Assembly: GCF_002896855.1 (NCBI RefSeq)
Contig: NZ_CP021850.1
Span: forward strand, 273,665 to 337,664
DNA from: Clostridium thermosuccinogenes
GTDB taxonomy: Bacteria; Bacillota; Clostridia; Acetivibrionales; DSM-5807
Length of the DNA stretch: 64,000 nt
Direction of reading: 5' to 3'
The notes under the pieces were generated by a model, which searched no databases, was not told the origin of the DNA, and saw only the letters and a program-made list of their open reading frames with translations. The first letter of the stretch is position 1. The number at the start of each line of letters is the position of its first letter. Below, in pieces: positions 1 to 64,000 of the stretch. The position numbers were made by a program, and so were the translations under genes.

Positions 1-360
1 GAGAATAAAGAGGCAGCAAGGCAAAAGGCACAGAGTGTGGTTAAGAAACTACGAGAAATGAAACTTAAAGAAGCAGCTGATAAGGTAGAAAGGGGCATCG
101 AGGAAACGCTGGCTTACATGGATTTCCCCTATGCCCATTGGCAAAAATTGCGGAGTAATAATGTTATTGAACGACTTAATCGAGAGATCAGGCGCAGGAC
201 AAGGGTTGTAGGAACCTTCCCTGATGGAAACTCAGCCTTAATGTTAGTTTGTGCAAGGTTACGCTATGTTGCAAGCAAGGACTGGGGAACTAAGCGCTAC
301 ATGAGCATGAAACACCTTGAGGAAATAAACATTGATGAATCACTAATGACAGTTAGTTAG
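1..360 (+). CDS. IS256-family transposase, C-terminal part
   Basis: The frame is open from base 1 and ends with TAG at 358-360, giving about 119 residues of a protein normally near 400. The segment NNVIERLNREIRRRTRVVG followed by a phenylalanine-proline pair is the IS256 block that carries the catalytic glutamate of the DDE triad. The two aspartates would be encoded upstream of the window. The remainder, up to a KHLEE-like tail, fits the family C-terminus. Whether the full gene is intact cannot be judged here. Confidence 0.85.
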   Translation, partial: ENKEAARQKAQSVVKKLREMKLKEAADKVERGIEETLAYMDFPYAHWQKLRSNNVIERLNREIRRRTRVVGTFPDGNSALMLVCARLRYVASKDWGTKRYMSMKHLEEINIDESLMTVS

Positions 361-409
361 CAGCTGGCTACCAAACGGAATGAATTTGCGAAAAAATCTT
401 GACGGTACC
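1..409 (+). mobile_element. IS256-family insertion sequence, 3' part
   Basis: The window opens inside an IS256 (Mutator-type) element. It is recognised from the transposase reading frame that ends at 360 and a likely terminal repeat at about 382-409, which starts GAATTTGCG and ends TTGACGGTACC, the layout usual for IS256-family right ends. The left end lies outside the window, so neither the matching inverted repeat nor a target duplication can be checked. The right border is an inference. Confidence 0.6.
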
Positions 410-864
410 AAGAAGTTTTTAATGAGAAAAGAATGGTAGAAGTTTACAGATTAATATGAGGGGAATATTATATATTGAAAAAGTTACAATTTATCTTATT
501 GATTTGCGTGACATACTTATTGATAAGTTAGTGCTATTTATTTTAGAGAAAATCTCCATTATAACAAATCGAATTTCCCAAAGTGAGTGAGAAGTTAAAC
601 TTAAAACAAACTTGTGGGGAAAGATGTGAAGCATTCCATGAATTTTCCGCCACGCTATTTAATGAGAGTTTATCAAATGAGTTTGAAGTAATAATCATGT
701 TGAGTTACTATATTTTAATATTTTGCATTTATGTAATTTAAGTTCTGAATCCTTAAGGAAATACGTTTTGTAAAAGTGGCAAATCAGAAGTACAATTTTG
801 GAAATTTATTATACAGTAGTAAACGCACCATTATAAATTAATTATGAGCAAATAGGTGATAAAT
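410..864. other. AT-rich intergenic region upstream of the rfb operon
   Basis: No open frame of useful size and no confident RNA were found between the IS256 end and rfbA. The DNA is AT-rich and has several TATAAT-like strings but no convincing paired -35/-10. It presumably holds the rfb promoter. The region may also contain sequence displaced by the IS insertion. Confidence 0.4.
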
Positions 865-1848
865 ATGAAAGGTATCATATTAGCCGGTGGTAGCGGAACG
901 CGCCTCTACCCACTTACAAAAGTAACATCAAAGCAATTGCTGCCTGTGTACGACAAGCCAATGATTTACTACCCTATGAGCATATTAATGGAAGCAGAGA
1001 TCCAGGATATATTAATCATATCCACGCCTGAAGATACACCAAGATTTGAGGAATTGCTGGGTGACGGAAGCCAGTTTGGCATAAACTTGTCCTATGCAGT
1101 GCAGCCTTCACCGGACGGCTTGGCTCAGGCCTTTATCATAGGAGAGGATTTCATAGGTTCTGATTCTGTAGCAATGATTTTGGGAGACAATATATTCCAC
1201 GGTCATGGATTGAAAAAGCGTCTGGTGGCAGCAGCGAACAAGAGGACAGGAGCGACCATATTCGGATATTATGTAGATGATCCGGAACGTTTTGGGGTAG
1301 TGGAGTTTGATGAGGAAGGCAGAGCTATATCTATTGAGGAGAAACCAAAAGTGCCAAAATCCAATTATGCAGTAACCGGCCTTTATTTCTATGATAACCG
1401 GGTGGTGGAATATGCAAAGAGCCTTAAACCTTCTGCCCGTGGAGAGTTGGAGATTACCGATTTAAACCGCATTTACCTGGAGGCTGGCGAGCTGGATGTA
1501 ATACTTTTGGGACAGGGCTTTACCTGGCTGGATACCGGAACCCACGAATCCCTTGCAGATGCGACCAATTTTGTAAGGGAAATTGAGACCCACTCCCATC
1601 GAAAGATAGCATGCCTGGAGGAAATCGCTTACCTAAATGGTTGGATTACTAAAGAACAGGTAATGGAAGCGTATGAGGAGTATAAAAAGAATCAGTATGG
1701 GCAGTATCTAAAAGATGTAGTGGATGGTAAGTTTATTGACAAGAATTTAATGTATAATAAATACTTACGTGCTGTATATAGAAAAGAGAGGAAGAAGTAT
1801 GAAAGCTATAAAAACAGAATTGGAGGAAGTATTAGTAATAGAGCTTGA
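865..1848 (+). CDS. rfbA: Glucose-1-phosphate thymidylyltransferase
   Basis: RfbA/RmlA makes dTDP-glucose from dTTP and glucose-1-phosphate, the first step to dTDP-L-rhamnose. The N-terminus [16 protein letters not shown] is the nucleotide-binding signature GGSGTRL, followed by [19 protein letters not shown] and [20 protein letters not shown] are also classic. ATG 865 is preferred over the in-frame GTG at 856 because AGGTGAT (854-860) sits just upstream of it. At 327 residues it is about 30 longer than most RmlA proteins, and the last 50 nt overlap rfbC, so the C-terminal tail may be a read-through product of a lost stop or small indel. First gene of rfbACBD. Confidence 0.95.
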
Positions 1849-2353
1849 CTGTTATGGCGATAACAGGGGATGGTTCATGGAATGCTATAACCAGGATAAG
1901 TTCCATAAGCTGGGTATTGATACAGTGTTTGTTCAGGACAACCACTCCATGTCGGCTGTAAAAGGGACTCTTAGGGGACTGCATTTTCAGAATAACCCCA
2001 TGGCTCAGGCAAAGTTGGTAAGATGCACAAAAGGTGCAATACTGGATGTTGCTGTGGACATCAGAAAGAATAGCCCTACGTATAAAAAATGGGTGGCTGT
2101 CGAGCTGACGGAGGAAAATAAGAAGATGCTTTATATACCGAGGGGCTTCGCCCATGGGTTCCTTACTTTGACTGACAATGTGGAGGTTCAGTACAAGGTG
2201 GACAACCTTTATTCCAAAGAGCATGACAGAAGCATTCGTTACGATGATCCTACCATAGGAGTGAATTGGGGAGATATCGAACCTATTTTATCCGATAAAG
2301 ATAGAAATGCTCCATTATTGGATGACAGTGATGCAAACTTTATATTTGAGTAA
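1799..2353 (+). CDS. rfbC: dTDP-4-dehydrorhamnose 3,5-epimerase
   Basis: RfbC/RmlC epimerises C3 and C5 of dTDP-4-keto-6-deoxyglucose. The 184-residue cupin has the expected landmarks: [35 protein letters not shown] (catalytic His in GLHFQ), [18 protein letters not shown] and [14 protein letters not shown] 1799 is chosen because the gene for [11 protein letters not shown] has GAGAGG/AGAAG upstream; a longer frame from 1769 adds ten unlikely residues. It overlaps the end of rfbA by 50 nt, so translation is probably coupled. Confidence 0.95.
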
Positions 2354-2373
2354 TTGCATTGGAGGATATTGAT

Positions 2374-3405
2374 ATGAAAATTCTAATCACTGGCGGTGCC
2401 GGGTTCATTGGCGGCAACTTCGTCCATTACATTTTAAACAAGTATCCTGATTACAAAATCCTGTGCCTGGACAAGCTGACTTATGCCGGCAATCTGGAAA
2501 CCCTGAAGCCTGTAATGGACAATCCTAATTTCAAATTCATAAAAGGTGACATTTCAGACCGGGAATTTATATATGAATTGTTTTCGGAAGAAAAACCCGA
2601 CATGGTTGTAAATTTTGCAGCGGAGAGCCATGTAGACCGATCCATAGAGGATCCTGGGATATTCCTTAAAACCAATGTGATTGGTACAGGGGTGCTTATG
2701 GATGCCTGCCGGAAGTTTGGCATAAAAAGGTACCATCAGGTTTCCACCGATGAGGTGTACGGAGATCTTCCCCTAGAAAGGCCTGACCTTTTCTTTACTG
2801 AGGAGACTCCCATTCATGCATCAAGCCCCTACTCAGCGTCAAAAGCATCGGCAGATCTGCTGGTGCAGGCTTACTACCGCACCTACAAGCTGCCGGTTAC
2901 TATATCCCGCTGCAGCAATAACTACGGGCCATACCATTTTCCTGAGAAGCTTATACCACTAATCATTACCCGTGCTCTGGCTGATGAAGAGCTGCCTGTC
3001 TATGGAACCGGAGAAAATGTCCGGGATTGGCTGTATGTAGAAGACCACTGCTCGGCCATCGACCTCATCCTTCATAAGGGAAGAGAGGGAGAGGTATATA
3101 ATATAGGCGGGCATAATGAACGCACCAATCTCCAAGTGGTAAAGACCATCTTGAAAGAGTTAGGCAAGCCGGAAAGCCTGATCAGATTCGTGGCAGATCG
3201 CCCGGGGCATGACCGGCGTTACGCCATTGACCCGACCAAGATTCATAATGAACTGGGATGGCTGCCAGCCACCACTTTTGATGAAGGCATCAAAAAGACA
3301 ATAAAATGGTATCTGGACAACAGGGAATGGTGGCAGCATATTTTAAGCGGCGAGTATAAAGATTATTTTAACAAAATGTATGGAAACAGACTGGCTGAAA
3401 GCTAG
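2374..3405 (+). CDS. rfbB: dTDP-glucose 4,6-dehydratase
   Basis: RfbB/RmlB is the NAD-dependent extended SDR enzyme that oxidises and dehydrates dTDP-glucose to the 4-keto-6-deoxy sugar. The Rossmann motif [11 protein letters not shown] is at residues 7-17, VDRSIEDP and STDEVYGDL follow, and the catalytic YSASK is in [14 protein letters not shown]. The later [11 protein letters not shown] block binds the nucleotide sugar. Length 343 is normal. ATG 2374 is preceded by GGAGG at 2361-2365; the TTG at 2359 overlaps that site and is unlikely. The gene follows rfbC by 20 nt. Confidence 0.96.
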
Positions 3406-3520
3406 GTTTAGAGCGGCTTTCAATTAGCCCTGCCTTGTTATTCAGGTATCACATTGGAAGCAATTGCCGGAGGTTATTGCTTACCAGTGTGGCAAAGAGG
3501 TAGTTTTTAGGAGGTAAACG

Positions 3521-4378
3521 ATGAAAGTACTGGTAACCGGTGTTAAAGGTCAGCTAGGCTATGATGTAGTGCTGGAATGTAAAAAACGGAATATTGAAGC
3601 CATCGGAGTCGAGATTGACGAAATGGATATCACCGATAAGGCAGCAGTGGAAAAAGTGATCACCGAAGCGCAGGTGGATGCTGTGATACATTGTGCGGCT
3701 TACACTGCAGTTGATGCGGCGGAGGACAATGTGGATCTGTGCCGCAGAGTAAATGCCGATGGTACGAAAAATATAGCAGAGGTATGCAAAAGGCTGGATA
3801 TAAAGATGATGTACTTTTCCACCGACTATGTTTTTGACGGCCACGGCGAGAGACCATGGCAGCCGGAGGATGAGAGAAAGCCTCTTAATGTCTATGGACA
3901 GACGAAATATGAAGGGGAGCTTGCCGTGGAAGAATTGCTGCAGAAATATTTTATCCTGCGCATCTCCTGGGTGTTTGGTGTAAACGGAAAGAATTTCGTT
4001 AAGACAATGCTGCGTCTGGGTAAAGAAAAAGGGGCAGTCAGCGTTGTTAATGACCAGATAGGTTCACCCACTTATACCGCTGACCTAGCAAGGCTGGTGG
4101 TGGACATGATCCAGACTGACAAGTACGGAATATATCATGCAACCAATGAGGGTTTCTGCAGCTGGTACGAATTTGCCTGTGAGATATTCAAGCAGGCTGG
4201 AATGATGGATGTGAAGGTAACTCCTGTGGACAGTACAGCTTTTCCTGTAAAAGCTCTAAGACCTAAAAACAGCCGGATGAGCAAGGATAAGCTGGACGCT
4301 AATGGTTTTAAAAGGCTCCCCATCTGGCAGGACGCGCTCCAGCGGTATTTGAAGGAGATTGGGTGTAATGAAATTTAA
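3521..4378 (+). CDS. rfbD: dTDP-4-dehydrorhamnose reductase
   Basis: RfbD/RmlD reduces dTDP-4-keto-L-rhamnose to dTDP-L-rhamnose and closes the four-step pathway. The 285-residue SDR protein starts MKVLVTGVKGQLGYDV (NAD(P)H loop GxxGxxG) and carries STDYVFDG, the YGQTK catalytic Tyr/Lys pair and RISWVFGVNGKNFVKTML. A strong AGGAGGT lies 8 nt before ATG 3521. A 115-nt gap separates it from rfbB; no terminator was seen there, so it is probably the last gene of the operon. Confidence 0.95.
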   Translation: MKVLVTGVKGQLGYDVVLECKKRNIEAIGVEIDEMDITDKAAVEKVITEAQVDAVIHCAAYTAVDAAEDNVDLCRRVNADGTKNIAEVCKRLDIKMMYFSTDYVFDGHGERPWQPEDERKPLNVYGQTKYEGELAVEELLQKYFILRISWVFGVNGKNFVKTMLRLGKEKGAVSVVNDQIGSPTYTADLARLVVDMIQTDKYGIYHATNEGFCSWYEFACEIFKQAGMMDVKVTPVDSTAFPVKALRPKNSRMSKDKLDANGFKRLPIWQDALQRYLKEIGCNEI

Positions 4379-4665
4379 AGCTTTCATATTAAGAGTACCA
4401 CGTTGTATGCATTATTTTTTTAAATTTGATAATACCAATACTTGGAAAATAACTTGCTTAGAACATCATAAAGAATCTTGTTTGCAGTGTTGAATTCTAT
4501 GTAAATAGATTCCTTTTAACTTACTCTTAGAAGATAAACTTAAGTATGGAAAGCTAAATCATGCATGCAATACTTGGGATTATGCATTTTGAATTAACAG
4601 TGTAATTTTTGGACTCTAGCATATAATATAGTGTAAATAAATTTTATAGAATAAGAATTTTGAAC

Positions 4666-4694
4666 TTGACAGTAACTCTTGAATAATATACAAT
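4666..4694 (+). promoter_or_regulatory. Strong sigma-A promoter of the tandem-repeat RNA
   Basis: TTGACA (4666-4671), a 17-nt spacer, then TACAAT (4689-4694): a near-consensus housekeeping promoter, with transcription expected from about 4701. The preceding 290 nt after rfbD (4379-4665) are AT-rich and show no gene. The only thing downstream before a terminator is the two-copy repeat, so the promoter appears dedicated to a short RNA. Confidence 0.75.
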
Positions 4695-4710
4695 CTAATT
4701 GTCAAATATT

Positions 4711-4802
4711 TGTCGCTACTCGATATGCGACTAATAAGAGGTCGAGTTCAAATGATTGTCGCTACTCGATATGCGACTAATAAAAGGTCGAGTTCAAATG
4801 AT
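4711..4802 (+). repeat. Two tandem copies of a 46-bp repeat
   Basis: Copy 1 is 4711-4756 and copy 2 is 4757-4802, differing at one base (TAAGAGG versus TAAAAGG). Both begin TGTCGCTACTCGATATGCGA and end GTCGAGTTCAAATGAT. There are no spacers between the copies, so this is not a CRISPR array. The conserved paired segments are listed under the overlapping RNA entry. Confidence 0.95.
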
Positions 4803-4805
4803 TTG

Positions 4806-4840
4806 AAAGCTCTATCCTTAATTGGATAGGGCTTTTGTTT
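4806..4840 (+). terminator. Rho-independent terminator after the repeat RNA
   Basis: AAAGCTCTATCC (4806-4817) pairs with GGATAGGGCTTT (4824-4835) through a six-base loop and is followed by TGTTT. It ends the repeat RNA. In type III toxin-antitoxin loci a leaky terminator occupies exactly this place. Confidence 0.85.
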
Positions 4841-5743
4841 AATTTTGAGCCATCTATAAAACCACTGCTGTCCTGGATGTATGCAAATATGAACCCTATG
4901 CCGTATATACACTTAAATTCTCTGATAAATAGCGGTACAAGAACCACCGGCTATTCGCGCGCGTCCTTATCGGCTCTTATTTATGGACCTGTTGATTTGC
5001 CCGAAGCGGAACCACCGGTACGGAAAAGCTTTTTGCTTAAAGCCACGGGTATAGCGGTACTGCAAAATGATAACTTAAGGGTGACTCTTAAGTTTACTGG
5101 TGACGGGGGAGGCCATGATCACAATGATAAAAATTCCATCGAGGTTTATGCTTATGACCAATTAATAAGCTATGATGTTGGTACCACAGGCTATGGCATC
5201 GCTTTTACCAAGGAATGGAGTCGTTCTTCTATTGCCCATAATATGGTTTGCATTAATGGCCGGCCGCAAAAAAGATCCAAAGCGAGTGTATTGAATTATG
5301 ATGGCAAAAGCGTATGTGCGCAAGCAAGCGATGCTTATGAAGGGGTGTGTCTTGAGCGCAGTATTTTATTAGAAGAGGAAAGCGGATTCAAGGATATATA
5401 TGGAGTAAGGTGTGCCAGTGAGTCACAGATTGATTGGGTTTTTCATTGCAAGGGGCAGGTGGAAACGGATTTGCCTTTGGTGGATAAGGAACCCTTTACA
5501 GAAGGAAATGGATACGACCAGTTATTTGACCTGAAGCATACATATTTTGATGGTGAATTTGCTGTGAGTTTTTTGCATGAAGGTTATAGGCTTGATATGC
5601 ATTTTGAAGGAGAAAAAGGTACCGAAGTCATTATTGGCAAATGCTATGGGGCAGATAGGACCGATATTTTGTCTTTTATAATGCTGAGACGGAAAAGAAA
5701 AGAGACAGTATTTTCACAGCAAACATACATTACTAAACAATAA
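4835..5743 (+). pseudogene. Heparinase II/III-family polysaccharide lyase, C-terminal remnant
   Basis: About 300 residues match the C-terminal beta-sheet domain of heparinase II/III-like lyases. The signature is GGGHDHNDKNSIEVYAYD followed by YDVGTTGYG and SSIAHNMVCINGRPQ, which hold the conserved histidines. Intact family members exceed 600 residues and begin with an alpha/alpha toroid domain that is missing. The frame opens on a TTG at the very end of the preceding terminator with no ribosome binding site, so this is a 5'-truncated gene joined to foreign sequence. It points to a lost glycosaminoglycan or acidic-polysaccharide degradation locus. Confidence 0.8.
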
Positions 5744-5778
5744 AGCCGCAGGGTCTAATAGAGGGAGAGTGAAACATC

Positions 5779-7140
5779 ATGGATACTATCATGGAGCCTG
5801 CTAAAAGCATCCCGGTGATTGAGGAAGCAGATGTCTGTGTTTTAGGTGGAAGCTGCACGGGTGTATTTGCTGCGGTAAGAGCAGCCAGGCTTGGGGCAAA
5901 GGTTGTTATAGTAGAAAGGCAGAACTCCTTTGGAGGGGTTGCCACATCAGGTTTGGTAAATGTCTGGCATTCATTATATGACAATGAAAAACGGCAGCAA
6001 ATTATTGCGGGGCTTTCCTATGAAATGATTGAAAGGCTGAAAAAAAGAGATGCCATTATAGACGTGGAAGCAACATTAGGGGTCAATGATTGCAATGCCT
6101 ATAGATTAAATACGGAAGAGTTAAAAATTGAATTGGACAATCTTATATTGGAAGCAAAGGTTAAACCTTATCTGCATACTCATTATGTTGGGGCAAAAAT
6201 GGGACAAGATGCAATTGAGGCTGTTTTTATCCACAACAAATCCGGAAGAGGAGCAATCAAAGCAAAGGTATATATTGATGCCACAGGGGATGGGGATTTA
6301 TGCCGCGATGCAGGGTTACATGCTTATACCGCTGAAAATATGCAGCCACCTACAGCCTGTGCGAAAATATATGGAATGAATTTATTGGGCGATTTCAACT
6401 TGCCGTTCATGTTGCAAAAGCATGGTGAAGAATTCGGACTTCAGAAGGATTGGGGCTGGAGAGGAAAGATTCCGGGCATGCCGGAGGTAAGCATGCATGC
6501 CGAGACTCATGTTTTTGATGTGAACTGTGCTGTGGCAGATATGCTTACTTACAGTGAGATGGAAGGAAGACGGCAGATCAGAGCGGTTATGGATCTTATA
6601 AGGAAATACGCGCCCAATGGAAAAAAGATATCTTTGGTGAATCTTTGCTCTTATATCGGCATACGCGAGACCTATCATATAGAATCAATGTATAAGCTAA
6701 AGAATAAGGATGTACTTTATGGAACGAGGTTCCAGGATGCTATTGCTAACGGAAGCTATCGTGTGGATATCCATCATAGCAATGAGCCGGGAATCACTTT
6801 AAGATATTTAAACGGAGTCGAAGAAGTGGTTCGTGGTAATGGCATGCCCCATGAGTTCAGAAGATGGAGAGAGGAAACGGAAGTCAATCCAACCTATTAT
6901 CAGATCCCTTATCGCTCACTAGTATCACAAAAAGTCAAAAACCTGCTTATGGCTGGCCGCATGCTGGATGCGGAAGAAGAAGCATACAGTGCTGTCAGGG
7001 TAATGGTGAATACTAATCAGACCGGAGAGGCAGCCGGGGTGGCAGCATATGTTTCTCTTGCACAGGACGGAGACGTTAGAAATGTGAATGCCAACGACGT
7101 AAGGAAGCTTTTAAAGGAAGGCGGCTCTATTATTCTCTAA
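5779..7140 (+). CDS. FAD-dependent oxidoreductase
   Basis: A 453-residue flavoprotein of the PF12831-type FAD-dependent oxidoreductase family. The dinucleotide-binding region is ADVCVLGGSCTGVFAAVRAA (residues 18-37), then VVIVERQNSFGGVATSGLVN; YIDATGDGDLCRDAG and LLMAGRMLDAEEEAYSAVR are the second and C-terminal FAD-site motifs, so the protein looks complete. Members of this family often sit in polysaccharide utilisation loci, which fits the adjacent lyase fragment, but the substrate is unknown. GGGAG lies upstream of ATG 5779. Confidence 0.8.
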   Translation: MDTIMEPAKSIPVIEEADVCVLGGSCTGVFAAVRAARLGAKVVIVERQNSFGGVATSGLVNVWHSLYDNEKRQQIIAGLSYEMIERLKKRDAIIDVEATLGVNDCNAYRLNTEELKIELDNLILEAKVKPYLHTHYVGAKMGQDAIEAVFIHNKSGRGAIKAKVYIDATGDGDLCRDAGLHAYTAENMQPPTACAKIYGMNLLGDFNLPFMLQKHGEEFGLQKDWGWRGKIPGMPEVSMHAETHVFDVNCAVADMLTYSEMEGRRQIRAVMDLIRKYAPNGKKISLVNLCSYIGIRETYHIESMYKLKNKDVLYGTRFQDAIANGSYRVDIHHSNEPGITLRYLNGVEEVVRGNGMPHEFRRWREETEVNPTYYQIPYRSLVSQKVKNLLMAGRMLDAEEEAYSAVRVMVNTNQTGEAAGVAAYVSLAQDGDVRNVNANDVRKLLKEGGSIIL

Positions 7141-7180
7141 GAATTTATAGAATAAAATAGAAAAAATGATGGGGGTAGCA

Positions 7181-7971
7181 ATGAACATCTATACCTTAAA
7201 AGAAAAAAGATTCAGTTGGATGATTCCTGGGATGTGATAGTGATAGGAGGTGGCCCTGCGGGCTGTACGGCTGCAGCAGCAGCTGCGCGGGAAGGTTCAA
7301 GGACACTTTTGATAGAGGCTACAGGATGTCTGGGTGGCATGGGTACCTCGGGTTTAGTGCCTGTCTTTTGTCCGTTTTCGGATAAAGAAAAGATTATTTA
7401 TAGAGGTCTTGCTGAAAAGGTACTGAATGAAATGAAAAAGGGAATGGCTCATGTCGATGATAAGAAGCTGGATTGGGTTCCAATTGATTGTGAGCTTTTA
7501 AAACGCATTTATGATGACATGGTAGTGGGAAGTGGTGCACAGGTCCTGTTCAATACATTTTTAAGTGCGGTTGACACTGATGGGCAGGGCAATGACAAAA
7601 TAGGTCCCGGAGCTCCGCCTGTTAAAACAGAAAAAGGATGGCTTACCACCTTTCATGCGGTAGATTTGGATCCCAGCAGGGGAAAGAACGGTTGGGAGTC
7701 TGCATGGAAGAAAAGATACTGTGCCGGTATAATGCTTCTGGATCTGGAGGATCCTTCCAAGGTGATAGGATTATGCAAAGATCCTCTTATTGCTCCTGAA
7801 ACAGACTATGAAACTGTAGATGGATTCAGAACTAATGTAATATTCCCAGGGGGAATGATTCTGGAAGATGACGGAGAGGTCAAGATATATTACGGTGCTG
7901 CAGATACTGTAGAATGTCTTGCCACAGCCCATGTTGATGATTTGATTAAGCTGTGCAAGCCTGTTGGATAG
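7181..7971 (+). pseudogene. Chimeric, frameshifted FAD-oxidoreductase/GH130 gene
   Basis: The first part resembles the neighbouring FAD oxidoreductase (DVIVIGGGPAGCTAAAAAA, then TGCLGGMGTSGLVPVF), but after about residue 122 counted from 7216 the sequence becomes the C-terminal half of a glycoside hydrolase family 130 phosphorylase: KIGPGAPPVKTEKGWLTTFH, LLDLEDPSKVIG and IYYGAADTVECLATAHVDDL. The junction is near 7575-7600 and is in frame. ATG 7181 has a GGGGG site but enters the wrong frame; a one-base change in the A-rich run at 7199-7209 would give the natural start. Two lesions make a functional product unlikely. GH130 enzymes phosphorolyse beta-mannosides. Confidence 0.75.
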
Positions 7972-8328
7972 AGATGGGCTGGAGGGAATGGATTTACTAA
8001 TGCTTCGGGGATTTACCGGCACTATAATAGTGGACAAGTTTGCTTATACCATTCCTGCAAAAGCTCTAAAGCTGAAAAAAGTCGAATGCCGATGATTTTA
8101 GGCGCTTTTTACCTTTTCATTATACTTACATAAGCAGAGCCGGTATGTATGCCGGCTCTGTAAGGCTTATTACACTTTATATCTATAATTGTCCTATCTT
8201 AACCCATGTCAAATACTCTAGTGTCTTTTTTTTACATGACTTACTTCTATTACAAGCCATAAATTATAATTTTTTTCTCAATAATAGAAGGGTTTTCCAT
8301 TGTTTTGTCGAAATAATTATACATATTA
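7972..8328. other. Intergenic region with a GC-rich hairpin
   Basis: No complete gene is seen. An open stretch from ATG 7989 to a TGA near 8096 could encode 35 residues and may be another 3' gene remnant. CAGAGCCGG (8135-8143) pairs perfectly with CCGGCTCTG (8152-8160); no T-run follows, so termination is uncertain. From about 8160 the base composition turns strongly AT-rich, marking the edge of the next cassette. Confidence 0.45.
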
Positions 8329-8356
8329 TTGAAATTACTAGTAATTATGGTATAAA
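8329..8356 (+). promoter_or_regulatory. Cassette promoter with a perfect 14-bp palindrome in its spacer
   Basis: TTGAAA (8329-8334), a 16-nt spacer and TATAAA (8351-8356) with a TGG extension give a plausible sigma-A promoter 30 nt upstream of the helicase start. The spacer holds AATTACTAGTAATT (8333-8346), a perfect palindrome overlapping the -35 element. A dimeric repressor bound here would block RNA polymerase. The obvious candidate is the Xre-like protein encoded by the third gene of the same cassette. The operator role is inferred. Confidence 0.6.
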
Positions 8357-8387
8357 TGCAAGCCCAGCTTATTATCGGAGTGAAAAT

Positions 8388-9446
8388 ATGACTATTGATA
8401 TTAATGAATATCTTGAAAGAAAAGAAGAGCCAAAGAAAAAATGGTTTATTTCAGAAAGTGAACTGGATGATGAACAGTATAATGTTTTATATGCAGAAAA
8501 AGGCAATCTTATAATAGAAGGGTGTGCAGGTAGCGGAAAAACAAATCTTGCTATGCATAGGCTAATCAAAATAATTAAGGAGGAAAAAGAAACAGCTTTA
8601 TTTGTTGTTTTTACAAAAGCTTTAAAGAGTTTTATTGAAAGTGGAGTAGAAGCCAATATTTTTAAGAAAGAAAATGTTCAGATTTGCTATGCACACCAAA
8701 TAGAACAAAAAATTAAAAATAATGATATTCAAAGTTTTGATTATGTTATAATAGATGAAGTTCAAGACTTGGATGTAAGTACTATAAAGAAGATTCTTAG
8801 TCTTTGCAAAAAGGAATTTATCTTTTTTGGAGATGATAAACAACAGATTTTTGTTGAAAAGAACAAAGGAATAACATTGGAGCAGATAAGGATGGTTTCC
8901 GGGGTTAGTAAAGAAAAATATAAAGTACTAAATAAAAACTATAGGCTTCCAAAGCAAATAGCAAAACTTTCAGGTGCAATCATTGATGATAATGGTGAGT
9001 TGCTTTCCAAATGTGTTAGAGATGACGGAACAAAACCGGTACTTGTTAAATGCAAGTCTTTTATTGATGAAATAGATTTTATAATAAGGAAAATTAAGAG
9101 TGAAAGATTAACAGATGTAGGAATTATATATAACAGGAACGAGTTGGTGGAGAAGGCTAGACAAGCTTTTGAAAGCAAGGGCATGGAAGTAGAATATAAG
9201 TATAAAACTTGGAATTACCTGAATTTTAATACGGACTTGCCCAAAATAGTAACTTATCATAGTGCTAAAGGTTTAGAGTTTGATACTGTTTTTTTGCCAT
9301 CATGCTCAATGGACTATGAAAAGCATAATTATAGAGAATCTTTATATGTAGCTTGTACAAGAGCAACGAAGTCATTATATATAACTTACATAGATCACTT
9401 AACTCCTTATATAAAAGTTGAATTTTGCAATCAAATATCATTTTAA
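8388..9446 (+). CDS. Compact superfamily 1 (UvrD/Rep-like) helicase
   Basis: A 352-residue SF1 helicase. Visible motifs in order: Q-like region (ESELDDEQYNVLYAEKG), Walker A GCAGSGKT at about 45-52, Walker B IDEVQDLD at about 122-129, motif III-like FFGDDKQQIF, motif IV NYRLPKQIAKL, motif V YHSAKGLEFDTVFLP and motif VI ESLYVACTRATKSLYITY. It is much shorter than UvrD, PcrA or GajB, lacking large 1B/2B insertions. ATG 8388 follows GGAGTG; the longer frame from 8145 is AT-rich filler. It heads five co-directional genes and is far more AT-rich than the flanking loci, which suggests transfer. Role probably in defence rather than general repair (inference). Confidence 0.82.
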   Translation: MTIDINEYLERKEEPKKKWFISESELDDEQYNVLYAEKGNLIIEGCAGSGKTNLAMHRLIKIIKEEKETALFVVFTKALKSFIESGVEANIFKKENVQICYAHQIEQKIKNNDIQSFDYVIIDEVQDLDVSTIKKILSLCKKEFIFFGDDKQQIFVEKNKGITLEQIRMVSGVSKEKYKVLNKNYRLPKQIAKLSGAIIDDNGELLSKCVRDDGTKPVLVKCKSFIDEIDFIIRKIKSERLTDVGIIYNRNELVEKARQAFESKGMEVEYKYKTWNYLNFNTDLPKIVTYHSAKGLEFDTVFLPSCSMDYEKHNYRESLYVACTRATKSLYITYIDHLTPYIKVEFCNQISF

Positions 9447-9460
9447 GGAGATTATACGAT

Positions 9461-11152
9461 ATGATATTTTATATACCAATAACATCATTAAATTTTAATG
9501 ATATATTTGCAACAGAAAGTATCTCGCCTAAAATTTACTACGAGCATAGGTTGTTTGGAACAAGTAGGCACTTTAGTACAAAAAATGCAGCATTAACCGA
9601 TGGCATTTTGTTGTTCAAAAATCCTGTAGATGTTGATCTTGATGAAAGTTTGAAATTAATTCAATATCCTCTAGTATTAAAGATGTCATTAAGTAAAAAT
9701 GATATAGATATGGATAATTTGAAGCAACTAAGTGGTAACATATATGTATACTTAAAAACTATTTACCTGTCTCCAATGAATGTTAAAGTATTGTTTTATT
9801 CCGAGGAACATCTTAAAAAAGTTATAGATAATTCATTATATAATTTAGAAACAAAGACATTAAGAAAGTATGCTAATAACTTTGCTATTATTAAAAAGGA
9901 GGATAAGGAAAAGAATTTGTGTAACGAGAAACCAAGTGTTTCATATGATATAACAGAGGATTATATAATAAATGAGGTAAAAAACGATTCTTTCTTTAAT
10001 ACAATTAAAGGTTTTTATTACGGATTGCTCTACACCAAACCAGAAATTATTTATAGTAGTGAATATGATATACAAATATTTCAGGTACTGACTTTATTGA
10101 ATAATATTATATCTAAAAAAAGAAAGTTTTTTAAGAGAATAAATAGAATAAAAGACTTTACTATTAAAGAAAGAGACTTTAATAAGAATAATACAAATAT
10201 GATAAGAATAAATAATACCAAAAGGAGTATGACGCTTAACAGAAAATACTTTACCAGTGTTTTAGAAGAAGAAGAGATTGGTGTTTTAAACATTATTTTA
10301 AATGAAATAGTTCAAGCAAACATGGAAATGAAGCAAAAATTCACTTTTGATTACATTAAAAAATTACTTGTTTCAATTGGTATGAATGTTAGTAAAAGAT
10401 ATGGCGAAAACTCTGTGTATAAAGCAGACTTAGTATATATTTATAAAAGGATGATAAATGGGCAAGCTACTATAGATAGCTCTTATTTAAAATCTGATTT
10501 AATGAAGAACTTTTTTGCTGTTTTACTAAAAGGAAAGGACATGCAAGCTTTAAAATCCTATCTGTCTGCTGAAGCAAATAGGAAACCATGTATTGCCTTT
10601 GCTATTGCAGGAGCTATAATAGGCTTCGCAGATTTACCAAAAACTTTTACAAAGCCAATATTTGATAATGCTCAATTATCTATGGATATTGATTTTCAAT
10701 TGAGAAATATAAGGATTATGATTTGGAAATATAATAATAGTAAATATATATATTGTAAGAGATTATTTTCTCTTATTACGATTCTGAAAAGATGTGATAA
10801 CTATTATAATTTTATAAAAAAACTTCCATACATCAAAAGTTGTATTGATAAAAACATTGAGTTAATTAATACTGGTGATAGACTAAATGTAATAATACAT
10901 AGTAGTACCGACACCAGGTACGTGATTGTTTTATATATGAAAAAGTACAAAAATGTCGCTTCGAGGTTTAAGAAAAGAATTGATACAATGGGAATTTCTA
11001 AAAATATAATAAAAGGTATTTATCCAGTTTTTACTTACTATAAAATTTCTAATAATGATAGACAGAATTTAAATCCTGACGATGAAAAAGATTTGATTAA
11101 AATACTTGAACAAATAAACGGATATTTAACATCAAAAAAGAAGGATGGGTAA
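9461..11152 (+). CDS. Uncharacterised 563-residue cassette protein
   Basis: I do not recognise a domain. The N-terminus carries a distinctive stretch, NFNDIFATESISPKIYYEHR followed by LFGTSRHF, that looks like a conserved motif block rather than random sequence. The middle is rich in Lys, Asn and Ile, and a block near residues 350-410 (SDLMKNFFAVLLKGKDMQAL then AFAIAGAIIGFADLPKTF) looks helical. No signal peptide or clear membrane segments. AAGGAGA at 9446-9452 sits 8 nt before ATG 9461, so the upstream start at 9425 is unlikely. The gene begins 14 nt after the helicase and probably works with it, for example as an effector or sensor subunit (inference). Confidence 0.7.
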   Translation: MIFYIPITSLNFNDIFATESISPKIYYEHRLFGTSRHFSTKNAALTDGILLFKNPVDVDLDESLKLIQYPLVLKMSLSKNDIDMDNLKQLSGNIYVYLKTIYLSPMNVKVLFYSEEHLKKVIDNSLYNLETKTLRKYANNFAIIKKEDKEKNLCNEKPSVSYDITEDYIINEVKNDSFFNTIKGFYYGLLYTKPEIIYSSEYDIQIFQVLTLLNNIISKKRKFFKRINRIKDFTIKERDFNKNNTNMIRINNTKRSMTLNRKYFTSVLEEEEIGVLNIILNEIVQANMEMKQKFTFDYIKKLLVSIGMNVSKRYGENSVYKADLVYIYKRMINGQATIDSSYLKSDLMKNFFAVLLKGKDMQALKSYLSAEANRKPCIAFAIAGAIIGFADLPKTFTKPIFDNAQLSMDIDFQLRNIRIMIWKYNNSKYIYCKRLFSLITILKRCDNYYNFIKKLPYIKSCIDKNIELINTGDRLNVIIHSSTDTRYVIVLYMKKYKNVASRFKKRIDTMGISKNIIKGIYPVFTYYKISNNDRQNLNPDDEKDLIKILEQINGYLTSKKKDG

Positions 11153-11155
11153 GTT

Positions 11156-11518
11156 ATGTATTGCTATAATAAAAGGTCGGCGTATTCTGATAATGAGATA
11201 GCAAAGCTCATTAGGGATAAAATGGAAGACAATAATCATACAGCAGCAGACTTGGTCGATATGTACAAAATAAAGTACAAGGACTTAAATGAACAGATTA
11301 TACAATATATGTGCTCTGGAACGGTTACCTATAACCTAGATATGTATAAGATTGCAGCAGATTATCTGAATATATCTTTTGAAGAATTGACAAGTATAAT
11401 TGAAGATAATGACGAGTTAAGCTATAGAAAATATTCAGATGAGACATATAATGAGTTTACTGAAATACTTAATTATTTGTTTTCAGAGATGATCAGGCAG
11501 GAAAAGCTTAGCCAATGA
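11156..11518 (+). CDS. Small Xre-like putative regulator
   Basis: A 120-residue protein whose first 75 residues look like a divergent Xre-type helix-turn-helix: IAKLIRDKMEDNNHTAADL, then a recognition-helix-like IIQYMCSGTVTYNLDMYKIA and ADYLNISFEELTS, the last strongly recalling the end of Xre domains. The C-terminal 40 residues are acidic and helical. It starts 4 nt after the previous stop and its stop overlaps the next frame (ATGA). Small Xre proteins next to an ImmA-type peptidase are typically repressors cleaved by that peptidase; here the likely target site is the palindrome at 8333-8346. The HTH call is moderate. Confidence 0.6.
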   Translation: MYCYNKRSAYSDNEIAKLIRDKMEDNNHTAADLVDMYKIKYKDLNEQIIQYMCSGTVTYNLDMYKIAADYLNISFEELTSIIEDNDELSYRKYSDETYNEFTEILNYLFSEMIRQEKLSQ

Positions 11519-11565
11519 ATAATATGCCTTGTGATAATAATATGCCTTGTGATTGGGAGATTTAT

Positions 11566-12345
11566 ATGAAAACGACCTATGAATATATAATTGAATGCGT
11601 GAGTACATTCCGTAAAAAATTTGAATTAGGGGAACATGAACCCATCAATGATATTTTTAGCATTGTTGATGATAGTTTCTTAATTCTAAAGTTCCCAAAT
11701 AAAATGGGTGTTTCAGGTGTATCAACAGAAAAAAAAGATAGAAATAAAACATATAAATGTATATACATTAATACCAATGAGCCGATAGGAAGACAAAACT
11801 TTACTTTTGCTCATGAGTTATATCATATATACTTTAAAAAAGCTACTAGTGCTCTTTGCCTAGAGGATGAGCGGGATAAAGATGAAGTTGAGAAAGAAGC
11901 AGAAATGTTTGCAAGCAATCTATTAATTCCACGGTATTGGCTATTGAAAAAGTTTAAGGATTATGGTTTGAAAAATAATAAAAAGATTGAAATGCATCAT
12001 GTATTTTGGTTGCAAAGGGAATTTAATGTATCATTTCAAGCAATTATATATGCAATTGATGATTTGGGAAAGCATGAAATTTATGGTAAATTTTCGGAAT
12101 ACATACCTCAGATACCGGAGTACTTTAAGCAATATTACAATAGCAATTGGGACAAACTTGAAAAAGAAACCAAAAAGTTTTCGCCGGATCTTAATTTGAA
12201 TTCTGTTATCCCTGTATATGAGTTTCCGGAAAGGTTTAAGAAGAATTTAATTAATAATTTCTTAAGGGGACTTGTTGAATTTGAAGTGGTAGAAGATATT
12301 TTCAACTTTTTTGAAAAAAGAGATGAACTGGAAAAATACTTATGA
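11566..12345 (+). CDS. ImmA/IrrE-family zinc metallopeptidase
   Basis: A 259-residue COG2856-type peptidase. The zinc site is HELYH in QNFTFAHELYHIYFKK, and the downstream glutamate ligand is in EKEAEMFASNLLIPRYWLL, both in the family arrangement. ImmA cleaves the ICEBs1 repressor ImmR and IrrE cleaves DdrO, so this protein probably cleaves or antagonises the adjacent Xre-like protein in response to a signal. ATG 11566 has GGGAG 6 nt upstream; an alternative ATG at 11515 overlaps the preceding stop and would add 17 residues that include an exact 18-bp tandem duplication (NNMPCD twice). Its 3' end lies next to the PIN gene. Confidence 0.85.
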   Translation: MKTTYEYIIECVSTFRKKFELGEHEPINDIFSIVDDSFLILKFPNKMGVSGVSTEKKDRNKTYKCIYINTNEPIGRQNFTFAHELYHIYFKKATSALCLEDERDKDEVEKEAEMFASNLLIPRYWLLKKFKDYGLKNNKKIEMHHVFWLQREFNVSFQAIIYAIDDLGKHEIYGKFSEYIPQIPEYFKQYYNSNWDKLEKETKKFSPDLNLNSVIPVYEFPERFKKNLINNFLRGLVEFEVVEDIFNFFEKRDELEKYL

Positions 12346-12373
12346 GGGTCAGAAAGAGAGGTTATACTTACAT

Positions 12374-13069
12374 ATGCCTTTAGAATCAAGTTTCCTAGAC
12401 TATCCTATTTGTGATACGGATATTTGGATAGACCTTTCGAAAGTATCCAAAAATTATATAATCTTCAATGTTTATGAAAAGGCATTTCTTTCAGATGCCG
12501 TGGTTTTCGAGCTAAAGAATAAAAGCATTGATAATGAACAAGTCTTTAAATGTGCATTAGATGCTTATAAAGCAGAGAAAAATAAGGGCAATGTTTATAG
12601 ATTGGATATTAATGACTCTAATATCTTTGACGAAAATGAAAAAAGAGTAGTAAAAAAATTATTTGTGGACAATGACATCGAATACGATGATTCTAAAAAG
12701 TGCTTTAAAAGAAAAAAACATTTAGGAGAAAAGGTTTCATTAATATATGCTGCGGTACTAAAATTAAAGGTACTACTATGCGATGAAAGAGAAAGCGGGA
12801 TTGAAAGGCATAGAAGTGATATAAAGCTTTCTTTTGGTAATAAATTTCCTTACATTCAGATTGTGAGACTTAAAGAATTGCTTTTGCGTAGTGGACATAC
12901 AGAGGAATCTGCATATCAAATAATAGATCAAGCAAAAAAACATCAGCAAGAGCTAGTTCAAGTAGATGCAGATGATGTGGATATTGAGGTTAACATGAAA
13001 AAGGGAGTCGTTACAATGAATAGTTTGAGTGCTTTGAAAAAAGGGCTTGAACTAAAAGGAAAAATGTAA
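12374..13069 (+). CDS. PIN-domain-like ribonuclease
   Basis: A 231-residue protein with the acidic layout of PIN nucleases: CDTDIWIDL at about 13-21 (first Asp), VVFELKNK (Glu) and, near residue 125, LGEKVSLIYAAVLKLKVLL followed by CDERESG, matching the GE...A..LA....LLTDD pattern of VapC-type toxins. The C-terminal 60 residues form a separate basic helical part. The domain is usually RNA-cleaving and toxic, which suggests the effector of the cassette. Start is uncertain: ATG 12374 follows GAGAGG at a slightly long 12 nt; 12323 would overlap the peptidase gene. The PIN call rests on motif spacing only. Confidence 0.65.
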   Translation: MPLESSFLDYPICDTDIWIDLSKVSKNYIIFNVYEKAFLSDAVVFELKNKSIDNEQVFKCALDAYKAEKNKGNVYRLDINDSNIFDENEKRVVKKLFVDNDIEYDDSKKCFKRKKHLGEKVSLIYAAVLKLKVLLCDERESGIERHRSDIKLSFGNKFPYIQIVRLKELLLRSGHTEESAYQIIDQAKKHQQELVQVDADDVDIEVNMKKGVVTMNSLSALKKGLELKGKM

Positions 13070-13131
13070 GGTTCGACTAATACTACAGCGCTAACAAAAG
13101 TATGAACATTGGCAACAGAATATGGTAAAGT

Positions 13132-13218
13132 AATATTGAGGGTTCGGTAAAAGGCATTGCAGTGATTAATGTATATGATATTATATTGTCATAAAACAGT
13201 AACCGAATTCTCAATATT
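13132..13218. repeat. Long inverted repeat flanking a 53-nt insert, 3' of the cassette
   Basis: AATATTGAGGGTTCGGT (13132-13148) is complementary to ACCGAATTCTCAATATT (13202-13218) except for two central positions. The arms enclose about 53 AT-rich nt that may pair further. No T-run follows. It sits 60 nt after the PIN gene and could be a stable RNA hairpin, a small mobile-element relic or the boundary of the transferred cassette. The rest of the gap up to 13560 shows no convincing gene; a TATAAT at 13498-13503 lacks a good -35. Confidence 0.6.
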
Positions 13219-13560
13219 ATGAAAGTGGTAGGTAGATGGAACTGAAGTTAATCCTTGAAACAATACCATTGTGTAGCTCTCTTTCCAGCATACTTCCTAC
13301 CCTGAAATTACCTATCATTAGGACTTTTCTTCTTTTCGAACGCATTCACCTCACATGAATTTCAGCGCTTTCAGCTTATCTGGAACAGCATACATATATT
13401 CACAGCATATCACTCATGATATCATCCAATTTTTGGACCTATCCTTTTCATACTACTGTCGTTCTTTCAAAGACTTATCTCCTAAAATCAAAATTAGTAT
13501 AATTGAAAAGTGTCAAAGATATAGAAAAGTCATTTCGATATCAGAAGAGAGGTTAGTCAA

Positions 13561-14514
13561 TTGAGTCAAAAAGTTAAGTCTTTCAAGGCCCGCAAATGGA
13601 CAAGGGATGATAGTGAGCTGGCGCTCTTGGGACTCCCGACATTTGTATGGTATGTGTTGTTTTGCTATTTGCCCATGTTCGGGTTAATTTTAGCCTTTAA
13701 AGATTACAAAATCAAAGCTGGTCAGGGCTTCTTGTATAGCTTGATTCACAGCGAGTGGAGCGGCTTTAAGAATTTTACCTATTTTATCAACTCCAACGCC
13801 TTCAGCATGGTTCTTCGCAATACAATATTATACAACCTGGTGTTTATTGTTTTGGGCATAGCTATACCGGTAACCCTGGCAATTCTCATCAGCTACATTT
13901 ATAGCAAGACCCTGGCTAAGGTATACCAGACCACCATGTTTTTCCCACACTTTATGTCATGGGTTGTGGTAAGTTACTTTGCTTATGCCTTCTTAAGCCC
14001 GGACAAAGGCTTCCTTAATAGCATGATAAGCTATTTTGGCGGCGAAAGGGTCATGTGGTATATGGAATCAAAATACTGGCCTTTTATTCTTGTTTTTATG
14101 CAAGTTTGGAAAACCACAGGCTACAACATGGTAGTTTATTTGGCCAGCATAACGAGTATAGATACATCTCTCTATGAGGCTGCTACTATTGACGGAGCCA
14201 ACCACTGGCAGCAGACGAGATATATAACTTTACCGTGTATGAAGCCTATCATGATCATGATGTTTATATTGAGCGTAGGTAGGATATTCTATTCCGATTT
14301 CGGGCTGTTTTATCAGATAACCCGGGGAGTGCCCAATGCCCTTTATAAGGTTGCCTCTACTTTTGATACGTATATATACAACAGCTTGCAATCCAATATG
14401 CCGATAGGAAAGACTGTTGCGGCTTCTTTCTTCCAGTCAGTTGCCTGCTGCATTACGATTTTGATAGCTAACTGGATTATTAGAAGGATTGATAAGGATA
14501 GTGCGATTATCTAA
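13561..14514 (+). CDS. Carbohydrate ABC transporter permease, LplB/UgpA type
   Basis: First permease of a CUT1-family sugar importer, 317 residues with about six hydrophobic segments, the first being LALLGLPTFVWYVLFCYLPM. The EAA loop that contacts the ATPase is YEAATIDGANHWQQTRYITL. Proteins of the LplB subtype typically move oligosaccharides or aldouronates. The TTG start at 13561 follows AGAGAGG by a suitable distance. The second permease follows 15 nt downstream. No ATPase gene is present in the window, as is usual for Firmicutes importers served by a shared MsmX. Confidence 0.92.
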   Translation: MSQKVKSFKARKWTRDDSELALLGLPTFVWYVLFCYLPMFGLILAFKDYKIKAGQGFLYSLIHSEWSGFKNFTYFINSNAFSMVLRNTILYNLVFIVLGIAIPVTLAILISYIYSKTLAKVYQTTMFFPHFMSWVVVSYFAYAFLSPDKGFLNSMISYFGGERVMWYMESKYWPFILVFMQVWKTTGYNMVVYLASITSIDTSLYEAATIDGANHWQQTRYITLPCMKPIMIMMFILSVGRIFYSDFGLFYQITRGVPNALYKVASTFDTYIYNSLQSNMPIGKTVAASFFQSVACCITILIANWIIRRIDKDSAII

Positions 14515-14529
14515 CACTGCAGGGGAGCG

Positions 14530-15435
14530 ATGAATGGAATGAGTAAACTTAATAGAATTAAACCTTTGACAAATTATATGTTTAATTTGTTGTTTGTGAT
14601 ATTGTCGCTGATCAGTATCCTGCCGGTGGTTCTGGTATTTATGGCGTCGATTTCTTCCGAAACTTCGATTGCGAAATATGGATATCAATTCTGGCCGGAG
14701 GAGTTCTCCTTTGTTGCCTATTCCTTCTTGTGGAATGAAAGGGCATCAATCTTTCAGGCATTATTTGTATCTGTTTGCGTAACAGTTGTGGGAACTGCTT
14801 TAGGGGTTTTATTGACGACGACAATGGGCTATGTCCTTTCGCGGCTTAACTTCCGTGGAAATGGATTTTATACATGGGTTGTATTTATACCTATGATATT
14901 TAACGGCGGAATGGCTGCCAATTATGTGGTGGTAAGCAAGTTTTTGCATTTGAACAATACTATTTGGGCTTTGATATTGCCGTTATGCGTTTCATCCTTT
15001 AATGTAATTGTTTGCAAGACCTTTTTCAGAACCACCATACCGGATTCCATTATAGAATCGGTAAAAATAGACGGAGGGGGCCAGCTGACGATATTCCTGA
15101 GAATAGTGATGCCAATTTCGAAACCGTTGATTGCAACTATTGCGTTGTTCCTTAGTTTCGGATATTGGAACGACTGGTTTCAGTCGTCCCTGTATATCAG
15201 CAATAAAGCCCTTTTGTCCTTGCAGGCAATGCTTAACAATATCCAGAAAAATATCGAATATATTGCCAATAATCCCAGCGCCGGAGTATCCTTGCAGCAA
15301 TATAAGAACTCCATGCCTACTGAACCGGTGAGGATGGCTATTGCTATTGTGATTGTTGTACCTATTGCTTGTGTTTATCCGTTTTTCCAGAGATTTTTCA
15401 TCAAAGGTCTGACCATCGGAGCTATAAAAGGATAA
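14530..15435 (+). CDS. Carbohydrate ABC transporter permease, YtcP/MalG type
   Basis: Second permease of the importer, 301 residues. Six hydrophobic segments are visible, beginning YMFNLLFVILSLISILPVVL, and the EAA loop is ESVKIDGGGQLTIFLRIVMP. The C-terminus ending QRFFIKGLTIGAIKG is typical of this half of LplB/YtcP pairs. ATG 14530 has GGGGAG upstream. It forms a heterodimer with the preceding permease and receives substrate from the lipoprotein encoded at 15591. Confidence 0.92.
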   Translation: MNGMSKLNRIKPLTNYMFNLLFVILSLISILPVVLVFMASISSETSIAKYGYQFWPEEFSFVAYSFLWNERASIFQALFVSVCVTVVGTALGVLLTTTMGYVLSRLNFRGNGFYTWVVFIPMIFNGGMAANYVVVSKFLHLNNTIWALILPLCVSSFNVIVCKTFFRTTIPDSIIESVKIDGGGQLTIFLRIVMPISKPLIATIALFLSFGYWNDWFQSSLYISNKALLSLQAMLNNIQKNIEYIANNPSAGVSLQQYKNSMPTEPVRMAIAIVIVVPIACVYPFFQRFFIKGLTIGAIKG

Positions 15436-15449
15436 GAACTCGATATCAG

Positions 15450-15475
15450 GAACCGGGAAAGGCCGGCCCAGGTTC
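15450..15475 (+). terminator. Hairpin between permease and binding-protein genes
   Basis: GAACCGGG (15450-15457) pairs with CCC-A-GGTTC (15467-15475) and is followed by only a short T-rich stretch. It may be a partial terminator or an mRNA end that lets the binding protein be made in excess of the permeases, a common device in CUT1 operons. Confidence 0.45.
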
Positions 15476-15590
15476 TTGTTATAGATGGCTTGCGTCTTGA
15501 GAAAACTACTATGGAAGGTAAAGGCGCAGACCGAAATCAGATTTTTATCAAAGTATATGCACTAATTGTGCAAAAATAAGGAGGAATTTT

Positions 15591-17072
15591 ATGAAAGGGA
15601 AAAAACTAGCAGCCCTTCTTTTATCGATGTCATTGTTTGCATCGATAGTGGCAGGATGCGGAAATAGTGGAAAAGGGACCGACAACACTGGTACTGGCAC
15701 AGGAACTGGAAACAATGCGACAACCACGACTGCTACTGATGAAGTGGCAACCATAAAATGGGTCACCGTAGGAAATGGAATGCCGGATAATTACGACGCA
15801 TGGAAAAAGAATATCAATTCTTACCTCGGGGAAAAGATCGGCGTAAATATAGAAATGGAAGTAATTCCATGGGGTGACTGGGACAGCAGGAGGAGCGTAC
15901 TGGTAAATACCGGCGGTGATTACGATATTTTGTTCACAAACTCGGGAACCTATACCAGCGATGTAAAGCTGGGAGCTTTCATGGATATTTCCGATTTGGT
16001 TAAGACTTCAGCATCTGACCTTTACAACTATATTCCCAGCGATTATTGGGATGCATCCAAAGTAGACGGAAAAATATATGCTGTTCCGACTTACAAAGAC
16101 AGTTCAGCAACCCAGTATTTCGTATGGGATGAAAAGTTGGCAAAAGACAATGGCATAGAGGTTGAAAAGATTACCTCACTGAAGGACCTGGTAGAACCTA
16201 TGAAGAAGTTGAAGGAAGCTACAGGAAGCGCTCCTTTCATCCTCAGCAGCTCCGGGCTGGAAGCTATTTTTGGTATGAGCTATGATTCAATGAGCTCCGG
16301 GCTTCCTGCAATTGGTGTAAAATATGACGATGAAACCCGTACTGTTGTGAATGTATTTGAGCAGAAGGATATCATGGATCAGTTGTCCGTATTGCACGAA
16401 ATGTACAAAGCCGGCATAATTAATGCTGATGCGCCCACTCTGGCAGAAACACCGAGCTATAGGCCATTCTTTGTTGCACAGGGATGGAGCCTTGCTGCAA
16501 AGACCACTTGGGGTCCTAACATGGGCGTGGATGCAGTTGCCATCCAGTGGGGAGATACCATTGTATCCAATGAAACTGTTCAGGGATCTTTGAACTGTAT
16601 TTCAGCAAACACCAAATATCCTGAGAAATGTCTCGAGTTCCTCCAGATGGTCAACCTGGACACTTATGTAAGAGATGCTTTCTACTATGGACTGGAAAAT
16701 GACAACTTCAAATACACCGAAGATAAGAAGATAGAAAGATTGAATACCGACTGGTCAATGGCAGGTTACACCCAGGGAACATTCTTCACTGTAAGCCAGT
16801 TGGCAACCGATGAATTCAATCAGTGGGATGAAGTTAAGGAACTGAACGCAAAGGCAAAAGGTTCCGTGCTGCTGGGCTTTAGCTTCGATACATCTTCAGT
16901 AGCCGACGAACTTAGCAACTGCATCGAAATCTACAGACGTTATAAGAGCGAATTGCTGACCGGTATGGCCGAACCGGTTTCTACAGTGAAAGAGATGATA
17001 AAAGAGATGAATGATGCTGGTTTGCAGAAGATTATAGAAGAAGCTCAGAATCAGATAAACGCATCCTTTTAA
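15591..17072 (+). CDS. Sugar-binding lipoprotein of the ABC importer
   Basis: A 493-residue extracellular solute-binding protein (family 1 type). The signal peptide KGKKLAALLLSMSLFASIV ends in the lipobox V-A-G-C at about residues 21-24, followed by a Gly/Thr/Asn-rich linker. The mature part has the usual two-lobed signatures (WGDWDSRRSVLVNTGGDYDI and LNCISANTKYPEKCLEFLQM). It should capture an oligosaccharide outside the cell and pass it to the permeases at 13561 and 14530. AGGAGG precedes ATG 15591. Confidence 0.9.
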   Translation: MKGKKLAALLLSMSLFASIVAGCGNSGKGTDNTGTGTGTGNNATTTTATDEVATIKWVTVGNGMPDNYDAWKKNINSYLGEKIGVNIEMEVIPWGDWDSRRSVLVNTGGDYDILFTNSGTYTSDVKLGAFMDISDLVKTSASDLYNYIPSDYWDASKVDGKIYAVPTYKDSSATQYFVWDEKLAKDNGIEVEKITSLKDLVEPMKKLKEATGSAPFILSSSGLEAIFGMSYDSMSSGLPAIGVKYDDETRTVVNVFEQKDIMDQLSVLHEMYKAGIINADAPTLAETPSYRPFFVAQGWSLAAKTTWGPNMGVDAVAIQWGDTIVSNETVQGSLNCISANTKYPEKCLEFLQMVNLDTYVRDAFYYGLENDNFKYTEDKKIERLNTDWSMAGYTQGTFFTVSQLATDEFNQWDEVKELNAKAKGSVLLGFSFDTSSVADELSNCIEIYRRYKSELLTGMAEPVSTVKEMIKEMNDAGLQKIIEEAQNQINASF

Positions 17073-17143
17073 TCACGGGAGCTAGTATAGCTTCACAACG
17101 ATTCATTGAGATATTAACTGTATAATTGCTTTAAATAGAATGG

Positions 17144-17184
17144 GCAAAAGTAAGATGGGAAAAATAATCCTGTCTTACTTTTGC
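17144..17184 (+). terminator. Stable hairpin after the binding-protein gene
   Basis: GCAAAAGTAAGA (17144-17155) pairs exactly with TCTTACTTTTGC (17173-17184). There is no good T-run after it, so it may terminate weakly or protect the 3' end of the transporter transcript. Confidence 0.5.
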
Positions 17185-17235
17185 GCGTTCAAAAAACATC
17201 AGCAAGCTGCGAAGGGAAGACCAGGGATCGCCAGT

Positions 17236-17264
17236 TTGATAAGGCAGAGCAATTATTGTATAAT
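17236..17264 (+). promoter_or_regulatory. Promoter of the YesM/YesN-type operon
   Basis: TTGATA (17236-17241), a 17-nt spacer and TATAAT (17259-17264). Directly after the -10, AGATAACGC (17265-17273) is matched by the inverted copy GCGTTATCT at 17342-17350 inside the leader, about 70 nt away; this could be an operator pair or a leader RNA stem. The kinase start lies at 17406. Confidence 0.7.
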
Positions 17265-17405
17265 AGATAACGCATATTCATTTTACATAAAATGATTTAT
17301 TATGTTATCGAAAATGTCGTACAATGAGCTATATTATTAGAGCGTTATCTGTTACTTTGACTGACAGCATCACATTGAATTTATAAAGATTGGTGGATAT
17401 GTAAG

Positions 17406-19148
17406 ATGTTTCAGTTTATGTCAATAAAAGCATATAAGAAAACTTTTCTTAGCTATATGCTCATACTGCTGCTGCTGTTTATTACCATCAGCAGCCTTTT
17501 GTACACTTATTTTCTGAACATCGCTTTTAATGCTTATACGGAGAAAGTATCCTTTGCAGCATATGATGTTAATCAATATATGGATAGGATAGTTTACAGG
17601 ATAGACAATTTTTTGTCAAGACTATACTCGGACTCTGCCCTTTGGGACGATTTTTACCTTTTTTTCACTTGTTCTTCCCCCTCGGAATATACCGCAAAAA
17701 GAATAGAGCATTGGAGACCCGACTATTCCGTTTCTTTTTTGGATAGCGCCACTGCCTTTGTCAGAGAAAGCGGGTACAGCATAAGCAATATTATATATTA
17801 CAGCTCTACCCATATTATAAATATGAAATATAGCCCCAACGGCCAGATTCGTTACATTATTACCGACACCGACCCACTGGAAGCGATGCCAGCCAGTGGC
17901 TGCTATGTTTATTCCAGAGAACTGAAGGATAAAAGAGCCTCCTATATCGGGAAGGTTTCCTTTCTCATAAATCCGCTGGATAAAAGCAAGGAATCGTTTC
18001 GGGACATTCCTTCCGCCCACTATATCCGTATAAATGATATGGTTTTAAACTTATCGGATCATCCTTATGGAGAATTGTTCAAAGAGAAAATCATATCTTC
18101 GGACTATACCGGAAAAAGGACTCAGGGGCATTTGCGCCTTTCAAATTTCCGTTCCGTTTATTATATTTTAAATACCTCTGAAAAATATGGTTTTACAATA
18201 TTTTCCTTCATACCCAGAGCAGAAATAATGGAAGCGGCCAATTACCGCTTTACGGTGCAGGTGATACTCCTGCTGCTTTTATTGACTTTCTTCTTCGCCA
18301 TTTATATTTTGGCTTCCCGGTTTTCCAATAACTATCGGTTGTTGTGCAAGATAATTGGGTTGATTAATGATGCCAAAAAGGGAAAGTTCACGCAAATCGA
18401 TTCCTTTGCCAATGACGAACTGTCTTTGATCGTACAGCATCTGAATGAAATGTCGACCCAGCTTAATTCCTACATTCAAAAGGAGTATTTGCTTCAGATT
18501 GAGAACTTCAAGGCGGAAATGAAAGCCTTGGAATCCCAGATTAATCCTCATTTTCTTTACAACACTTTGGAGCGCATCCGCGCTTATGCCTTAGGCAGCG
18601 GCGTCAGCAATGTCGCAGATGCTGTGGGAAATCTTGGAAGGCTCTACCGCGTTATCGTAAAGAGCAACACTTTCTTATCCATAGATGAGGAATTGAAAAT
18701 AGGTATAGATTATTTGGATTTGATGTGCTTTCTCTATGGTGACGACTTGATGTACCATGTAGATGTAAGTGAAAGCTGCCGCCAATTGAAGACGATAAAA
18801 ATATGGATGCAGCCGATATTGGAAAATTTCTTCAAACATAATTTCACAGGCAAGGAAGAGTATAAGATTATCATTATTTCCGGCGAAGAAAGGGAGGATG
18901 GCTATTATTTTGACTTTTCCAGCAATATTGGCCATCTGGACAAGGAGAGCATTGAACATCTGAATTCTCTGTTTACTCCTTCAAAATTACTGCATGAAGC
19001 TGATGAAAAGAATTCGGAAGCAAGGAGCGGAATTGGCTTGAAAAATGTATATGCACGGCTTTATTACTATTACGAAGGCCGCGTGTCCATGTCCATCGGC
19101 AATAATGATCCCAGCGGAATCATTATCAGTGTGGTGATATACAAATAG
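17406..19148 (+). CDS. YesM-type sensor histidine kinase
   Basis: A 580-residue membrane kinase: TM1 at about 15-38 (LSYMLILLLLFITISSLLY), an extracytoplasmic sensing region of about 240 residues, TM2 near 285-305 (QVILLLLLLTFFFAIYILA), a HAMP-like segment, then the His_kinase domain with the phospho-acceptor His in SQINPHFLYNTLERIRAYAL at about residue 380 and an ATPase domain ending RSGIGLKNVYARLYYYYEG. It should phosphorylate the regulator encoded 14 nt downstream. Such pairs regulate sugar importers in response to extracellular oligosaccharide, matching the flanking genes. Confidence 0.9.
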   Translation: MFQFMSIKAYKKTFLSYMLILLLLFITISSLLYTYFLNIAFNAYTEKVSFAAYDVNQYMDRIVYRIDNFLSRLYSDSALWDDFYLFFTCSSPSEYTAKRIEHWRPDYSVSFLDSATAFVRESGYSISNIIYYSSTHIINMKYSPNGQIRYIITDTDPLEAMPASGCYVYSRELKDKRASYIGKVSFLINPLDKSKESFRDIPSAHYIRINDMVLNLSDHPYGELFKEKIISSDYTGKRTQGHLRLSNFRSVYYILNTSEKYGFTIFSFIPRAEIMEAANYRFTVQVILLLLLLTFFFAIYILASRFSNNYRLLCKIIGLINDAKKGKFTQIDSFANDELSLIVQHLNEMSTQLNSYIQKEYLLQIENFKAEMKALESQINPHFLYNTLERIRAYALGSGVSNVADAVGNLGRLYRVIVKSNTFLSIDEELKIGIDYLDLMCFLYGDDLMYHVDVSESCRQLKTIKIWMQPILENFFKHNFTGKEEYKIIIISGEEREDGYYFDFSSNIGHLDKESIEHLNSLFTPSKLLHEADEKNSEARSGIGLKNVYARLYYYYEGRVSMSIGNNDPSGIIISVVIYK

Positions 19149-19162
19149 CAAGGAGGATTCAT

Positions 19163-19936
19163 ATGTATAGATTGCTTATAGTCGATGACGAAAAAGAAAT
19201 CTGTGAAGGCTTGAAATTGTTGATTCCTTGGAATGACTACGGTTTTACCAAAATAGCGACGGCTTATTCCTATGAGGAAGCCATACAAAAAGCAGTGGAT
19301 TTTAAGCCGCATGTTTCTCTTATAGATGTCAGCATCGGTGACAGGATGGGTTATGAATTGGTCAGTGTACTGAAAGATCAGAATATAAATTCGGAATTTA
19401 TCATGATCAGCGGTTACGACAATTTCCAATATGTCCGGCAGTCGCTGATTGTGGGAGCCGTAAACTACTTGTTAAAGCCTATAAACAAAGAAGAATTGAT
19501 TGCGCAGATTCGCACCATTGTGGTGGAAAAGCTGGGAGGAAGCCTTGATGATTCTGTCAAAGAGCCGGTGGAGGAAGATCCAATTTTAAAGGTTCCTTAT
19601 GACAAGCTTTCAAAGCTGACCAACAAGATTTTGCTCATAACCAAAAGTGACTATAAACAGCATTTGACCATGGAAAATATAGCGGCTCGTTTCCAGATGA
19701 ACAGCAAGTATCTTGGACGCGTCTTTTTTAAAGATACAAATATGAAATATTCCGATTATCTTACGGCATATAGGATGTATAAAGCCAAGCACCTTATAGA
19801 GACGACGGATGAGAAGATAGCTACTATTGCCCATATGGTAGGATACACGCAGCCCAATAATTTTTATGTCCATTTTAAAGCCTTTTACAATGTTTCGCCT
19901 ACAGATTTGCGGGCAGCAGACAAAACAGATGGGTAG
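19163..19936 (+). CDS. YesN/AraC-type response regulator
   Basis: A 257-residue regulator: receiver domain at 1-120 with the acidic pair D8-D9, phospho-acceptor D55 in VSLIDVSIGD and the conserved Lys in NYLLKPINKEEL, then an AraC-type double helix-turn-helix at about 160-255 (MENIAARFQMNSKYLGRVFF and IATIAHMVGYTQPNNFYVHF). The linker is shorter than in many YesN proteins. AAGGAGG precedes ATG 19163. It probably activates the importer genes on either side. Confidence 0.92.
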   Translation: MYRLLIVDDEKEICEGLKLLIPWNDYGFTKIATAYSYEEAIQKAVDFKPHVSLIDVSIGDRMGYELVSVLKDQNINSEFIMISGYDNFQYVRQSLIVGAVNYLLKPINKEELIAQIRTIVVEKLGGSLDDSVKEPVEEDPILKVPYDKLSKLTNKILLITKSDYKQHLTMENIAARFQMNSKYLGRVFFKDTNMKYSDYLTAYRMYKAKHLIETTDEKIATIAHMVGYTQPNNFYVHFKAFYNVSPTDLRAADKTDG

Positions 19937-20010
19937 CGTAAAGCAGATTAATGAAAAACTCTTTACGGAACTATCCCAACAAAATGTGCATTCAAAGGGA
20001 GGAATATGTG

Positions 20011-21525
20011 ATGAAATCGGGAAGCTGCCGCTGCTTTTGCAAAATAAAGAAAATAATTCTTCCTGCGCTGATCAGCGCTTTTATAGTGATAGCAGCGTTT
20101 CCCTTGCTTCTGACCGGGTGTGATTTTTCAAGAAACAGCAATACCGGGACCAAAACTGACAATGTAACTCTTATATATTATACAATAGGACATCCGGATA
20201 AAGACCTGAAGCTGGTAAATGACCATTTAAACATCCTTCTGATGGAAAAGCTGGGATTTAAAATCGATTACCGCAAAATTGACTGGAATGATTACCATAC
20301 AACCCTTTCATCCCTTCTCATGTCAGGGGGTGATTTTGACATCGCCTTTGCTGGGTCGGACGAGCATGGTGATTTTGTCGGAAATGCCAAAAAGGGGTAC
20401 TGGCTTGATCTCGCTCCTTACCTGGATAATATAGGAAAAGATATGTATGAAGCCATACATAAAGATTTCTGGGAAGGTGTAACCATAGACAACCATGTTT
20501 TTGGAGTTCCGACCAACAAGGAGCTGGCTGTTCCCATGCATTTCATCTACAATAAGGAGCTGGTGGACAAGTACAATATTGATATTACCAAGTATCACGA
20601 CTTTGCATCCCTGGAGCCTTTGCTTGCGCTTATCGCCGAAAAGGAACCGGATTATGTCCCCCTTGCATTGGATATGAGCCGAAAGAACATATTTGCTCCC
20701 AAATCTTATGAATATGTTGTTTCTCCGGCTGTTCCGCTGATGGTAAACTCTTATGATGAAACCCTGCAGGTGGTCAATATATATGAAACGGAACATGCCC
20801 GGGAATTATTATCAACCTTGCACAATTACTTTAAAAAAGGTTATATAAATGCCGATGCGCCCATCTGCTACTTCTCATCCCTGGATTTTATGGAAGTGAA
20901 GGCTTTCTGCTCCACGGCATCAGGGGGGCCGTATTCAGCCAATATGTGGAGCAGCTCTTGGGGGTATCCTGTCGTGTCGGAGCAGGTCAGCGATCCCATT
21001 ATAAAGACTGAAGATGTTCAAAGCAGTGTCATGGTTGTCAATGCTGCCACCAGGCATCCGGAGGAATGTGTAAAATTCTTAAATCTTTTAAATACCGACC
21101 CAGAGACGCGAAACTTAATTAATTATGGAGTGAAGAACATCCATTATACCCTGACTCCCCATGATCAGGTGGAGGTCATCTCCGATGCTTACAATGCAGC
21201 TACCTACACCCAGGGCAACTGGTTTATTTTAAAAACGTTGGCCAGCGAGCCTCAGGATAAGTGGGAGCAGTTTAAGAAGTTTAATGATTCTGCTGTAAAA
21301 TCGGAGTTGTTCGGATTTAAACCCGAGACCTCCGGCTATGAGAAGGAAATTTCCGATATTACCGCTCTGATGGACACATACGGCCCGGCGCTTTCTACCG
21401 GCAGTGTGGATCCTGAAGTGTATCTGCCGCGATTAAATGAGGATTTGAAAAAGGCCGGTATAGAAGAGCTTAAAGAAGAGCTGCAGCGCCAGATAAATGC
21501 CTGGCTGCAAAAAAAGAAGATGTAA
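20011..21525 (+). CDS. Second sugar-binding lipoprotein
   Basis: A 504-residue solute-binding lipoprotein paralogous to the one at 15591; both share a phrase like YTQGNWF/YTQGTFF and a similar C-terminal region ending in QINA. The signal peptide KIKKIILPALISAFIVIAAF is followed by lipobox LLTGC. ATG 20011 is preferred because GGGAGG lies just upstream; the frame from 19951 would add 20 hydrophilic residues before the signal peptide. It follows the YesN gene closely and may act as an alternative binding protein or as a co-sensor for the YesM kinase (inference). Confidence 0.88.
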   Translation: MKSGSCRCFCKIKKIILPALISAFIVIAAFPLLLTGCDFSRNSNTGTKTDNVTLIYYTIGHPDKDLKLVNDHLNILLMEKLGFKIDYRKIDWNDYHTTLSSLLMSGGDFDIAFAGSDEHGDFVGNAKKGYWLDLAPYLDNIGKDMYEAIHKDFWEGVTIDNHVFGVPTNKELAVPMHFIYNKELVDKYNIDITKYHDFASLEPLLALIAEKEPDYVPLALDMSRKNIFAPKSYEYVVSPAVPLMVNSYDETLQVVNIYETEHARELLSTLHNYFKKGYINADAPICYFSSLDFMEVKAFCSTASGGPYSANMWSSSWGYPVVSEQVSDPIIKTEDVQSSVMVVNAATRHPEECVKFLNLLNTDPETRNLINYGVKNIHYTLTPHDQVEVISDAYNAATYTQGNWFILKTLASEPQDKWEQFKKFNDSAVKSELFGFKPETSGYEKEISDITALMDTYGPALSTGSVDPEVYLPRLNEDLKKAGIEELKEELQRQINAWLQKKKM

Positions 21526-21544
21526 ATTTATCATCTTCTTTTGT
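21512..21544. terminator. Shared bidirectional terminator of convergent genes
   Basis: AAAGAAGATG pairs with CATCTTCTTT around a loop that contains the stop codon of the upstream gene, with T-rich tracts on both strands. The last codons of both convergent genes are built into the stem, so the two genes share one terminator. Confidence 0.75.
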
Positions 21545-21866
21545 CTTTTTCTTTCTTGGAAACGTATTTCTGTCTCATGAATTCCACATATTCCTCCACC
21601 TGCTTTATAGCTTCGTCCGGCAAATCGGAGACATCTATGCTGTAATAAACCTCTTTATTCTTTTTTTCGTTCCGGCCCAGCAGATAATCGGCTGAAACAT
21701 CGTACAGGTCGGCCAAAATCTTCAGGGTTTCCGGATCGGGGTAGCTGATGGAGTTTTCATAATTGGAAATTGTTTTATTATTAATGCCCGTGAGCTTTGA
21801 TACATCAACTTGTGTAAGTTCTTTCCTTTCACGGGCAAATCTCAAGCGGTCTCCCAATGTTCTCAA
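21531..21866 (-). CDS. Xre-family transcriptional regulator
   Basis: A 111-residue repressor-type protein with an N-terminal HTH: LGDRLRFARERKELTQVDVS then KLTGINNKTISNYENSISYP, which is a textbook Xre domain, and a basic helical tail (VEEYVEFMRQKYVSKKEKDK). The TTG at 21866 has GGAGGG 5 nt upstream and is preferred to the longer frame from 21887, which overlaps that site. It is divergent from the gene at 22033, whose promoter lies in between, so it may control that gene and itself. Confidence 0.88.
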   Translation of the reverse strand: MRTLGDRLRFARERKELTQVDVSKLTGINNKTISNYENSISYPDPETLKILADLYDVSADYLLGRNEKKNKEVYYSIDVSDLPDEAIKQVEEYVEFMRQKYVSKKEKDKRR

Positions 21867-21943
21867 ACGAATCCCTCCATAAACCAATTATATTTAATTG
21901 AAAGAGGCGGACTCGTTTTTTCCCAGAACATTAGAATTTATTA

Positions 21944-21972
21944 TTGACATTTTCTCAAATTGGAAATATAAT
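21944..21972 (+). promoter_or_regulatory. Consensus sigma-A promoter with a possible Xre operator
   Basis: TTGACA (21944-21949), 17 nt, TATAAT (21967-21972): full consensus. The spacer contains TTTC-8 nt-GAAA dyad symmetry (TTTCTCAAATTGGAAA), so it could bind the Xre protein encoded divergently. Drives the small gene at 22033. Confidence 0.75.
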
Positions 21973-22032
21973 CATTAATGGTCGTTGTTTGGAAAATGAT
22001 TGAATATTAGTGGTTATCAGGGAGGAGATTTC

Positions 22033-22287
22033 ATGACATATGAAAGCCTGCTTGAAATGAAGGAAAAACTGGATAAGGCAGAGGGTATATACCGGCATAT
22101 CACGAGTTTGAGGAAAATCCTTGAACGGCGCAGCAGCATAAAGCTGATAGGGATATGCGCATACTTTGATGATGAATTGGAAGATATGCTGTATACAGAC
22201 CTCCCGGAGGAAGCCATAAACTACTTCATGGAAGAGATAGTCAAAAAGGAAATCGACAGGTTGAAAAAGGAATTTGCCACCCTTTAG
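22033..22287 (+). CDS. Small uncharacterised protein, 84 residues
   Basis: I do not recognise a family. The protein is charged and mostly helical (ESLLEMKEKLDKAEGIYRHI at the start, EEIVKKEIDRLKKEF at the end) with a short hydrophobic core around KLIGICAYFDDELEDM. No signal peptide or membrane segment. GGGAGGAG precedes ATG 22033, and a consensus promoter lies 60 nt upstream, so it is clearly expressed as its own unit. Divergent from an Xre regulator and convergent with adhE. Confidence 0.75.
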   Translation: MTYESLLEMKEKLDKAEGIYRHITSLRKILERRSSIKLIGICAYFDDELEDMLYTDLPEEAINYFMEEIVKKEIDRLKKEFATL

Positions 22288-22310
22288 CAAGGTGTGTTTT
22301 TGAACATACC

Positions 22311-22332
22311 GAGCCGGTATGGAGCCCGGCTC
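22311..22332 (+). terminator. Hairpin between convergent genes
   Basis: GAGCCGG (22311-22317) pairs with CCGGCTC (22326-22332). A weak T-rich stretch follows. It could end the transcript of the small gene at 22033 or of adhE from the other side. Confidence 0.5.
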
Positions 22333-22434
22333 GATATTCTTCTTGCCTAATCTGATGGAATTCCGCCGCAACGGTATGTTGCGCGGATATTTCCTTCTCC
22401 TTTTCATAGCCTTTGGACAGCTGCAACGCAGTTG

Positions 22435-25071
22435 CTATTTTCCATAATAGCATTTTAGATATATCTCCTTTATCTCGCTCATCAAAGGATATCTTGGGTT
22501 GGTGCCGGTGCACTGGTCGTCAAAGGCATTTTCCACCATTTCGTCGAGGGTAGCCAGGAAATCCTCTTCCTTTATGCCGTATTCAGCGATGGTCTTCTTA
22601 ATGCCTACGGCAGCCTTCAGGTCTTCTATCTTGGACAGGAATTTTTCAAATACTTCCCTGTCGTCTTTGCCGTCCACTCCGCAGAAGCGTGCGCATTCTG
22701 CATATCTTGCCAGGGCATTGGGGTATCCGTACTGCGGGAAGGTGCCCATTTTGGCCGGAGCTTCGGCAGCATTGTATTTCATAACCTCTGTCAAAAGCAG
22801 CGCATTGGCGACTCCATGGGGCAGGTGGTGGTATGCGCCCAGCTTATGAGCCATGGAATGGTTTAGCCCCAGGAAGGCATTGGCAAAAGCCATGCCGGCT
22901 ATGCAGGATGCATCGGCCATCTTTTCCCTGGCCACCGGATCTTCAGCTCCGTATTCATATGCCCTGGGCAGGTATAGAAATACGTTCTTCATGGCTTTCA
23001 AAGCCAATCCGTCGGTGTAGTCGGTGGCCATGACGGAAACATAAGCTTCTATCGCATGAGTGAGCGTATCAATACCGGATGCGCTGGTCAGGCTCTTGGG
23101 CTGGTTCATCATGTTGTCCGCGTCTACAATCGCCATGTCCGGCATGAGCTCATAGTCAGCCAGAGGGTACTTGATACCGGTCCTGTCGTCGGTGATAACT
23201 GCAAAAGGCGTGCATTCGGAACCGGTGCCGGATGTTGTGGGGATTGCTACGAAATATGCCTTTTCGCCCATCTTGGGGAAAGAGTAAACCCTCTTGCGGA
23301 TGTCCATGAATCTCATGGCCAGGTCCATGAAATCCACTTCCGGATGCTCATACATGACCCACATGATCTTGCCGGCATCCATTGCAGAACCGCCTCCTAT
23401 GGCTATTATGCAGTCCGGTTCAAAAGACCTCATGGCTTTTGCGCCTTCAATGGCGGAGGAAAGAGTGGGGTCCGGCTGCACGTCATAGAAGGTGGTATGG
23501 GCAATGCCTAGTTCATCCAGCTTGTCGGTGACGCACCGGGTATAGCCATTTTTATAGAGGAAGGAATCCGTAACAATGAAAACCTTCTTTTTGTTCAAGA
23601 CATATTTTAACTCATTGAGGGCAACCGGCAGGCAGCCTCTTTTGAAATAAACCTTTTCCGGGGCTCTGAACCAAAGCATATTCTCTCTCCTTTCGGCAAC
23701 TGTCTTTATGTTGAGCAGGTGCTTTATGCCAACATTATCGGAGACGGAGTTGCCGCCCCATGTGCCGCAGCCAAGGGTGAGAGAAGGTGTCAGCATGAAA
23801 TTGTACAGGTCCCCGATACCGCCCTGGGAGGATGGAGTATTGATGAGAATTCTGCAGGTTTTCATCCTCTGGGCGTGTTTTGCCATCTTTTCCGTCTCGC
23901 GGGTATTGATAAAGAGGGAAGAGGTATGCCCATAGCCACCGGCGGCTATAAGCTTTTCTGCTTTTTCCAGGGCTTCTTCGAAATTCTCAGCCTTATACAT
24001 GGCCAGAACAGGCGATAGCTTTTCGTAGGCAAATTCTTCAGATAAGTCGGTGGATTCCACTTCGCCGATTAATATTTTTGTTGTCTCCGGTACATCTACT
24101 CCGGCTAGTTTTGCTATATTGTATGCGCTTTGTCCGACTATTCCTGGATTCAATTCTCCGTTTATGACGATGGTCTTTCGCACTTTGTCCAATTCATCCG
24201 GCTTTAAGAAATAGCATCCGCGGTAAATAAATTCCTTCCTGACCTCGTCGTAAACCTTCGCAAGTACGATTACGGACTGCTCCGATGCACATATCATGCC
24301 GTTGTCGAAGGTTTTGGAATGTATAATGGAGTTTACCGCCAGTTTGATATCAGCCGTGTCGTCTATGATAGCCGGTGTGTTGCCCGGTCCTACTCCTATG
24401 GCAGGCTTTCCTGATGAATAGGCTGCCTTGACCATACCAGGACCTCCGGTTGCCAGTATGAGGTCAGCTTCCCTCATAAGCTCTTTGGTGAGCTCCACCG
24501 ACGGGTTGTCGATCCATCCTATTATGCCTTCAGGAGCGCCAGCCTTTACAGCGGCATCCAGCACAATTTTCGCTGCTGCGATGGTTGATTTTTTGGCTCT
24601 GGGATGCGGTGACACCATGATGGCATTTCTGGTCTTCAATGAAAGCAGTGTTTTGAAAATAGCGGTGGAAGTGGGATTGGTAGTGGGTATGACTGCTGCG
24701 ATCAAACCTACGGGTTCTGCGATTTTCTTAATCCCAAAAGCCCTGTCCTCTTCTATTACACCGCATGTCCTGGCGTATTTGTAATTGTTGTAAATATATT
24801 CCGAAGCATAGTGGTTTTTGATAACCTTATCTTCAACCACTCCCATGCCGGTTTCCTCGACTGCCATCCTGGCCAAGGGGATTCTGGCCTGGTTGGCAGC
24901 GCGGGCAGCCGCCGAAAAGATTTCATCCACCTGCTCCTGGGTATAGGTTGCGAATACCTTCTGAGCCTTTCTCATCGCATCTAATTTTTCTTTCAAAGCT
25001 TCGATGCTTCCTGCAGTGTTTTCTAAAGTTTCCGATACATTAACTGCTTTTGCCTTTTCTTTTTTCTGCAT
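22435..25071 (-). CDS. adhE: Bifunctional acetaldehyde-CoA/alcohol dehydrogenase
   Basis: AdhE reduces acetyl-CoA to acetaldehyde and then to ethanol, regenerating NAD+ in fermentation. The 878-residue fusion has an N-terminal aldehyde dehydrogenase with catalytic Cys in SKTFDNGMICASEQSVIV and the PTTNPTSTAIFKTLL block, then a linker at about 445-465 and an iron-type alcohol dehydrogenase with GGGSAMDAGKIMWV, PTTSGTGSECTPFAVI and the metal histidines in GLNHSMAHKLGAYHHLPHG. Length is normal for the fused enzyme. It is monocistronic, with AAAGGAGG before the ATG and a leader of about 260 nt. Confidence 0.97.
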   Translation of the reverse strand: MQKKEKAKAVNVSETLENTAGSIEALKEKLDAMRKAQKVFATYTQEQVDEIFSAAARAANQARIPLARMAVEETGMGVVEDKVIKNHYASEYIYNNYKYARTCGVIEEDRAFGIKKIAEPVGLIAAVIPTTNPTSTAIFKTLLSLKTRNAIMVSPHPRAKKSTIAAAKIVLDAAVKAGAPEGIIGWIDNPSVELTKELMREADLILATGGPGMVKAAYSSGKPAIGVGPGNTPAIIDDTADIKLAVNSIIHSKTFDNGMICASEQSVIVLAKVYDEVRKEFIYRGCYFLKPDELDKVRKTIVINGELNPGIVGQSAYNIAKLAGVDVPETTKILIGEVESTDLSEEFAYEKLSPVLAMYKAENFEEALEKAEKLIAAGGYGHTSSLFINTRETEKMAKHAQRMKTCRILINTPSSQGGIGDLYNFMLTPSLTLGCGTWGGNSVSDNVGIKHLLNIKTVAERRENMLWFRAPEKVYFKRGCLPVALNELKYVLNKKKVFIVTDSFLYKNGYTRCVTDKLDELGIAHTTFYDVQPDPTLSSAIEGAKAMRSFEPDCIIAIGGGSAMDAGKIMWVMYEHPEVDFMDLAMRFMDIRKRVYSFPKMGEKAYFVAIPTTSGTGSECTPFAVITDDRTGIKYPLADYELMPDMAIVDADNMMNQPKSLTSASGIDTLTHAIEAYVSVMATDYTDGLALKAMKNVFLYLPRAYEYGAEDPVAREKMADASCIAGMAFANAFLGLNHSMAHKLGAYHHLPHGVANALLLTEVMKYNAAEAPAKMGTFPQYGYPNALARYAECARFCGVDGKDDREVFEKFLSKIEDLKAAVGIKKTIAEYGIKEEDFLATLDEMVENAFDDQCTGTNPRYPLMSEIKEIYLKCYYGK

Positions 25072-25315
25072 ATGGATACCTCCTTTTCACATTCCTCATA
25101 TTCTTGGGCGATTATTGCTCATCTCAACCTGAAATTTTACAGGTTAGTATGATATATAGAATTTGGTTTGAATTCAGCGGATTGAAATGGATGATTGCAG
25201 CCTAAGGAAGATTTTTAGCATATACTGTGTTGGAGGAATTTGCAGCATCAATACATCCTCTGCCGGCTGAATTCATTCCCAACCAATCAAAACCTCAGCT
25301 GTCAATTTTAAAATA

Positions 25316-25333
25316 TTGTTAATCTTTTAACAA
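25316..25333. promoter_or_regulatory. Rex-type operator at the adhE transcription start
   Basis: TTGTTAATCTTTTAACAA is a perfect TTGTTAA-4-TTAACAA palindrome, the Clostridia consensus for the NADH-sensing repressor Rex. It lies just downstream of the adhE -10 on the minus strand, over the expected start site. Confidence 0.8.
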
Positions 25334-25338
25334 TTTAA

Positions 25339-25367
25339 ATTATACAACATTGTTAAAAGATTGTCAA
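25339..25367 (-). promoter_or_regulatory. adhE promoter overlapped by a second Rex-type site
   Basis: On the minus strand TTGACA (25362-25367), 17 nt and TATAAT (25339-25344) form a consensus promoter. An imperfect Rex-like dyad, TTGTTAA-4-TTGTCAA, at 25350-25367 covers the -35 and spacer. Two sites bracketing the promoter predict tight repression at low NADH/NAD+ and release when NADH accumulates. Confidence 0.8.
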
Positions 25368-25545
25368 TCATTGAAGCTCAACTTTTAAATTATTCCAAAT
25401 TATCACAAATAAGTACAAAGCCAAATTCAATAAGTACATAGTAAAAATTCATGTTGCTAAGGATTTAGGGAGCAGATGGGAGAAAAAAGATGCGTTTTAA
25501 TGAGCATTTATTTGGAAGGCTTAAGGATATCGGGATAAATAGATA

Positions 25546-25582
25546 AGCCGGTGAAGGGGCGCAGATAGCTCCTTCGCCGGCT
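25546..25582 (-). terminator. Imperfect GC-rich hairpin after the isomerase-like gene
   Basis: AGCCGGTGAAGGGGC and a near-complementary AGCTCCTTCGCCGGCT form a long stem just beyond the minus-strand stop at 25618. The T-tract is weak. The rest of 25368-25617 holds no gene and only AT-rich upstream sequence of adhE. Confidence 0.5.
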
Positions 25583-25617
25583 GTTCCAAGGCTTGACTTG
25601 CCGGATTCCCGCAAGCT

Positions 25618-26388
25618 TCAATCAAGAAGTTCCTTCAGGACTTGTGCATCTTTGAGAAATTGTGCCGGATCATCCTTTTCCACAAATTCCAGCAGGGCGT
25701 AGCGTTTATCAGGAAGGCCCTTAAGGCATGACAGATAATTCTTCCATACCTCCCTACCATCTGCAAGGGGATGGCGGAGAGTATTGCCGTGATCGTCCAA
25801 TGTCCAGTGAAATACGTGAATATTTGAAAGGAGCGGCAGAACAGACTCCAGTTCTTTTTTGTTTTCCTCGGGACTCAAAGCAGTCCGGGGCTGCCAATAG
25901 CTTCGGATATTCTTATGGTGAATTCTGTCGTATAAGGCAAGAGCGGATTCGAGGGTGTCTGTCAAAGTACCTCCGTGATACTCGAAGGATATGTTTATTC
26001 CCGCGGGTTCAGCCAGTTCTGCTATTTTCTTCGAACACCATGCCACCCTTTCCCTGTATTTGTCATCAGCGTCCGAAGAAGCTTTTGTGCCGGCCCACAC
26101 CCGGATTACAGGGGCTTCCAGCTTTACAGCCGTTTCCAGTACCTGTCGGAAAAGGTCAAAGTTGTCGTCTTCGCAGCCTACTCTGTAATAAGAACCGTAT
26201 GAAGTGACGGACAAACCGGAATCGATGGTCATTTTATGCACTTCCTCCGCGGTCTTTATATCCCCGTGGGGCACATGGATATCCCCTCCCCATTCAATTC
26301 CATGAAGTCCGGCTTTCCGGGTAAGATCCACGATTTCCCGGGGCTTTAGCTGCCGGAAGGTAACGGAAACAAGTCCTGGACATATCAT
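25618..26388 (-). CDS. Sugar phosphate isomerase/epimerase-type TIM-barrel protein
   Basis: A 256-residue protein of the xylose-isomerase-like TIM-barrel superfamily. Typical elements are GLHGIEWGGDIHVPHGD (first metal-site strand), APVIRVWAGT, INISFEYHGGTLTDTLESAL with the metal-binding Glu and His, and LSNIHVFHWTLDD. Members include hexulose epimerases and inosose/erythrulose isomerases; the substrate cannot be assigned. ATG 26388 follows AGAGGTG. It is a single gene divergent from the polysaccharide locus. Confidence 0.8.
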   Translation of the reverse strand: MICPGLVSVTFRQLKPREIVDLTRKAGLHGIEWGGDIHVPHGDIKTAEEVHKMTIDSGLSVTSYGSYYRVGCEDDNFDLFRQVLETAVKLEAPVIRVWAGTKASSDADDKYRERVAWCSKKIAELAEPAGINISFEYHGGTLTDTLESALALYDRIHHKNIRSYWQPRTALSPEENKKELESVLPLLSNIHVFHWTLDDHGNTLRHPLADGREVWKNYLSCLKGLPDKRYALLEFVEKDDPAQFLKDAQVLKELLD

Positions 26389-26555
26389 AAAAACACCTCT
26401 TCTCTTTGTTTATTAGCTTTTACTTTCCTTCAATAATGTAAAAGGCTAATTTTGCATATAAATTTTTTTCTTTGATTATATAAAAATCAAGGTGTAGTAA
26501 TCAACATAATTTCACTTCGACAGTTGGGCAAATTTGCAAAAATTGCTGCAGTCTC

Positions 26556-26584
26556 TTGAATAATATTCCATACAATGTTATAAT
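26556..26584 (+). promoter_or_regulatory. Promoter of the first Wzz/CpsB gene pair
   Basis: TTGAAT (26556-26561), 17 nt and TATAAT (26579-26584) with a TGT extension of the -10. The first gene starts at 26620, giving a short leader. Confidence 0.7.
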
Positions 26585-26619
26585 ACTTTCTGTTGTATTT
26601 TGTAAACAAAGGAAGATTG

Positions 26620-27306
26620 ATGCCAGAAATGGATGCACTGGAACTGAAAGACTTATTACTCATTATCAAAAAAAGGCTATGGCTTATAGTTGTAATAACT
26701 CTAGCCACATCAGCCTTGTCTGCGATATTAAGCTTTTTTCTTATGAATCCTGTATATCAATCGGACACTTCGCTTTATATAGGCAGAAGTATGGATAACC
26801 AAAGCTCCATCGGATATAATGACCTGATGCTGAACACCCAATTGGTCAATGACTATCGTGAGCTGGTAAAAAGCAGGATGGTCACCAGCATTGTGTTGGA
26901 AAAGCTGAGTTTGAAGGATATGACGCTGGAACAGCTGTCGGAAAAGCTGAATGTGGAGTCCAAACAAAATACAAGGCTTATTGTGATTTCCGCCCAGGAT
27001 GAAGATCCGGTACTGGCCAGGGATATAGCCAATACGGTAGCCGAAATTTTTATGGAAAAAGTGGCGGACATCATGATGGTGGAAAATATACAGATTATCG
27101 ATACGGCTGAGCTGCCGGAAGCTCCTGTCAAGCCCAATAAGCTTATGAATATTGCCATAGCAACCCTGCTGGGCTTTATGCTGAGCACAGGAGTGGTTTT
27201 TCTTGTAGAGTATATGGATGATACCATCAAGACTCCCGATGATGTTCAAAAATACTTGGGCCTTTCAGTTGTAGGCACAATACCGGTGTTCGATGAAGAA
27301 AAATAA
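26620..27306 (+). CDS. Wzz/YveK-type polysaccharide co-polymerase, copy 1
   Basis: A 228-residue chain-length determinant and kinase-activator protein of the CpsC/YveK type. TM1 is at about 21-40 (LWLIVVITLATSALSAILSF), followed by NPVYQSDTSLYIGR, an extracytoplasmic coiled region, and TM2 at about 175-195 after the proline-rich AELPEAPVKPNKLMN. The cytoplasmic tail ends GLSVVGTIPVFDEEK, the segment that normally contacts a CpsD kinase. ATG 26620 is preceded by AAAGGAAG. Paralogous to the gene at 31803. Confidence 0.87.
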   Translation: MPEMDALELKDLLLIIKKRLWLIVVITLATSALSAILSFFLMNPVYQSDTSLYIGRSMDNQSSIGYNDLMLNTQLVNDYRELVKSRMVTSIVLEKLSLKDMTLEQLSEKLNVESKQNTRLIVISAQDEDPVLARDIANTVAEIFMEKVADIMMVENIQIIDTAELPEAPVKPNKLMNIAIATLLGFMLSTGVVFLVEYMDDTIKTPDDVQKYLGLSVVGTIPVFDEEK

Positions 27307-27322
27307 AAAATATGGTGAACCC

Positions 27323-28123
27323 ATGATGAGTATAGATTTGCATTCCCACATCCTCCCGGGCATAGACGACGGAGCCCGGGATATGGAAACATCTCTAGAA
27401 ATGCTAAAGATAGCCGAAAGGGACGGCATCAGGCATATCGTTGCCACCCCGCACTTTATAAAAGGAGAAGTGGAAAATCCTGCCCAGGTGGTATTGGAAA
27501 AATGTGAACAACTCAAGCAAGAGATAAATAGAGAGAATATAAAGGTGGATATATATCCCGGAAGCGAAGTGTATATGACCCCGGAAATACCGGAACTGCT
27601 TAAGGAAGGGCGCATTTGCACTTTGAACGGTTCCTCCTATGTGCTGGTGGAGCTGCCCATGACGGCCATACCCATATATGCCGCCGAAGTGTTCTATCGG
27701 ATTAAGCTGAATGGCTTTGAACCTATACTGGCACATCCCGAAAGGAACAGGGAGATTGCCGGCAATCCTAATATTCTGTTTAATTTCATTCAATCCGGTG
27801 TGTTGGCTCAGATTAATGCAGCAAGCCTGATGGGCTTTTATGGGAGCGAAGTAAAGAATGCGGCCTGGACTTTATTAAAGCACGGCATGGTGCATTTTGC
27901 TGCTTCCGATTCTCACACATGCAGGGGAAGAGCTCCGAGGCTTAGCATGCCCAGAAGCCTGGTGGCGGAAAAGATGGGCGAGGATACGGCCCAAAGGTTG
28001 TTTGAATTGAATGGGTTTGCGGTTTTGAACAATGAAAGGATTGACTTTCAGGAGCCCAGCATGGTAAAAAAAAGAAAGAGCTTTAGCATACCAATTCTCA
28101 GTAAACTTTTCAGAAAGAAATAA
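27323..28123 (+). CDS. CpsB/YwqE-type tyrosine-protein phosphatase
   Basis: A PHP-superfamily metal-dependent phosphatase of 266 residues that removes phosphate from CpsD-type kinases. Metal motifs are SIDLHSHILPGIDDGARDME (HxH), HIVATPHF, YPGSEVYMT, PILAHPERN and HFAASDSHTCRGRAP. The start is uncertain: ATG 27293 overlaps the previous gene by 14 nt and adds ten Lys-rich residues, whereas ATG 27323 or 27326 gives the usual family N-terminus; neither has a strong ribosome binding site. The kinase partner is encoded about 4 kb away at 32482. Confidence 0.87.
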   Translation: MMSIDLHSHILPGIDDGARDMETSLEMLKIAERDGIRHIVATPHFIKGEVENPAQVVLEKCEQLKQEINRENIKVDIYPGSEVYMTPEIPELLKEGRICTLNGSSYVLVELPMTAIPIYAAEVFYRIKLNGFEPILAHPERNREIAGNPNILFNFIQSGVLAQINAASLMGFYGSEVKNAAWTLLKHGMVHFAASDSHTCRGRAPRLSMPRSLVAEKMGEDTAQRLFELNGFAVLNNERIDFQEPSMVKKRKSFSIPILSKLFRKK

Positions 28124-28283
28124 AAATCCCTCAACAAGTACATATATAATTCTCTCTCATATGTAAAAATTTTATAAAAATTATAAGAATATAGGCTTGT
28201 CCTATTTACATATGACTGCCTTTCAAATATACTAATATATGTCAGTTATCATAATTTTTGCATTTGAGAGGGGGATGCTCGCT

Positions 28284-30563
28284 ATGAGAAGGTTTCTAGC
28301 GACAGTATTAATTGCAGCAGTGCTGATAGTTCAGCTGACTGCAGGTGTGGCATATGCAGGAAGTTCAGACGTCAGGACTGCGGTAGAGCAGCTGAACAGG
28401 CTGGATAACAACAGCAAAGGAATGCTGCTTGGGATGTTATGGGATTTTGCTGTTGCCGAGATAGGCAAGGGCAGTGAAGTAACGGTTGATGATATATATG
28501 AAGCAATTAAGAGTGCATTAACCAACATTCAAAATCCATCGGACAACCAAAAAAACATGTGGGAGACAATAATTGCGGAAACCGGGAATACCAGCAATGA
28601 CGGCAAGATTGCCGGAGAGTCTCTGAAATTGATTATAGGCAAAATCCTCAACAATAAGCAGATTATTATCGACTATTATAATACATTTAAGCAATTTGTG
28701 GACAAGGGCTTTGTTAAGGAATTCCTGGGCCTGCCTGCCAATGCCACCGACGGACAGGTTTATGAAAAGCTTCTCCCTTACCTTGAGGAAGTAGTGACAT
28801 TGAATGATGAAGGCAAATTTGTAAGATACGGAGATGTAAAAGCAAAAATAGCGGCAAAGATCGGGGTAAGGCAGGAGCTGCTGGACCTGTTTTTAGGCAT
28901 AGATGTGAATGGAGAGATGGACAAATACATAGCCCGCATGAACAATTACATCGGGAACGGACCAAATCAGATCAGCACGGAAGATGCCATCTATATGCTT
29001 GAGCTGTATAATCTCTTTGCTCCAAGGACTACACCGACTCCCGGCGGAGGTGGCGGAGGCATAGTTGTTCCCCCGGAAGACACTGAGGATGATATGGACG
29101 ACATCAATAAAATAGCTGATGAGCTGGATGAGATAAGCTCCGGGGATGAAGATCCGGAAGATAAGATAAGCAGTGCTGCCAAACTGATAAAGTCGGCTGT
29201 GGAAAAGATTGACGCAGTGGAAGATGTGGAGAAAGCCCTGGAGATCGCTGAAAATATAATTCTCAAAACAAAGGATATCTTTAAAGAGGCAGAAAGCAAA
29301 GGCATTTTGGCCGACGAATTAAGCAGGGAACTGAAAGCCATCGCAGACAAGGTTATCAGCAAGGTGGGCAAAACAACTGTAAAAGTGGTTGCCTCCGACG
29401 GTTTGGTAAAAGCTGTTTTGTCCTCGGAAGAAGCGGACAAGCAGGTTCAATTAATGGAGGACATCGTAAAGACGGCCGCTGCTCTGAACAAGGCGCTTGC
29501 TGAAAGCAAGGCGGATGTAAAAGTGGATGCAGTATTAAGGATTGAGCTGGACTGCGATGATGCTTACGATGCTTCAGCAGTTGAACTGCCCGGCTCCATA
29601 TTCAAGGCTGCTGTCGAAAAGAAGCTGGATAAGATAGCTATCGATACAGGTATAGCTGTAATATCCATTGCACCTCATGATATGTTCGCAGAGGGTGAAG
29701 TGAGGCTTGAAGCTGCAAAAGTGGACAAGGATACTTTGCCGGAGGATATAAAGGCTTTGGTGGGCAACAATGCTGTATATGATTTTAACCTTACGGTAGA
29801 TGGAAAGGCATTGGACAAGTTTGCCGAGCCGGTAGAGATATCCATACCTTATACCCTCAAGGCTGGGGAAAATCCTGAGAAACTGACCGTATTCTATATT
29901 AATGATAAGAACGAGCTGGAGAACGTCATCGGTGTCTATGACGAGGATACCAAGACGGTGAAATTCACCGTAAGGCATTTCAGCAAGTATGTAATTAAGG
30001 TAAACGCCGTAACTTTCAGCGACCTTAATACCGTGAAGTGGGCTAAGGACGGAATAGAAGCCATGGCCGCCAAAGGCATCATCAAGGGCGTCGGCGGTGG
30101 TAAGTTCGATCCCTCCAGCAATGTCACAAGAGCCCAGTTTGCAGCAATGATAGCCAGGGCGCTTAACCTGGTGGACGATGCGGCCGAAAGCAGCTTTACC
30201 GATGTGGATGAGAGCTACCTTTTCTACAAGGAAATATCCGCCGCATATAATGCAGGCATAGTCAAGGGAACGCCCGATGGAAGCTTCCTGCCCAACGCCT
30301 ACATCACAAGGCAGGACGCAGCCGTCATGATTGCCAATGCCCTTGTATATATAAAAGGCAAGTCATTCCCTGAGGATGCAGACGCATATATAGGCAAGTA
30401 TGTCGACCAGGCAAGGATATCCAAGTACGCCAGGGATGCTGCAGCCCTGTGCAGCAAGTATTCGATAATTATAGGCAGCGACAAGGGGGAATACGATCCT
30501 AAGGGACATACCACAAGAGCTGCTGCGGCGCTGATGATATACAGGCTGTTCAATGTAAAATAG
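28284..30563 (+). CDS. SLH-domain cell-surface protein
   Basis: A 759-residue secreted protein. The signal peptide (MRRFLATVLIAAVLIVQLTA, cleavage after a nearby AYA) leads into a helical N-terminal region, a short Pro/Gly linker (TPTPGGGGGGIVVPP), an acidic helical section and a beta-type region. Three S-layer homology repeats close the protein: FSDLNTVKWAKDGIEAMAAK..., FTDVDESYLFYKEISAAYNA... and YVDQARISKYARDAAALCSK..., which anchor it to pyruvylated secondary wall polymer. GAGAGGGGG precedes ATG 28284. It lies inside the glycan locus, suggesting a linked envelope role. Confidence 0.87.
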   Translation: MRRFLATVLIAAVLIVQLTAGVAYAGSSDVRTAVEQLNRLDNNSKGMLLGMLWDFAVAEIGKGSEVTVDDIYEAIKSALTNIQNPSDNQKNMWETIIAETGNTSNDGKIAGESLKLIIGKILNNKQIIIDYYNTFKQFVDKGFVKEFLGLPANATDGQVYEKLLPYLEEVVTLNDEGKFVRYGDVKAKIAAKIGVRQELLDLFLGIDVNGEMDKYIARMNNYIGNGPNQISTEDAIYMLELYNLFAPRTTPTPGGGGGGIVVPPEDTEDDMDDINKIADELDEISSGDEDPEDKISSAAKLIKSAVEKIDAVEDVEKALEIAENIILKTKDIFKEAESKGILADELSRELKAIADKVISKVGKTTVKVVASDGLVKAVLSSEEADKQVQLMEDIVKTAAALNKALAESKADVKVDAVLRIELDCDDAYDASAVELPGSIFKAAVEKKLDKIAIDTGIAVISIAPHDMFAEGEVRLEAAKVDKDTLPEDIKALVGNNAVYDFNLTVDGKALDKFAEPVEISIPYTLKAGENPEKLTVFYINDKNELENVIGVYDEDTKTVKFTVRHFSKYVIKVNAVTFSDLNTVKWAKDGIEAMAAKGIIKGVGGGKFDPSSNVTRAQFAAMIARALNLVDDAAESSFTDVDESYLFYKEISAAYNAGIVKGTPDGSFLPNAYITRQDAAVMIANALVYIKGKSFPEDADAYIGKYVDQARISKYARDAAALCSKYSIIIGSDKGEYDPKGHTTRAAAALMIYRLFNVK

Positions 30564-30580
30564 ATCAACATTGCTTAGTG

Positions 30581-30614
30581 AATACCATCTGCTTCCGCGG
30601 AGGCAGATGGTATT
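30581..30614 (+). terminator. Strong hairpin after the SLH gene
   Basis: AATACCATCTGC (30581-30592) pairs with GCAGATGGTATT (30603-30614). The T-run after it is poor, but its place directly behind the stop at 30563 supports a terminator. Confidence 0.6.
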
Positions 30615-30707
30615 TGCATATATGGCGTATTGTCGTGGACGGCTGCAGGCTAACAAGCCGTAAAGGAAAAATGCCGGAAGGCAATACCGGAAAAGGTGGG
30701 AAAACAT

Positions 30708-31523
30708 TTGAAAGCAATCAGGATTACATTGATTATATTAGCGGTTATTTCTTTAGTGGTTGGCTGTGGGCTTTATATAGTCAACAAGGCTTTTGATGCC
30801 CTTTTTATGGCGCAGATGGAAAAAATGCTGGAGGAAGACTGGATATACCTGTCGGAAGCAGGGCAGGAGATGGGCAGCATGGTGCAAAGCGATAGCCTTA
30901 TTTCGGATGTTGAGAATGATGAGGACAGCATGGTGCAAAGAGGCAACCTCCCTGGTTTTTCAGGGGATGAAAGCCGGGTATACAATGGGAAAGAAGGAGG
31001 TTTGAGCTCTGATGCGGCTTTAGGGGTAGAAACCCAGTTGTCGGGAAATGAAACCGGTTATGCTTTCGGCAAAACAGGCGGTGAGGTATCCGGTAAGACG
31101 GCAAACTATGCTTCTGGTGGCATGAACGCTGGACAATACGGACATGCAATCCAAAATTCGTTTGAAACGTCGGAAGATAAGCCCACTGCTTCATCCGGAA
31201 GAGCATCTGCCGATGCGAAAAGGACAAAAGGTGATAAAGATATGCATGGATCCGGAGGCGGACGGGAGCCGGGCGTAATCACTCTGGAAAAAATTAATCT
31301 GGTAAAAGACCAGGTGTCTTTGGGGGATAAGGCAAAAGCAATAGCCATAGTGCTTTCAAGGCTGACTCCCGGTGATATAAACCGTCTTAAGAACATGATA
31401 AAAGGCGGAGTAACTTTGGAGGAACTAAATGAAGCCAAGCAAATTTTAAAATCCAGAGTGACAGAAGAAGAAAAGGAAATGCTGAAAGAGATATACATAA
31501 AATACGTCGCCTTGTTAGGGTAA
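30708..31523 (+). CDS. Membrane-anchored protein of unknown function
   Basis: A 271-residue protein with one N-terminal membrane segment (ITLIILAVISLVVGCGLYIV), a low-complexity Gly/Ser/Glu-rich middle and a helical C-terminus (SRLTPGDINRLKNMIKGGVT, then EEKEMLKEIYIKYVALLG). I do not recognise a family. The GC at residues 16-17 of the hydrophobic stretch is not a good lipobox. TTG 30708 fits AGGTGGG at 30694-30700 better than the GTG at 30696. Its neighbours suggest an envelope role, but that is only context. Confidence 0.72.
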   Translation: MKAIRITLIILAVISLVVGCGLYIVNKAFDALFMAQMEKMLEEDWIYLSEAGQEMGSMVQSDSLISDVENDEDSMVQRGNLPGFSGDESRVYNGKEGGLSSDAALGVETQLSGNETGYAFGKTGGEVSGKTANYASGGMNAGQYGHAIQNSFETSEDKPTASSGRASADAKRTKGDKDMHGSGGGREPGVITLEKINLVKDQVSLGDKAKAIAIVLSRLTPGDINRLKNMIKGGVTLEELNEAKQILKSRVTEEEKEMLKEIYIKYVALLG

Positions 31524-31689
31524 ATACTGCGCATTCATACATTTCCTGGGGATATTTCCATAAAAATATTTCGCAAAAATCAACACATCAGACCAAAAAA
31601 TGCGGGTAAAGTATTGATGCTTGGCCGTTTGCAGGGAATTGCCTGTAGAATTTCTTTTAAAAATGGCGCAAAATGTAGCAATAAAAGGT

Positions 31690-31718
31690 TTTACAATGCT
31701 TGTCCCAAGCTGTATAAT
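31690..31718 (+). promoter_or_regulatory. Promoter of the second glycan operon
   Basis: TTTACA (31690-31695), 17 nt and TATAAT (31713-31718). The next gene starts at 31803, leaving a leader of about 75 nt. No terminator is seen from here until after galE, so the genes 31803-36022 may form one transcription unit. Confidence 0.65.
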
Positions 31719-31802
31719 ACTGGTGTAAGCATTGGCTTGCAAGTAATAGCCAGTTTTAATCATTTTTTCATGCTGTTGAATTTTCAGAAAGAGAGGATGC
31801 GG

Positions 31803-32471
31803 ATGGAATTAAAACAATACTTCGAGATTTTGCTTGAAAGGCTGTGGATTCTTATATTGCTACCTCTGGTTGCCGCTGCAGCCGCCGCAGGCATCAGCTT
31901 TTTTTTACTGGAACCGGTCTATGAATCCAATACCACCCTTTATGTCATAAACAGACAGATGGATGCCAATACCCAACTGGCTTACAATGACATGCTGATC
32001 GGGCAATATCTCGTAAAGGACTACAGGGAGTTAATAAAAAGCAGGGTTATAACATCTGCGGTAATAGAAAACCTTAAGCTGGATGGCATTACTCCAGCCC
32101 AACTGGCTGATAAAATCAGCGTGAATTTGAAGAATGATACGAGAATTTTAGAGATAAGGGTGAGGGACCAAAATCCCGAAAGGGCCAGAGACATTGCCGA
32201 TGAAATGACGAAAGTCTTTGCGGTTAAGGTTCAGGACCTCATGAAAGTGGAGAATGTCAGCATAGTTGACAAGGCCAGCCTGCCAACTGCACCGGTGGAA
32301 CCAAGACCTCTTTATAACATCGCAATTGCGATGTTTGCCGGATTATTTGCGGCTGTCGGCATAATATTCCTGCTGGAATATCTGGATGATTCCATAAATA
32401 CTGTCGAAGATGTTGAAAAATATCTTGACCTCACAGTTCTGGGTACAATACCTGCTATAGATGCAAAATAG
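31803..32471 (+). CDS. Wzz/YveK-type polysaccharide co-polymerase, copy 2
   Basis: A 222-residue paralogue of the gene at 26620, with the same plan: TM1 at about 14-36 (WILILLPLVAAAAAAGISFF), EPVYESNTTLYVINRQMD, an outer coiled region, SLPTAPVEPRPLYNIAIAMF leading into TM2 and a tail ending LTVLGTIPAIDAK. It directly precedes the CpsD-type kinase gene (10 nt), so it is probably its activator and the chain-length partner. ATG 31803 lies downstream of AGAGAGG. Confidence 0.88.
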   Translation: MELKQYFEILLERLWILILLPLVAAAAAAGISFFLLEPVYESNTTLYVINRQMDANTQLAYNDMLIGQYLVKDYRELIKSRVITSAVIENLKLDGITPAQLADKISVNLKNDTRILEIRVRDQNPERARDIADEMTKVFAVKVQDLMKVENVSIVDKASLPTAPVEPRPLYNIAIAMFAGLFAAVGIIFLLEYLDDSINTVEDVEKYLDLTVLGTIPAIDAK

Positions 32472-32481
32472 GGGGGCTTTT

Positions 32482-33228
32482 ATGACCAAAATCATTAATG
32501 TTAAAGATAAATTGGGCAACCCGGCGGAAGAAGCCTATAGGGTGCTGAGAACCAATATACAGTTTTGCAATTTTGACAGCAAGATCAAAACTCTGGCGAT
32601 TACAAGCTGCAATCCGGGGGAAGGAAAGACCACCACTGCTATAAACCTATCGATATCGATGGCCATGTCGGGGATGAAAATCCTTCTCATCGATGCGGAC
32701 CTGAGGAAACCGGCACTGGTAAAGCGCCTGGGAGGCACCAATGCGGTAGGACTGACCAATCTGATATCGGGTCAGGCGTCCCTGCAGGATGCTATAAACT
32801 ACACTGATGTGGACGGATTCTGCTACATTACATGCGGGCCCACCCCGCCAAACCCGGCAGAATTGCTGTCATCCGAAAGGTTTGACGAGATAATCAACGA
32901 GGCGAAGAAACACTTTGACATGGTCATTATCGACACACCACCGCTGGGAAGCGTTATTGACTGTGCTATCATATCCTCCAGAACGGACGGGACGCTTATT
33001 GTGATAAAATCAAAGGCTGTGGACTACAGGAGCGCCATGAGGGTAAAGGAGCAATTGGAAAAGGTCAATGCCCGGATAATCGGTGTTGTGCTGAACAAAC
33101 TGGACAGGAAGGAATACAGATATTACTATAGCCCGTATGAATACTATGGAAATGGAAGCGCTGAGAATACGGGCAAGGGATGGTTCCGGAAGCATAGAAA
33201 GCAAAAGGCGCAAAAACAAGAGGCATAA
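32482..33228 (+). CDS. CpsD/CapB-type tyrosine-protein kinase
   Basis: A 248-residue BY-kinase. Walker A is SCNPGEGKTTTAINLS, Walker A' is ILLIDADLRKPALV and Walker B is MVIIDTPPLGSV. The C-terminus carries the tyrosine cluster YRYYYSPYEYYGNG, the autophosphorylation sites read by polymer-export control, then a basic tail. It needs a Wzz-type activator (31803) and is reset by a CpsB phosphatase (27323). GGGGG precedes ATG 32482. Confidence 0.92.
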   Translation: MTKIINVKDKLGNPAEEAYRVLRTNIQFCNFDSKIKTLAITSCNPGEGKTTTAINLSISMAMSGMKILLIDADLRKPALVKRLGGTNAVGLTNLISGQASLQDAINYTDVDGFCYITCGPTPPNPAELLSSERFDEIINEAKKHFDMVIIDTPPLGSVIDCAIISSRTDGTLIVIKSKAVDYRSAMRVKEQLEKVNARIIGVVLNKLDRKEYRYYYSPYEYYGNGSAENTGKGWFRKHRKQKAQKQEA

Positions 33229-33309
33229 AGATTATTATTGATTAATCAAACTTCAATCAAATCTGAAAATCACATCAACCTCCTCTTCATATTCATTTCA
33301 CAGTGAATA

Positions 33310-33345
33310 TTATTAATATGAAAAAGGAAAACTTCATATTAATAA
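33310..33345 (+). repeat. Perfect 13-bp inverted repeat in the kinase-VanZ gap
   Basis: TTATTAATATGAA (33310-33322) pairs with TTCATATTAATAA (33333-33345) around a ten-base AAAGG-containing loop. AT-rich, no T-run. It could be a weak RNA hairpin that tunes expression of the downstream genes. Confidence 0.55.
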
Positions 33346-33366
33346 CAATAAATAAGGAAAGATGGA

Positions 33367-33878
33367 ATGAATATGAAACTGGTGGTTATATCTGTTGCAA
33401 AAAGAAAAAAGGTTTTTCCGGTAAGGTTGTTAAGCTGGGTGCTGGTTGCTGCGTATCTTACTTTTATGTTTGTACTGTCGCACCAGGATGGAATCACTTC
33501 CAACAGCCTGTCTGAAAGCATTGCCAACGCTTTAAAACCATATATGCCAGTTCCCGCGGCTTTAGGTGGCAGCATGTACACCACGGATTTTAACGGTTTG
33601 ATAAGGGAATTTGCTCATTTTTTGGAATTTTTCATACTGGCCATCCTGATTCATATTGCTTTATATTCCTGCAGAGTCAGAGAAGGTAGGAATGCCGTTC
33701 TTACACTTTCTATCTGCCTTCTGTGCGCCGCTATTGATGAAATTCATCAGAGCTTTGTGCCGGGCAGGTCCCCTGTGGCAATAGATTTAATTATTGATGC
33801 TGCAGGTGGAATTTTTGGACTTATCTTTGTATATCTTATCAGTATAATAAAAGAGAAGATCAGGATAGGAGTTGTAAA

Positions 33879-33882
<4 letters not shown>
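33367..33882 (+). CDS. VanZ-like membrane protein
   Basis: A 171-residue membrane protein with four hydrophobic segments and the VanZ-family landmarks: HQDGITSNSLSESI, an FAHFLEFFILAILIH helix and AIDEIHQSFVPGRSPVAIDL with conserved Asp, Glu, His and Arg. VanZ gives low teicoplanin resistance in enterococci, but most homologues have no known role; here an envelope or glycan function fits the operon. ATG 33367 is preceded by AAGGAAAG; ATG 33373 is possible. Confidence 0.85.
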
Positions 33883-36022
<2,140 letters not shown>

Positions 36023-36080
36023 AAAGAAACCCTTTAGGACTATCCTGTGGGATTACATAAAAGCAAGGAAAGAATTTTTT

Positions 36081-36115
36081 AAGGCAAGGTGTGCATTGCA
36101 TGCCTGCCTTTTTTC
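36081..36115 (+). terminator. Rho-independent terminator after galE
   Basis: AAGGCA (36081-36086) pairs with TGCCTT (36105-36110), with inner GCAT/ATGC pairing, and is followed by TTTT. It closes the glycan operon. No gene is seen from here to 36342. Confidence 0.7.
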
Positions 36116-36342
36116 ACATACAATTTTATTATGAAAATATGTTGTGCTGGTTAATTTGAGATAGGATTATGGAGAATTAATAGATATATAGGCAGCGCAA
36201 TATTAAGTTTAAGCTTGTATATAGTCCAACACTGGCTGATATGGCAAGTTGCATTTTATTAAATTTCTATTCTTGAACTGCAACGTCCATGTCGGCTTAG
36301 GGGAGAAAATATTAGCACAATGGAGCTAATAAAGGTGCAAAA

Positions 36343-38163
36343 TTGAATGGAGTGATATTTATCAGAATAAATGGCAATATAGAATCCCTTAAAAAATCCG
36401 TTATAGATGAGATGGAAAGCCTTTATGATATAGAAGCCTTCAAGGGAGAATTTTTACCGGAGGAGCTGGTGCTCAAGGTTGCTGACCTTACAGGAAGGAT
36501 CAACAGGGAGATCGCTGTCTACATGGACCGAAAAGGAAGAGTTATCGACGTGAGCATTGGTGACAGCGCCACAGTCACCCTGTCGGAGGTCGAAGGCCGT
36601 CGCAGCAATGCAAGACTTTCGGGTGTAAGATGCCTGCATACCCACCCAAATGGTGATCCGCACCTTTCTATGGTTGATATCAGCTCTCTGCTGAATCTCA
36701 GAATGGATGCCATGGTGGCTGTCGGCGTAAAAAGCGGCAGTGTCACCGGAATTTATGCCGCAGTTCCCAAAAGGGATGCAAACGGAGCTTTTACTGAAGC
36801 CGAGATTTATGGACCTTATGGTGTGGGGGACGACAGGATGAATGCCCTGTTTGAAATCATATCCGGTTTGGACAAGGATACCCGGCGTCCGGCTGAAGTT
36901 AATGATAACCGGACCGAAAGAGCGATACTGGTAGGACTGGAAACTTCCCGGGAAAAAATGATAAACAGCAAGAGCCAGGGGGAGCGTTCTCTGGAGGAGT
37001 TGGAGGAACTGGCTCATACGGCTGGTGTTATTGTCGTGCACAAAATATTGCAAAGAAGGCAGATGAAAGACCCGGCCTTTTACATCGGAAGGGGAATGGT
37101 GGAGCAATTGAGCCTGCTTCGCCAGGAGCTTAATGCTGATGTGCTTATTTTTGATGATGAACTTTCGGGTGCCCAGGTCAGAAACATTGAGGAGCTGGCC
37201 GGAGCAAGGGTGGTAGACAGAACAACCCTCATACTGGATATATTTGCCCAAAGAGCACGTTCGAGGGAAGGCAAGCTTCAGGTGGAACTGGCGCAGCTAA
37301 AGTACAGGCTTCCCAGGCTTATGGGGCTTGGTGGGCAGTTGTCAAGGCTTGGTGGGGGCATAGGTACCCGAGGACCGGGTGAGAAAAAGCTTGAGACCGA
37401 CAGGAGACATATAAGAAGGAGAATACGGTATCTTGAAGGTGAGCTGGAAGTTTTGAACAAAAGGAGAAGCCTGATCCGGGAGGGAAGGCACAGAAACAGC
37501 ATGCCTGTTATTGCCCTTGTCGGTTACACCAATGCAGGCAAGTCCACCCTTATGAACAAATTATGCGGGACCGATGTGTTTGCGGAGGATAAACTCTTTG
37601 CCACCCTCGATCCGACCACAAGAAGTCTGACGCTGCAGGATGGAAGAGAAGTGCTTCTTACAGATACTGTCGGATTCATAAGGAAGCTGCCCCATGAGCT
37701 GGTGGAAGCTTTCAAGTCCACACTGGAGGAAGCTGTTTATGCGGATATGCTGATACACGTGGTAGATGCTTCTTCCGAAGAGGCAGAGGAGCAGATCGCA
37801 GTTGTAAATGATCTACTCCGCAGCCTGGGCGCGTTGGATAAGCCGGTAATACTGGCACTGAACAAAATGGATCTCGCCGGTGAACAGGGAAGGATGCCGG
37901 TTGCTGAAGCCGGAGACCGGGTGTTTGAGATTTCTGCGGCTACAGGCCAGGGTCTGGATAAGCTCCTTGAAGGAATAGCATCCTTAATGCCTGCCGATGA
38001 AATAAATGTGGAAGTGCTTGCTCCCTATGATGCAGGCTGGGTTCTCCCATATATACATCAGAATGGAAGGGTGTTGTCCCAAGATTATACGGAAACGGGG
38101 ATAAAGGTTAATGCTATGTTAAAATCGTCGAAAATAGAAAGAATTAATGACTATATTATTTAA
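36343..38163 (+). CDS. hflX: HflX GTPase with a JAMM-like N-terminal domain
   Basis: HflX splits stalled or hibernating ribosomes. Residues from about 195 on are the standard protein: IGRGMVEQLSLLRQEL, QRARSREGKLQVELAQLKYR, the GGGIGTRGPGEKKLETDRR block, G1 GYTNAGKSTL near 390, ATLDPTTR, DTVGFIRKLPHELV and NKMD. The extra first 190 residues include GVRCLHTHPNGDPHLSMVDI, which has the H-x-H-P-x6-S-x2-D spacing of JAMM/RadC metal sites (H99, H101, S109, D112). At 606 residues it is about 180 longer than most HflX. The TTG start at 36343 follows AAAGGTG. Confidence 0.9.
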   Translation: MNGVIFIRINGNIESLKKSVIDEMESLYDIEAFKGEFLPEELVLKVADLTGRINREIAVYMDRKGRVIDVSIGDSATVTLSEVEGRRSNARLSGVRCLHTHPNGDPHLSMVDISSLLNLRMDAMVAVGVKSGSVTGIYAAVPKRDANGAFTEAEIYGPYGVGDDRMNALFEIISGLDKDTRRPAEVNDNRTERAILVGLETSREKMINSKSQGERSLEELEELAHTAGVIVVHKILQRRQMKDPAFYIGRGMVEQLSLLRQELNADVLIFDDELSGAQVRNIEELAGARVVDRTTLILDIFAQRARSREGKLQVELAQLKYRLPRLMGLGGQLSRLGGGIGTRGPGEKKLETDRRHIRRRIRYLEGELEVLNKRRSLIREGRHRNSMPVIALVGYTNAGKSTLMNKLCGTDVFAEDKLFATLDPTTRSLTLQDGREVLLTDTVGFIRKLPHELVEAFKSTLEEAVYADMLIHVVDASSEEAEEQIAVVNDLLRSLGALDKPVILALNKMDLAGEQGRMPVAEAGDRVFEISAATGQGLDKLLEGIASLMPADEINVEVLAPYDAGWVLPYIHQNGRVLSQDYTETGIKVNAMLKSSKIERINDYII

Positions 38164-38318
38164 ATTGCTTTTTCCAGCCATTCTTCAGATTGAATAAAAT
38201 ATTCCTATAAGTTATTATTATAGTATAGAAACTGCATCTTCTGTCAAGACTAAATGTAAGTAAATATTGGAGCGTTCTATTCCAGACGGCCAAATTAAAA
38301 ATGAAAGGGGTTTTTGTT

Positions 38319-38780
38319 ATGCTGGTTAGGAATTGTGCTGGAGGAGTAGTATTCTGCGGAGATAAGGTACTACTTCTCAAGAATGAAAAAGGCGAATGGG
38401 TACTTCCGAAAGGCGTGATACGCAATGGAGAAGTGCCGAGCGAAGTTGCTTTAAGAAGGGTTAAAGAGGAAGCGGGTGTCACCGCGGAAATTGTTTCAAC
38501 AGCAGGTCGCACAAATTATGAGTTCTATTCTGTAACACGTCAAAAACCAGTCTGCAATAAAATTATTTGGTATGTAATGAAATCCCCTAATGAAAGCTGC
38601 AGTTTGAATAAAGATTATGATTTTACCGAAGTTGGCTACTTTGACATTGAAAAAGCTCTGGAATTAGTCACTTACAGTCAGGACAGGTCTTTAATCCATT
38701 TATCATATATGAAAATTAAAGAATATAGCGAAGAGGAGAATACTATTGCCTCGGATGCTGTTTTGAATGGCACAATGTAG
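38319..38780 (+). CDS. Nudix hydrolase
   Basis: A 153-residue Nudix protein that probably hydrolyses a nucleoside-diphosphate derivative. The Nudix box is GVIRNGEVPSEVALRRVKEE followed by AGV; it fits G-x5-E-x7-R-E-U-x-E-E-x-G-U except that Arg replaces the Glu after the first Arg, while the two metal-binding Glu residues remain. ATG 38319 has GAAAGGGG 8 nt upstream; the in-frame ATG at 38301 has no site. Confidence 0.87.
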   Translation: MLVRNCAGGVVFCGDKVLLLKNEKGEWVLPKGVIRNGEVPSEVALRRVKEEAGVTAEIVSTAGRTNYEFYSVTRQKPVCNKIIWYVMKSPNESCSLNKDYDFTEVGYFDIEKALELVTYSQDRSLIHLSYMKIKEYSEEENTIASDAVLNGTM

Positions 38781-38795
38781 TAAGCTTGAAATAAG

Positions 38796-38844
38796 CCCTG
38801 CATTTTTTTAATATTAAGGAATAAAAAAATGCAGGGTTTTTTTA
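38796..38844 (+). terminator. Strong rho-independent terminator after the Nudix gene
   Basis: CCCTGCATTTTTTT (38796-38809) pairs with AAAAAAATGCAGGG (38823-38836), followed by TTTTTTT. The next 280 nt up to 39124 show no gene. Confidence 0.92.
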
Positions 38845-39124
38845 TTGCCTTCAGAGCGTTTCTGTGGAATGATTTTCAGGTGTTTTTGCGGCATCGCATT
38901 CTCAAGGCATCTTTTCCTGACTTCTTTGGAGATATTTATTAATCTGATGCAGGCAGACACTTTACCGGAGTTAATTGAAGTTTATTTACTAATATGATGC
39001 TTAAAGACGCTTTGTTGGTATTTTATACGGTGAAGGATTATCCTGACCTTTTGCCGGTAATATTATATTTATTATATATGCTTAAATCATATATTATCTG
39101 ATATAATTTTATCAGGTGATAAAT

Positions 39125-39778
39125 TTGATTAAGGCATATAAGACAGTTTTAAATTTAGGAACAGCAGAAATTGAAGAAAAAAAATCCAGGTTTATAGCAA
39201 CGGTAAAGCCGGTGACAAGCGAAGACGAGGCCTTGGAATTCATAAACGGGCTTAAGTCAAAATATTGGGATGCCACCCATAATGTTTACTCCTATTATAT
39301 AGGTGGAAATATTACAGTGCAGAGGTTCAGCGATGACGGAGAACCTTCCGGGACCGCCGGAATGCCCGTGCTGGAGGTAATAAAAAGAATGGGAGTGCAG
39401 GACCTGGCGGTGGTGGTTACCCGTTATTTTGGAGGAACCCTTTTGGGTGCGTCCGGCCTGATCCGGGCGTACAGCAAGGCTGCAGCATTGGGCATTGAAG
39501 CTGCAAGGGTAATCCGCAGGCAGCTTTGCACCGAAGTCAGTGTTCTTACGGAATATCCTCTTTTTGGTAAGGTTCAGAATATGCTTGTCAACGAAGGGTA
39601 TACTATAAAGGAAATCGTTTATGAACAGGATGTGGAGATCAGGTTATACGTTCCTGTCGACGGTGTGGAAGAGTGCTTGAAGAAGATAGTTGAGGAGACA
39701 AATGACCAGGTGTTGATTGAAACCGGGGATAATGTTTTTATAACGGTCGATGAAGACGGTAAACTGATAAAGGAATAA
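39125..39778 (+). CDS. YigZ/IMPACT-family protein
   Basis: A 217-residue two-domain protein. The N-terminal part has the family pattern EIEEKKSRFIATVKPV, ATHNVYSYYIG, RFSDDGEPSGTAGMPVLEVI and VVVTRYFGGTLLGASGLIRA; the C-terminal part is a ferredoxin-like domain. IMPACT relatives act in translation regulation, but the bacterial role is unclear. TTG 39125 is preferred because AGGTGAT ends 4 nt before it; GTG 39116 overlaps that site. Confidence 0.9.
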   Translation: MIKAYKTVLNLGTAEIEEKKSRFIATVKPVTSEDEALEFINGLKSKYWDATHNVYSYYIGGNITVQRFSDDGEPSGTAGMPVLEVIKRMGVQDLAVVVTRYFGGTLLGASGLIRAYSKAAALGIEAARVIRRQLCTEVSVLTEYPLFGKVQNMLVNEGYTIKEIVYEQDVEIRLYVPVDGVEECLKKIVEETNDQVLIETGDNVFITVDEDGKLIKE

Positions 39779-39810
39779 GTATATCCATACATGGGAATGG
39801 AGGAATATGC

Positions 39811-40185
39811 ATGAACAAAGAAGGGATGCTGGAAAAAAAGGTATGGGCGGTGGTCGGAGCTAACAGCAAGCCTGACAAGTTCGGATACAAGATTTACAAG
39901 AAGCTTAAATCCAGGGGTTACACGGTATATCCTGTAAATCCGAACTATGAAGAAATTGAGGGAGACAAATGCTATCCCAACATATCTGCTCTGCCTGAAG
40001 TGCCTGAAGTAATTGATATGGTGGTTGCACCAAAGCATGGCATGGGTGTTGTGGAAGAAGCTTCAAGGCTTGGGGTGAAAAACATCTGGCTGCAGCCTGG
40101 AACCTATAATGATGAGATATTGAAGCTCATAGAGGAAAAGGGATTGAACGCTGTACAGGCTTGTGTACTGGTTGAATTGGGATAG
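39811..40185 (+). CDS. CoA-binding domain protein (YccU-like)
   Basis: A 124-residue stand-alone CoA-binding Rossmann domain. Visible elements are VWAVVGANSKPDKFGYKIYK, YPVNPNYEEIEG, IDMVVAPKHG and NIWLQPGTYNDEILKLIEEK, ending in ACVLVELG. This matches the small YccU/YneT group, often linked to CoA sensing or metabolism. The gene follows YigZ by 32 nt with GGAGG upstream. Confidence 0.88.
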   Translation: MNKEGMLEKKVWAVVGANSKPDKFGYKIYKKLKSRGYTVYPVNPNYEEIEGDKCYPNISALPEVPEVIDMVVAPKHGMGVVEEASRLGVKNIWLQPGTYNDEILKLIEEKGLNAVQACVLVELG

Positions 40186-40204
40186 GATTGCTCGCGCGAT
40201 GGTA

Positions 40205-40278
40205 GCCGGCGGGTTATATGTGCTGTCTTTTTTGCAGGAAAGCCCTAACTGGACTGCGCAATGCTGCTGCCCGCCGGC
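40205..40278 (+). terminator. GC-rich hairpin after the CoA-binding gene
   Basis: GCCGGCGGG (40205-40213) pairs exactly with CCCGCCGGC (40270-40278) across a long loop of about 56 nt that includes a TTTTTT run. It lies between convergent genes and may end both transcripts. Confidence 0.5.
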
Positions 40279-40312
40279 AAACCTGGTTTTGATATATGAA
40301 ACCAAAAAAATA

Positions 40313-41476
40313 TCAGGCAATATGATATATGTCTGAGAATTCTATATTTATGGCTTCTATAATTTTATCTTGTGGATTGATCTCCTTGTAATCATCCTGT
40401 GCCTTTCCGTTTATAGTTCTGATAGGCAGTTCTACGATAAACTCACTGCCTTTATTTTCTTCGCTCTTTACGGTTAATTTCCCACAGTGAAGTTCGACAT
40501 AGGATTTTGCTATGGAAAGCCCTATACCGCTGCCCTCATTTTCCCTGGTGAGGTTGCTGTCCACATGCTTGTACCTTTCAAAGATGATGTCCTGCTTTTC
40601 TTTTGGAATTCCGGGACCGGTATCCTTTACGGATATGTACACTTTGTTGTTTTCTTCTTTGACGTACACCGTTACATCACCTCCTGGAGGCGTAAATTTA
40701 ATAGCATTGGACAGCAGGTTAAGCATTACTTTTTCCATTTTGTCAATATCTATGGCAGTTATGACCTCCTCCACATCAGTGTCGAATACGAGATTCAGCC
40801 CTTTGGATTCAGAGTAAGGCGATATCGATTGCGTGATTTCTTCTACAATATAGACAATGTTGCAGTTGTTCATATTGGTTTTCACGTAGCCGGAACTGAT
40901 CCTTGTAATTTCCAGAATGTTGTTTAAAAGCTTCAGGAGCATATAGACATTCTGATTTATAATTTTCAGGTTTCTTTCCAGGCTGCTTTTATCATCGGAA
41001 TGGTCTGAATGTTTTTTATTGATGAGCTGTATAGCCCCGATTATCACACTTAAGGGTGTTTTCAGATCATGGATGATATTTGAAAAGAAATCGGTTTTCA
41101 TCTTATCATATTCGACAGCATTATTATAAAGTCCCGCAAGATTGTCCTTCAGCTCCTGCAAATGGGCTATTTCGTTTTTCTGTGTTTCTATTAAGTTTTT
41201 CTGCTTTTTCATCTCACTCTCAAGTTTTGCCAGTTCGAGTCTTATCCCAATCAATATGATTATTGCTGCTATGGATATGAAAAGGAACTGGCCAATCACT
41301 AGGTTTCTTAGAAAAATCGTTTTGATTCCGATCAATACAACACTTTCTGCCGCAGAGAGGGAATTAATGACATCATTAAAGGCTGACATAAAAGATACAA
41401 AAATTATTACAGTAAGCGCTAAAAGAACAACGATGATTATAGTTACTATTTTTGCCGTAGCATTTTTGAAATGCAT
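40313..41476 (-). CDS. Membrane sensor histidine kinase (orphan)
   Basis: A 387-residue HisKA-type kinase. Two N-terminal TM helices (IVTIIIVVLLALTVIIFVSF and GQFLFISIAAIIILIGIRL) enclose a short loop, then a coiled coil leads to the H-box FFSNIIHDLKTPLSVIIGAI. The ATPase domain has the N-box MLNLLSNAIKFTPPGGDV, G1 VKDTGPGIPKEK and G2 GSGIGLSIAKSYVELH. No response-regulator gene is adjacent, so the partner is elsewhere. In sporulating Clostridia such orphan kinases may feed Spo0A, but this is only a possibility. Confidence 0.9.
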   Translation of the reverse strand: MHFKNATAKIVTIIIVVLLALTVIIFVSFMSAFNDVINSLSAAESVVLIGIKTIFLRNLVIGQFLFISIAAIIILIGIRLELAKLESEMKKQKNLIETQKNEIAHLQELKDNLAGLYNNAVEYDKMKTDFFSNIIHDLKTPLSVIIGAIQLINKKHSDHSDDKSSLERNLKIINQNVYMLLKLLNNILEITRISSGYVKTNMNNCNIVYIVEEITQSISPYSESKGLNLVFDTDVEEVITAIDIDKMEKVMLNLLSNAIKFTPPGGDVTVYVKEENNKVYISVKDTGPGIPKEKQDIIFERYKHVDSNLTRENEGSGIGLSIAKSYVELHCGKLTVKSEENKGSEFIVELPIRTINGKAQDDYKEINPQDKIIEAINIEFSDIYHIA

Positions 41477-41722
41477 TTATATTCACCTCTGATAGTTTAG
41501 CTGTATATAGGTAGTTGAGTATGACTAGTTCCATAAATTACCAATACAATTTTACATAAAATTAAGTCAAATGTAAATATATTTTTATATAATCGGTGTA
41601 TATCAGTATATATTAAAATTGGTAATAGTTAAAGAACTCTGCGTTAAAAACTCCTTTATTAATTCCCTGATTAATATTATAATATAAATTGCACTTGTTA
41701 ATATTTTAGGAGGTTTATTTTT

Positions 41723-42457
41723 ATGTCTGGACATTCAAAATGGGCTAACATTAAGCGTAAAAAAGGTAAATCCGATGCTGAGAGGGGCAAAATATTTACA
41801 AAGCTGGGAAGAGAGATTGCCATAGCTGTCAAGCAGGGAGGCCCGGACCCAAATGTCAATTCCAAACTAAGTGATGTAATAGCAAAAGCGAAAGCTGCAA
41901 ATATGCCTAATGATACTATTATGAGAAGTATAAAGAGGGCTTCGGGGGATACTGAAGCTGAGAATTATGAAGAAATCACCTACGAAGGCTATGGTCCGGG
42001 AGGAGTTGCGGTCATAGTTGAGACTGCTACCGACAACCGCAACAGGACAGCCGGAGACCTGAGGCATTATTTCGATAAATTCGGCGGAAACCTCGGACAG
42101 ACCGGATGTGTATCCTTCCTGTTCAATAAAAAGGGTGTCATTTTGATTGAGAAAACTGAAAAAACCGACGAGGATACCCTTATGATGGAGGCTCTGGATG
42201 CTGGCGCTGAGGATTTCAGTGTCGAGGACGAGTACTATGAAATCCTGACTGATCCGAATGATTTTTCCGCTGTGAGGGAAGCTCTGGAGAAAAAGGGTTA
42301 TGAATTTATGGATGCGAGCGTCCAAATGGTACCGGTCACTACCACCAAACTTGAGGACCCGAAGCAAATAGAATTTATGGATAAATTGATCGAAGCTCTC
42401 GAAGATCTCGACGATGTTCAGAACGTATGGCATAACTGGGAGCAGGATGAGGAATAA
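41723..42457 (+). CDS. YebC/PmpR-family protein
   Basis: A 244-residue protein with the family start [20 protein letters not shown] and motifs [20 protein letters not shown] and [17 protein letters not shown]. YebC proteins were first described as transcription regulators and more recently as ribosome-associated factors that relieve stalling at proline-rich stretches. AGGAGG precedes ATG 41723. Single gene. Confidence 0.95.
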
Positions 42458-42475
42458 CAGGGAAATCCGGGATTG

Positions 42476-42751
42476 TCACAGCTTGTTTTTCAAGCGGTAT
42501 ACGACTTTTTCCCGAAGGCTTTCATACCTTTCGTATTCGTTTAAAGTGTATAAATCATATTTCCGGCAGCATTTTTTGCATACCGACCGGTTGGCTTTGT
42601 AGCCCAAGCGCAGGCTTACGTTTTTATGTATTCTGAACATAAACCTTGGTTTTATCTTTTTACAGTTGGAGCACCGCGGAAACAAATCGGGAAAGAATAC
42701 AACAATCAAAAGTAAAGAAGCTGTTATTATGAAAAAAGTAGTGATTTCCAT
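42476..42751 (-). CDS. Small membrane protein with a zinc-ribbon-like motif
   Basis: About 91 residues: one N-terminal membrane helix (ITTFFIITASLLLIVVFFPD), then CSNCKKIKPRFMF and CKKCCRKYDLYTL, two CxxC pairs spaced like a zinc ribbon, and a basic C-terminus. Family unknown. The start at 42751 has AGGAT nearby; an in-frame ATG at 42766 adds five residues. The gene is convergent with yebC. Confidence 0.6.
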   Translation of the reverse strand: MEITTFFIITASLLLIVVFFPDLFPRCSNCKKIKPRFMFRIHKNVSLRLGYKANRSVCKKCCRKYDLYTLNEYERYESLREKVVYRLKNKL

Positions 42752-42851
42752 ATCGATATCCTGCATTATTTAATACTATTATTTATTTACTATGGTCGGG
42801 AACAATTTATACCTATTATTGTGAAGAACGCCTGATTTAAAAAGTGGAAAT

Positions 42852-42912
42852 CAATTAAGCGAAAGGATACCCCGCTCCTGAAGATATGAAGGAATGGTAC
42901 GGCGCTTAATTG
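42852..42912. other. Possible small structured RNA
   Basis: CAATTAAGCG (42852-42861) is perfectly complementary to CGCTTAATTG (42903-42912), enclosing 41 nt rich in purines (ATACCCCGCTCC, GGAATGGTACGG). A strong terminator follows 30 nt later on the plus strand. Together they could be a short RNA of about 120 nt; the promoter candidate near 42790 is weak. Confidence 0.4.
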
Positions 42913-42941
42913 GAATGTATCTGAATAGCTAGCTGAAAAAT

Positions 42942-42983
42942 AAAAAGGGTTGCTGTCCTAAGACGGCAACCCTTTTTATTTTT
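42942..42983. terminator. Strong terminator, usable on both strands
   Basis: AAAAAGGGTTGC (42942-42953) pairs with GCAACCCTTTTT (42966-42977), with inner GTC/GAC, and is followed by ATTTTT. It ends the SASP transcript on the minus strand and any plus-strand RNA from the inverted repeat at 42852. Confidence 0.88.
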
Positions 42984-43026
42984 AGCTATATTTCCAAGAA
43001 GTGTTCTACTGCATCAGTTTCCGTGA

Positions 43027-43230
43027 TTATCTGGAAGTATCTCCTTTGCGCTCAGTAGGATAGCTGTTTCCAGTGTAAGCCTGGAATACTTTCCTTACGA
43101 TGTTTCCACCTATTTTTCCGGCATCTCTTGCAGAAATGTCACCGTTGTATCCCTGCTTCAGGTTTACTCCAACTTCAGAAGCTATTTCATACTTCATCTT
43201 TTCAAAGGATGTTTTACTGTTTCTAGCCAT
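43027..43230 (-). CDS. Alpha/beta-type small acid-soluble spore protein
   Basis: A 67-residue DNA-binding spore protein that coats and protects spore DNA. The GPR protease site is in KYEIASEVGV, followed by GYNGDISARDAGKIGGNIVR, the second conserved block. Length and composition are typical. GGAGG lies 9 nt before the ATG. Expected to be made in the forespore late in sporulation. Confidence 0.96.
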   Translation of the reverse strand: MARNSKTSFEKMKYEIASEVGVNLKQGYNGDISARDAGKIGGNIVRKVFQAYTGNSYPTERKGDTSR

Positions 43231-43265
43231 TTACATAGCCTCCTTATAATTTTTATTCACTACCG

Positions 43266-43295
43266 TCTTATGACTGGTAGTGTATTTTTATATTC
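43266..43295 (-). promoter_or_regulatory. Possible sigma-G promoter of the SASP gene
   Basis: On the minus strand GAATA (43291-43295), 18 nt and CATAAGA (43266-43272) resemble the sigma-G elements GNATR and CATNNTA with one mismatch in the -10. The position, about 35 nt before the ATG, fits a forespore promoter. Confidence 0.5.
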
Positions 43296-43463
43296 TGTAG
43301 TTTTTATTAAAAATATTACGGTAAATTATGCTATTTTGGCGGAACCTTAAATCCAAAACCAATATAATGTTTTGCTATGCAAATTCATCGATAACCTTTT
43401 TGCTTATTCTGTCTGATGCAGGTTAACGGTATAATATGAACCGTATAAAACTGATGCCTTATA

Positions 43464-43685
43464 CTATTGGGTGTCCCTTGCAGGTTCGCTTTCTCTGAAC
43501 AGCAGGCTGATACAGTACAAACCGGCAAGGCCTACCAGGGTATATATCGTTCTGCTTAAAAAGGTGTTATTGCCTCCAAATATTGCAGCTACCAGGTCAT
43601 AGCTGAAAATGCCCATCAAAAGCCAGTTTAATGCACCTATTATCACCAGAACGAGAGCTAATCTATCCAAAGGTGTTCTACTCAT
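43464..43685 (-). CDS. DUF378 small membrane protein
   Basis: A 73-residue protein with two membrane helices and the DUF378 pattern: DRLALVLVIIGALNWLLMGI, then YDLVAAIFGG and RTIYTLVGLAGLYCISLLF. Function unknown. GAAGGAG precedes the ATG. Confidence 0.88.
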   Translation of the reverse strand: MSRTPLDRLALVLVIIGALNWLLMGIFSYDLVAAIFGGNNTFLSRTIYTLVGLAGLYCISLLFRESEPARDTQ

Positions 43686-43833
43686 TATTACAACTCCTTC
43701 TTTTTTTTAAAATTATTATTTATCAGAAATAAAAAAATAATTCATCTTAATTTTATTTTTGGTTATGGGAAAGAATATATTCAGTCGGAATATGATTTTA
43801 AAAATGTGTACGGAAGATGACGAAAAAGAACAG

Positions 43834-43857
43834 CCGCGTCCGGAAAACCGGACGCGG
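43834..43857. terminator. Perfect GC-rich hairpin in the 43686-44317 gap
   Basis: CCGCGTCCGG (43834-43843) and CCGGACGCGG (43848-43857) form a perfect 10-bp stem with an AAAA loop. T-runs are weak. It stands in a 630-bp stretch with no gene that I can support; it may be a terminator of a leftover or unseen transcript. Confidence 0.55.
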
Positions 43858-44317
43858 TTATCTAAATAACCACCGGTCCCCGCGGTAACCGGCAGTTAGT
43901 CCTAATATATATTATTATGTCCGAATTTATTATATATTCCGAAGCCTGAGGAAATATTTGCGACGCAGTGTCTTTGGCCCGGGAGCTTTATTATGTTTTT
44001 CCTTAGTTATAATATGAGGGCCATGGATAAAGGGTGACACTAAATAATTAACTCGTAGACACGAAAATAAAAATGCTACTTTCGTTAATTGGCTGTGCTT
44101 TACAAGCATATGCGGTTATGCTGGCATTTTCAAAGCTATGCTTTGAGCTAATAGGCTGAAATGGATAACAAATTCCAGAAAACCACGAGCTTGTTGGTCT
44201 AAAAAGGGAGAAGTTGACAGAAGGCGGCAGATATCGGAAAATAATTAGACAGGGCGCGAGAATACGGAGTTGGATTAATAAGACGGTGCCCATCAATACA
44301 TAAGGCCGGAGGATATT

Positions 44318-45073
44318 ATGAATTATGTGCGCATACCCAACCTTCCGGAGGCTGAGGTAAGCCTTGCGGTGGTGGATGGCAGGCTTGATGAAGCGATGGA
44401 AGCAAAGCTGTTGGATTTAAAGGTCAAGCTCATAAAAACCGATAGGCATACGGGCTTGTATGAGGCAGTTTCGTATCATCCCGACATGATGCTGCACCAC
44501 CTGGGTGATGAATGCATTGTATACTCCCCCGGAGTAGCGTATTCAATAAAAAATGCCCTGTCGGATTGCGGATTCCAGCTGATACAGGGCGGTACAACCT
44601 TGCAGGAAAAATATCCATGGGATATTGCATACAATGTGGCCAGGGTCGGGAAATTCGCCTTCCATAATTTAAAATACACCGACCCGGTGCTAAGAAATGA
44701 GCTGGAAAAACGGGACGTAGAGCTTGTTCACGTAAAGCAGGGATATTCCAAGTGCTCTGTATCCGTCATAGATGAGAACTCAATAATAACAGCCGACAGG
44801 GGTATTGCCAAAGCTGCGCAGGAAAAAGGGGTAGAAGTGCTGTTGATAGAACCGGAGGAAGAGATACTGCTTCCCGGACTTTCCAACGGATTTATCGGAG
44901 GTAGCACAGCTATGCTCAATAAATACTGCTGGGCGGTTGCAGGAAATTTTGCGTTCTTTCGAGCTGCCGACCGTATCCGGCGTTTTCTTGAGGACAGGAA
45001 CATCGAGATTATTTCCCTGTCCGAGGGGCGGATAACGGATATAGGCTCAATTATTCCGCTGCTGGTAAAATAA
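44318..45073 (+). CDS. DUF6873-family GME-fold protein
   Basis: A 251-residue protein matching a clostridial family annotated as GME-fold (guanidino-modifying-enzyme-like). Characteristic phrases are FAFHNLKYTDPVLRNEL, HVKQGYSKCSVSVIDENSII, TADRGIAKAAQEKGVEVLLI and ILLPGLSNGFIGGSTAML, with a conserved Cys in GYSKCS. The reaction is unknown. GGAGG lies upstream of ATG 44318. Confidence 0.78.
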   Translation: MNYVRIPNLPEAEVSLAVVDGRLDEAMEAKLLDLKVKLIKTDRHTGLYEAVSYHPDMMLHHLGDECIVYSPGVAYSIKNALSDCGFQLIQGGTTLQEKYPWDIAYNVARVGKFAFHNLKYTDPVLRNELEKRDVELVHVKQGYSKCSVSVIDENSIITADRGIAKAAQEKGVEVLLIEPEEEILLPGLSNGFIGGSTAMLNKYCWAVAGNFAFFRAADRIRRFLEDRNIEIISLSEGRITDIGSIIPLLVK

Positions 45074-45278
45074 TATTGCCGTCAGGAGTAACTTACATTC
45101 CTAAGTTTCATATAATGTATCAGAATAGTATCGATAAAGGACAATAAAATTGAATTATAACCCATTAATATATATTTTTTGCAAAAAATCGTTGATAGGT
45201 GGCATAAATTGCTTGCAAGAGCCGCTGCATACAACATTTTATGAGAACATATACTACACTTGAAGGGATGTGAAGTTG

Positions 45279-46196
45279 ATGCAGTATCTTTGTATTGGAG
45301 TTGACGAGAGCGCTGACGACATTATTCAACATATAAATGATGAGCTTAAAAAAGTTAAAAATAAAATAAATTATTCAGTTAAAGAAGTTAATTCCGATAA
45401 TTCGACCTCAATAATTTGCAGCATAGGAGAAGACAAACCGGATAATGAAAAGTCGTCCCAGGCGTATAATATTTTGATGCTGCATGTTTCCAGCGCACTG
45501 GCGGACTTTATAATAAGGCGGTATGAGGAGAAGCTTATAACTAGAATAATAAATACTAATTATTGCTATTTTAACTCGGTAGAGCGCAGGGAAATTCTGG
45601 GGATATCCCTTAAAATAATCAGGAACGAAGACAAGAACTTTCTAAACAGCCTTTTCCAGATACGAAGACGCAATATAATTATTCGGAAGCTGATGGAGTA
45701 TTTTGAAAACTCCAACAGTCTGATCCTCGATGGTTTTGTGAATTTTCGCCTGAAGGATTATATAAAAGATCTTGAAGAGATAGTTGAAAAAGCTGTGGAT
45801 GAGTTCCTGATGGAGAGGGAGTACAGGGAATTTATAAGGCTGCTTAAGTACTTTGTCGAAATACAGGACCCAAAAGCTGAGATAATTCATGTAATAGTGG
45901 GATATGACAACAGGTATATACTCCAGGACGAAAAAAGGAATGAGATCACCAACGAATGCATACGGGAATTTGTCAATGAGATTTCTGAAGGTGAGATCAA
46001 TTATGATGATCTCCTGGTGAGTTCTCTGATAACCATGGCCCCAAAAAAGATAGTCATTCACAGTTCCGGCCTGTTTAAGAACAAGGAGCTTCTGGAAACG
46101 ATAAAAAACGTTTTTCCCGGGAGAGTGGTTATTTGCAACGGATGTGAAGCCTGTATGGCATCCGTATCAAAAAGTGAAGATAAAAAGCAGCTTTGA
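45279..46196 (+). CDS. YtxC-like putative sporulation protein
   Basis: A 305-residue protein resembling the YtxC family of sporulation-associated proteins. Recognisable segments are ALADFIIRRYEEKLITRIIN, a helical central region (LDGFVNFRLKDYIKDLEEIV) and SLITMAPKKIVIHSSGLFKN followed by CNGCEAC. ATG 45279 has AAGGG at 45263; GTG 45270 is too close to that site. The molecular role is not known. Confidence 0.8.
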   Translation: MQYLCIGVDESADDIIQHINDELKKVKNKINYSVKEVNSDNSTSIICSIGEDKPDNEKSSQAYNILMLHVSSALADFIIRRYEEKLITRIINTNYCYFNSVERREILGISLKIIRNEDKNFLNSLFQIRRRNIIIRKLMEYFENSNSLILDGFVNFRLKDYIKDLEEIVEKAVDEFLMEREYREFIRLLKYFVEIQDPKAEIIHVIVGYDNRYILQDEKRNEITNECIREFVNEISEGEINYDDLLVSSLITMAPKKIVIHSSGLFKNKELLETIKNVFPGRVVICNGCEACMASVSKSEDKKQL

Positions 46197-46388
46197 GATT
46201 TTAAGGGGGAAATGCGCATGCCCGGCCGGTAAGGCAAAGGTGGCAGGTAGAGGCTATGTCCTCCAAATTTTCCTGCTTATTCTTGCTTTTATGCAAAAAT
46301 TCATGATTTTTATGCATAAATGTATAAATAGTGCTGAGATAGTACGTCATATAGTACTAATTACCTACATTTTATTTTTACGTAGATA

Positions 46389-46416
46389 TTGACAATACTG
46401 GCAGTAATGGTACAAT
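46389..46416 (+). promoter_or_regulatory. Promoter of a short transcript
   Basis: TTGACA (46389-46394), 16 nt and TACAAT (46411-46416). The transcript would run about 150 nt to the terminator at 46545-46575. A partial palindrome, TAGTAC...GTACTA, lies some 30 nt upstream of the -35. Confidence 0.6.
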
Positions 46417-46448
46417 ATATCGTGTAGAAATCAGTACATACAGTTGGG

Positions 46449-46535
46449 ATGTATATTTATACAAAAGATGAAATTTGTAAATTACTAAGGAAAAAAGTAA
46501 AATCCGCAGAAGAAAAACACTGGATAAAGCAGTAA
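46449..46535 (+). CDS. Possible 28-residue peptide or untranslated small RNA
   Basis: Between the promoter at 46389 and a terminator at 46545 lies one short frame, MYIYTKDEICKLLRKKVKSA followed by EEKHWIKQ, basic and helical. A GGG lies too close to the ATG for a good ribosome binding site, so the transcript may act as RNA. No match recognised. Confidence 0.3.
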   Translation: MYIYTKDEICKLLRKKVKSAEEKHWIKQ

Positions 46536-46544
46536 AAGATTTGG

Positions 46545-46575
46545 AAAAAGAGAGTCCAAGACTCTCTTTTTTCCT
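46545..46575 (+). terminator. Strong rho-independent terminator
   Basis: AAAAAGAGAGTC (46545-46556) pairs with GACTCTCTTTTT (46560-46571), loop CAA, followed by T. It ends the short transcript from 46389. Confidence 0.88.
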
Positions 46576-46659
46576 TTCTGATCCAATTCAGCACCGTTTC
46601 TTTTTTGCCCAAAATATGATAATATTAATTATAGCCTTTCTAGGTATGGAGGAATTGAC

Positions 46660-47493
46660 TTGAGAGTTGTAGGTTTTATTGGTCCCAGTGGTTCGGGAAA
46701 AAGCCACAGGGCAACTTGGGTGGCGAGAGAAAGGGATATAGATTTCATCATAGATGACGGTCTTCTCATAAAAGGAAACAGTATAGTTGCCGGAACATCC
46801 GCCAAAAAAGAAAAAACGAAGATCGGTTCCATAAGGCGCGCGCTTTTTACAGAAGAAAGCCATGCCGAAGACGTGAAGCGCGCATTGAAGCTTTATAAGC
46901 CGGAGGCTATTTTAATCCTCGGCACTTCCGATGGGATGGTGGAGAGCATAGCGAAAAAGCTTGAGCTTCCCAATGTCACCGAGAAAATATATATAAATGA
47001 AGTGGCAAGCGAGCTGGAAATCAGGCAGGCTATGTATACAAGGAAGGAGCAGGGCAAACATGTCATACCGGTTCCCACCTTTGAGATAAAGAAGGATTTT
47101 TCAGGATATTTTCTTGATCCGCTTCAGATTTTCAAGAGAAAGGGCAAGGGAAGTTACCAGCTGGTGGGTGAAAAATCAGTGGTAAGGCCTACCTTCAGCT
47201 ATATGGGCAGCTATACGATTTCTGATTATACGATTTACCAGATAATTGAGTATGTGGTGTCCAATATTGAAGGTGTGGCCAGAATTTCGCGGTTCAGGGC
47301 GGAAAACCATCCGGATGGAATATATATAGACATGGATCTCGTCCTGATATATGGATATGTGATACGGCCTTTGCTGGCTGAGATTCGCAAAAAGGTGACC
47401 GAAGAGATAGAAAAACTTACGGCGCTCAATATTAAAACCATGAATATCACGGTAAAAAGCTTGATAGTGGAAAAGAAAGAGCCTGCAAACTGA
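46660..47493 (+). CDS. P-loop protein with an Asp23/Gls24-type domain
   Basis: A 277-residue fusion: an N-terminal nucleotide-binding part with Walker A GFIGPSGSGKSHRATWV and LILGTSDGMVESIAK, and a C-terminal Asp23/Gls24-like domain (YTISDYTIYQIIEYVVSNIE, DMDLVLIYGYVIRPLLAEIR, LNIKTMNITVKSL). Asp23 proteins are linked to envelope stress in Firmicutes. The combination is known in clostridia but its role is not. The TTG start at 46660 follows GGAGGA. Confidence 0.8.
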   Translation: MRVVGFIGPSGSGKSHRATWVARERDIDFIIDDGLLIKGNSIVAGTSAKKEKTKIGSIRRALFTEESHAEDVKRALKLYKPEAILILGTSDGMVESIAKKLELPNVTEKIYINEVASELEIRQAMYTRKEQGKHVIPVPTFEIKKDFSGYFLDPLQIFKRKGKGSYQLVGEKSVVRPTFSYMGSYTISDYTIYQIIEYVVSNIEGVARISRFRAENHPDGIYIDMDLVLIYGYVIRPLLAEIRKKVTEEIEKLTALNIKTMNITVKSLIVEKKEPAN

Positions 47494-47510
47494 CATTGCA
47501 GGCTTTATTT
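47478..47510. terminator. Bidirectional terminator of convergent genes
   Basis: GCCTGCAA (47481-47488) pairs with TTGCAGGC (47496-47503), followed by TTTATTT. It serves the gene ending at 47493 and the minus-strand gene ending at 47505, which overlap the hairpin. Confidence 0.82.
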
Positions 47511-48281
47511 CAGGTCCATATATCCGGCGAGCTTTTGTATGCTGCGGGATACCGAATCTTTGGAATTACCCCAGGGAGCGTCGTTATAACGGTAGTCAAA
47601 TTTTTTCGTAAACCAGTTGACTTCCTGCTGAATGCGCTCCATGTTCTCCTGCTGCATTTCCAGAACCTTCACCACAAACTCATTAAACTCGTTTTGACGC
47701 AGGTGTTTTTTTGCACCAGCCAGCAGCATCTTCAGATGCCTCAGGCAGAATCCTTTCTTACTTTGGAAAAGATCCTTGAAATCCCTCTCTTTTGACCACA
47801 GATAGAATATTACATCAATATACCTGTCCATGGTGTAATCCAGTTTGCTGCATACGGCACATTTGCTTTCCAGATTGTCCAAAGCAGAAATTAAATCATC
47901 AACAGATTCTCCTGCTCCGGTCTGCTTCGAGGAGGAGCGGCTCAGAAGGTTTTTCAGGGCGGAAACGCCAGGAGCTCCTTTGATTGCAGATATGCTGCTG
48001 TCAAACAGCTTTTTCAGTTTTTTGTTCTGCTCCACAAGGTGGGTGTCCAGAATCAGGGCAAGGCCAAGCTTGTTGGACTGCCTTTTGAACAAAAGCTCAT
48101 AATGCCTCCTGCAAAATCCCTTTTCGTTGGTCACTTCCCTTCCGTCAGGCTCCATAAGGGAGGGACCCAGTATGTAGTCTATGTACTCATCTTCCAGCTT
48201 TTTTTCAAGAAGGCACAAGGGACATTCGCAGTCTTCCTTAAAAGCCTCCATAACGGGTATTGTGTATATCTTCTCCTTCAT
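47505..48281 (-). CDS. DUF6062-family protein with two Cys/His clusters
   Basis: A 258-residue protein of a clostridial family of unknown function. Two similar motifs are visible: CECPLCLLEKKLEDEYIDYI with GFCRRHYELL, and CAVCSKLDYTMDRYID with GFCLRHLKMLL, i.e. C-x-x-C followed later by C-x-x-H, which suggests two metal-binding modules that arose by duplication. The 48282-48644 gap upstream is AT-rich and shows no gene. Confidence 0.78.
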   Translation of the reverse strand: MKEKIYTIPVMEAFKEDCECPLCLLEKKLEDEYIDYILGPSLMEPDGREVTNEKGFCRRHYELLFKRQSNKLGLALILDTHLVEQNKKLKKLFDSSISAIKGAPGVSALKNLLSRSSSKQTGAGESVDDLISALDNLESKCAVCSKLDYTMDRYIDVIFYLWSKERDFKDLFQSKKGFCLRHLKMLLAGAKKHLRQNEFNEFVVKVLEMQQENMERIQQEVNWFTKKFDYRYNDAPWGNSKDSVSRSIQKLAGYMDLK

Positions 48282-48644
48282 ATGGCTCTCCTTAGAGTGT
48301 TTTATTTGAAATTGCAGATTTTCTATGCATGGCTTTTGAAGCTAATAGCTCCTTAATATGTTTTTGAAAGCTTATTGCCTTCTATGAAACCATTTATATA
48401 AACTTAATTGCTATGTCGGCGGGCCGAAATATTTTCCAATATATTTTATAATATTTTTCCCTCTTCACTGCTCCAAAACCCGGCCATTTTTACCGAAAAT
48501 ATCGTTAAAACGGGTTGATTCTTTATTATCACAGCTTAATCCATTATTATTTTATATTATAGCAGAAAAAAAGGGAATATATATACTGATTGAGAATCAC
48601 TAATCTGTTAATGTACATTTTTCATGAAGAAGGAGACGGTTTAA

Positions 48645-49532
48645 TTGGATTACAAAGGCTGTAAAGTGAAGGAAGAAAAGGACAGAGTTATTGTGGAGAA
48701 CGTGCAGGATTTTGACCCGGTGCATATTTTTGAATGCGGGCAGTGTTTCCGCTGGGTCCGGCAGCCTGATAACAGCTTCACGGGTGTAGTCCGGGGCAAG
48801 GTGGCCAATATTAGTTATCAGAATGGGACGCTGGTTATAAAAAATTCCAGCTTAAAGGATTTTCAGGATATATGGTTCGAGTACCTCGATCTGGGAAGGG
48901 ATTACGGCGAGATAAAAGCGCTTCTCGATAAGGACGAGCACATGAAAAAGGCCATGGAGTACGGCTATGGAATAAGGATACTGAAACAGGATCTATGGGA
49001 AGTTCTCATATCTTTCATCATATCAGCCAACAACAGAATACCGATGATAATGAAAACTGTGGCGGCCATGTCAAAATTGTACGGGGATGAGATTCAGTAT
49101 GACGGTATGGCATATTACAGTTTCCCCGGTGCGGACAAGCTTTTCGAAGCCGGCATAGAAGAACTGGAGGCATGCAGAGGAGGATTCAGGTGCAAATACA
49201 TACTAAACACAGCCCGGATGGTGAAAAACGGTGAAGTACGGCTGGAGGAGCTGGAAGGCATGGATACCGGCAAGGCCAGGGAAGAGCTGATGAAATTTCC
49301 GGGTGTAGGTCCCAAGGTAGCTGACTGCGTGCTTCTTTACAGCGGCACAAAACAGGATGTATTTCCGACGGATGTCTGGGTCAAAAGAGTGATGGAAGAG
49401 CTGTACTTCAAGCGTGAAGCGAGTTTCAAGGAAATCCAGGATTTTGCATCATCATATTTCGGAGACCTGGCAGGCTTTGCCCAGCAGTACCTTTTTTATT
49501 ACGCCCGGGAGAACAGGATAGGCACAAAATAA
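48645..49532 (+). CDS. 8-oxoguanine DNA glycosylase/lyase, OGG1-type
   Basis: A 295-residue HhH-GPD base-excision-repair enzyme. The OGG N-terminal domain gives FDPVHIFECGQCFRW, and the catalytic part has the hairpin LMKFPGVGPKVADCVLLYSG with the nucleophilic Lys, then the catalytic Asp in DVFPTDVWVKRVM. Most likely removes 8-oxoguanine. The TTG start is supported by AAGGAGACGG just upstream. Confidence 0.9.
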   Translation: MDYKGCKVKEEKDRVIVENVQDFDPVHIFECGQCFRWVRQPDNSFTGVVRGKVANISYQNGTLVIKNSSLKDFQDIWFEYLDLGRDYGEIKALLDKDEHMKKAMEYGYGIRILKQDLWEVLISFIISANNRIPMIMKTVAAMSKLYGDEIQYDGMAYYSFPGADKLFEAGIEELEACRGGFRCKYILNTARMVKNGEVRLEELEGMDTGKAREELMKFPGVGPKVADCVLLYSGTKQDVFPTDVWVKRVMEELYFKREASFKEIQDFASSYFGDLAGFAQQYLFYYARENRIGTK

Positions 49533-49641
49533 AAGGTGCTAAATTAAGGAGTAAAAAAGCAGCATTAATCCTAACTCTGCAAGCAAAGTAACATATTATG
49601 CCAACTTCCAGTATTATGTATATATAAGGAGGTTGATGGCT

Positions 49642-49899
49642 ATGTATTGTGTTGCGGTTCTTGATTCGGGGAATTTCGTACTTAGCCTTTGCAGAGCATT
49701 GGAAAAAAAAGGTTATGTTTTTGAAGTTATATCCACACCATGCCAGATCGCTAAAGGAGGATGCGGTTACTGTTTGAGGTTCCCGGAGAAATATAAAGAC
49801 CTGGTGATAAATGAGGGATTTGCAAATCTGACTCCGGTGAGAGAAATATATAGAGTAGTCAATGAAGTGACCAAAAACAGATATGTGAGGATATACTAG
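49642..49899 (+). CDS. DUF3343-family putative Se/S carrier protein
   Basis: An 85-residue protein with VAVLDSGNFVLSLCRALEKK, VISTPCQIAKGGCGYCLRF and the C-rich G-G-C-G-Y-C core. DUF3343 members are thought to carry sulfur or selenium. AAGGAGG is 9 nt before ATG 49642; TTG 49633 and ATG 49636 are too close to it. Confidence 0.8.
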   Translation: MYCVAVLDSGNFVLSLCRALEKKGYVFEVISTPCQIAKGGCGYCLRFPEKYKDLVINEGFANLTPVREIYRVVNEVTKNRYVRIY

Positions 49900-50081
49900 G
49901 ACCTCTGAAAGGTGCTTTGAAAAGCAATTGATAAGTAAGAAATCTTCATCCGCCTGCGCTTTGTGTAATGGGATTATTTTGAAAAAGTGCTTAAAAGGCA
50001 AGTAATAGTTGATTTTGAGAGAAATATAAAGAAATATAAATATATACTTTTGCTAATACATTATAAAGCTTAATGCATTTG

Positions 50082-50110
50082 TTGTGTTAGGAATATTCGT
50101 AGTGTATAAT
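50082..50110 (+). promoter_or_regulatory. Promoter of 6S RNA
   Basis: TTGTGT (50082-50087), 17 nt and TATAAT (50105-50110), placing the start near 50117, just before the closing stem of the 6S RNA. The preceding 180 nt after the DUF3343 gene show no gene. Confidence 0.65.
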
Positions 50111-50116
50111 GAGCTT

Positions 50117-50345
50117 ACAAGTTGAGCTAATCCTGAAATGTGCGGATAAGCCTATAATTTTGAACCTACATCTGACATAAGGGAGCTTGGAGTTTTGGTA
50201 ATGGATGTCAGGCCTCAGTATAATTCCGACATCCGGCCGAGAGCCGGGTGCAACGGCAGGGGAAGGCTGAAGTTGCCAACAGGGCACCCACCTAGCGAAG
50301 GCTAGGTGTCAAAATATAGGTGAACGGCATTTTGGGTATTCCAAC
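50117..50345 (+). ncRNA. ssrS: 6S RNA
   Basis: The 3' end GGCATTTTGGGTATTCC and the preceding ACCTAGCG...CTAGGT hairpin match the conserved 3' part of bacterial 6S RNA, as does the 5' segment AATCCTGAAATGTG, which pairs with that 3' end to close the rod (about 12 bp). Between them GCCTATAATTTTGAACCTAC, GGGAGCTTGGAG and GGATGTCAGGCC follow the Firmicutes 6S layout with a large central bubble. 6S RNA binds the housekeeping RNA polymerase holoenzyme. Identification is from recalled consensus and visible pairing. Confidence 0.78.
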
Positions 50346-50347
50346 CA

Positions 50348-50376
50348 AAGGCTTCCATGAAAGTGGAAGCCTTTTC
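50348..50376. terminator. Terminator after 6S RNA
   Basis: AAGGCTTCCA (50348-50357) pairs with TGGAAGCCTT (50364-50373), then TTC. Its place right behind the 6S RNA and next to the stop of the minus-strand gene at 50375 suggests use from both sides. Confidence 0.82.
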
Positions 50377-51667
50377 AAGTTTTATCGTCACTTGTGCTGT
50401 TCATCCTTGAAGCTATGAAGTTTAACTGCTCTTTCAGACGGTTTATTTCATTTTCCAGCATATTGAGCTTCACGGTGCTTTTTACAATTTCCTTATCCAC
50501 CTCCTGCTGGAAAGAGGACATCTTTGTCAGAGTGTCTTCAGTGTTTGCCCGAAATTCCTTAAGATCTTCCACAGTGGATTTTAGATATTTCAGGCTGTCC
50601 AGCAGCATGTTTCTGAGCTCGTCGGCTGAAATATTTGCGCTGCTGGTACTCAGAACATCATTATAAAACGCAAGTTTCAGTCCACCTATGTAGCTGCCGG
50701 GAATATAGGGAGCTTGTATTTTATCCCTCTCATGAGCTGCATTGGATTTGTATGACATGCACAACAGCTGCTTGCCTGTAGGGAAGTTGTACCGGGCAGG
50801 TTTTGTCCACGTGCTGCCGGCATCCAGTGAATAGCTGTAATAAGTTACATCGTCCCTGACCCATGAAATTATGATCTTGCCGTCGATGTTTACGATGGAG
50901 GAGTTGTTAAACGCGTAAGCGGAGCTGTGGATTACCATGCTGTCCGACCACGTGTTTTTACCGGGCATTTTATGCATGTAAACCAGTTCATACTGCCGGT
51001 TGGAGCGGCGCTGAAAAGACATATGGATCGTCCCGCTGTTGTCGCATATCAACTGTGGCATTTCACAGTCGCCGTTATACTTGGTGATGGGTGTAAACTC
51101 GCTCCACATTCTTTTTTCCAGAGAATATATTTTATATCCCAACTGCAGGTTCCTTCCGTCAGAGGATTGATAGACGACATTTATGTTCCCGGCGCTGTCA
51201 TTTATAATGGAATACGGATGATCCTTGTCGGCAACATAGTCCACAACCTTGGGGGTACCCATACTGTTGCCGCTTAATAACTGATGGGCAAGTATCAGGT
51301 TGTCATTATGCTGCAGCATATAGAATATATGTACTTCGTCCTTAAAAGGTATCAAAAAAAGGTGTTTATCATACTGGGTGGGTATTTTGCTGTTCAGTAT
51401 CGGCTTTGTTTCATAGCCTTGCCTGCTTAGCCGGGAGTAGAAAATGTTGCCTTTCATGTCCTGAAAGAGTATATGGAATATGTCATCCTCATCCATGTCC
51501 ACAAAAAAAGCTTTATGTGCGTATTTATACAATGAGGCCGGCTCGGACCATGTATTGCGCTTTGTGAGGATACTGTAGCAAAGGCCGTTTCTTTCATCAT
51601 GGAAAAAATTCCATATCTTATCATTTGACTGCTTGAAAATATACTGCCTGTTGCTTTTATTGTACAT
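50375..51667 (-). CDS. Propeller-like protein with a C-terminal coiled coil
   Basis: About 430 residues, family not recognised. The first 310 residues contain repeated units with Asp-box-like turns (NTWSEPASLY, NTWSDSMVIH, STWTKPARY), each around a four-stranded blade, as in BNR/sialidase-fold propellers. The last 100 residues form a coiled coil (LLDSLKYLKSTVEDLKEFRA, KLNMLENEINRLKEQLNF). No signal peptide, so cytoplasmic. ATG 51667 lies 8 nt after AGAAGGG; ATG 51673 is possible. Confidence 0.7.
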   Translation of the reverse strand: MYNKSNRQYIFKQSNDKIWNFFHDERNGLCYSILTKRNTWSEPASLYKYAHKAFFVDMDEDDIFHILFQDMKGNIFYSRLSRQGYETKPILNSKIPTQYDKHLFLIPFKDEVHIFYMLQHNDNLILAHQLLSGNSMGTPKVVDYVADKDHPYSIINDSAGNINVVYQSSDGRNLQLGYKIYSLEKRMWSEFTPITKYNGDCEMPQLICDNSGTIHMSFQRRSNRQYELVYMHKMPGKNTWSDSMVIHSSAYAFNNSSIVNIDGKIIISWVRDDVTYYSYSLDAGSTWTKPARYNFPTGKQLLCMSYKSNAAHERDKIQAPYIPGSYIGGLKLAFYNDVLSTSSANISADELRNMLLDSLKYLKSTVEDLKEFRANTEDTLTKMSSFQQEVDKEIVKSTVKLNMLENEINRLKEQLNFIASRMNSTSDDKT

Positions 51668-51830
51668 CAACATCACCCTTCTAAAACCACGTAATGGAGA
51701 AAAGTAGTTTCATATTTAATATATGTCTCTGGTTGTAAAAAGTTTAAACAAAACAATCACACAAAGTAATCAGGCACATATCATGTAATTAGAGAAGTAA
51801 ACAATACATGAAGAAGGAGGATATGCATAT

Positions 51831-52772
51831 ATGGGATATGAACATGATAGAGTGGTTCCGGGGCTGATCAATGAAAGAGATCTTGGCAAGATAAGAGAAG
51901 CTGTCTGCGTGCAGGTCGAAAAGGTTTTCGACTCCTGTAGGGAAAAAGATTGCATAGAAAACGCTCCTGTGCTTTTCCCAGACAGTGCAAAAATGCGCTG
52001 GATAATCAACAACGCAGTAAATGTTAAGTGCAGAAGAGCGGAAGTACTCGATGTATTTGCAGATATAGAGCCTGTTCCGTTTAAGAGAGGCTTCTTCACT
52101 GTAGATATAAAATTCTTTATTGGCGTTACTCTGGATTTCTTTCTTCCCAGAAGGCCCGGGACTGTTCCAACCAGCGTAGCCGGAACCGATATTATCCAGA
52201 GGACGGGAGTTATCCTGTTCGATAAGAAAGTAATACTCTTCGGTTCCGAAGGAAATGTCAAGATATTCAGGGCACGTTTCGTGGAAGGAGATGTTGACGA
52301 GCCTATTTCCCACAGGGTACAGCAGGGCAACCAGCCGATATCCAAGGTCGAAGTGGCAGAGCCTATCTGCCTGGATGCAGACATACAGGATATTCGTGAC
52401 AAGCTGTTTGAAAACTGCTGCTGTGTGAGCAACCTGCCCCGCAATGTAGCAGAGCTTCTGCGCAACTATGATGACGATGGTGACACCCGCGACATTCGTG
52501 ATGAAGAACTGCCAACCAGAAGAGTAGTAGCGACAGTAGGCCTGTTCTCAATAATCAAGCTGGTCAGGTTAGTACAGCTCCTCATTCCGGCTTTCAGCTA
52601 CTGCCCGACCAACAAGGAATGCATTGCAGCAACGGAGGAAAATCCATGCGAATTGTTTGACACAATTGAATTCCCGCTGGATGAATTCTTCCCGCCCCAG
52701 ATATTTGACTTTCCGGGAGCTGTTGAAGCAGAAGAAGACATGAAGGGAAAGAAAGGTAGAGGAGAGCAATAG
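51831..52772 (+). CDS. Conserved clostridial-type protein of unknown function
   Basis: A 313-residue protein with no domain I can name. It is Cys- and acidic-rich (VCVQVEKVFDSCREKDCIEN, KLFENCCCVSNLPRN, CPTNKECIAATEENPCELFD) with hydrophobic strands in the middle (FFTVDIKFFIGVTLDFFLP). The composition resembles spore-coat-like proteins, but this is a guess. Strong GAAGGAGG precedes ATG 51831. It is divergent from the propeller-like gene. Confidence 0.7.
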   Translation: MGYEHDRVVPGLINERDLGKIREAVCVQVEKVFDSCREKDCIENAPVLFPDSAKMRWIINNAVNVKCRRAEVLDVFADIEPVPFKRGFFTVDIKFFIGVTLDFFLPRRPGTVPTSVAGTDIIQRTGVILFDKKVILFGSEGNVKIFRARFVEGDVDEPISHRVQQGNQPISKVEVAEPICLDADIQDIRDKLFENCCCVSNLPRNVAELLRNYDDDGDTRDIRDEELPTRRVVATVGLFSIIKLVRLVQLLIPAFSYCPTNKECIAATEENPCELFDTIEFPLDEFFPPQIFDFPGAVEAEEDMKGKKGRGEQ

Positions 52773-52894
52773 CGCACGGTGCTAATGCGGCATAAAAGCA
52801 AGAAATTAAGCGGCTAAGGCAGAAAAGCAATAGCATACAGAACATAAGAAATAAAAAAGAAAGCAATGGCATATAGGGCAAAACGAAGCTAAAA

Positions 52895-52930
52895 AAGGGG
52901 CTATCTCAAAGTGCTTTGAGATAGCCCCTT
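52895..52930. terminator. Long perfect hairpin between convergent genes
   Basis: AAGGGGCTATCTCAAAG (52895-52911) is exactly complementary to CTTTGAGATAGCCCCTT (52914-52930). It lies between the gene ending at 52772 and the minus-strand gene ending at 52943, with T-rich and A-rich flanks, and terminates both. Confidence 0.88.
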
Positions 52931-52942
52931 CTATTAAGAGCT

Positions 52943-53311
52943 TTACATTGATTTGCCGGGGATAATAGCGTCTACTATACCATAAACAAGGGCTCCTATA
53001 ATAGCTCCCCATATGGTCACATTAAATCCTGCCACGAAAAACTGAGTTACGTATATAATTACGGCTGCCATAATGAACCCTAGAATCCCCCTGCTAAATG
53101 GTGACGCATTTACACCAAGAAGCCTTAGCGCAGCATAGTCCAAGGCAGCCAGAACAAGTGCACCGAGCAGCAATGACCAGATTCCTGATATACTAAAGCC
53201 CGGCGTCAGCGCTGCCGTAATACCGAGAACAACTGCGCTTACTATCAGCCTGATAATAAAATGGGCAATACCAAAGCCTGTGGATTTTCCTTCAGTATAT
53301 TGATCAGCCAT
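52943..53311 (-). CDS. Phage-holin-4-2-like small membrane protein
   Basis: A 122-residue protein with four hydrophobic helices (FIIRLIVSAVVLGITAALTP, SLLLGALVLAALDYAALRLL, ILGFIMAAVIIYVTQFFVAG, IWGAIIGALVYGIVDAIIP), as in the phage holin 4-2/YvlD-type family, usually a plain chromosomal membrane protein. The start at 53311 has AAAGGA upstream; 53329 would add six residues. Confidence 0.75.
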   Translation of the reverse strand: MADQYTEGKSTGFGIAHFIIRLIVSAVVLGITAALTPGFSISGIWSLLLGALVLAALDYAALRLLGVNASPFSRGILGFIMAAVIIYVTQFFVAGFNVTIWGAIIGALVYGIVDAIIPGKSM

Positions 53312-53508
53312 CAAATCACATCCTTTCATTTTGGCTTAGTATTATTATTTATAAAATAAATGTGAATTATGCAAACGCATAATTTTAACATAAAATATAG
53401 AACACTTGCTTGAAATATTGTTTACTTTAAAATGCAAATCTGATAAAATTATTTGAGATTTGAATATAATTTAAACATAACATTATGATTTTAGGAGCGA
53501 CATCAGTA

Positions 53509-53542
53509 CCTCGCCTCTGTCAAGTATGCAGGCGGGGTTTTT
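53509..53542 (+). terminator. Rho-independent terminator in the cysE leader region
   Basis: CCTCGCCT (53509-53516) pairs with AGGCGGGG (53530-53537) with one T-G pair and is followed by TTTTT. It lies 280 nt before cysE in a gene-free stretch (53312-53820). It might be a leader attenuator, but no T-box or S-box core is visible. Confidence 0.6.
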
Positions 53543-53820
53543 AAAACAACGGAAGAAATTTCAGAGGCGATTCCAATAAATGTTCTTCCAAGGAAGTTTT
53601 GCATCCAAAGCATAAGATTATTTATATAATGTGCTAAAGATAGGTTTTTTATGTGCCTGTATGGGTAAATATACATAGTTGATGAATATGTACTGCCACG
53701 ATTTATTTACAGGCTGGCGGATTAAGATGGCGATAACTATCGAAATACCAGAACAACCAATGAATTATGGCAAATATTTTTATAAATCTTGAGCAAACTT
53801 GATAATGAGGGGTTTTTGCT

Positions 53821-54486
53821 ATGCTAAAAAGTTTGTTGAACGATGCCAGGTCTATCGCAGAAAGGGATCCGGCGGCTAAGAGCACCATTGAAGTGATATT
53901 GTTGTACCCTGGTTTTCATGCTATTTTTTTCCATAGGATTGCCCACTGGCTTTACAAGAGGAAGAGGTTTTTCCTGGCAAGGCTTGTATCCCAGATTAGC
54001 AGGTTTATAACCGGGATTGAAATACATCCGGGGGCTGTTATCGGAAACGGCTTGTTTATAGACCACGGAATGGGAGTGGTAATAGGTGAAACGGCTGAGA
54101 TAGGCGATAACTGCACTATCTACCATGGTGTTACTCTTGGTGGAACAGGGAAGGATAAGGGAAAGAGACATCCCACCATAGGAAATAACGTGCTGATAGG
54201 TGCCGGTGCAAAAATTCTCGGGCCTTTCACTGTAGGAGACAACGCCATGATCGGTGCCGGTTCGGTTGTTATGGAAGAGGTGGAGCCCAACGCCACTGTT
54301 ACAGGGCCAAAAGCCAGACTTGTCAAACGAAATGGCAAGAGGGTGGCTCCTTCCATGGATCTCGACCAGATACACTATCCGGACCCGCTGGCTCAGGAGA
54401 TGTGCAAGCTGATGTTGAGGGTTGAACATCTTGAGGCCCAGCTGAAAATTGAGAAGGAAAAAGACAAACAGACCGATCAGAAATGA
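53821..54486 (+). CDS. cysE: Serine O-acetyltransferase
   Basis: CysE makes O-acetylserine for cysteine synthesis. The 221-residue protein has the N-terminal SATase helices ([20 protein letters not shown]) and a left-handed beta helix with catalytic His in [20 protein letters not shown], then [20 protein letters not shown] and [20 protein letters not shown]. It heads cysE-cysS-mrnC-rlmB-sigH, an order well conserved in Firmicutes. GAGGGG precedes ATG 53821. Confidence 0.95.
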
Positions 54487-54654
54487 TAGGGTTAACCAAG
54501 ACGGGCTTCCCTGATGGTGTTATGGATTGAAATTGTTAACACTTTGGGTGTAGGTTGGCAGAGCTTTGGAGCCATGCAGTTTACCCTTGTGGCAGTTTAC
54601 GCCGGTGGAGCTTTTGCGTTTATATATTATAACAATGTACGGAAGGTGATGCAT

Positions 54655-56043
54655 ATGAAAATATATAATACCCTTACCAGACGCAAGGAAGAATTGAAAC
54701 CAATTACAGACAACGAGCTGAGGATATATTCATGCGGTCCTACGGTTTATAACTATGCCCATATAGGAAATCTCAGGACTTATGTTTTTATGGACATTTT
54801 AAGGAGAGTATTGAAATATAACGGATTCAAGCTAAAGCATGTGATGAACATAACCGATGTAGGACATCTGGTATCCGATGCCGATGAGGGCGAAGACAAG
54901 ATGATGAAGACGGCAAAAGAGCAGCAAAAATCGCCTTGGGAGATTGCGGAATACTATACCGGCGTTTTTTTCAGAGATATAGCTGCTCTGAATATTGAAA
55001 AGCCTGAGATTATTGCAAAAGCCACAGAGCATATTGATGAAATGATTGAGTTTGTGCAGGGCCTGGTGGAAAAGGGCTATGGTTATGAGACCAGTGACGG
55101 GATATATTTCGATATTTCAAAGCTCCCGGACTACGGAAAACTGTCGGGCATTGACCTGGAGGGCCAAATGGCCGGCGCCAGGGTGGAGGTTAATGATGAA
55201 AAAAGGCACCCGGCGGATTTTGCACTGTGGAAGAAGGCACCGAAGGAGCACATCATGCAGTGGCCAAGCCCATGGGGCATGGGATATCCGGGATGGCACA
55301 TAGAATGCTCCGCCATGGGCAGAAAGTATCTGGGGGATACTTTTGACATACATACCGGAGGTGTCGACCATATACCGGTACATCATGAAAATGAAATCGC
55401 CCAGTCGGAAGCCCTGCTGGGACATCCGGCGGTGAAATATTGGATGCATGGGGAATTCCTGCTGGTGGACAATGGCAAAATGTCCAAAAGCCTCGGGAAT
55501 ACTTATACAATAGAAGACTTAAAGGCCAGGGGATTAAACCCTCTTGCTTTCAGATACTTGTGCCTGAATGCCCATTACAGGAACAAGCTGAATTTCACAT
55601 GGGATGCGATACAATCGGCCCAGGTATCCCTGGACAGGCTGCTTGAAGGAGCTCTTGCCCACAAAAATGGCACGGCTTCTGTTGATGCGGAGCTGATCGC
55701 AAAATTCCGCCAGGACTTTGAAGAGGCGATAAATGACGACCTGAATATACCCAGAGCCCTTGGTATTGTATGGAATGTAGTGCGGTACCATGAAAAATCC
55801 AAGGATTTGTTTGATCTCCTCGTGCTTATGGATTCGATACTGGGACTGAATATAGATAAGGTGCAGCCCAAAGAGGAAAAGCAGGAAGAAATCGATCCAG
55901 AAATCGAGGAATTGATACGGCAAAGGCAGCAGGCCAGAAAGGAAAAGAACTGGAAGCTGGCTGATGAGATCCGGGACAAGCTTAAAGAAATGGGAATACT
56001 GCTTAAGGATACCCCGGAAGGTGTTAAGTGGGAGAAGATATAA
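54655..56043 (+). CDS. cysS: Cysteinyl-tRNA synthetase
   Basis: A 462-residue class I synthetase. The N-terminus MKIYNTLTRRKEEL leads to the zinc and HIGH region YSCGPTVYNYAHIGNLRTYV, the KMSKS motif is GKMSKSLGNTY, and WHIECSAMGRKYLGDTFDIH is the second zinc site. ATG 54655 lies 7 nt after AAGGTG; the longer frame from 54514 lacks a site. It follows cysE by 168 nt. Confidence 0.97.
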   Translation: MKIYNTLTRRKEELKPITDNELRIYSCGPTVYNYAHIGNLRTYVFMDILRRVLKYNGFKLKHVMNITDVGHLVSDADEGEDKMMKTAKEQQKSPWEIAEYYTGVFFRDIAALNIEKPEIIAKATEHIDEMIEFVQGLVEKGYGYETSDGIYFDISKLPDYGKLSGIDLEGQMAGARVEVNDEKRHPADFALWKKAPKEHIMQWPSPWGMGYPGWHIECSAMGRKYLGDTFDIHTGGVDHIPVHHENEIAQSEALLGHPAVKYWMHGEFLLVDNGKMSKSLGNTYTIEDLKARGLNPLAFRYLCLNAHYRNKLNFTWDAIQSAQVSLDRLLEGALAHKNGTASVDAELIAKFRQDFEEAINDDLNIPRALGIVWNVVRYHEKSKDLFDLLVLMDSILGLNIDKVQPKEEKQEEIDPEIEELIRQRQQARKEKNWKLADEIRDKLKEMGILLKDTPEGVKWEKI

Positions 56044-56309
56044 TACAGCAAATTTGATTGTTCAGCCCTTTCAAGACCTGGATGGGGATATGTGACAATA
56101 GTTAGATATTTGCTGTTGTCGCTTGTTGGAGCTGTCCGAAGAGCATGGATTTCCAGCTTTCCCTGGAAAAAGTGAAATGCCATTGGAGTTATGGAGAATT
56201 AATCGGATATGGTGATTATCCGTTGATTATCTGTGTAAAATAAAAGGGGAGAATAACCGGGCATTGGCTCGCCAGATTTCCATGGACTTGATTTGGGCTG
56301 GGACTGGGT
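56044..56309. other. Intergenic stretch after cysS
   Basis: No gene supported. The last 47 nt (about 56263-56309) resemble the repeat units that follow but weakly, so the array may have had one more copy. Confidence 0.4.
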
Positions 56310-56545
56310 TTCAGGTGTTACATGAGCCTGGTTTAGGTCCTAAGCCTGGGTCAAGCTTCAGGTGTTTTACGGGCCTGTTTTAGGTTTCAAGCTTGGGCCT
56401 AGCTTCGGGTATTTCACATGCCTGGCTTAGCATTTTAAGTTTAGGTTGAGCTTCAGACATTCCGTAAGCCTGAATCAGATCTTAAGCCTGGAACGAGCTT
56501 AATGCTGTTCCGCAAGTTTGAGATAGGTTATAAATTTGGACTATA
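56310..56545. repeat. Degenerate 47-nt tandem repeat, five units
   Basis: Units start at 56310, 56357, 56404, 56452 and 56499 (47, 47, 48, 47, 47 nt). Each begins TTC-(A/G)-G-like, has GCCTG near position 17 and AAGCCTGG-like sequence near position 34, and contains an imperfect palindrome (for example GGTTTAGGTCCTAAGCC in unit 1). Copies have drifted strongly. Not CRISPR: no conserved repeat with unique spacers. Function unknown; it sits between cysS and mrnC. Confidence 0.75.
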
Positions 56546-56831
56546 TTTGATTTAACTTTGATTTAATTAAAATTTTGAATAATATAATTTGTTTTGCTTT
56601 TAGGTACCACATGGAAAGCAAATATTGAAAAGCTTGCCCAACCCGAAGTGTGGTTTTGACCCACAAAAAGCTAAGTTCTTACGGCTTCGACAAGCGGATT
56701 AAGCAACGCATAGAGAAGTCGAGGATGATTGGAAGTCATTGCTATCCAATGTGGCAATGCAGTGCTTAGCCGGAATAAGGCTTGATGCAGATTTTGGATA
56801 TTTTAATCTATTGAAAATAAGGTGCTTTGTA
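56546..56831. other. Gap between the repeat array and mrnC
   Basis: AT-rich, no gene supported; an in-frame extension of mrnC upstream to 56739 lacks a ribosome binding site and is not used. Confidence 0.4.
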
Positions 56832-57272
56832 TTGGAAGAAGTGTTTAAAGAGGTTATAAAGGAATTTAACAAAGAAATTACGGACAAAAAGGATCCGTCC
56901 CAGATAAATCCGCTGGTGCTGGCCTATATCGGTGACGCAGTTTATGAGCTGTATATAAGGGCACTCCTGGTGTCCAGGAGCAATGCCCATGTCCATAAAC
57001 TGCATGTAGATTCAATAAAGTTTGTAAAGGCTAAAGCCCAATCGGACATATTGCACAGGATAATGGGGAATCTTACGGAGGAAGAGCAGGATATTGTGAG
57101 GAGAGGCAGAAATGCCAAATCCGGTACTATTCCTAAAAATGCCGATGTGACAGAGTATAAGTATGCAACGGGTTTTGAGTCTCTCATAGGCTATCTGTAC
57201 CTCACCCATGCCTATGACCGTTTGGTGGAGGTTTTAAAAATGGCTGTTTCTGAAGATGCAGCCCAGAGCTAA
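56832..57272 (+). CDS. mrnC: Mini-ribonuclease III
   Basis: A 146-residue dimeric RNase III domain without a dsRNA-binding domain; it matures 23S rRNA ends. The signature is INPLVLAYIGDAVYELYIRA with catalytic acidic residues, then VDSIKFVKAKAQSDIL, and GFESLIGYLYL near the C-terminus. TTG 56832 follows AAGGTG; the longer frame has no site. The order cysS-mrnC-rlmB supports the call. Confidence 0.92.
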   Translation: MEEVFKEVIKEFNKEITDKKDPSQINPLVLAYIGDAVYELYIRALLVSRSNAHVHKLHVDSIKFVKAKAQSDILHRIMGNLTEEEQDIVRRGRNAKSGTIPKNADVTEYKYATGFESLIGYLYLTHAYDRLVEVLKMAVSEDAAQS

Positions 57273-57343
57273 CCTGGATTTTGGTATGGTGGCGAGCATG
57301 TACCGGAACCAATTTAAAATAACACGAAGGCAGGTTGTGACAG

Positions 57344-58249
57344 ATGTTGGCTAATAAAAAGAAGGGTAATAGAAGAGCAGATGGCAGCAGATTTGATGGT
57401 AAAAAATCTGATGATAAAAGATATGACAGCGAAAAGGCTCAATATAAATCAAAACATAAAGACTCGGATGATTTCAGGGATGGTACCGGCCGCTATGAGC
57501 CTTCCCCTGAGGAAGCTGCCGAAAGAATAGAGGGCAGAAATCCTGTGATAGAGGCTATCAGAGCGGATAGGGCAATCAATAAAATTTTCGTATCCAAAGG
57601 CGAAAAGGAAGGATCAATAAAATATATCATAGCGCTGGCAAGGGAAAAGGGTATAGTGGTGCAGGAGGTGGACAGATCCAAACTGGACACCCTGTCCATA
57701 ACCAGAGCTCATCAGGGAGTCATTGCTTTTGCAGCGGCCAAGGAATACGTGGATGTGGATTATATACTGGAAGCTGCTGCTTCCGCCGGAGAAGCACCGT
57801 TTATAATAATTCTGGATGAAATCACCGATCCCAACAATTTTGGTTCAATATTGAGAACGGCAGATGCGGCAGGTGCTCATGGGGTAATCATACCCAAGAG
57901 GAGGGCTATTGGCCTTACGGCTACGGTATCAAAAGCGTCAGCCGGAGCGGCTGAATATGTTCCTGTAGCTAGGGTTACAAATCTTGGACAGACGATAGAT
58001 TACCTCAAGAAAAACGGTGTCTGGATCGTAGGGACGGACTTGACCGGTGAGAAGCCTTTCTACGACAGCGATTTGAAAGGACCGATCGCCCTTGTGATAG
58101 GCAGCGAAGGAGAAGGCATGGGAAGGCTCGTCAAGGAAAAGTGCGATTTTATCGTAAATATCCCTATGAAAGGCCATGTGTCCTCACTAAATGCTGGTGT
58201 TGCGGCAGCAATTGTCATGTATGAGATATTAAAACAGCGTAACAAATAA
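57344..58249 (+). CDS. rlmB: 23S rRNA (guanosine-2'-O-)-methyltransferase RlmB
   Basis: A 301-residue SPOUT enzyme that methylates G2251 of 23S rRNA. After a basic, Lys/Asp-rich extension of about 60 residues comes the substrate-binding domain (IEGRNPVIEAIRADRAINKI) and the knotted domain with ILDEITDPNNFGSILRTADA, LVIGSEGEGMG and IPMKGHVSSLNAGVAAAI. The extension is longer than in E. coli RlmB. ATG 57344. Confidence 0.93.
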   Translation: MLANKKKGNRRADGSRFDGKKSDDKRYDSEKAQYKSKHKDSDDFRDGTGRYEPSPEEAAERIEGRNPVIEAIRADRAINKIFVSKGEKEGSIKYIIALAREKGIVVQEVDRSKLDTLSITRAHQGVIAFAAAKEYVDVDYILEAAASAGEAPFIIILDEITDPNNFGSILRTADAAGAHGVIIPKRRAIGLTATVSKASAGAAEYVPVARVTNLGQTIDYLKKNGVWIVGTDLTGEKPFYDSDLKGPIALVIGSEGEGMGRLVKEKCDFIVNIPMKGHVSSLNAGVAAAIVMYEILKQRNK

Positions 58250-59046
58250 TGTAACTAAGACGACAGGTTTAAACAGCAATATCTGTTCGTTGATGGTTCT
58301 TTGCAGAGCCGGTTGAAAATAACCGAATGTTTTGAAAACATTTTGTTATAATCTGATTTGATGCTCTAAAAACAGGATAATTTCAACCAACAGTGGCAAG
58401 GACCTGTCTATGGCTATTAGCGCAGGGAAAGGCGTATCCATATCTTAAAAAAAGACACCCTGGAAGACTGAAGGGATAAACCCTGCTGGATGATGTGCAG
58501 CTAACCGGGGGATTCAATTAGAAAATATTATAATCGCATCCTATGCCCATATGTTTAAAAACGGGCAGGGAATCAGAAATCTATGATTTTTTGAGAAATA
58601 TATATTCAAAAGAAAAGGAAACTGCCGATAAATATATAAAGGCTTGTTTACCATAATTTTTTTCTATTCATAGGGCAGCTGGTACAGAGTCAGATTGAAG
58701 GTCTCCGACCATTTTGAACAGGGGTTTGTATAATTGGCCAGTGATAGGACAAGAATGCCTCCGATGGGACTGAGGCATGAAATATAAAGATTATCAGGAT
58801 TGTTAAAGAAGCAATGGATAAATAGTTGCAAAAAAGGAATCCTATTATGTCAAATGCCACGCTGATTTGTTCGAAATTTTAGGGAAAAATTGGAATGAAA
58901 AGTTTTAATTGACATAATAGCGTGTTTTTCTTATAATTATTAATATGTGACCTTTCTGACTTGTTATCAGCTCATATTATGTCATTGCTTATGTAAACAA
59001 GCAATATAAAATATAGGTTATGCACTTAATGCAGGGGGGCGTTATC
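58250..59046. other. Long gap between rlmB and sigH with decayed coding-like pieces
   Basis: Nearly 800 bp without a complete gene in a place where Firmicutes usually have yacP or similar. A TTGTTATAAT extended -10 lies near 58345, then a GC-richer stretch (58390-58520), then ATG 58543 opening a 37-residue frame ending near 58656. Short peptide-like runs occur in different frames, as expected of a decayed gene. No riboswitch class could be matched. Confidence 0.45.
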
Positions 59047-59688
59047 TTGAATTCGAATACACGTATAGGTGTAGTTGGATCTTACAGTACTATGCTTGAT
59101 GAAGAAATCATAGAAGAAGCACAGGCTGGTGACATTGGAGCCCTTGAATATTTAATCAACAAGTATAAGGGCTTTGTACGTGCCAAGGCTAGAACCTATT
59201 TCCTTATTGGCGCTGACAGGGAGGATATTATCCAGGAAGGAATGATAGGACTTTTTAAGGCAATAAGGGATTATAGAGAGGACAAGCTGTCATCATTTCG
59301 CGCCTTTGCAGAGATTTGCATTACGCGTCAGATTATTACCGCAATAAAGACGGCCACCAGGCAAAAGCACATTCCTCTGAATTCCTATGTTTCTTTGAAC
59401 AAGCCTATCTTTGATGAAGAATCCGACCGCACGCTTATGGACGTAATAAGTGAAGAAAGCATAACCGATCCGGAAGAGATGATAATAAACCGTGAGGAAT
59501 TTGCAGGTATTGAAGATAAAATGGGTGAAATTCTCAGCGATCTCGAATGGGAGGTTTTGTCCTTGTATTTGCAAGGCAAGTCCTATCAGGAGATAGCCGA
59601 AGAATTGGACAGGCATGTAAAATCGATTGACAACGCCCTACAGCGAGTAAAACGGAAGTTGGAGAAATATCTCGAAGGAGAAAAGTGA
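59047..59688 (+). CDS. sigH: RNA polymerase sporulation sigma factor SigH
   Basis: SigH directs early stationary-phase and sporulation genes. The 213-residue sigma-70 protein has region 2 (EYLINKYKGFVRAKARTYFL, GADREDIIQEGMIGLFKAIR, SFRAFAEICITRQIITAIKT) and region 4 (LSDLEWEVLSLYLQGKSYQE, IAEELDRHVKSIDNALQRVK). TTG 59047 has GGGGGG 7 nt upstream and is preferred over ATG 59020 or 59029. It ends the cysE-sigH cluster. Confidence 0.95.
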   Translation: MNSNTRIGVVGSYSTMLDEEIIEEAQAGDIGALEYLINKYKGFVRAKARTYFLIGADREDIIQEGMIGLFKAIRDYREDKLSSFRAFAEICITRQIITAIKTATRQKHIPLNSYVSLNKPIFDEESDRTLMDVISEESITDPEEMIINREEFAGIEDKMGEILSDLEWEVLSLYLQGKSYQEIAEELDRHVKSIDNALQRVKRKLEKYLEGEK

Positions 59689-59786
59689 TAACTTCGAAAA
59701 TTAGAAAAAATAAGTACTGGACTTGTTGTTATGGTTGTGGTATAATCATATTCGCTGTGGTGATTACAGTATGCAGACTTAGGTCT

Positions 59787-59860
59787 GCGGGTGTAATTCA
59801 ATGGTAGAATATCAGCTTCCCAAGCTGACTGCGTGGGTTCGATTCCCATCACCCGCTCCA
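59787..59860 (+). tRNA. tRNA-Gly (anticodon CCC)
   Basis: Acceptor GCGGGTG pairs with CACCCGC; anticodon stem TCAGC/GCTGA holds the loop TTCCCAA, reading CCC; the T arm is TGGGT TCGATTC CCATC; CCA is encoded. Six nt before tRNA-Thr. Confidence 0.95.
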
Positions 59861-59866
59861 TTGTTT

Positions 59867-59942
59867 GCCCTCATAGCTCAGCAGGCAGAGCGCATCCATG
59901 GTAAGGATGAGGTCACCAGTTCGACTCTGGTTGAGGGCTCCA
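59867..59942 (+). tRNA. tRNA-Thr (anticodon GGT)
   Basis: Acceptor GCCCTCA pairs with TGAGGGC; anticodon stem CATCC/GGATG holds ATGGTAA, reading GGT; T arm CCAGT TCGACTC TGGTT? forms with one weak pair; CCA is encoded. Its 3' half is partly duplicated at 60193. Confidence 0.94.
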
Positions 59943-59947
59943 ATTTG

Positions 59948-59981
59948 AAAAGACGTATCCGATAAGGATGCGTCTTTTTTG
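59948..59981 (+). terminator. Terminator after the tRNA pair
   Basis: AAAAGACG-T-ATCC pairs with GGAT-G-CGTCTTTT and is followed by TTG. Ends the tRNA transcript. Confidence 0.88.
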
Positions 59982-60097
59982 TTTGAATCTGTGTACGAAT
60001 AACTGATTACTTCACTTAGACAAAGCGCTCTGCCGGCAGAGCATGTGACACAAAAAGCAAGTAGTACAAGGAAAGCAAGCATGGAGGAGCGGAGCAT

Positions 60098-60190
60098 ATG
60101 AGATATGTGAGTACCGCAGACGTGAAGCTTGACGAAGTAGTAAAGCCGGAATGTGGAGCTCATTCTAGTGTGCCGATTTTTGTGCTTTAG
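60098..60190 (+). CDS. Possible 30-residue peptide
   Basis: ATG 60098 has GGAGGAG at 60083-60089, a good distance, and opens MRYVSTADVKLDEVVKPECG followed by AHSSVPIFVL, ending TAG at 60188-60190. The stop is directly before the tRNA-Thr-like copy. No match recognised. It may be a remnant of the inserted element or a leader. Confidence 0.35.
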   Translation: MRYVSTADVKLDEVVKPECGAHSSVPIFVL

Positions 60191-60192
60191 AC

Positions 60193-60243
60193 CATCCATG
60201 GTAAGGATGAGGGTATAGTTTGGCCTTGGTTGAGGGGTGCAAT
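60193..60243 (+). pseudogene. Degenerate copy of the tRNA-Thr 3' half
   Basis: The first 20 nt, CATCCATGGTAAGGATGAGG, are identical to the anticodon arm and beyond of tRNA-Thr (59893 on); the rest is diverged but keeps a GGTTGAGGG...CAAT end. No acceptor 5' half and no CCA. A partial tRNA 3' end downstream of the tRNA is what integration into a tRNA gene leaves behind, so this is probably an old attachment site. Confidence 0.72.
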
Positions 60244-60384
60244 AAGTTAGATATGTTGTTGTTTTTTAACTATGATTAACACTATTAATGTGAAAATATG
60301 TAATTGCTAGGAGGATTTTAGATAAATGTGTAGAATATTCAAGTATAACGATAGTGTTTAAGAGATTGATTTATTTGAGGTAAA

Positions 60385-61413
60385 ATGTATAATCTTGAAG
60401 AACTAAAAAGTATTCCAGTGGTGGAAGTTGCAGAAAAACTGGGGATAAATGTTAAGAAAAACAAAGCTATGTGCTTTAATAATCATGATAAAAAAACTCC
60501 TAGTCTAAGTTTTAATACCAGAAAGAACTATTGGCACTGTTTTGGATGTAATGAAGGTGGTAATTCAATTCAACTTGTACAAAAAGTATTTGCATGTGAT
60601 TTTATTGATGCTTGCTATTGGCTATCAAAGGAATTTAATATACCGTTTGGTTCAGAAAAAAATAAAAAATTAATACTAAAGACGAAAAAACTCGTTCAAA
60701 GACATAAAAGTATAGCTGAAAAAGATAACATAAATAAGCCTGATATTGAAGTATATGAATGGCTTGTAAATTCTTGTTCTCTAGGTACGCGTGCTTACAA
60801 ATACCTTATGAATGAAAGGAAATTTAACAATGAAGTTATTCAACACTTTAATATTAAATCCATAGAAAACCCTACTAATGTGTTTCTTAATGCAAAATCA
60901 GTATGGGGAATTGATAGACTTTTAAAATGTGGTCTTGCAAAAATATCTGATAAAGATATTCCGGTATTTATTTGGACAAGTTCAGTTATTTTATTTCCGT
61001 TTTATAACTTAGATAACAGAATTGAATACCTCCAAGGAAGACAAGTAGGTGATAGAGAGCCTAAATATATTAACCTAAATGGTATCAATACACACATTTA
61101 TAACTTTAATGTACTGAATCAGATTGGTAAGAATGATTTTATATATATATGCGAGGGTATTCCAGATGTCCTTTCTGCTTATCAAATGGGTATACATGCA
61201 GTTGGTATTTTGGGCGCAAATAACTTTAATGAAGAATGGGCGAATTATTTTACTGATTATAAAATTAGGATAATTCCTGATTCTGATATAAGTGGCAATG
61301 AATTTGCAATTGTTGTAGAGAAAGCTTTTCGAAAAATCGGAAAACCTGTTCAAATTATAAAGCTTAAGGGTGTAAAGGACCTTACAGAGTATAGAGTAAG
61401 TAGGTGTAAGTAA
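60385..61413 (+). CDS. CHC2 zinc-finger/TOPRIM DNA primase-like protein
   Basis: A 342-residue protein. The N-terminal zinc finger is CFNNHDKKTPSLSFNTRKNY with the following WHCFGCNEGG, a CHC2-type C-H-C-C site. The central part is a helical linker. The C-terminal TOPRIM region shows FIYICEGIPDVLSAYQMGIH (E and D in EGxxD) and IRIIPDSDISGN (DxD). This is the DnaG-type catalytic layout but without the DnaB-binding tail and much shorter than DnaG. AT-rich. GAGGT lies upstream of ATG 60385. It is directly followed by an RT-like gene. Confidence 0.82.
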   Translation: MYNLEELKSIPVVEVAEKLGINVKKNKAMCFNNHDKKTPSLSFNTRKNYWHCFGCNEGGNSIQLVQKVFACDFIDACYWLSKEFNIPFGSEKNKKLILKTKKLVQRHKSIAEKDNINKPDIEVYEWLVNSCSLGTRAYKYLMNERKFNNEVIQHFNIKSIENPTNVFLNAKSVWGIDRLLKCGLAKISDKDIPVFIWTSSVILFPFYNLDNRIEYLQGRQVGDREPKYINLNGINTHIYNFNVLNQIGKNDFIYICEGIPDVLSAYQMGIHAVGILGANNFNEEWANYFTDYKIRIIPDSDISGNEFAIVVEKAFRKIGKPVQIIKLKGVKDLTEYRVSRCK

Positions 61414-61415
61414 TT

Positions 61416-62123
61416 ATGGATGACATTATAAGTCAGATAGTGAATATCGAGAATTTATATTGGGCATGGGAGAAAGCTAAGGAAGCATACAATCAGAGTG
61501 ATATCTTATATGATGAAATTGAAGTAGCTGCATTTGAAACAAATTTATCTAAGGAACTTAAAAGAATTCAAAATGATATTTTGAGTAAAAGATACAAACT
61601 ATCACCAATAAAGCCAGTTGCCCACCCAAAATCTAAGAAAGACAACACTCCAAGAACGAGGCAGGCTTTTTGGATTTCTGTTCGTGATCAGGTAACATGG
61701 ATAGCAGTAGTCAATATAATTGGTCCGCATTTAGATCGCGTGATGCCATTTTGGAGTTTTGGTAATAGGTTATATGTATCCGTGTTTCCTAAAAAAGGAG
61801 AAAATAATGAAAAAATAAAATGGAGTTTTGGGCCTTATAGGCATACGTCAAAGCATATCTATAGAAAATGGAAACAGAGTTGGCCGTTTTATAGAAGATG
61901 CATTTCAATTGTGACAAAGAAAATGACACATGTTAAAGTTAGCGATGGTTCAAATATAATACCTAATGATAATTTATTTGATGAAAAAGAACTTGAAGTT
62001 ATAGAAAATAATAATGCCCTACCTTCACACTTAAAAGTAAAATATCTTGAGAATGAATATTGGTCAGAAGATTTAAGCAGAGAAATATACTGTAAGCGCT
62101 TAATTTTAGGGTGCCTTGTATGA
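61416..62123 (+). pseudogene. Reverse-transcriptase-like protein truncated by IS66
   Basis: The first 225 residues match the N-terminal part of a class of RT-like proteins: LYWAWEKAKEAY, DEIEVAAFETNLSKELKRIQ, PRTRQAFWISVRDQVTWIAV, VNIIGPHLDRVMPFWSFGNR and YRHTSKHIYRKWKQSWPFYR. The polymerase core with YxDD is missing because the frame runs into IS66 DNA at 62092 after ...SREIYC and stops ten codons later. It starts 3 nt after the primase-like gene, so the two form one unit. The full protein would be over 400 residues. Confidence 0.72.
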
Positions 62124-63689
62124 ATCATTACGGCACCAGGAGGGTAGTTCAGGTGACCACGGTAGATAAGGTGTCAGAGATTCATGCGTCAATTCCTTTA
62201 AGCTTGGTAAATTTGTCAGTAGATGCACCAAATACATATATGGATTAAGTTGATTTGCTTTGGCAGTTTCTATCATGCTGTAGACAATAGCACTGGCCTT
62301 GGCTCCGCGAGTTGTGTCGGCAAACAGCCAGTTCTTCCTGCCTGTGACATACGGACGAATGGCATTTTCGGCTCGATTGTTGGAAAGCTCGATTCGTCCA
62401 TCCAACAGGAAACGATTCAATGATTCCTTTTGATTCAATGCATATGTGATCGCTTTCCCCAGATTGGAGTTTGGCAGCGGATTTAGTTGTTGCACCCATT
62501 CCCAGAACTCATCAAGAAGGGGTTTCATATTTTTAAGTCGTTCTTCATACCGCCTTTCAGCGGATAGTTCCTCCCATTTCTTGTCCATGGCAAACAGACG
62601 GTTACAATAATCATATCCGATAGCCGCCTTGGAAGTCTTAGTGTCAGCCCCCTGGGGAATTGCTTCTTCGAATTTGCGTTGTAAATGAGCCCAACATCCA
62701 CAATGTATAACATCAGGCACTGCATTGTAGCCACTATAGCCATCTGTCTGAAGGTAACCCGAAAAACCCTCAAGAAATCTTCGGGCATGCTGGCCGGATC
62801 GTGTCGGTTGGTATTCAAATAAAACAGCCGGGGTTGGACTTCGCCCGGAAGTGTAGACCCACATCCGCGATTCTGTCGTTGCTTTCCGTCCCGGTTCTTT
62901 TAATACCTGCAGTACAGTTTCGTCTGCATGAATCAGGGGTTCGGAAATCAAGTGCTTATGAATGGCATTGTACATTGGTTCAAGCCATTCATGGCTTGGA
63001 CGTATGATCCAGTTTGCCAGGGTGGCTCTGGAAAGTGTCACCCCCTGATTTGCCCAGTCTTTCTCCTGCCGGTATAAAGGCATTCCGTTGGCATATTTCT
63101 GATACATAACATAAGCAACTGTTGAGGCAGAAGCAAGGCTGCGTTTCATGACCGGGGCTGGAACCGGCGCTTTGACAATGTTGGCATCTCCGGTTTCCTT
63201 CTCGCAGACGGTACACACATAATTAAAACGAATGTATCTCAATACTCTTACTTGGGCAGGGATAATCTCAAGTTCATCCCTGACATGCTCCTTGCCCAGA
63301 TATCTAAGGTCAGCCTGGCAAATACCGCAAGAGCGCTTGTCCTCGTCAAGGTCACAAACAACCTCCACTACAGGAACTGTCTGTGCCAGTTCTTCCTTTG
63401 TTCTTTTAGGTTTTCTGGTATGGGCAGCCACAATTGTCTGTACGGTAGGTTCTTCTGCTTTGTTGTTCGCTTCGACCTCTGCTTCGTTGAAAAGTGAGAT
63501 TTGATCGTTGTCTTCTCCTAAAACATAACGACGCTTTTCGCTGGATTGGCCGTATAGAGCTTTTTGGGATTTGATAAGAAGCTCTGTAAGCTGGTTGATA
63601 CGGATTTGCTGGTTTTCCACTATTTTTTCCAGAGTGGAAACATATTCAATTTGTTCTGGCGTAAGCCCTGTAAAATTTATCTTTTGCAT
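62106..63689 (-). CDS. IS66-family transposase (TnpC)
   Basis: A 527-residue transposase. Order: leucine-zipper-like N-terminus (LEKIVENQQIRINQLTELLI), zinc-finger domain (CDLDEDKRSCGICQADLRYL, IRFNYVCTVCEKE), central DDE domain with PLIHADETVLQVLKEPG and FSGYLQTDGYSGYN for the two Asp, and IELSNNRAENAIRPYVTGRK for the Glu; a short tail ends in SWSPELPSWCRN. ATG 63689 is preferred to the longer frame from 63758. Confidence 0.95.
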   Translation of the reverse strand: MQKINFTGLTPEQIEYVSTLEKIVENQQIRINQLTELLIKSQKALYGQSSEKRRYVLGEDNDQISLFNEAEVEANNKAEEPTVQTIVAAHTRKPKRTKEELAQTVPVVEVVCDLDEDKRSCGICQADLRYLGKEHVRDELEIIPAQVRVLRYIRFNYVCTVCEKETGDANIVKAPVPAPVMKRSLASASTVAYVMYQKYANGMPLYRQEKDWANQGVTLSRATLANWIIRPSHEWLEPMYNAIHKHLISEPLIHADETVLQVLKEPGRKATTESRMWVYTSGRSPTPAVLFEYQPTRSGQHARRFLEGFSGYLQTDGYSGYNAVPDVIHCGCWAHLQRKFEEAIPQGADTKTSKAAIGYDYCNRLFAMDKKWEELSAERRYEERLKNMKPLLDEFWEWVQQLNPLPNSNLGKAITYALNQKESLNRFLLDGRIELSNNRAENAIRPYVTGRKNWLFADTTRGAKASAIVYSMIETAKANQLNPYMYLVHLLTNLPSLKELTHESLTPYLPWSPELPSWCRNDSYKAP

Positions 63690-63765
63690 AAGATAATTGT
63701 ACCATATTTCACCTGAAAAATCCAGCTTAAATGCTGTAAAATCAATACTTTTACGCACTTTTTTA

Positions 63766-64000
63766 TCAGTAGATTTCGCCTGTTCTTGCTTTTCGTATTG
63801 CTTTGGGTTGATCTATCGTCAGACCCTCCATCAGCCACCGGAATTCCTGCTGGGTAAGCCGTCTTGCTTGCTCCGGTGTACGGGGCCATTTAAAGTTCCC
63901 ATTCTCAAGACGCTTATATAGCAGTACAAAACCGTCTCCTTCCCAGAAGAGAGCTTTGAGACGATCACGACGTCTCCCACAGAAGAGGAACAGGCTCGGA
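63766..64000 (-). CDS. tnpB: IS66 accessory protein TnpB, partial
   Basis: Reading from the window edge: PSLFLFCGRRRDRLKALFWE, then GDGFVLLYKRLENGNFKWPR and EFRWLMEGLTIDQPKAIRKA, ending with a TGA at 63766-63768. This is the C-terminal part of the IS66 Orf2/TnpB protein; the N-terminus is outside the window. Confidence 0.92.
   Translation of the reverse strand, partial: PSLFLFCGRRRDRLKALFWEGDGFVLLYKRLENGNFKWPRTPEQARRLTQQEFRWLMEGLTIDQPKAIRKARTGEIY

Follow-up and report, generated by a model that had tools for sequence, protein, structure and literature searches.

The window, by which we mean the whole 64-kb stretch of DNA that was analyzed, carries on its forward strand a compact element made up of a promoter-like site, two tandem repeats and an intrinsic terminator, and the terminator is immediately followed by an open reading frame (ORF) that encodes only the C-terminal portion of a heparinase II/III-like protein (table 1). 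The two copies of the repeat GTCGCTACTCGATATGCGACTAATAARAGGTCGAGTTCAAATGAT, at 4712-4756 and 4758-4802 (+), are spaced by 46 nt, where shuffled sequences give an expectation of 0; they differ at one loop position (G/A) and slightly also in the 5' flank, and the array occurs only once in the 4.73-Mb genome. Two terminator-like sites were observed in the region, with 0.1 expected. The -10 box and the leader are similar to their counterparts in the intact cptIN loci L027, L015, and L034, and transcription would be expected to start near 4701. The RNA from 4699 to 4845 is predicted to fold much more stably than its shuffles (z = -4.46), even by a program that is unable to form pseudoknots. The near-consensus promoter, the pair of 46-nt tandem repeats and the strong terminator of the original prediction were all recovered in this analysis.

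Elsewhere in the window, a C-terminal fragment of a Mutator-family transposase (37-360) lies upstream of dTDP-rhamnose genes, and in the segment 8145-13069 an SF1 helicase clusters with a protein of unknown family, a small protein and an M78 peptidase, with PDC-M69A (weak) and PDC-M69B as PADLOC candidates; this cluster is a possible defense island.

Table 1. Features of the element in the window and the toxin-less units in viral records (positions without a locus name refer to the window).
Feature	Position	Strand	Basis or remark
Promoter-like site TTGACA-17-TACAAT (predicted)	4666..4694	+	Consensus scan, 11/12 matches
CptI unit 1	4705..4750	+	46 nt between predicted cleavage sites
Unit 1, S1	4712-4716/4727-4731	+	
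Unit 1, S2	4719-4723/4742-4746	+	
Unit 1, L2	4732-4741	+	
CptI unit 2	4751..4796	+	46 nt
Unit 2, S1	4758-4762/4773-4777	+	
Unit 2, S2	4765-4769/4788-4792	+	
Unit 2, L2	4778-4787	+	
Intrinsic terminator	4804..4837	+	14 pairs, T-rich tail; position as in intact cptIN loci
Heparinase II/III-like C-terminal ORF	4835..5743	+	PF07940; not part of the antitoxin
Junction, end of homology to intact cptIN loci	4838..4850	+	Comparison with L027, L015, L038, and L041
CptI unit, then ToxI-like unit GGAGAGTCCCTACCATATAGTGGGAAACTTTAAACTC within about 15 nt	L017:7616-7720		IMG/VR
CptI unit, then ToxI-like unit as in L017	L020:3264-3368		IMG/VR
ToxI-like unit a few nt before CptI unit	L019:10990-11084	+	S2 CCCAG/CTGGG
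ToxI-like unit a few nt before CptI unit	L021:1429-1520	-	S2 CCCAG/CTGGG
CptI unit	L016:5322-5375	-	S2 CCAGA/TCTGG; viral contig of 117 kb
CptI unit	L018:675-728	-	S2 CCAGA/TCTGG; viral contig of 83 kb

Each repeat is predicted to fold as an H-type pseudoknot in which stems S1 and S2 are combined with a short L1 and an A-rich L2. The stems named in the original prediction are present in both units: S1 is GTCGC/GCGAC and S2 is CTCGA/TCGAG, extendable to ACTCGA/TCGAGT, and all ten pairs can form in each. In an alignment (A1) of 33 distinct CptI units, the five pairs of S1 and the five of S2 are formed in 99.1% of cells; when the stems were slid along A1 as a control, only 18-39% were paired. Two-sided changes occur at 8/10 pairs and amount to 28 cells versus 4.6 in shuffles; 0/500 shuffles reached as high a value, a count that is not a probability since the shuffle preserves the make-up of the columns and not the relatedness of the units. 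The S2 variants among the units include CTCGA/TCGAG, CCTGA/TCAGG, CCAGA/TCTGG, and CCCAG/CTGGG, and those of S1 GTCGC/GCGAC and GTTGC/GCAAC. In the CptI of Eubacterium rectale (CptI_Er), the A29U substitution in L2 abolishes activity, as does the deletion of U30 (PMC4627078); the equivalent of A29 (column 32 of A1, window position 4734) is invariant in 33/33 units, and that of U30 is a T in both window units.

The original prediction had assigned the element to the type III layout and, within it, had placed it closest to CptI by repeat length and copy number. The CptI_Er repeat, read from a published primer (PMC4627078), aligns with the window unit without a gap in the stems, in the loop or at the 3' end. 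The E. rectale CptIN system (PDB 4RMO) and the window have in common two tandem units of 45-46 nt, an H-type pseudoknot with a very short L1 and an A-rich L2 of 10 nt, a similar 3' cleavage context and an intrinsic terminator after the repeats; the window differs in the absence of cptN, in an L1 of 2 nt instead of 1, in a 5' single-stranded part that is one nt longer and in stems that have diverged through paired changes. ToxIN and TenpIN have the same type III organization, a repeat RNA followed by a terminator and a toxin gene, with units that are pseudoknots, but ToxI units have 34-36 nt and another sequence, whereas the window unit has 46 nt and aligns with CptI, and ToxN (PF13958) is absent from the genome.

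The pattern of stem 1 and its loop was scanned through viral and genome collections, and a covariance model was run through 391 genomes of the class. The arrangement that recurs is usually two units, a terminator and, within tens of nucleotides, an ORF of ~160 aa. In 13 other bacterial loci a full-length CptN frame directly follows the repeats and terminator, and the same order is found on L015 and L024, two contigs that are viral or proviral. The ORFs of these two belong to NCBIfam NF047359, "type III toxin-antitoxin system CptIN family toxin" (205 and 218 bits; cut-off 90), and the L015 protein matches the crystallized E. rectale CptN (PDB 4RMO) with E = 1.5e-22. Window unit 2 has a 43-nt core that recurs unchanged in unit 2 of L027, a locus whose CptN frame has one stop, and with 1 difference in unit 2 of L015, where CptN is intact. 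The search that the original prediction had called for, repeats followed by a toxin gene in related genomes, thus finds a CptN-family gene in many of them, and neither of the outcomes it had set beforehand as telling against it, a toxin downstream nowhere and stems broken by covariation, is what the homologues display.

Because homologous repeats precede CptN genes, the units align with CptI_Er and both stems covary, the element is, judged from its sequence, the CptI antitoxin RNA of a CptIN locus. The same three lines of evidence contradict the idea that the likeness to CptI is accidental and the element an unrelated small regulatory RNA or repeat: CptN follows the homologues, the ten paired positions covary and the alignment to CptI_Er is gapless. 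For such a coincidence, which we consider extremely improbable, one could cite the lack of a toxin downstream and of a significant Rfam match (the best had E = 0.46 and was due to the terminator). A BLAST comparison of the repeats with isolated phages and plasmids gave no real match.

That the toxin gene is missing, and that a heparinase fragment stands at the terminator in its place, had also been part of the original prediction, and both points stand. A CptN profile built from nine CptN proteins has no match in the window; NF047359 has none in the entire 4.73-Mb genome, in a search that placed six other genomes and two viral records above the cut-off, and a direct protein search of the genome for CptN was likewise empty. 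After the terminator, intact loci continue with a ribosome-binding site and the CptN start, for example TTTAAGGAGATATCTATGGAACATGGA in L038; at the junction, the window has neither cptN nor its ribosome-binding site, and the exact breakpoint would lie somewhere within the junction interval of table 1. The homologues of the heparinase-like ORF in relatives lie in longer open frames, from about 400 to 1166 aa. A little farther downstream, ORF 7216-7971 is an in-frame fusion of the N-terminal 125 aa of an FAD oxidoreductase with the C-terminus of a GH130 phosphorylase; this is consistent with a second scar, left by deletions in the same patch. Because both scars are still open frames, the sequence suggests that the losses were recent. 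So abrupt a junction, with a second chimeric ORF 2.4 kb away, might also be produced by an error of assembly that had removed the toxin from the record. We hold this to be highly improbable: the genome is a single 4.73-Mb contig from which CptN is absent throughout, and CptI without toxin is found in other genomes as well.

As the genome has no CptN, the window RNA currently lacks a partner, and the simplest view is that it is a relic. Our best explanation, to which we give a probability of about 0.85, is that this orphan RNA is the antitoxin half of a CptIN locus that was left after the deletion of cptN and that has kept its specificity. The deletion would have taken out cptN, so that the terminator now abuts the 3' end of the heparinase gene. 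From its own promoter the element would give a two-unit transcript of about 140 nt, with each unit folded as a CptI pseudoknot. Should a cognate CptN endoribonuclease enter the cell, it would cut this transcript after TTCA into 46-nt units, which would then hold the enzyme inactive in a CptI-CptN complex; the relic, still with its original specificity, could act passively as an anti-addiction RNA.

Several published properties of the family bear on this scheme. CptN processes the precursor of its antitoxin to units of 45 nt and is itself held in a 2:2 ring, a single CptI unit with a few flanking nucleotides is fully antitoxic, and there is no cross-protection between CptIN systems whose toxins are 35-44% identical (PMC4627078, PMC5086642). 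Both window units are flanked on each side by cleavage context, with the sites themselves placed by alignment to CptI_Er. Because there are two full units with this context on both sides, the window RNA should neutralize a CptN closely related to those found beside near-identical units, such as that of L015. The window RNA may neutralize a toxin encoded elsewhere, as had been proposed; since its own genome has no CptN, the target would need to be brought in by a mobile element or phage, and the high specificity of CptI antitoxins (PMC4627078) would confine any protection to a narrow range.

How frequently such loci lose their toxin was estimated from a census of bacterial loci found by the RNA alone, from which duplicates and one chance match were removed (n=24, the window included). 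An antitoxin is not safely lost ahead of its toxin, and by this logic of toxin-antitoxin (TA) systems an antitoxin RNA that outlives its toxin is to be expected. A full CptN frame is present in 13/24 loci, and in one more (L035) the frame is open as far as the sequence reaches. The toxin is damaged in 5/24: the CptN frames of L027 and L039 have one stop each, that of L034 has had its C-terminus replaced, and in L028 (Herbivorax) and L042 (Anaerotignum) only the ~33 first codons remain. No toxin adjoins the repeats in the remaining 5/24, which are the window, L030, L047, L050, and L051; genome-wide searches detected no CptN anywhere in the genomes of L030, L050, and L051, and the genome of L047 has one CptN at a different locus. 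Toxin loss at CptI loci thus appears to be common (10/24 damaged or absent, in a sample with several draft metagenome assemblies in which some stops may be errors).

Two of the census loci, the toxin-less L030 and the toxin-bearing L035, have a common leader of about 80 nt before the repeats (TTAAGTGAGGTCGGAAA...CGCCGCCCATCCGCTTAAC). L051 (G131:C161), at about 1500-1555 (-), is a single CptI-like unit with a terminator, located between a tail- or baseplate-like gene and one for a 207-aa protein that has no clear family, and its S2 is the same as in the viral loci L019 and L021. Discarded from the collection were L003, L004 and weaker similarity matches, which reflect chance likeness to promoter- or terminator-like sequence and not repeats, and L040, L022, and L023, which match the pattern by chance.

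The perfect retention of the units, promoter and terminator could alternatively mean that the RNA is still under selection. It would then serve as an anti-addiction or immunity RNA that neutralizes the CptN of incoming plasmids, integrative elements or prophages and thereby allows the cell to lose or tolerate these. The recurrence of toxin-less CptI units in other genomes (L030, L050, and L051) and the travel of CptIN loci with viruses or proviruses (contigs L015 and L024) agree with such a role, and in other TA types chromosomal antitoxins do act as anti-addiction modules (PMC12548467). The neighboring scars, however, are still open frames, so the loss is perhaps too recent for decay to have set in, and antitoxins are specific to their toxins. 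On balance we consider both maintenance by selection and the immunity that it would confer to be unlikely, although far from negligible, and prefer to see the element as a relic of toxin loss.

Toxin-less CptI units also occur in viruses, where six records of 9-122 kb (L016 to L021) have one unit each and a search for CptN and ToxN found neither in these records, which may be incomplete. The units lie in tRNA-bearing or otherwise noncoding stretches, and phage genes accompany them on the contigs of L017 (terminase, head maturation protease, and exonuclease) and L019 (DnaB helicase and Erf). In 4/6 records the CptI unit adjoins a ToxI-like unit, in an order that is reversed in L019 and L021 relative to L017 (table 1). 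L017 and L020 share identical sequence at the CptI unit, 43 nt of which are identical to window unit 2, and their ToxI-like unit matches the ToxI repeats of real ToxIN loci (L009, L014, and L067, the last a contig with a complete ToxIN locus). The L017 cassette gave only matches of chance length to isolated phages. Near their CptI units, L016 and L018 have a further common element, AGTACCTATCACGCTTACAATAAGTAGCGTACCAAGATAGGT, that is probably structured, and the L016 unit adjoins a tRNA-Leu. A 138-kb viral record has a single ToxI-like unit (L066:2989-3014, -) and no ToxN in the record.

Such units raise the question of whether the orphan itself might be a solitary antitoxin mimic of the phage type, left by a virus with no resident cptIN locus behind it. 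Toxin-less solitary units on viral contigs and the identity of the 43-nt core of window unit 2 with the L017 unit would accord with this origin. Nonetheless, the window has two tandem units with their own promoter and with the kind of terminator that intact bacterial cptIN loci have. The viral units, by contrast, are single and, in their tRNA-bearing or noncoding surroundings, lack that terminator; the neighbors of the orphan, moreover, are metabolic or rhamnose-synthesis genes and not phage genes. A viral origin is accordingly very unlikely, and the deletion of cptN from a resident locus remains our preferred history.

The viral units are more surprising than the chromosomal orphan. They are candidate natural RNA decoys against type III defense, and the cassette of L017 and L020 is a candidate bivalent antitoxin decoy; neither natural CptI mimics nor CptI and ToxI units that adjoin each other are described in the open-license papers searched. 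The nearest parallel, chiefly to L016-L021, is the pseudo-ToxI of PhiTE, also a toxin-less type III antitoxin copy outside a TA locus, which in the wild type has 1.5 out-of-phase repeats with no complete unit and is active only after expansion (PMC3475682); the window differs from it by two complete CptI units and a chromosomal location. Solitary viral CRISPR repeats, which are RNA anti-CRISPRs (PMC10651486), follow the same logic of mimicking an RNA partner, but with another target and another RNA. One might speculate that toxin-less type III antitoxin RNAs form a recurrent functional class, with multisystem decoys in viruses and immunity RNAs against CptN in chromosomes, a generalization that we put forward only tentatively and think rather doubtful. 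The side-by-side CptI and ToxI-like units of the viruses nevertheless make RNA mimicry of type III defense directly testable.

The chromosomal orphan is an addition to the known CptI family and most likely a relic of toxin loss. It shows that a type III system can persist as its RNA half after the toxin has gone, for which the survey supplies a frequency (in 10/24 bacterial CptI loci the toxin is damaged or absent), and it is a natural orphan of exactly known sequence on which an anti-addiction role of such relics can be examined.
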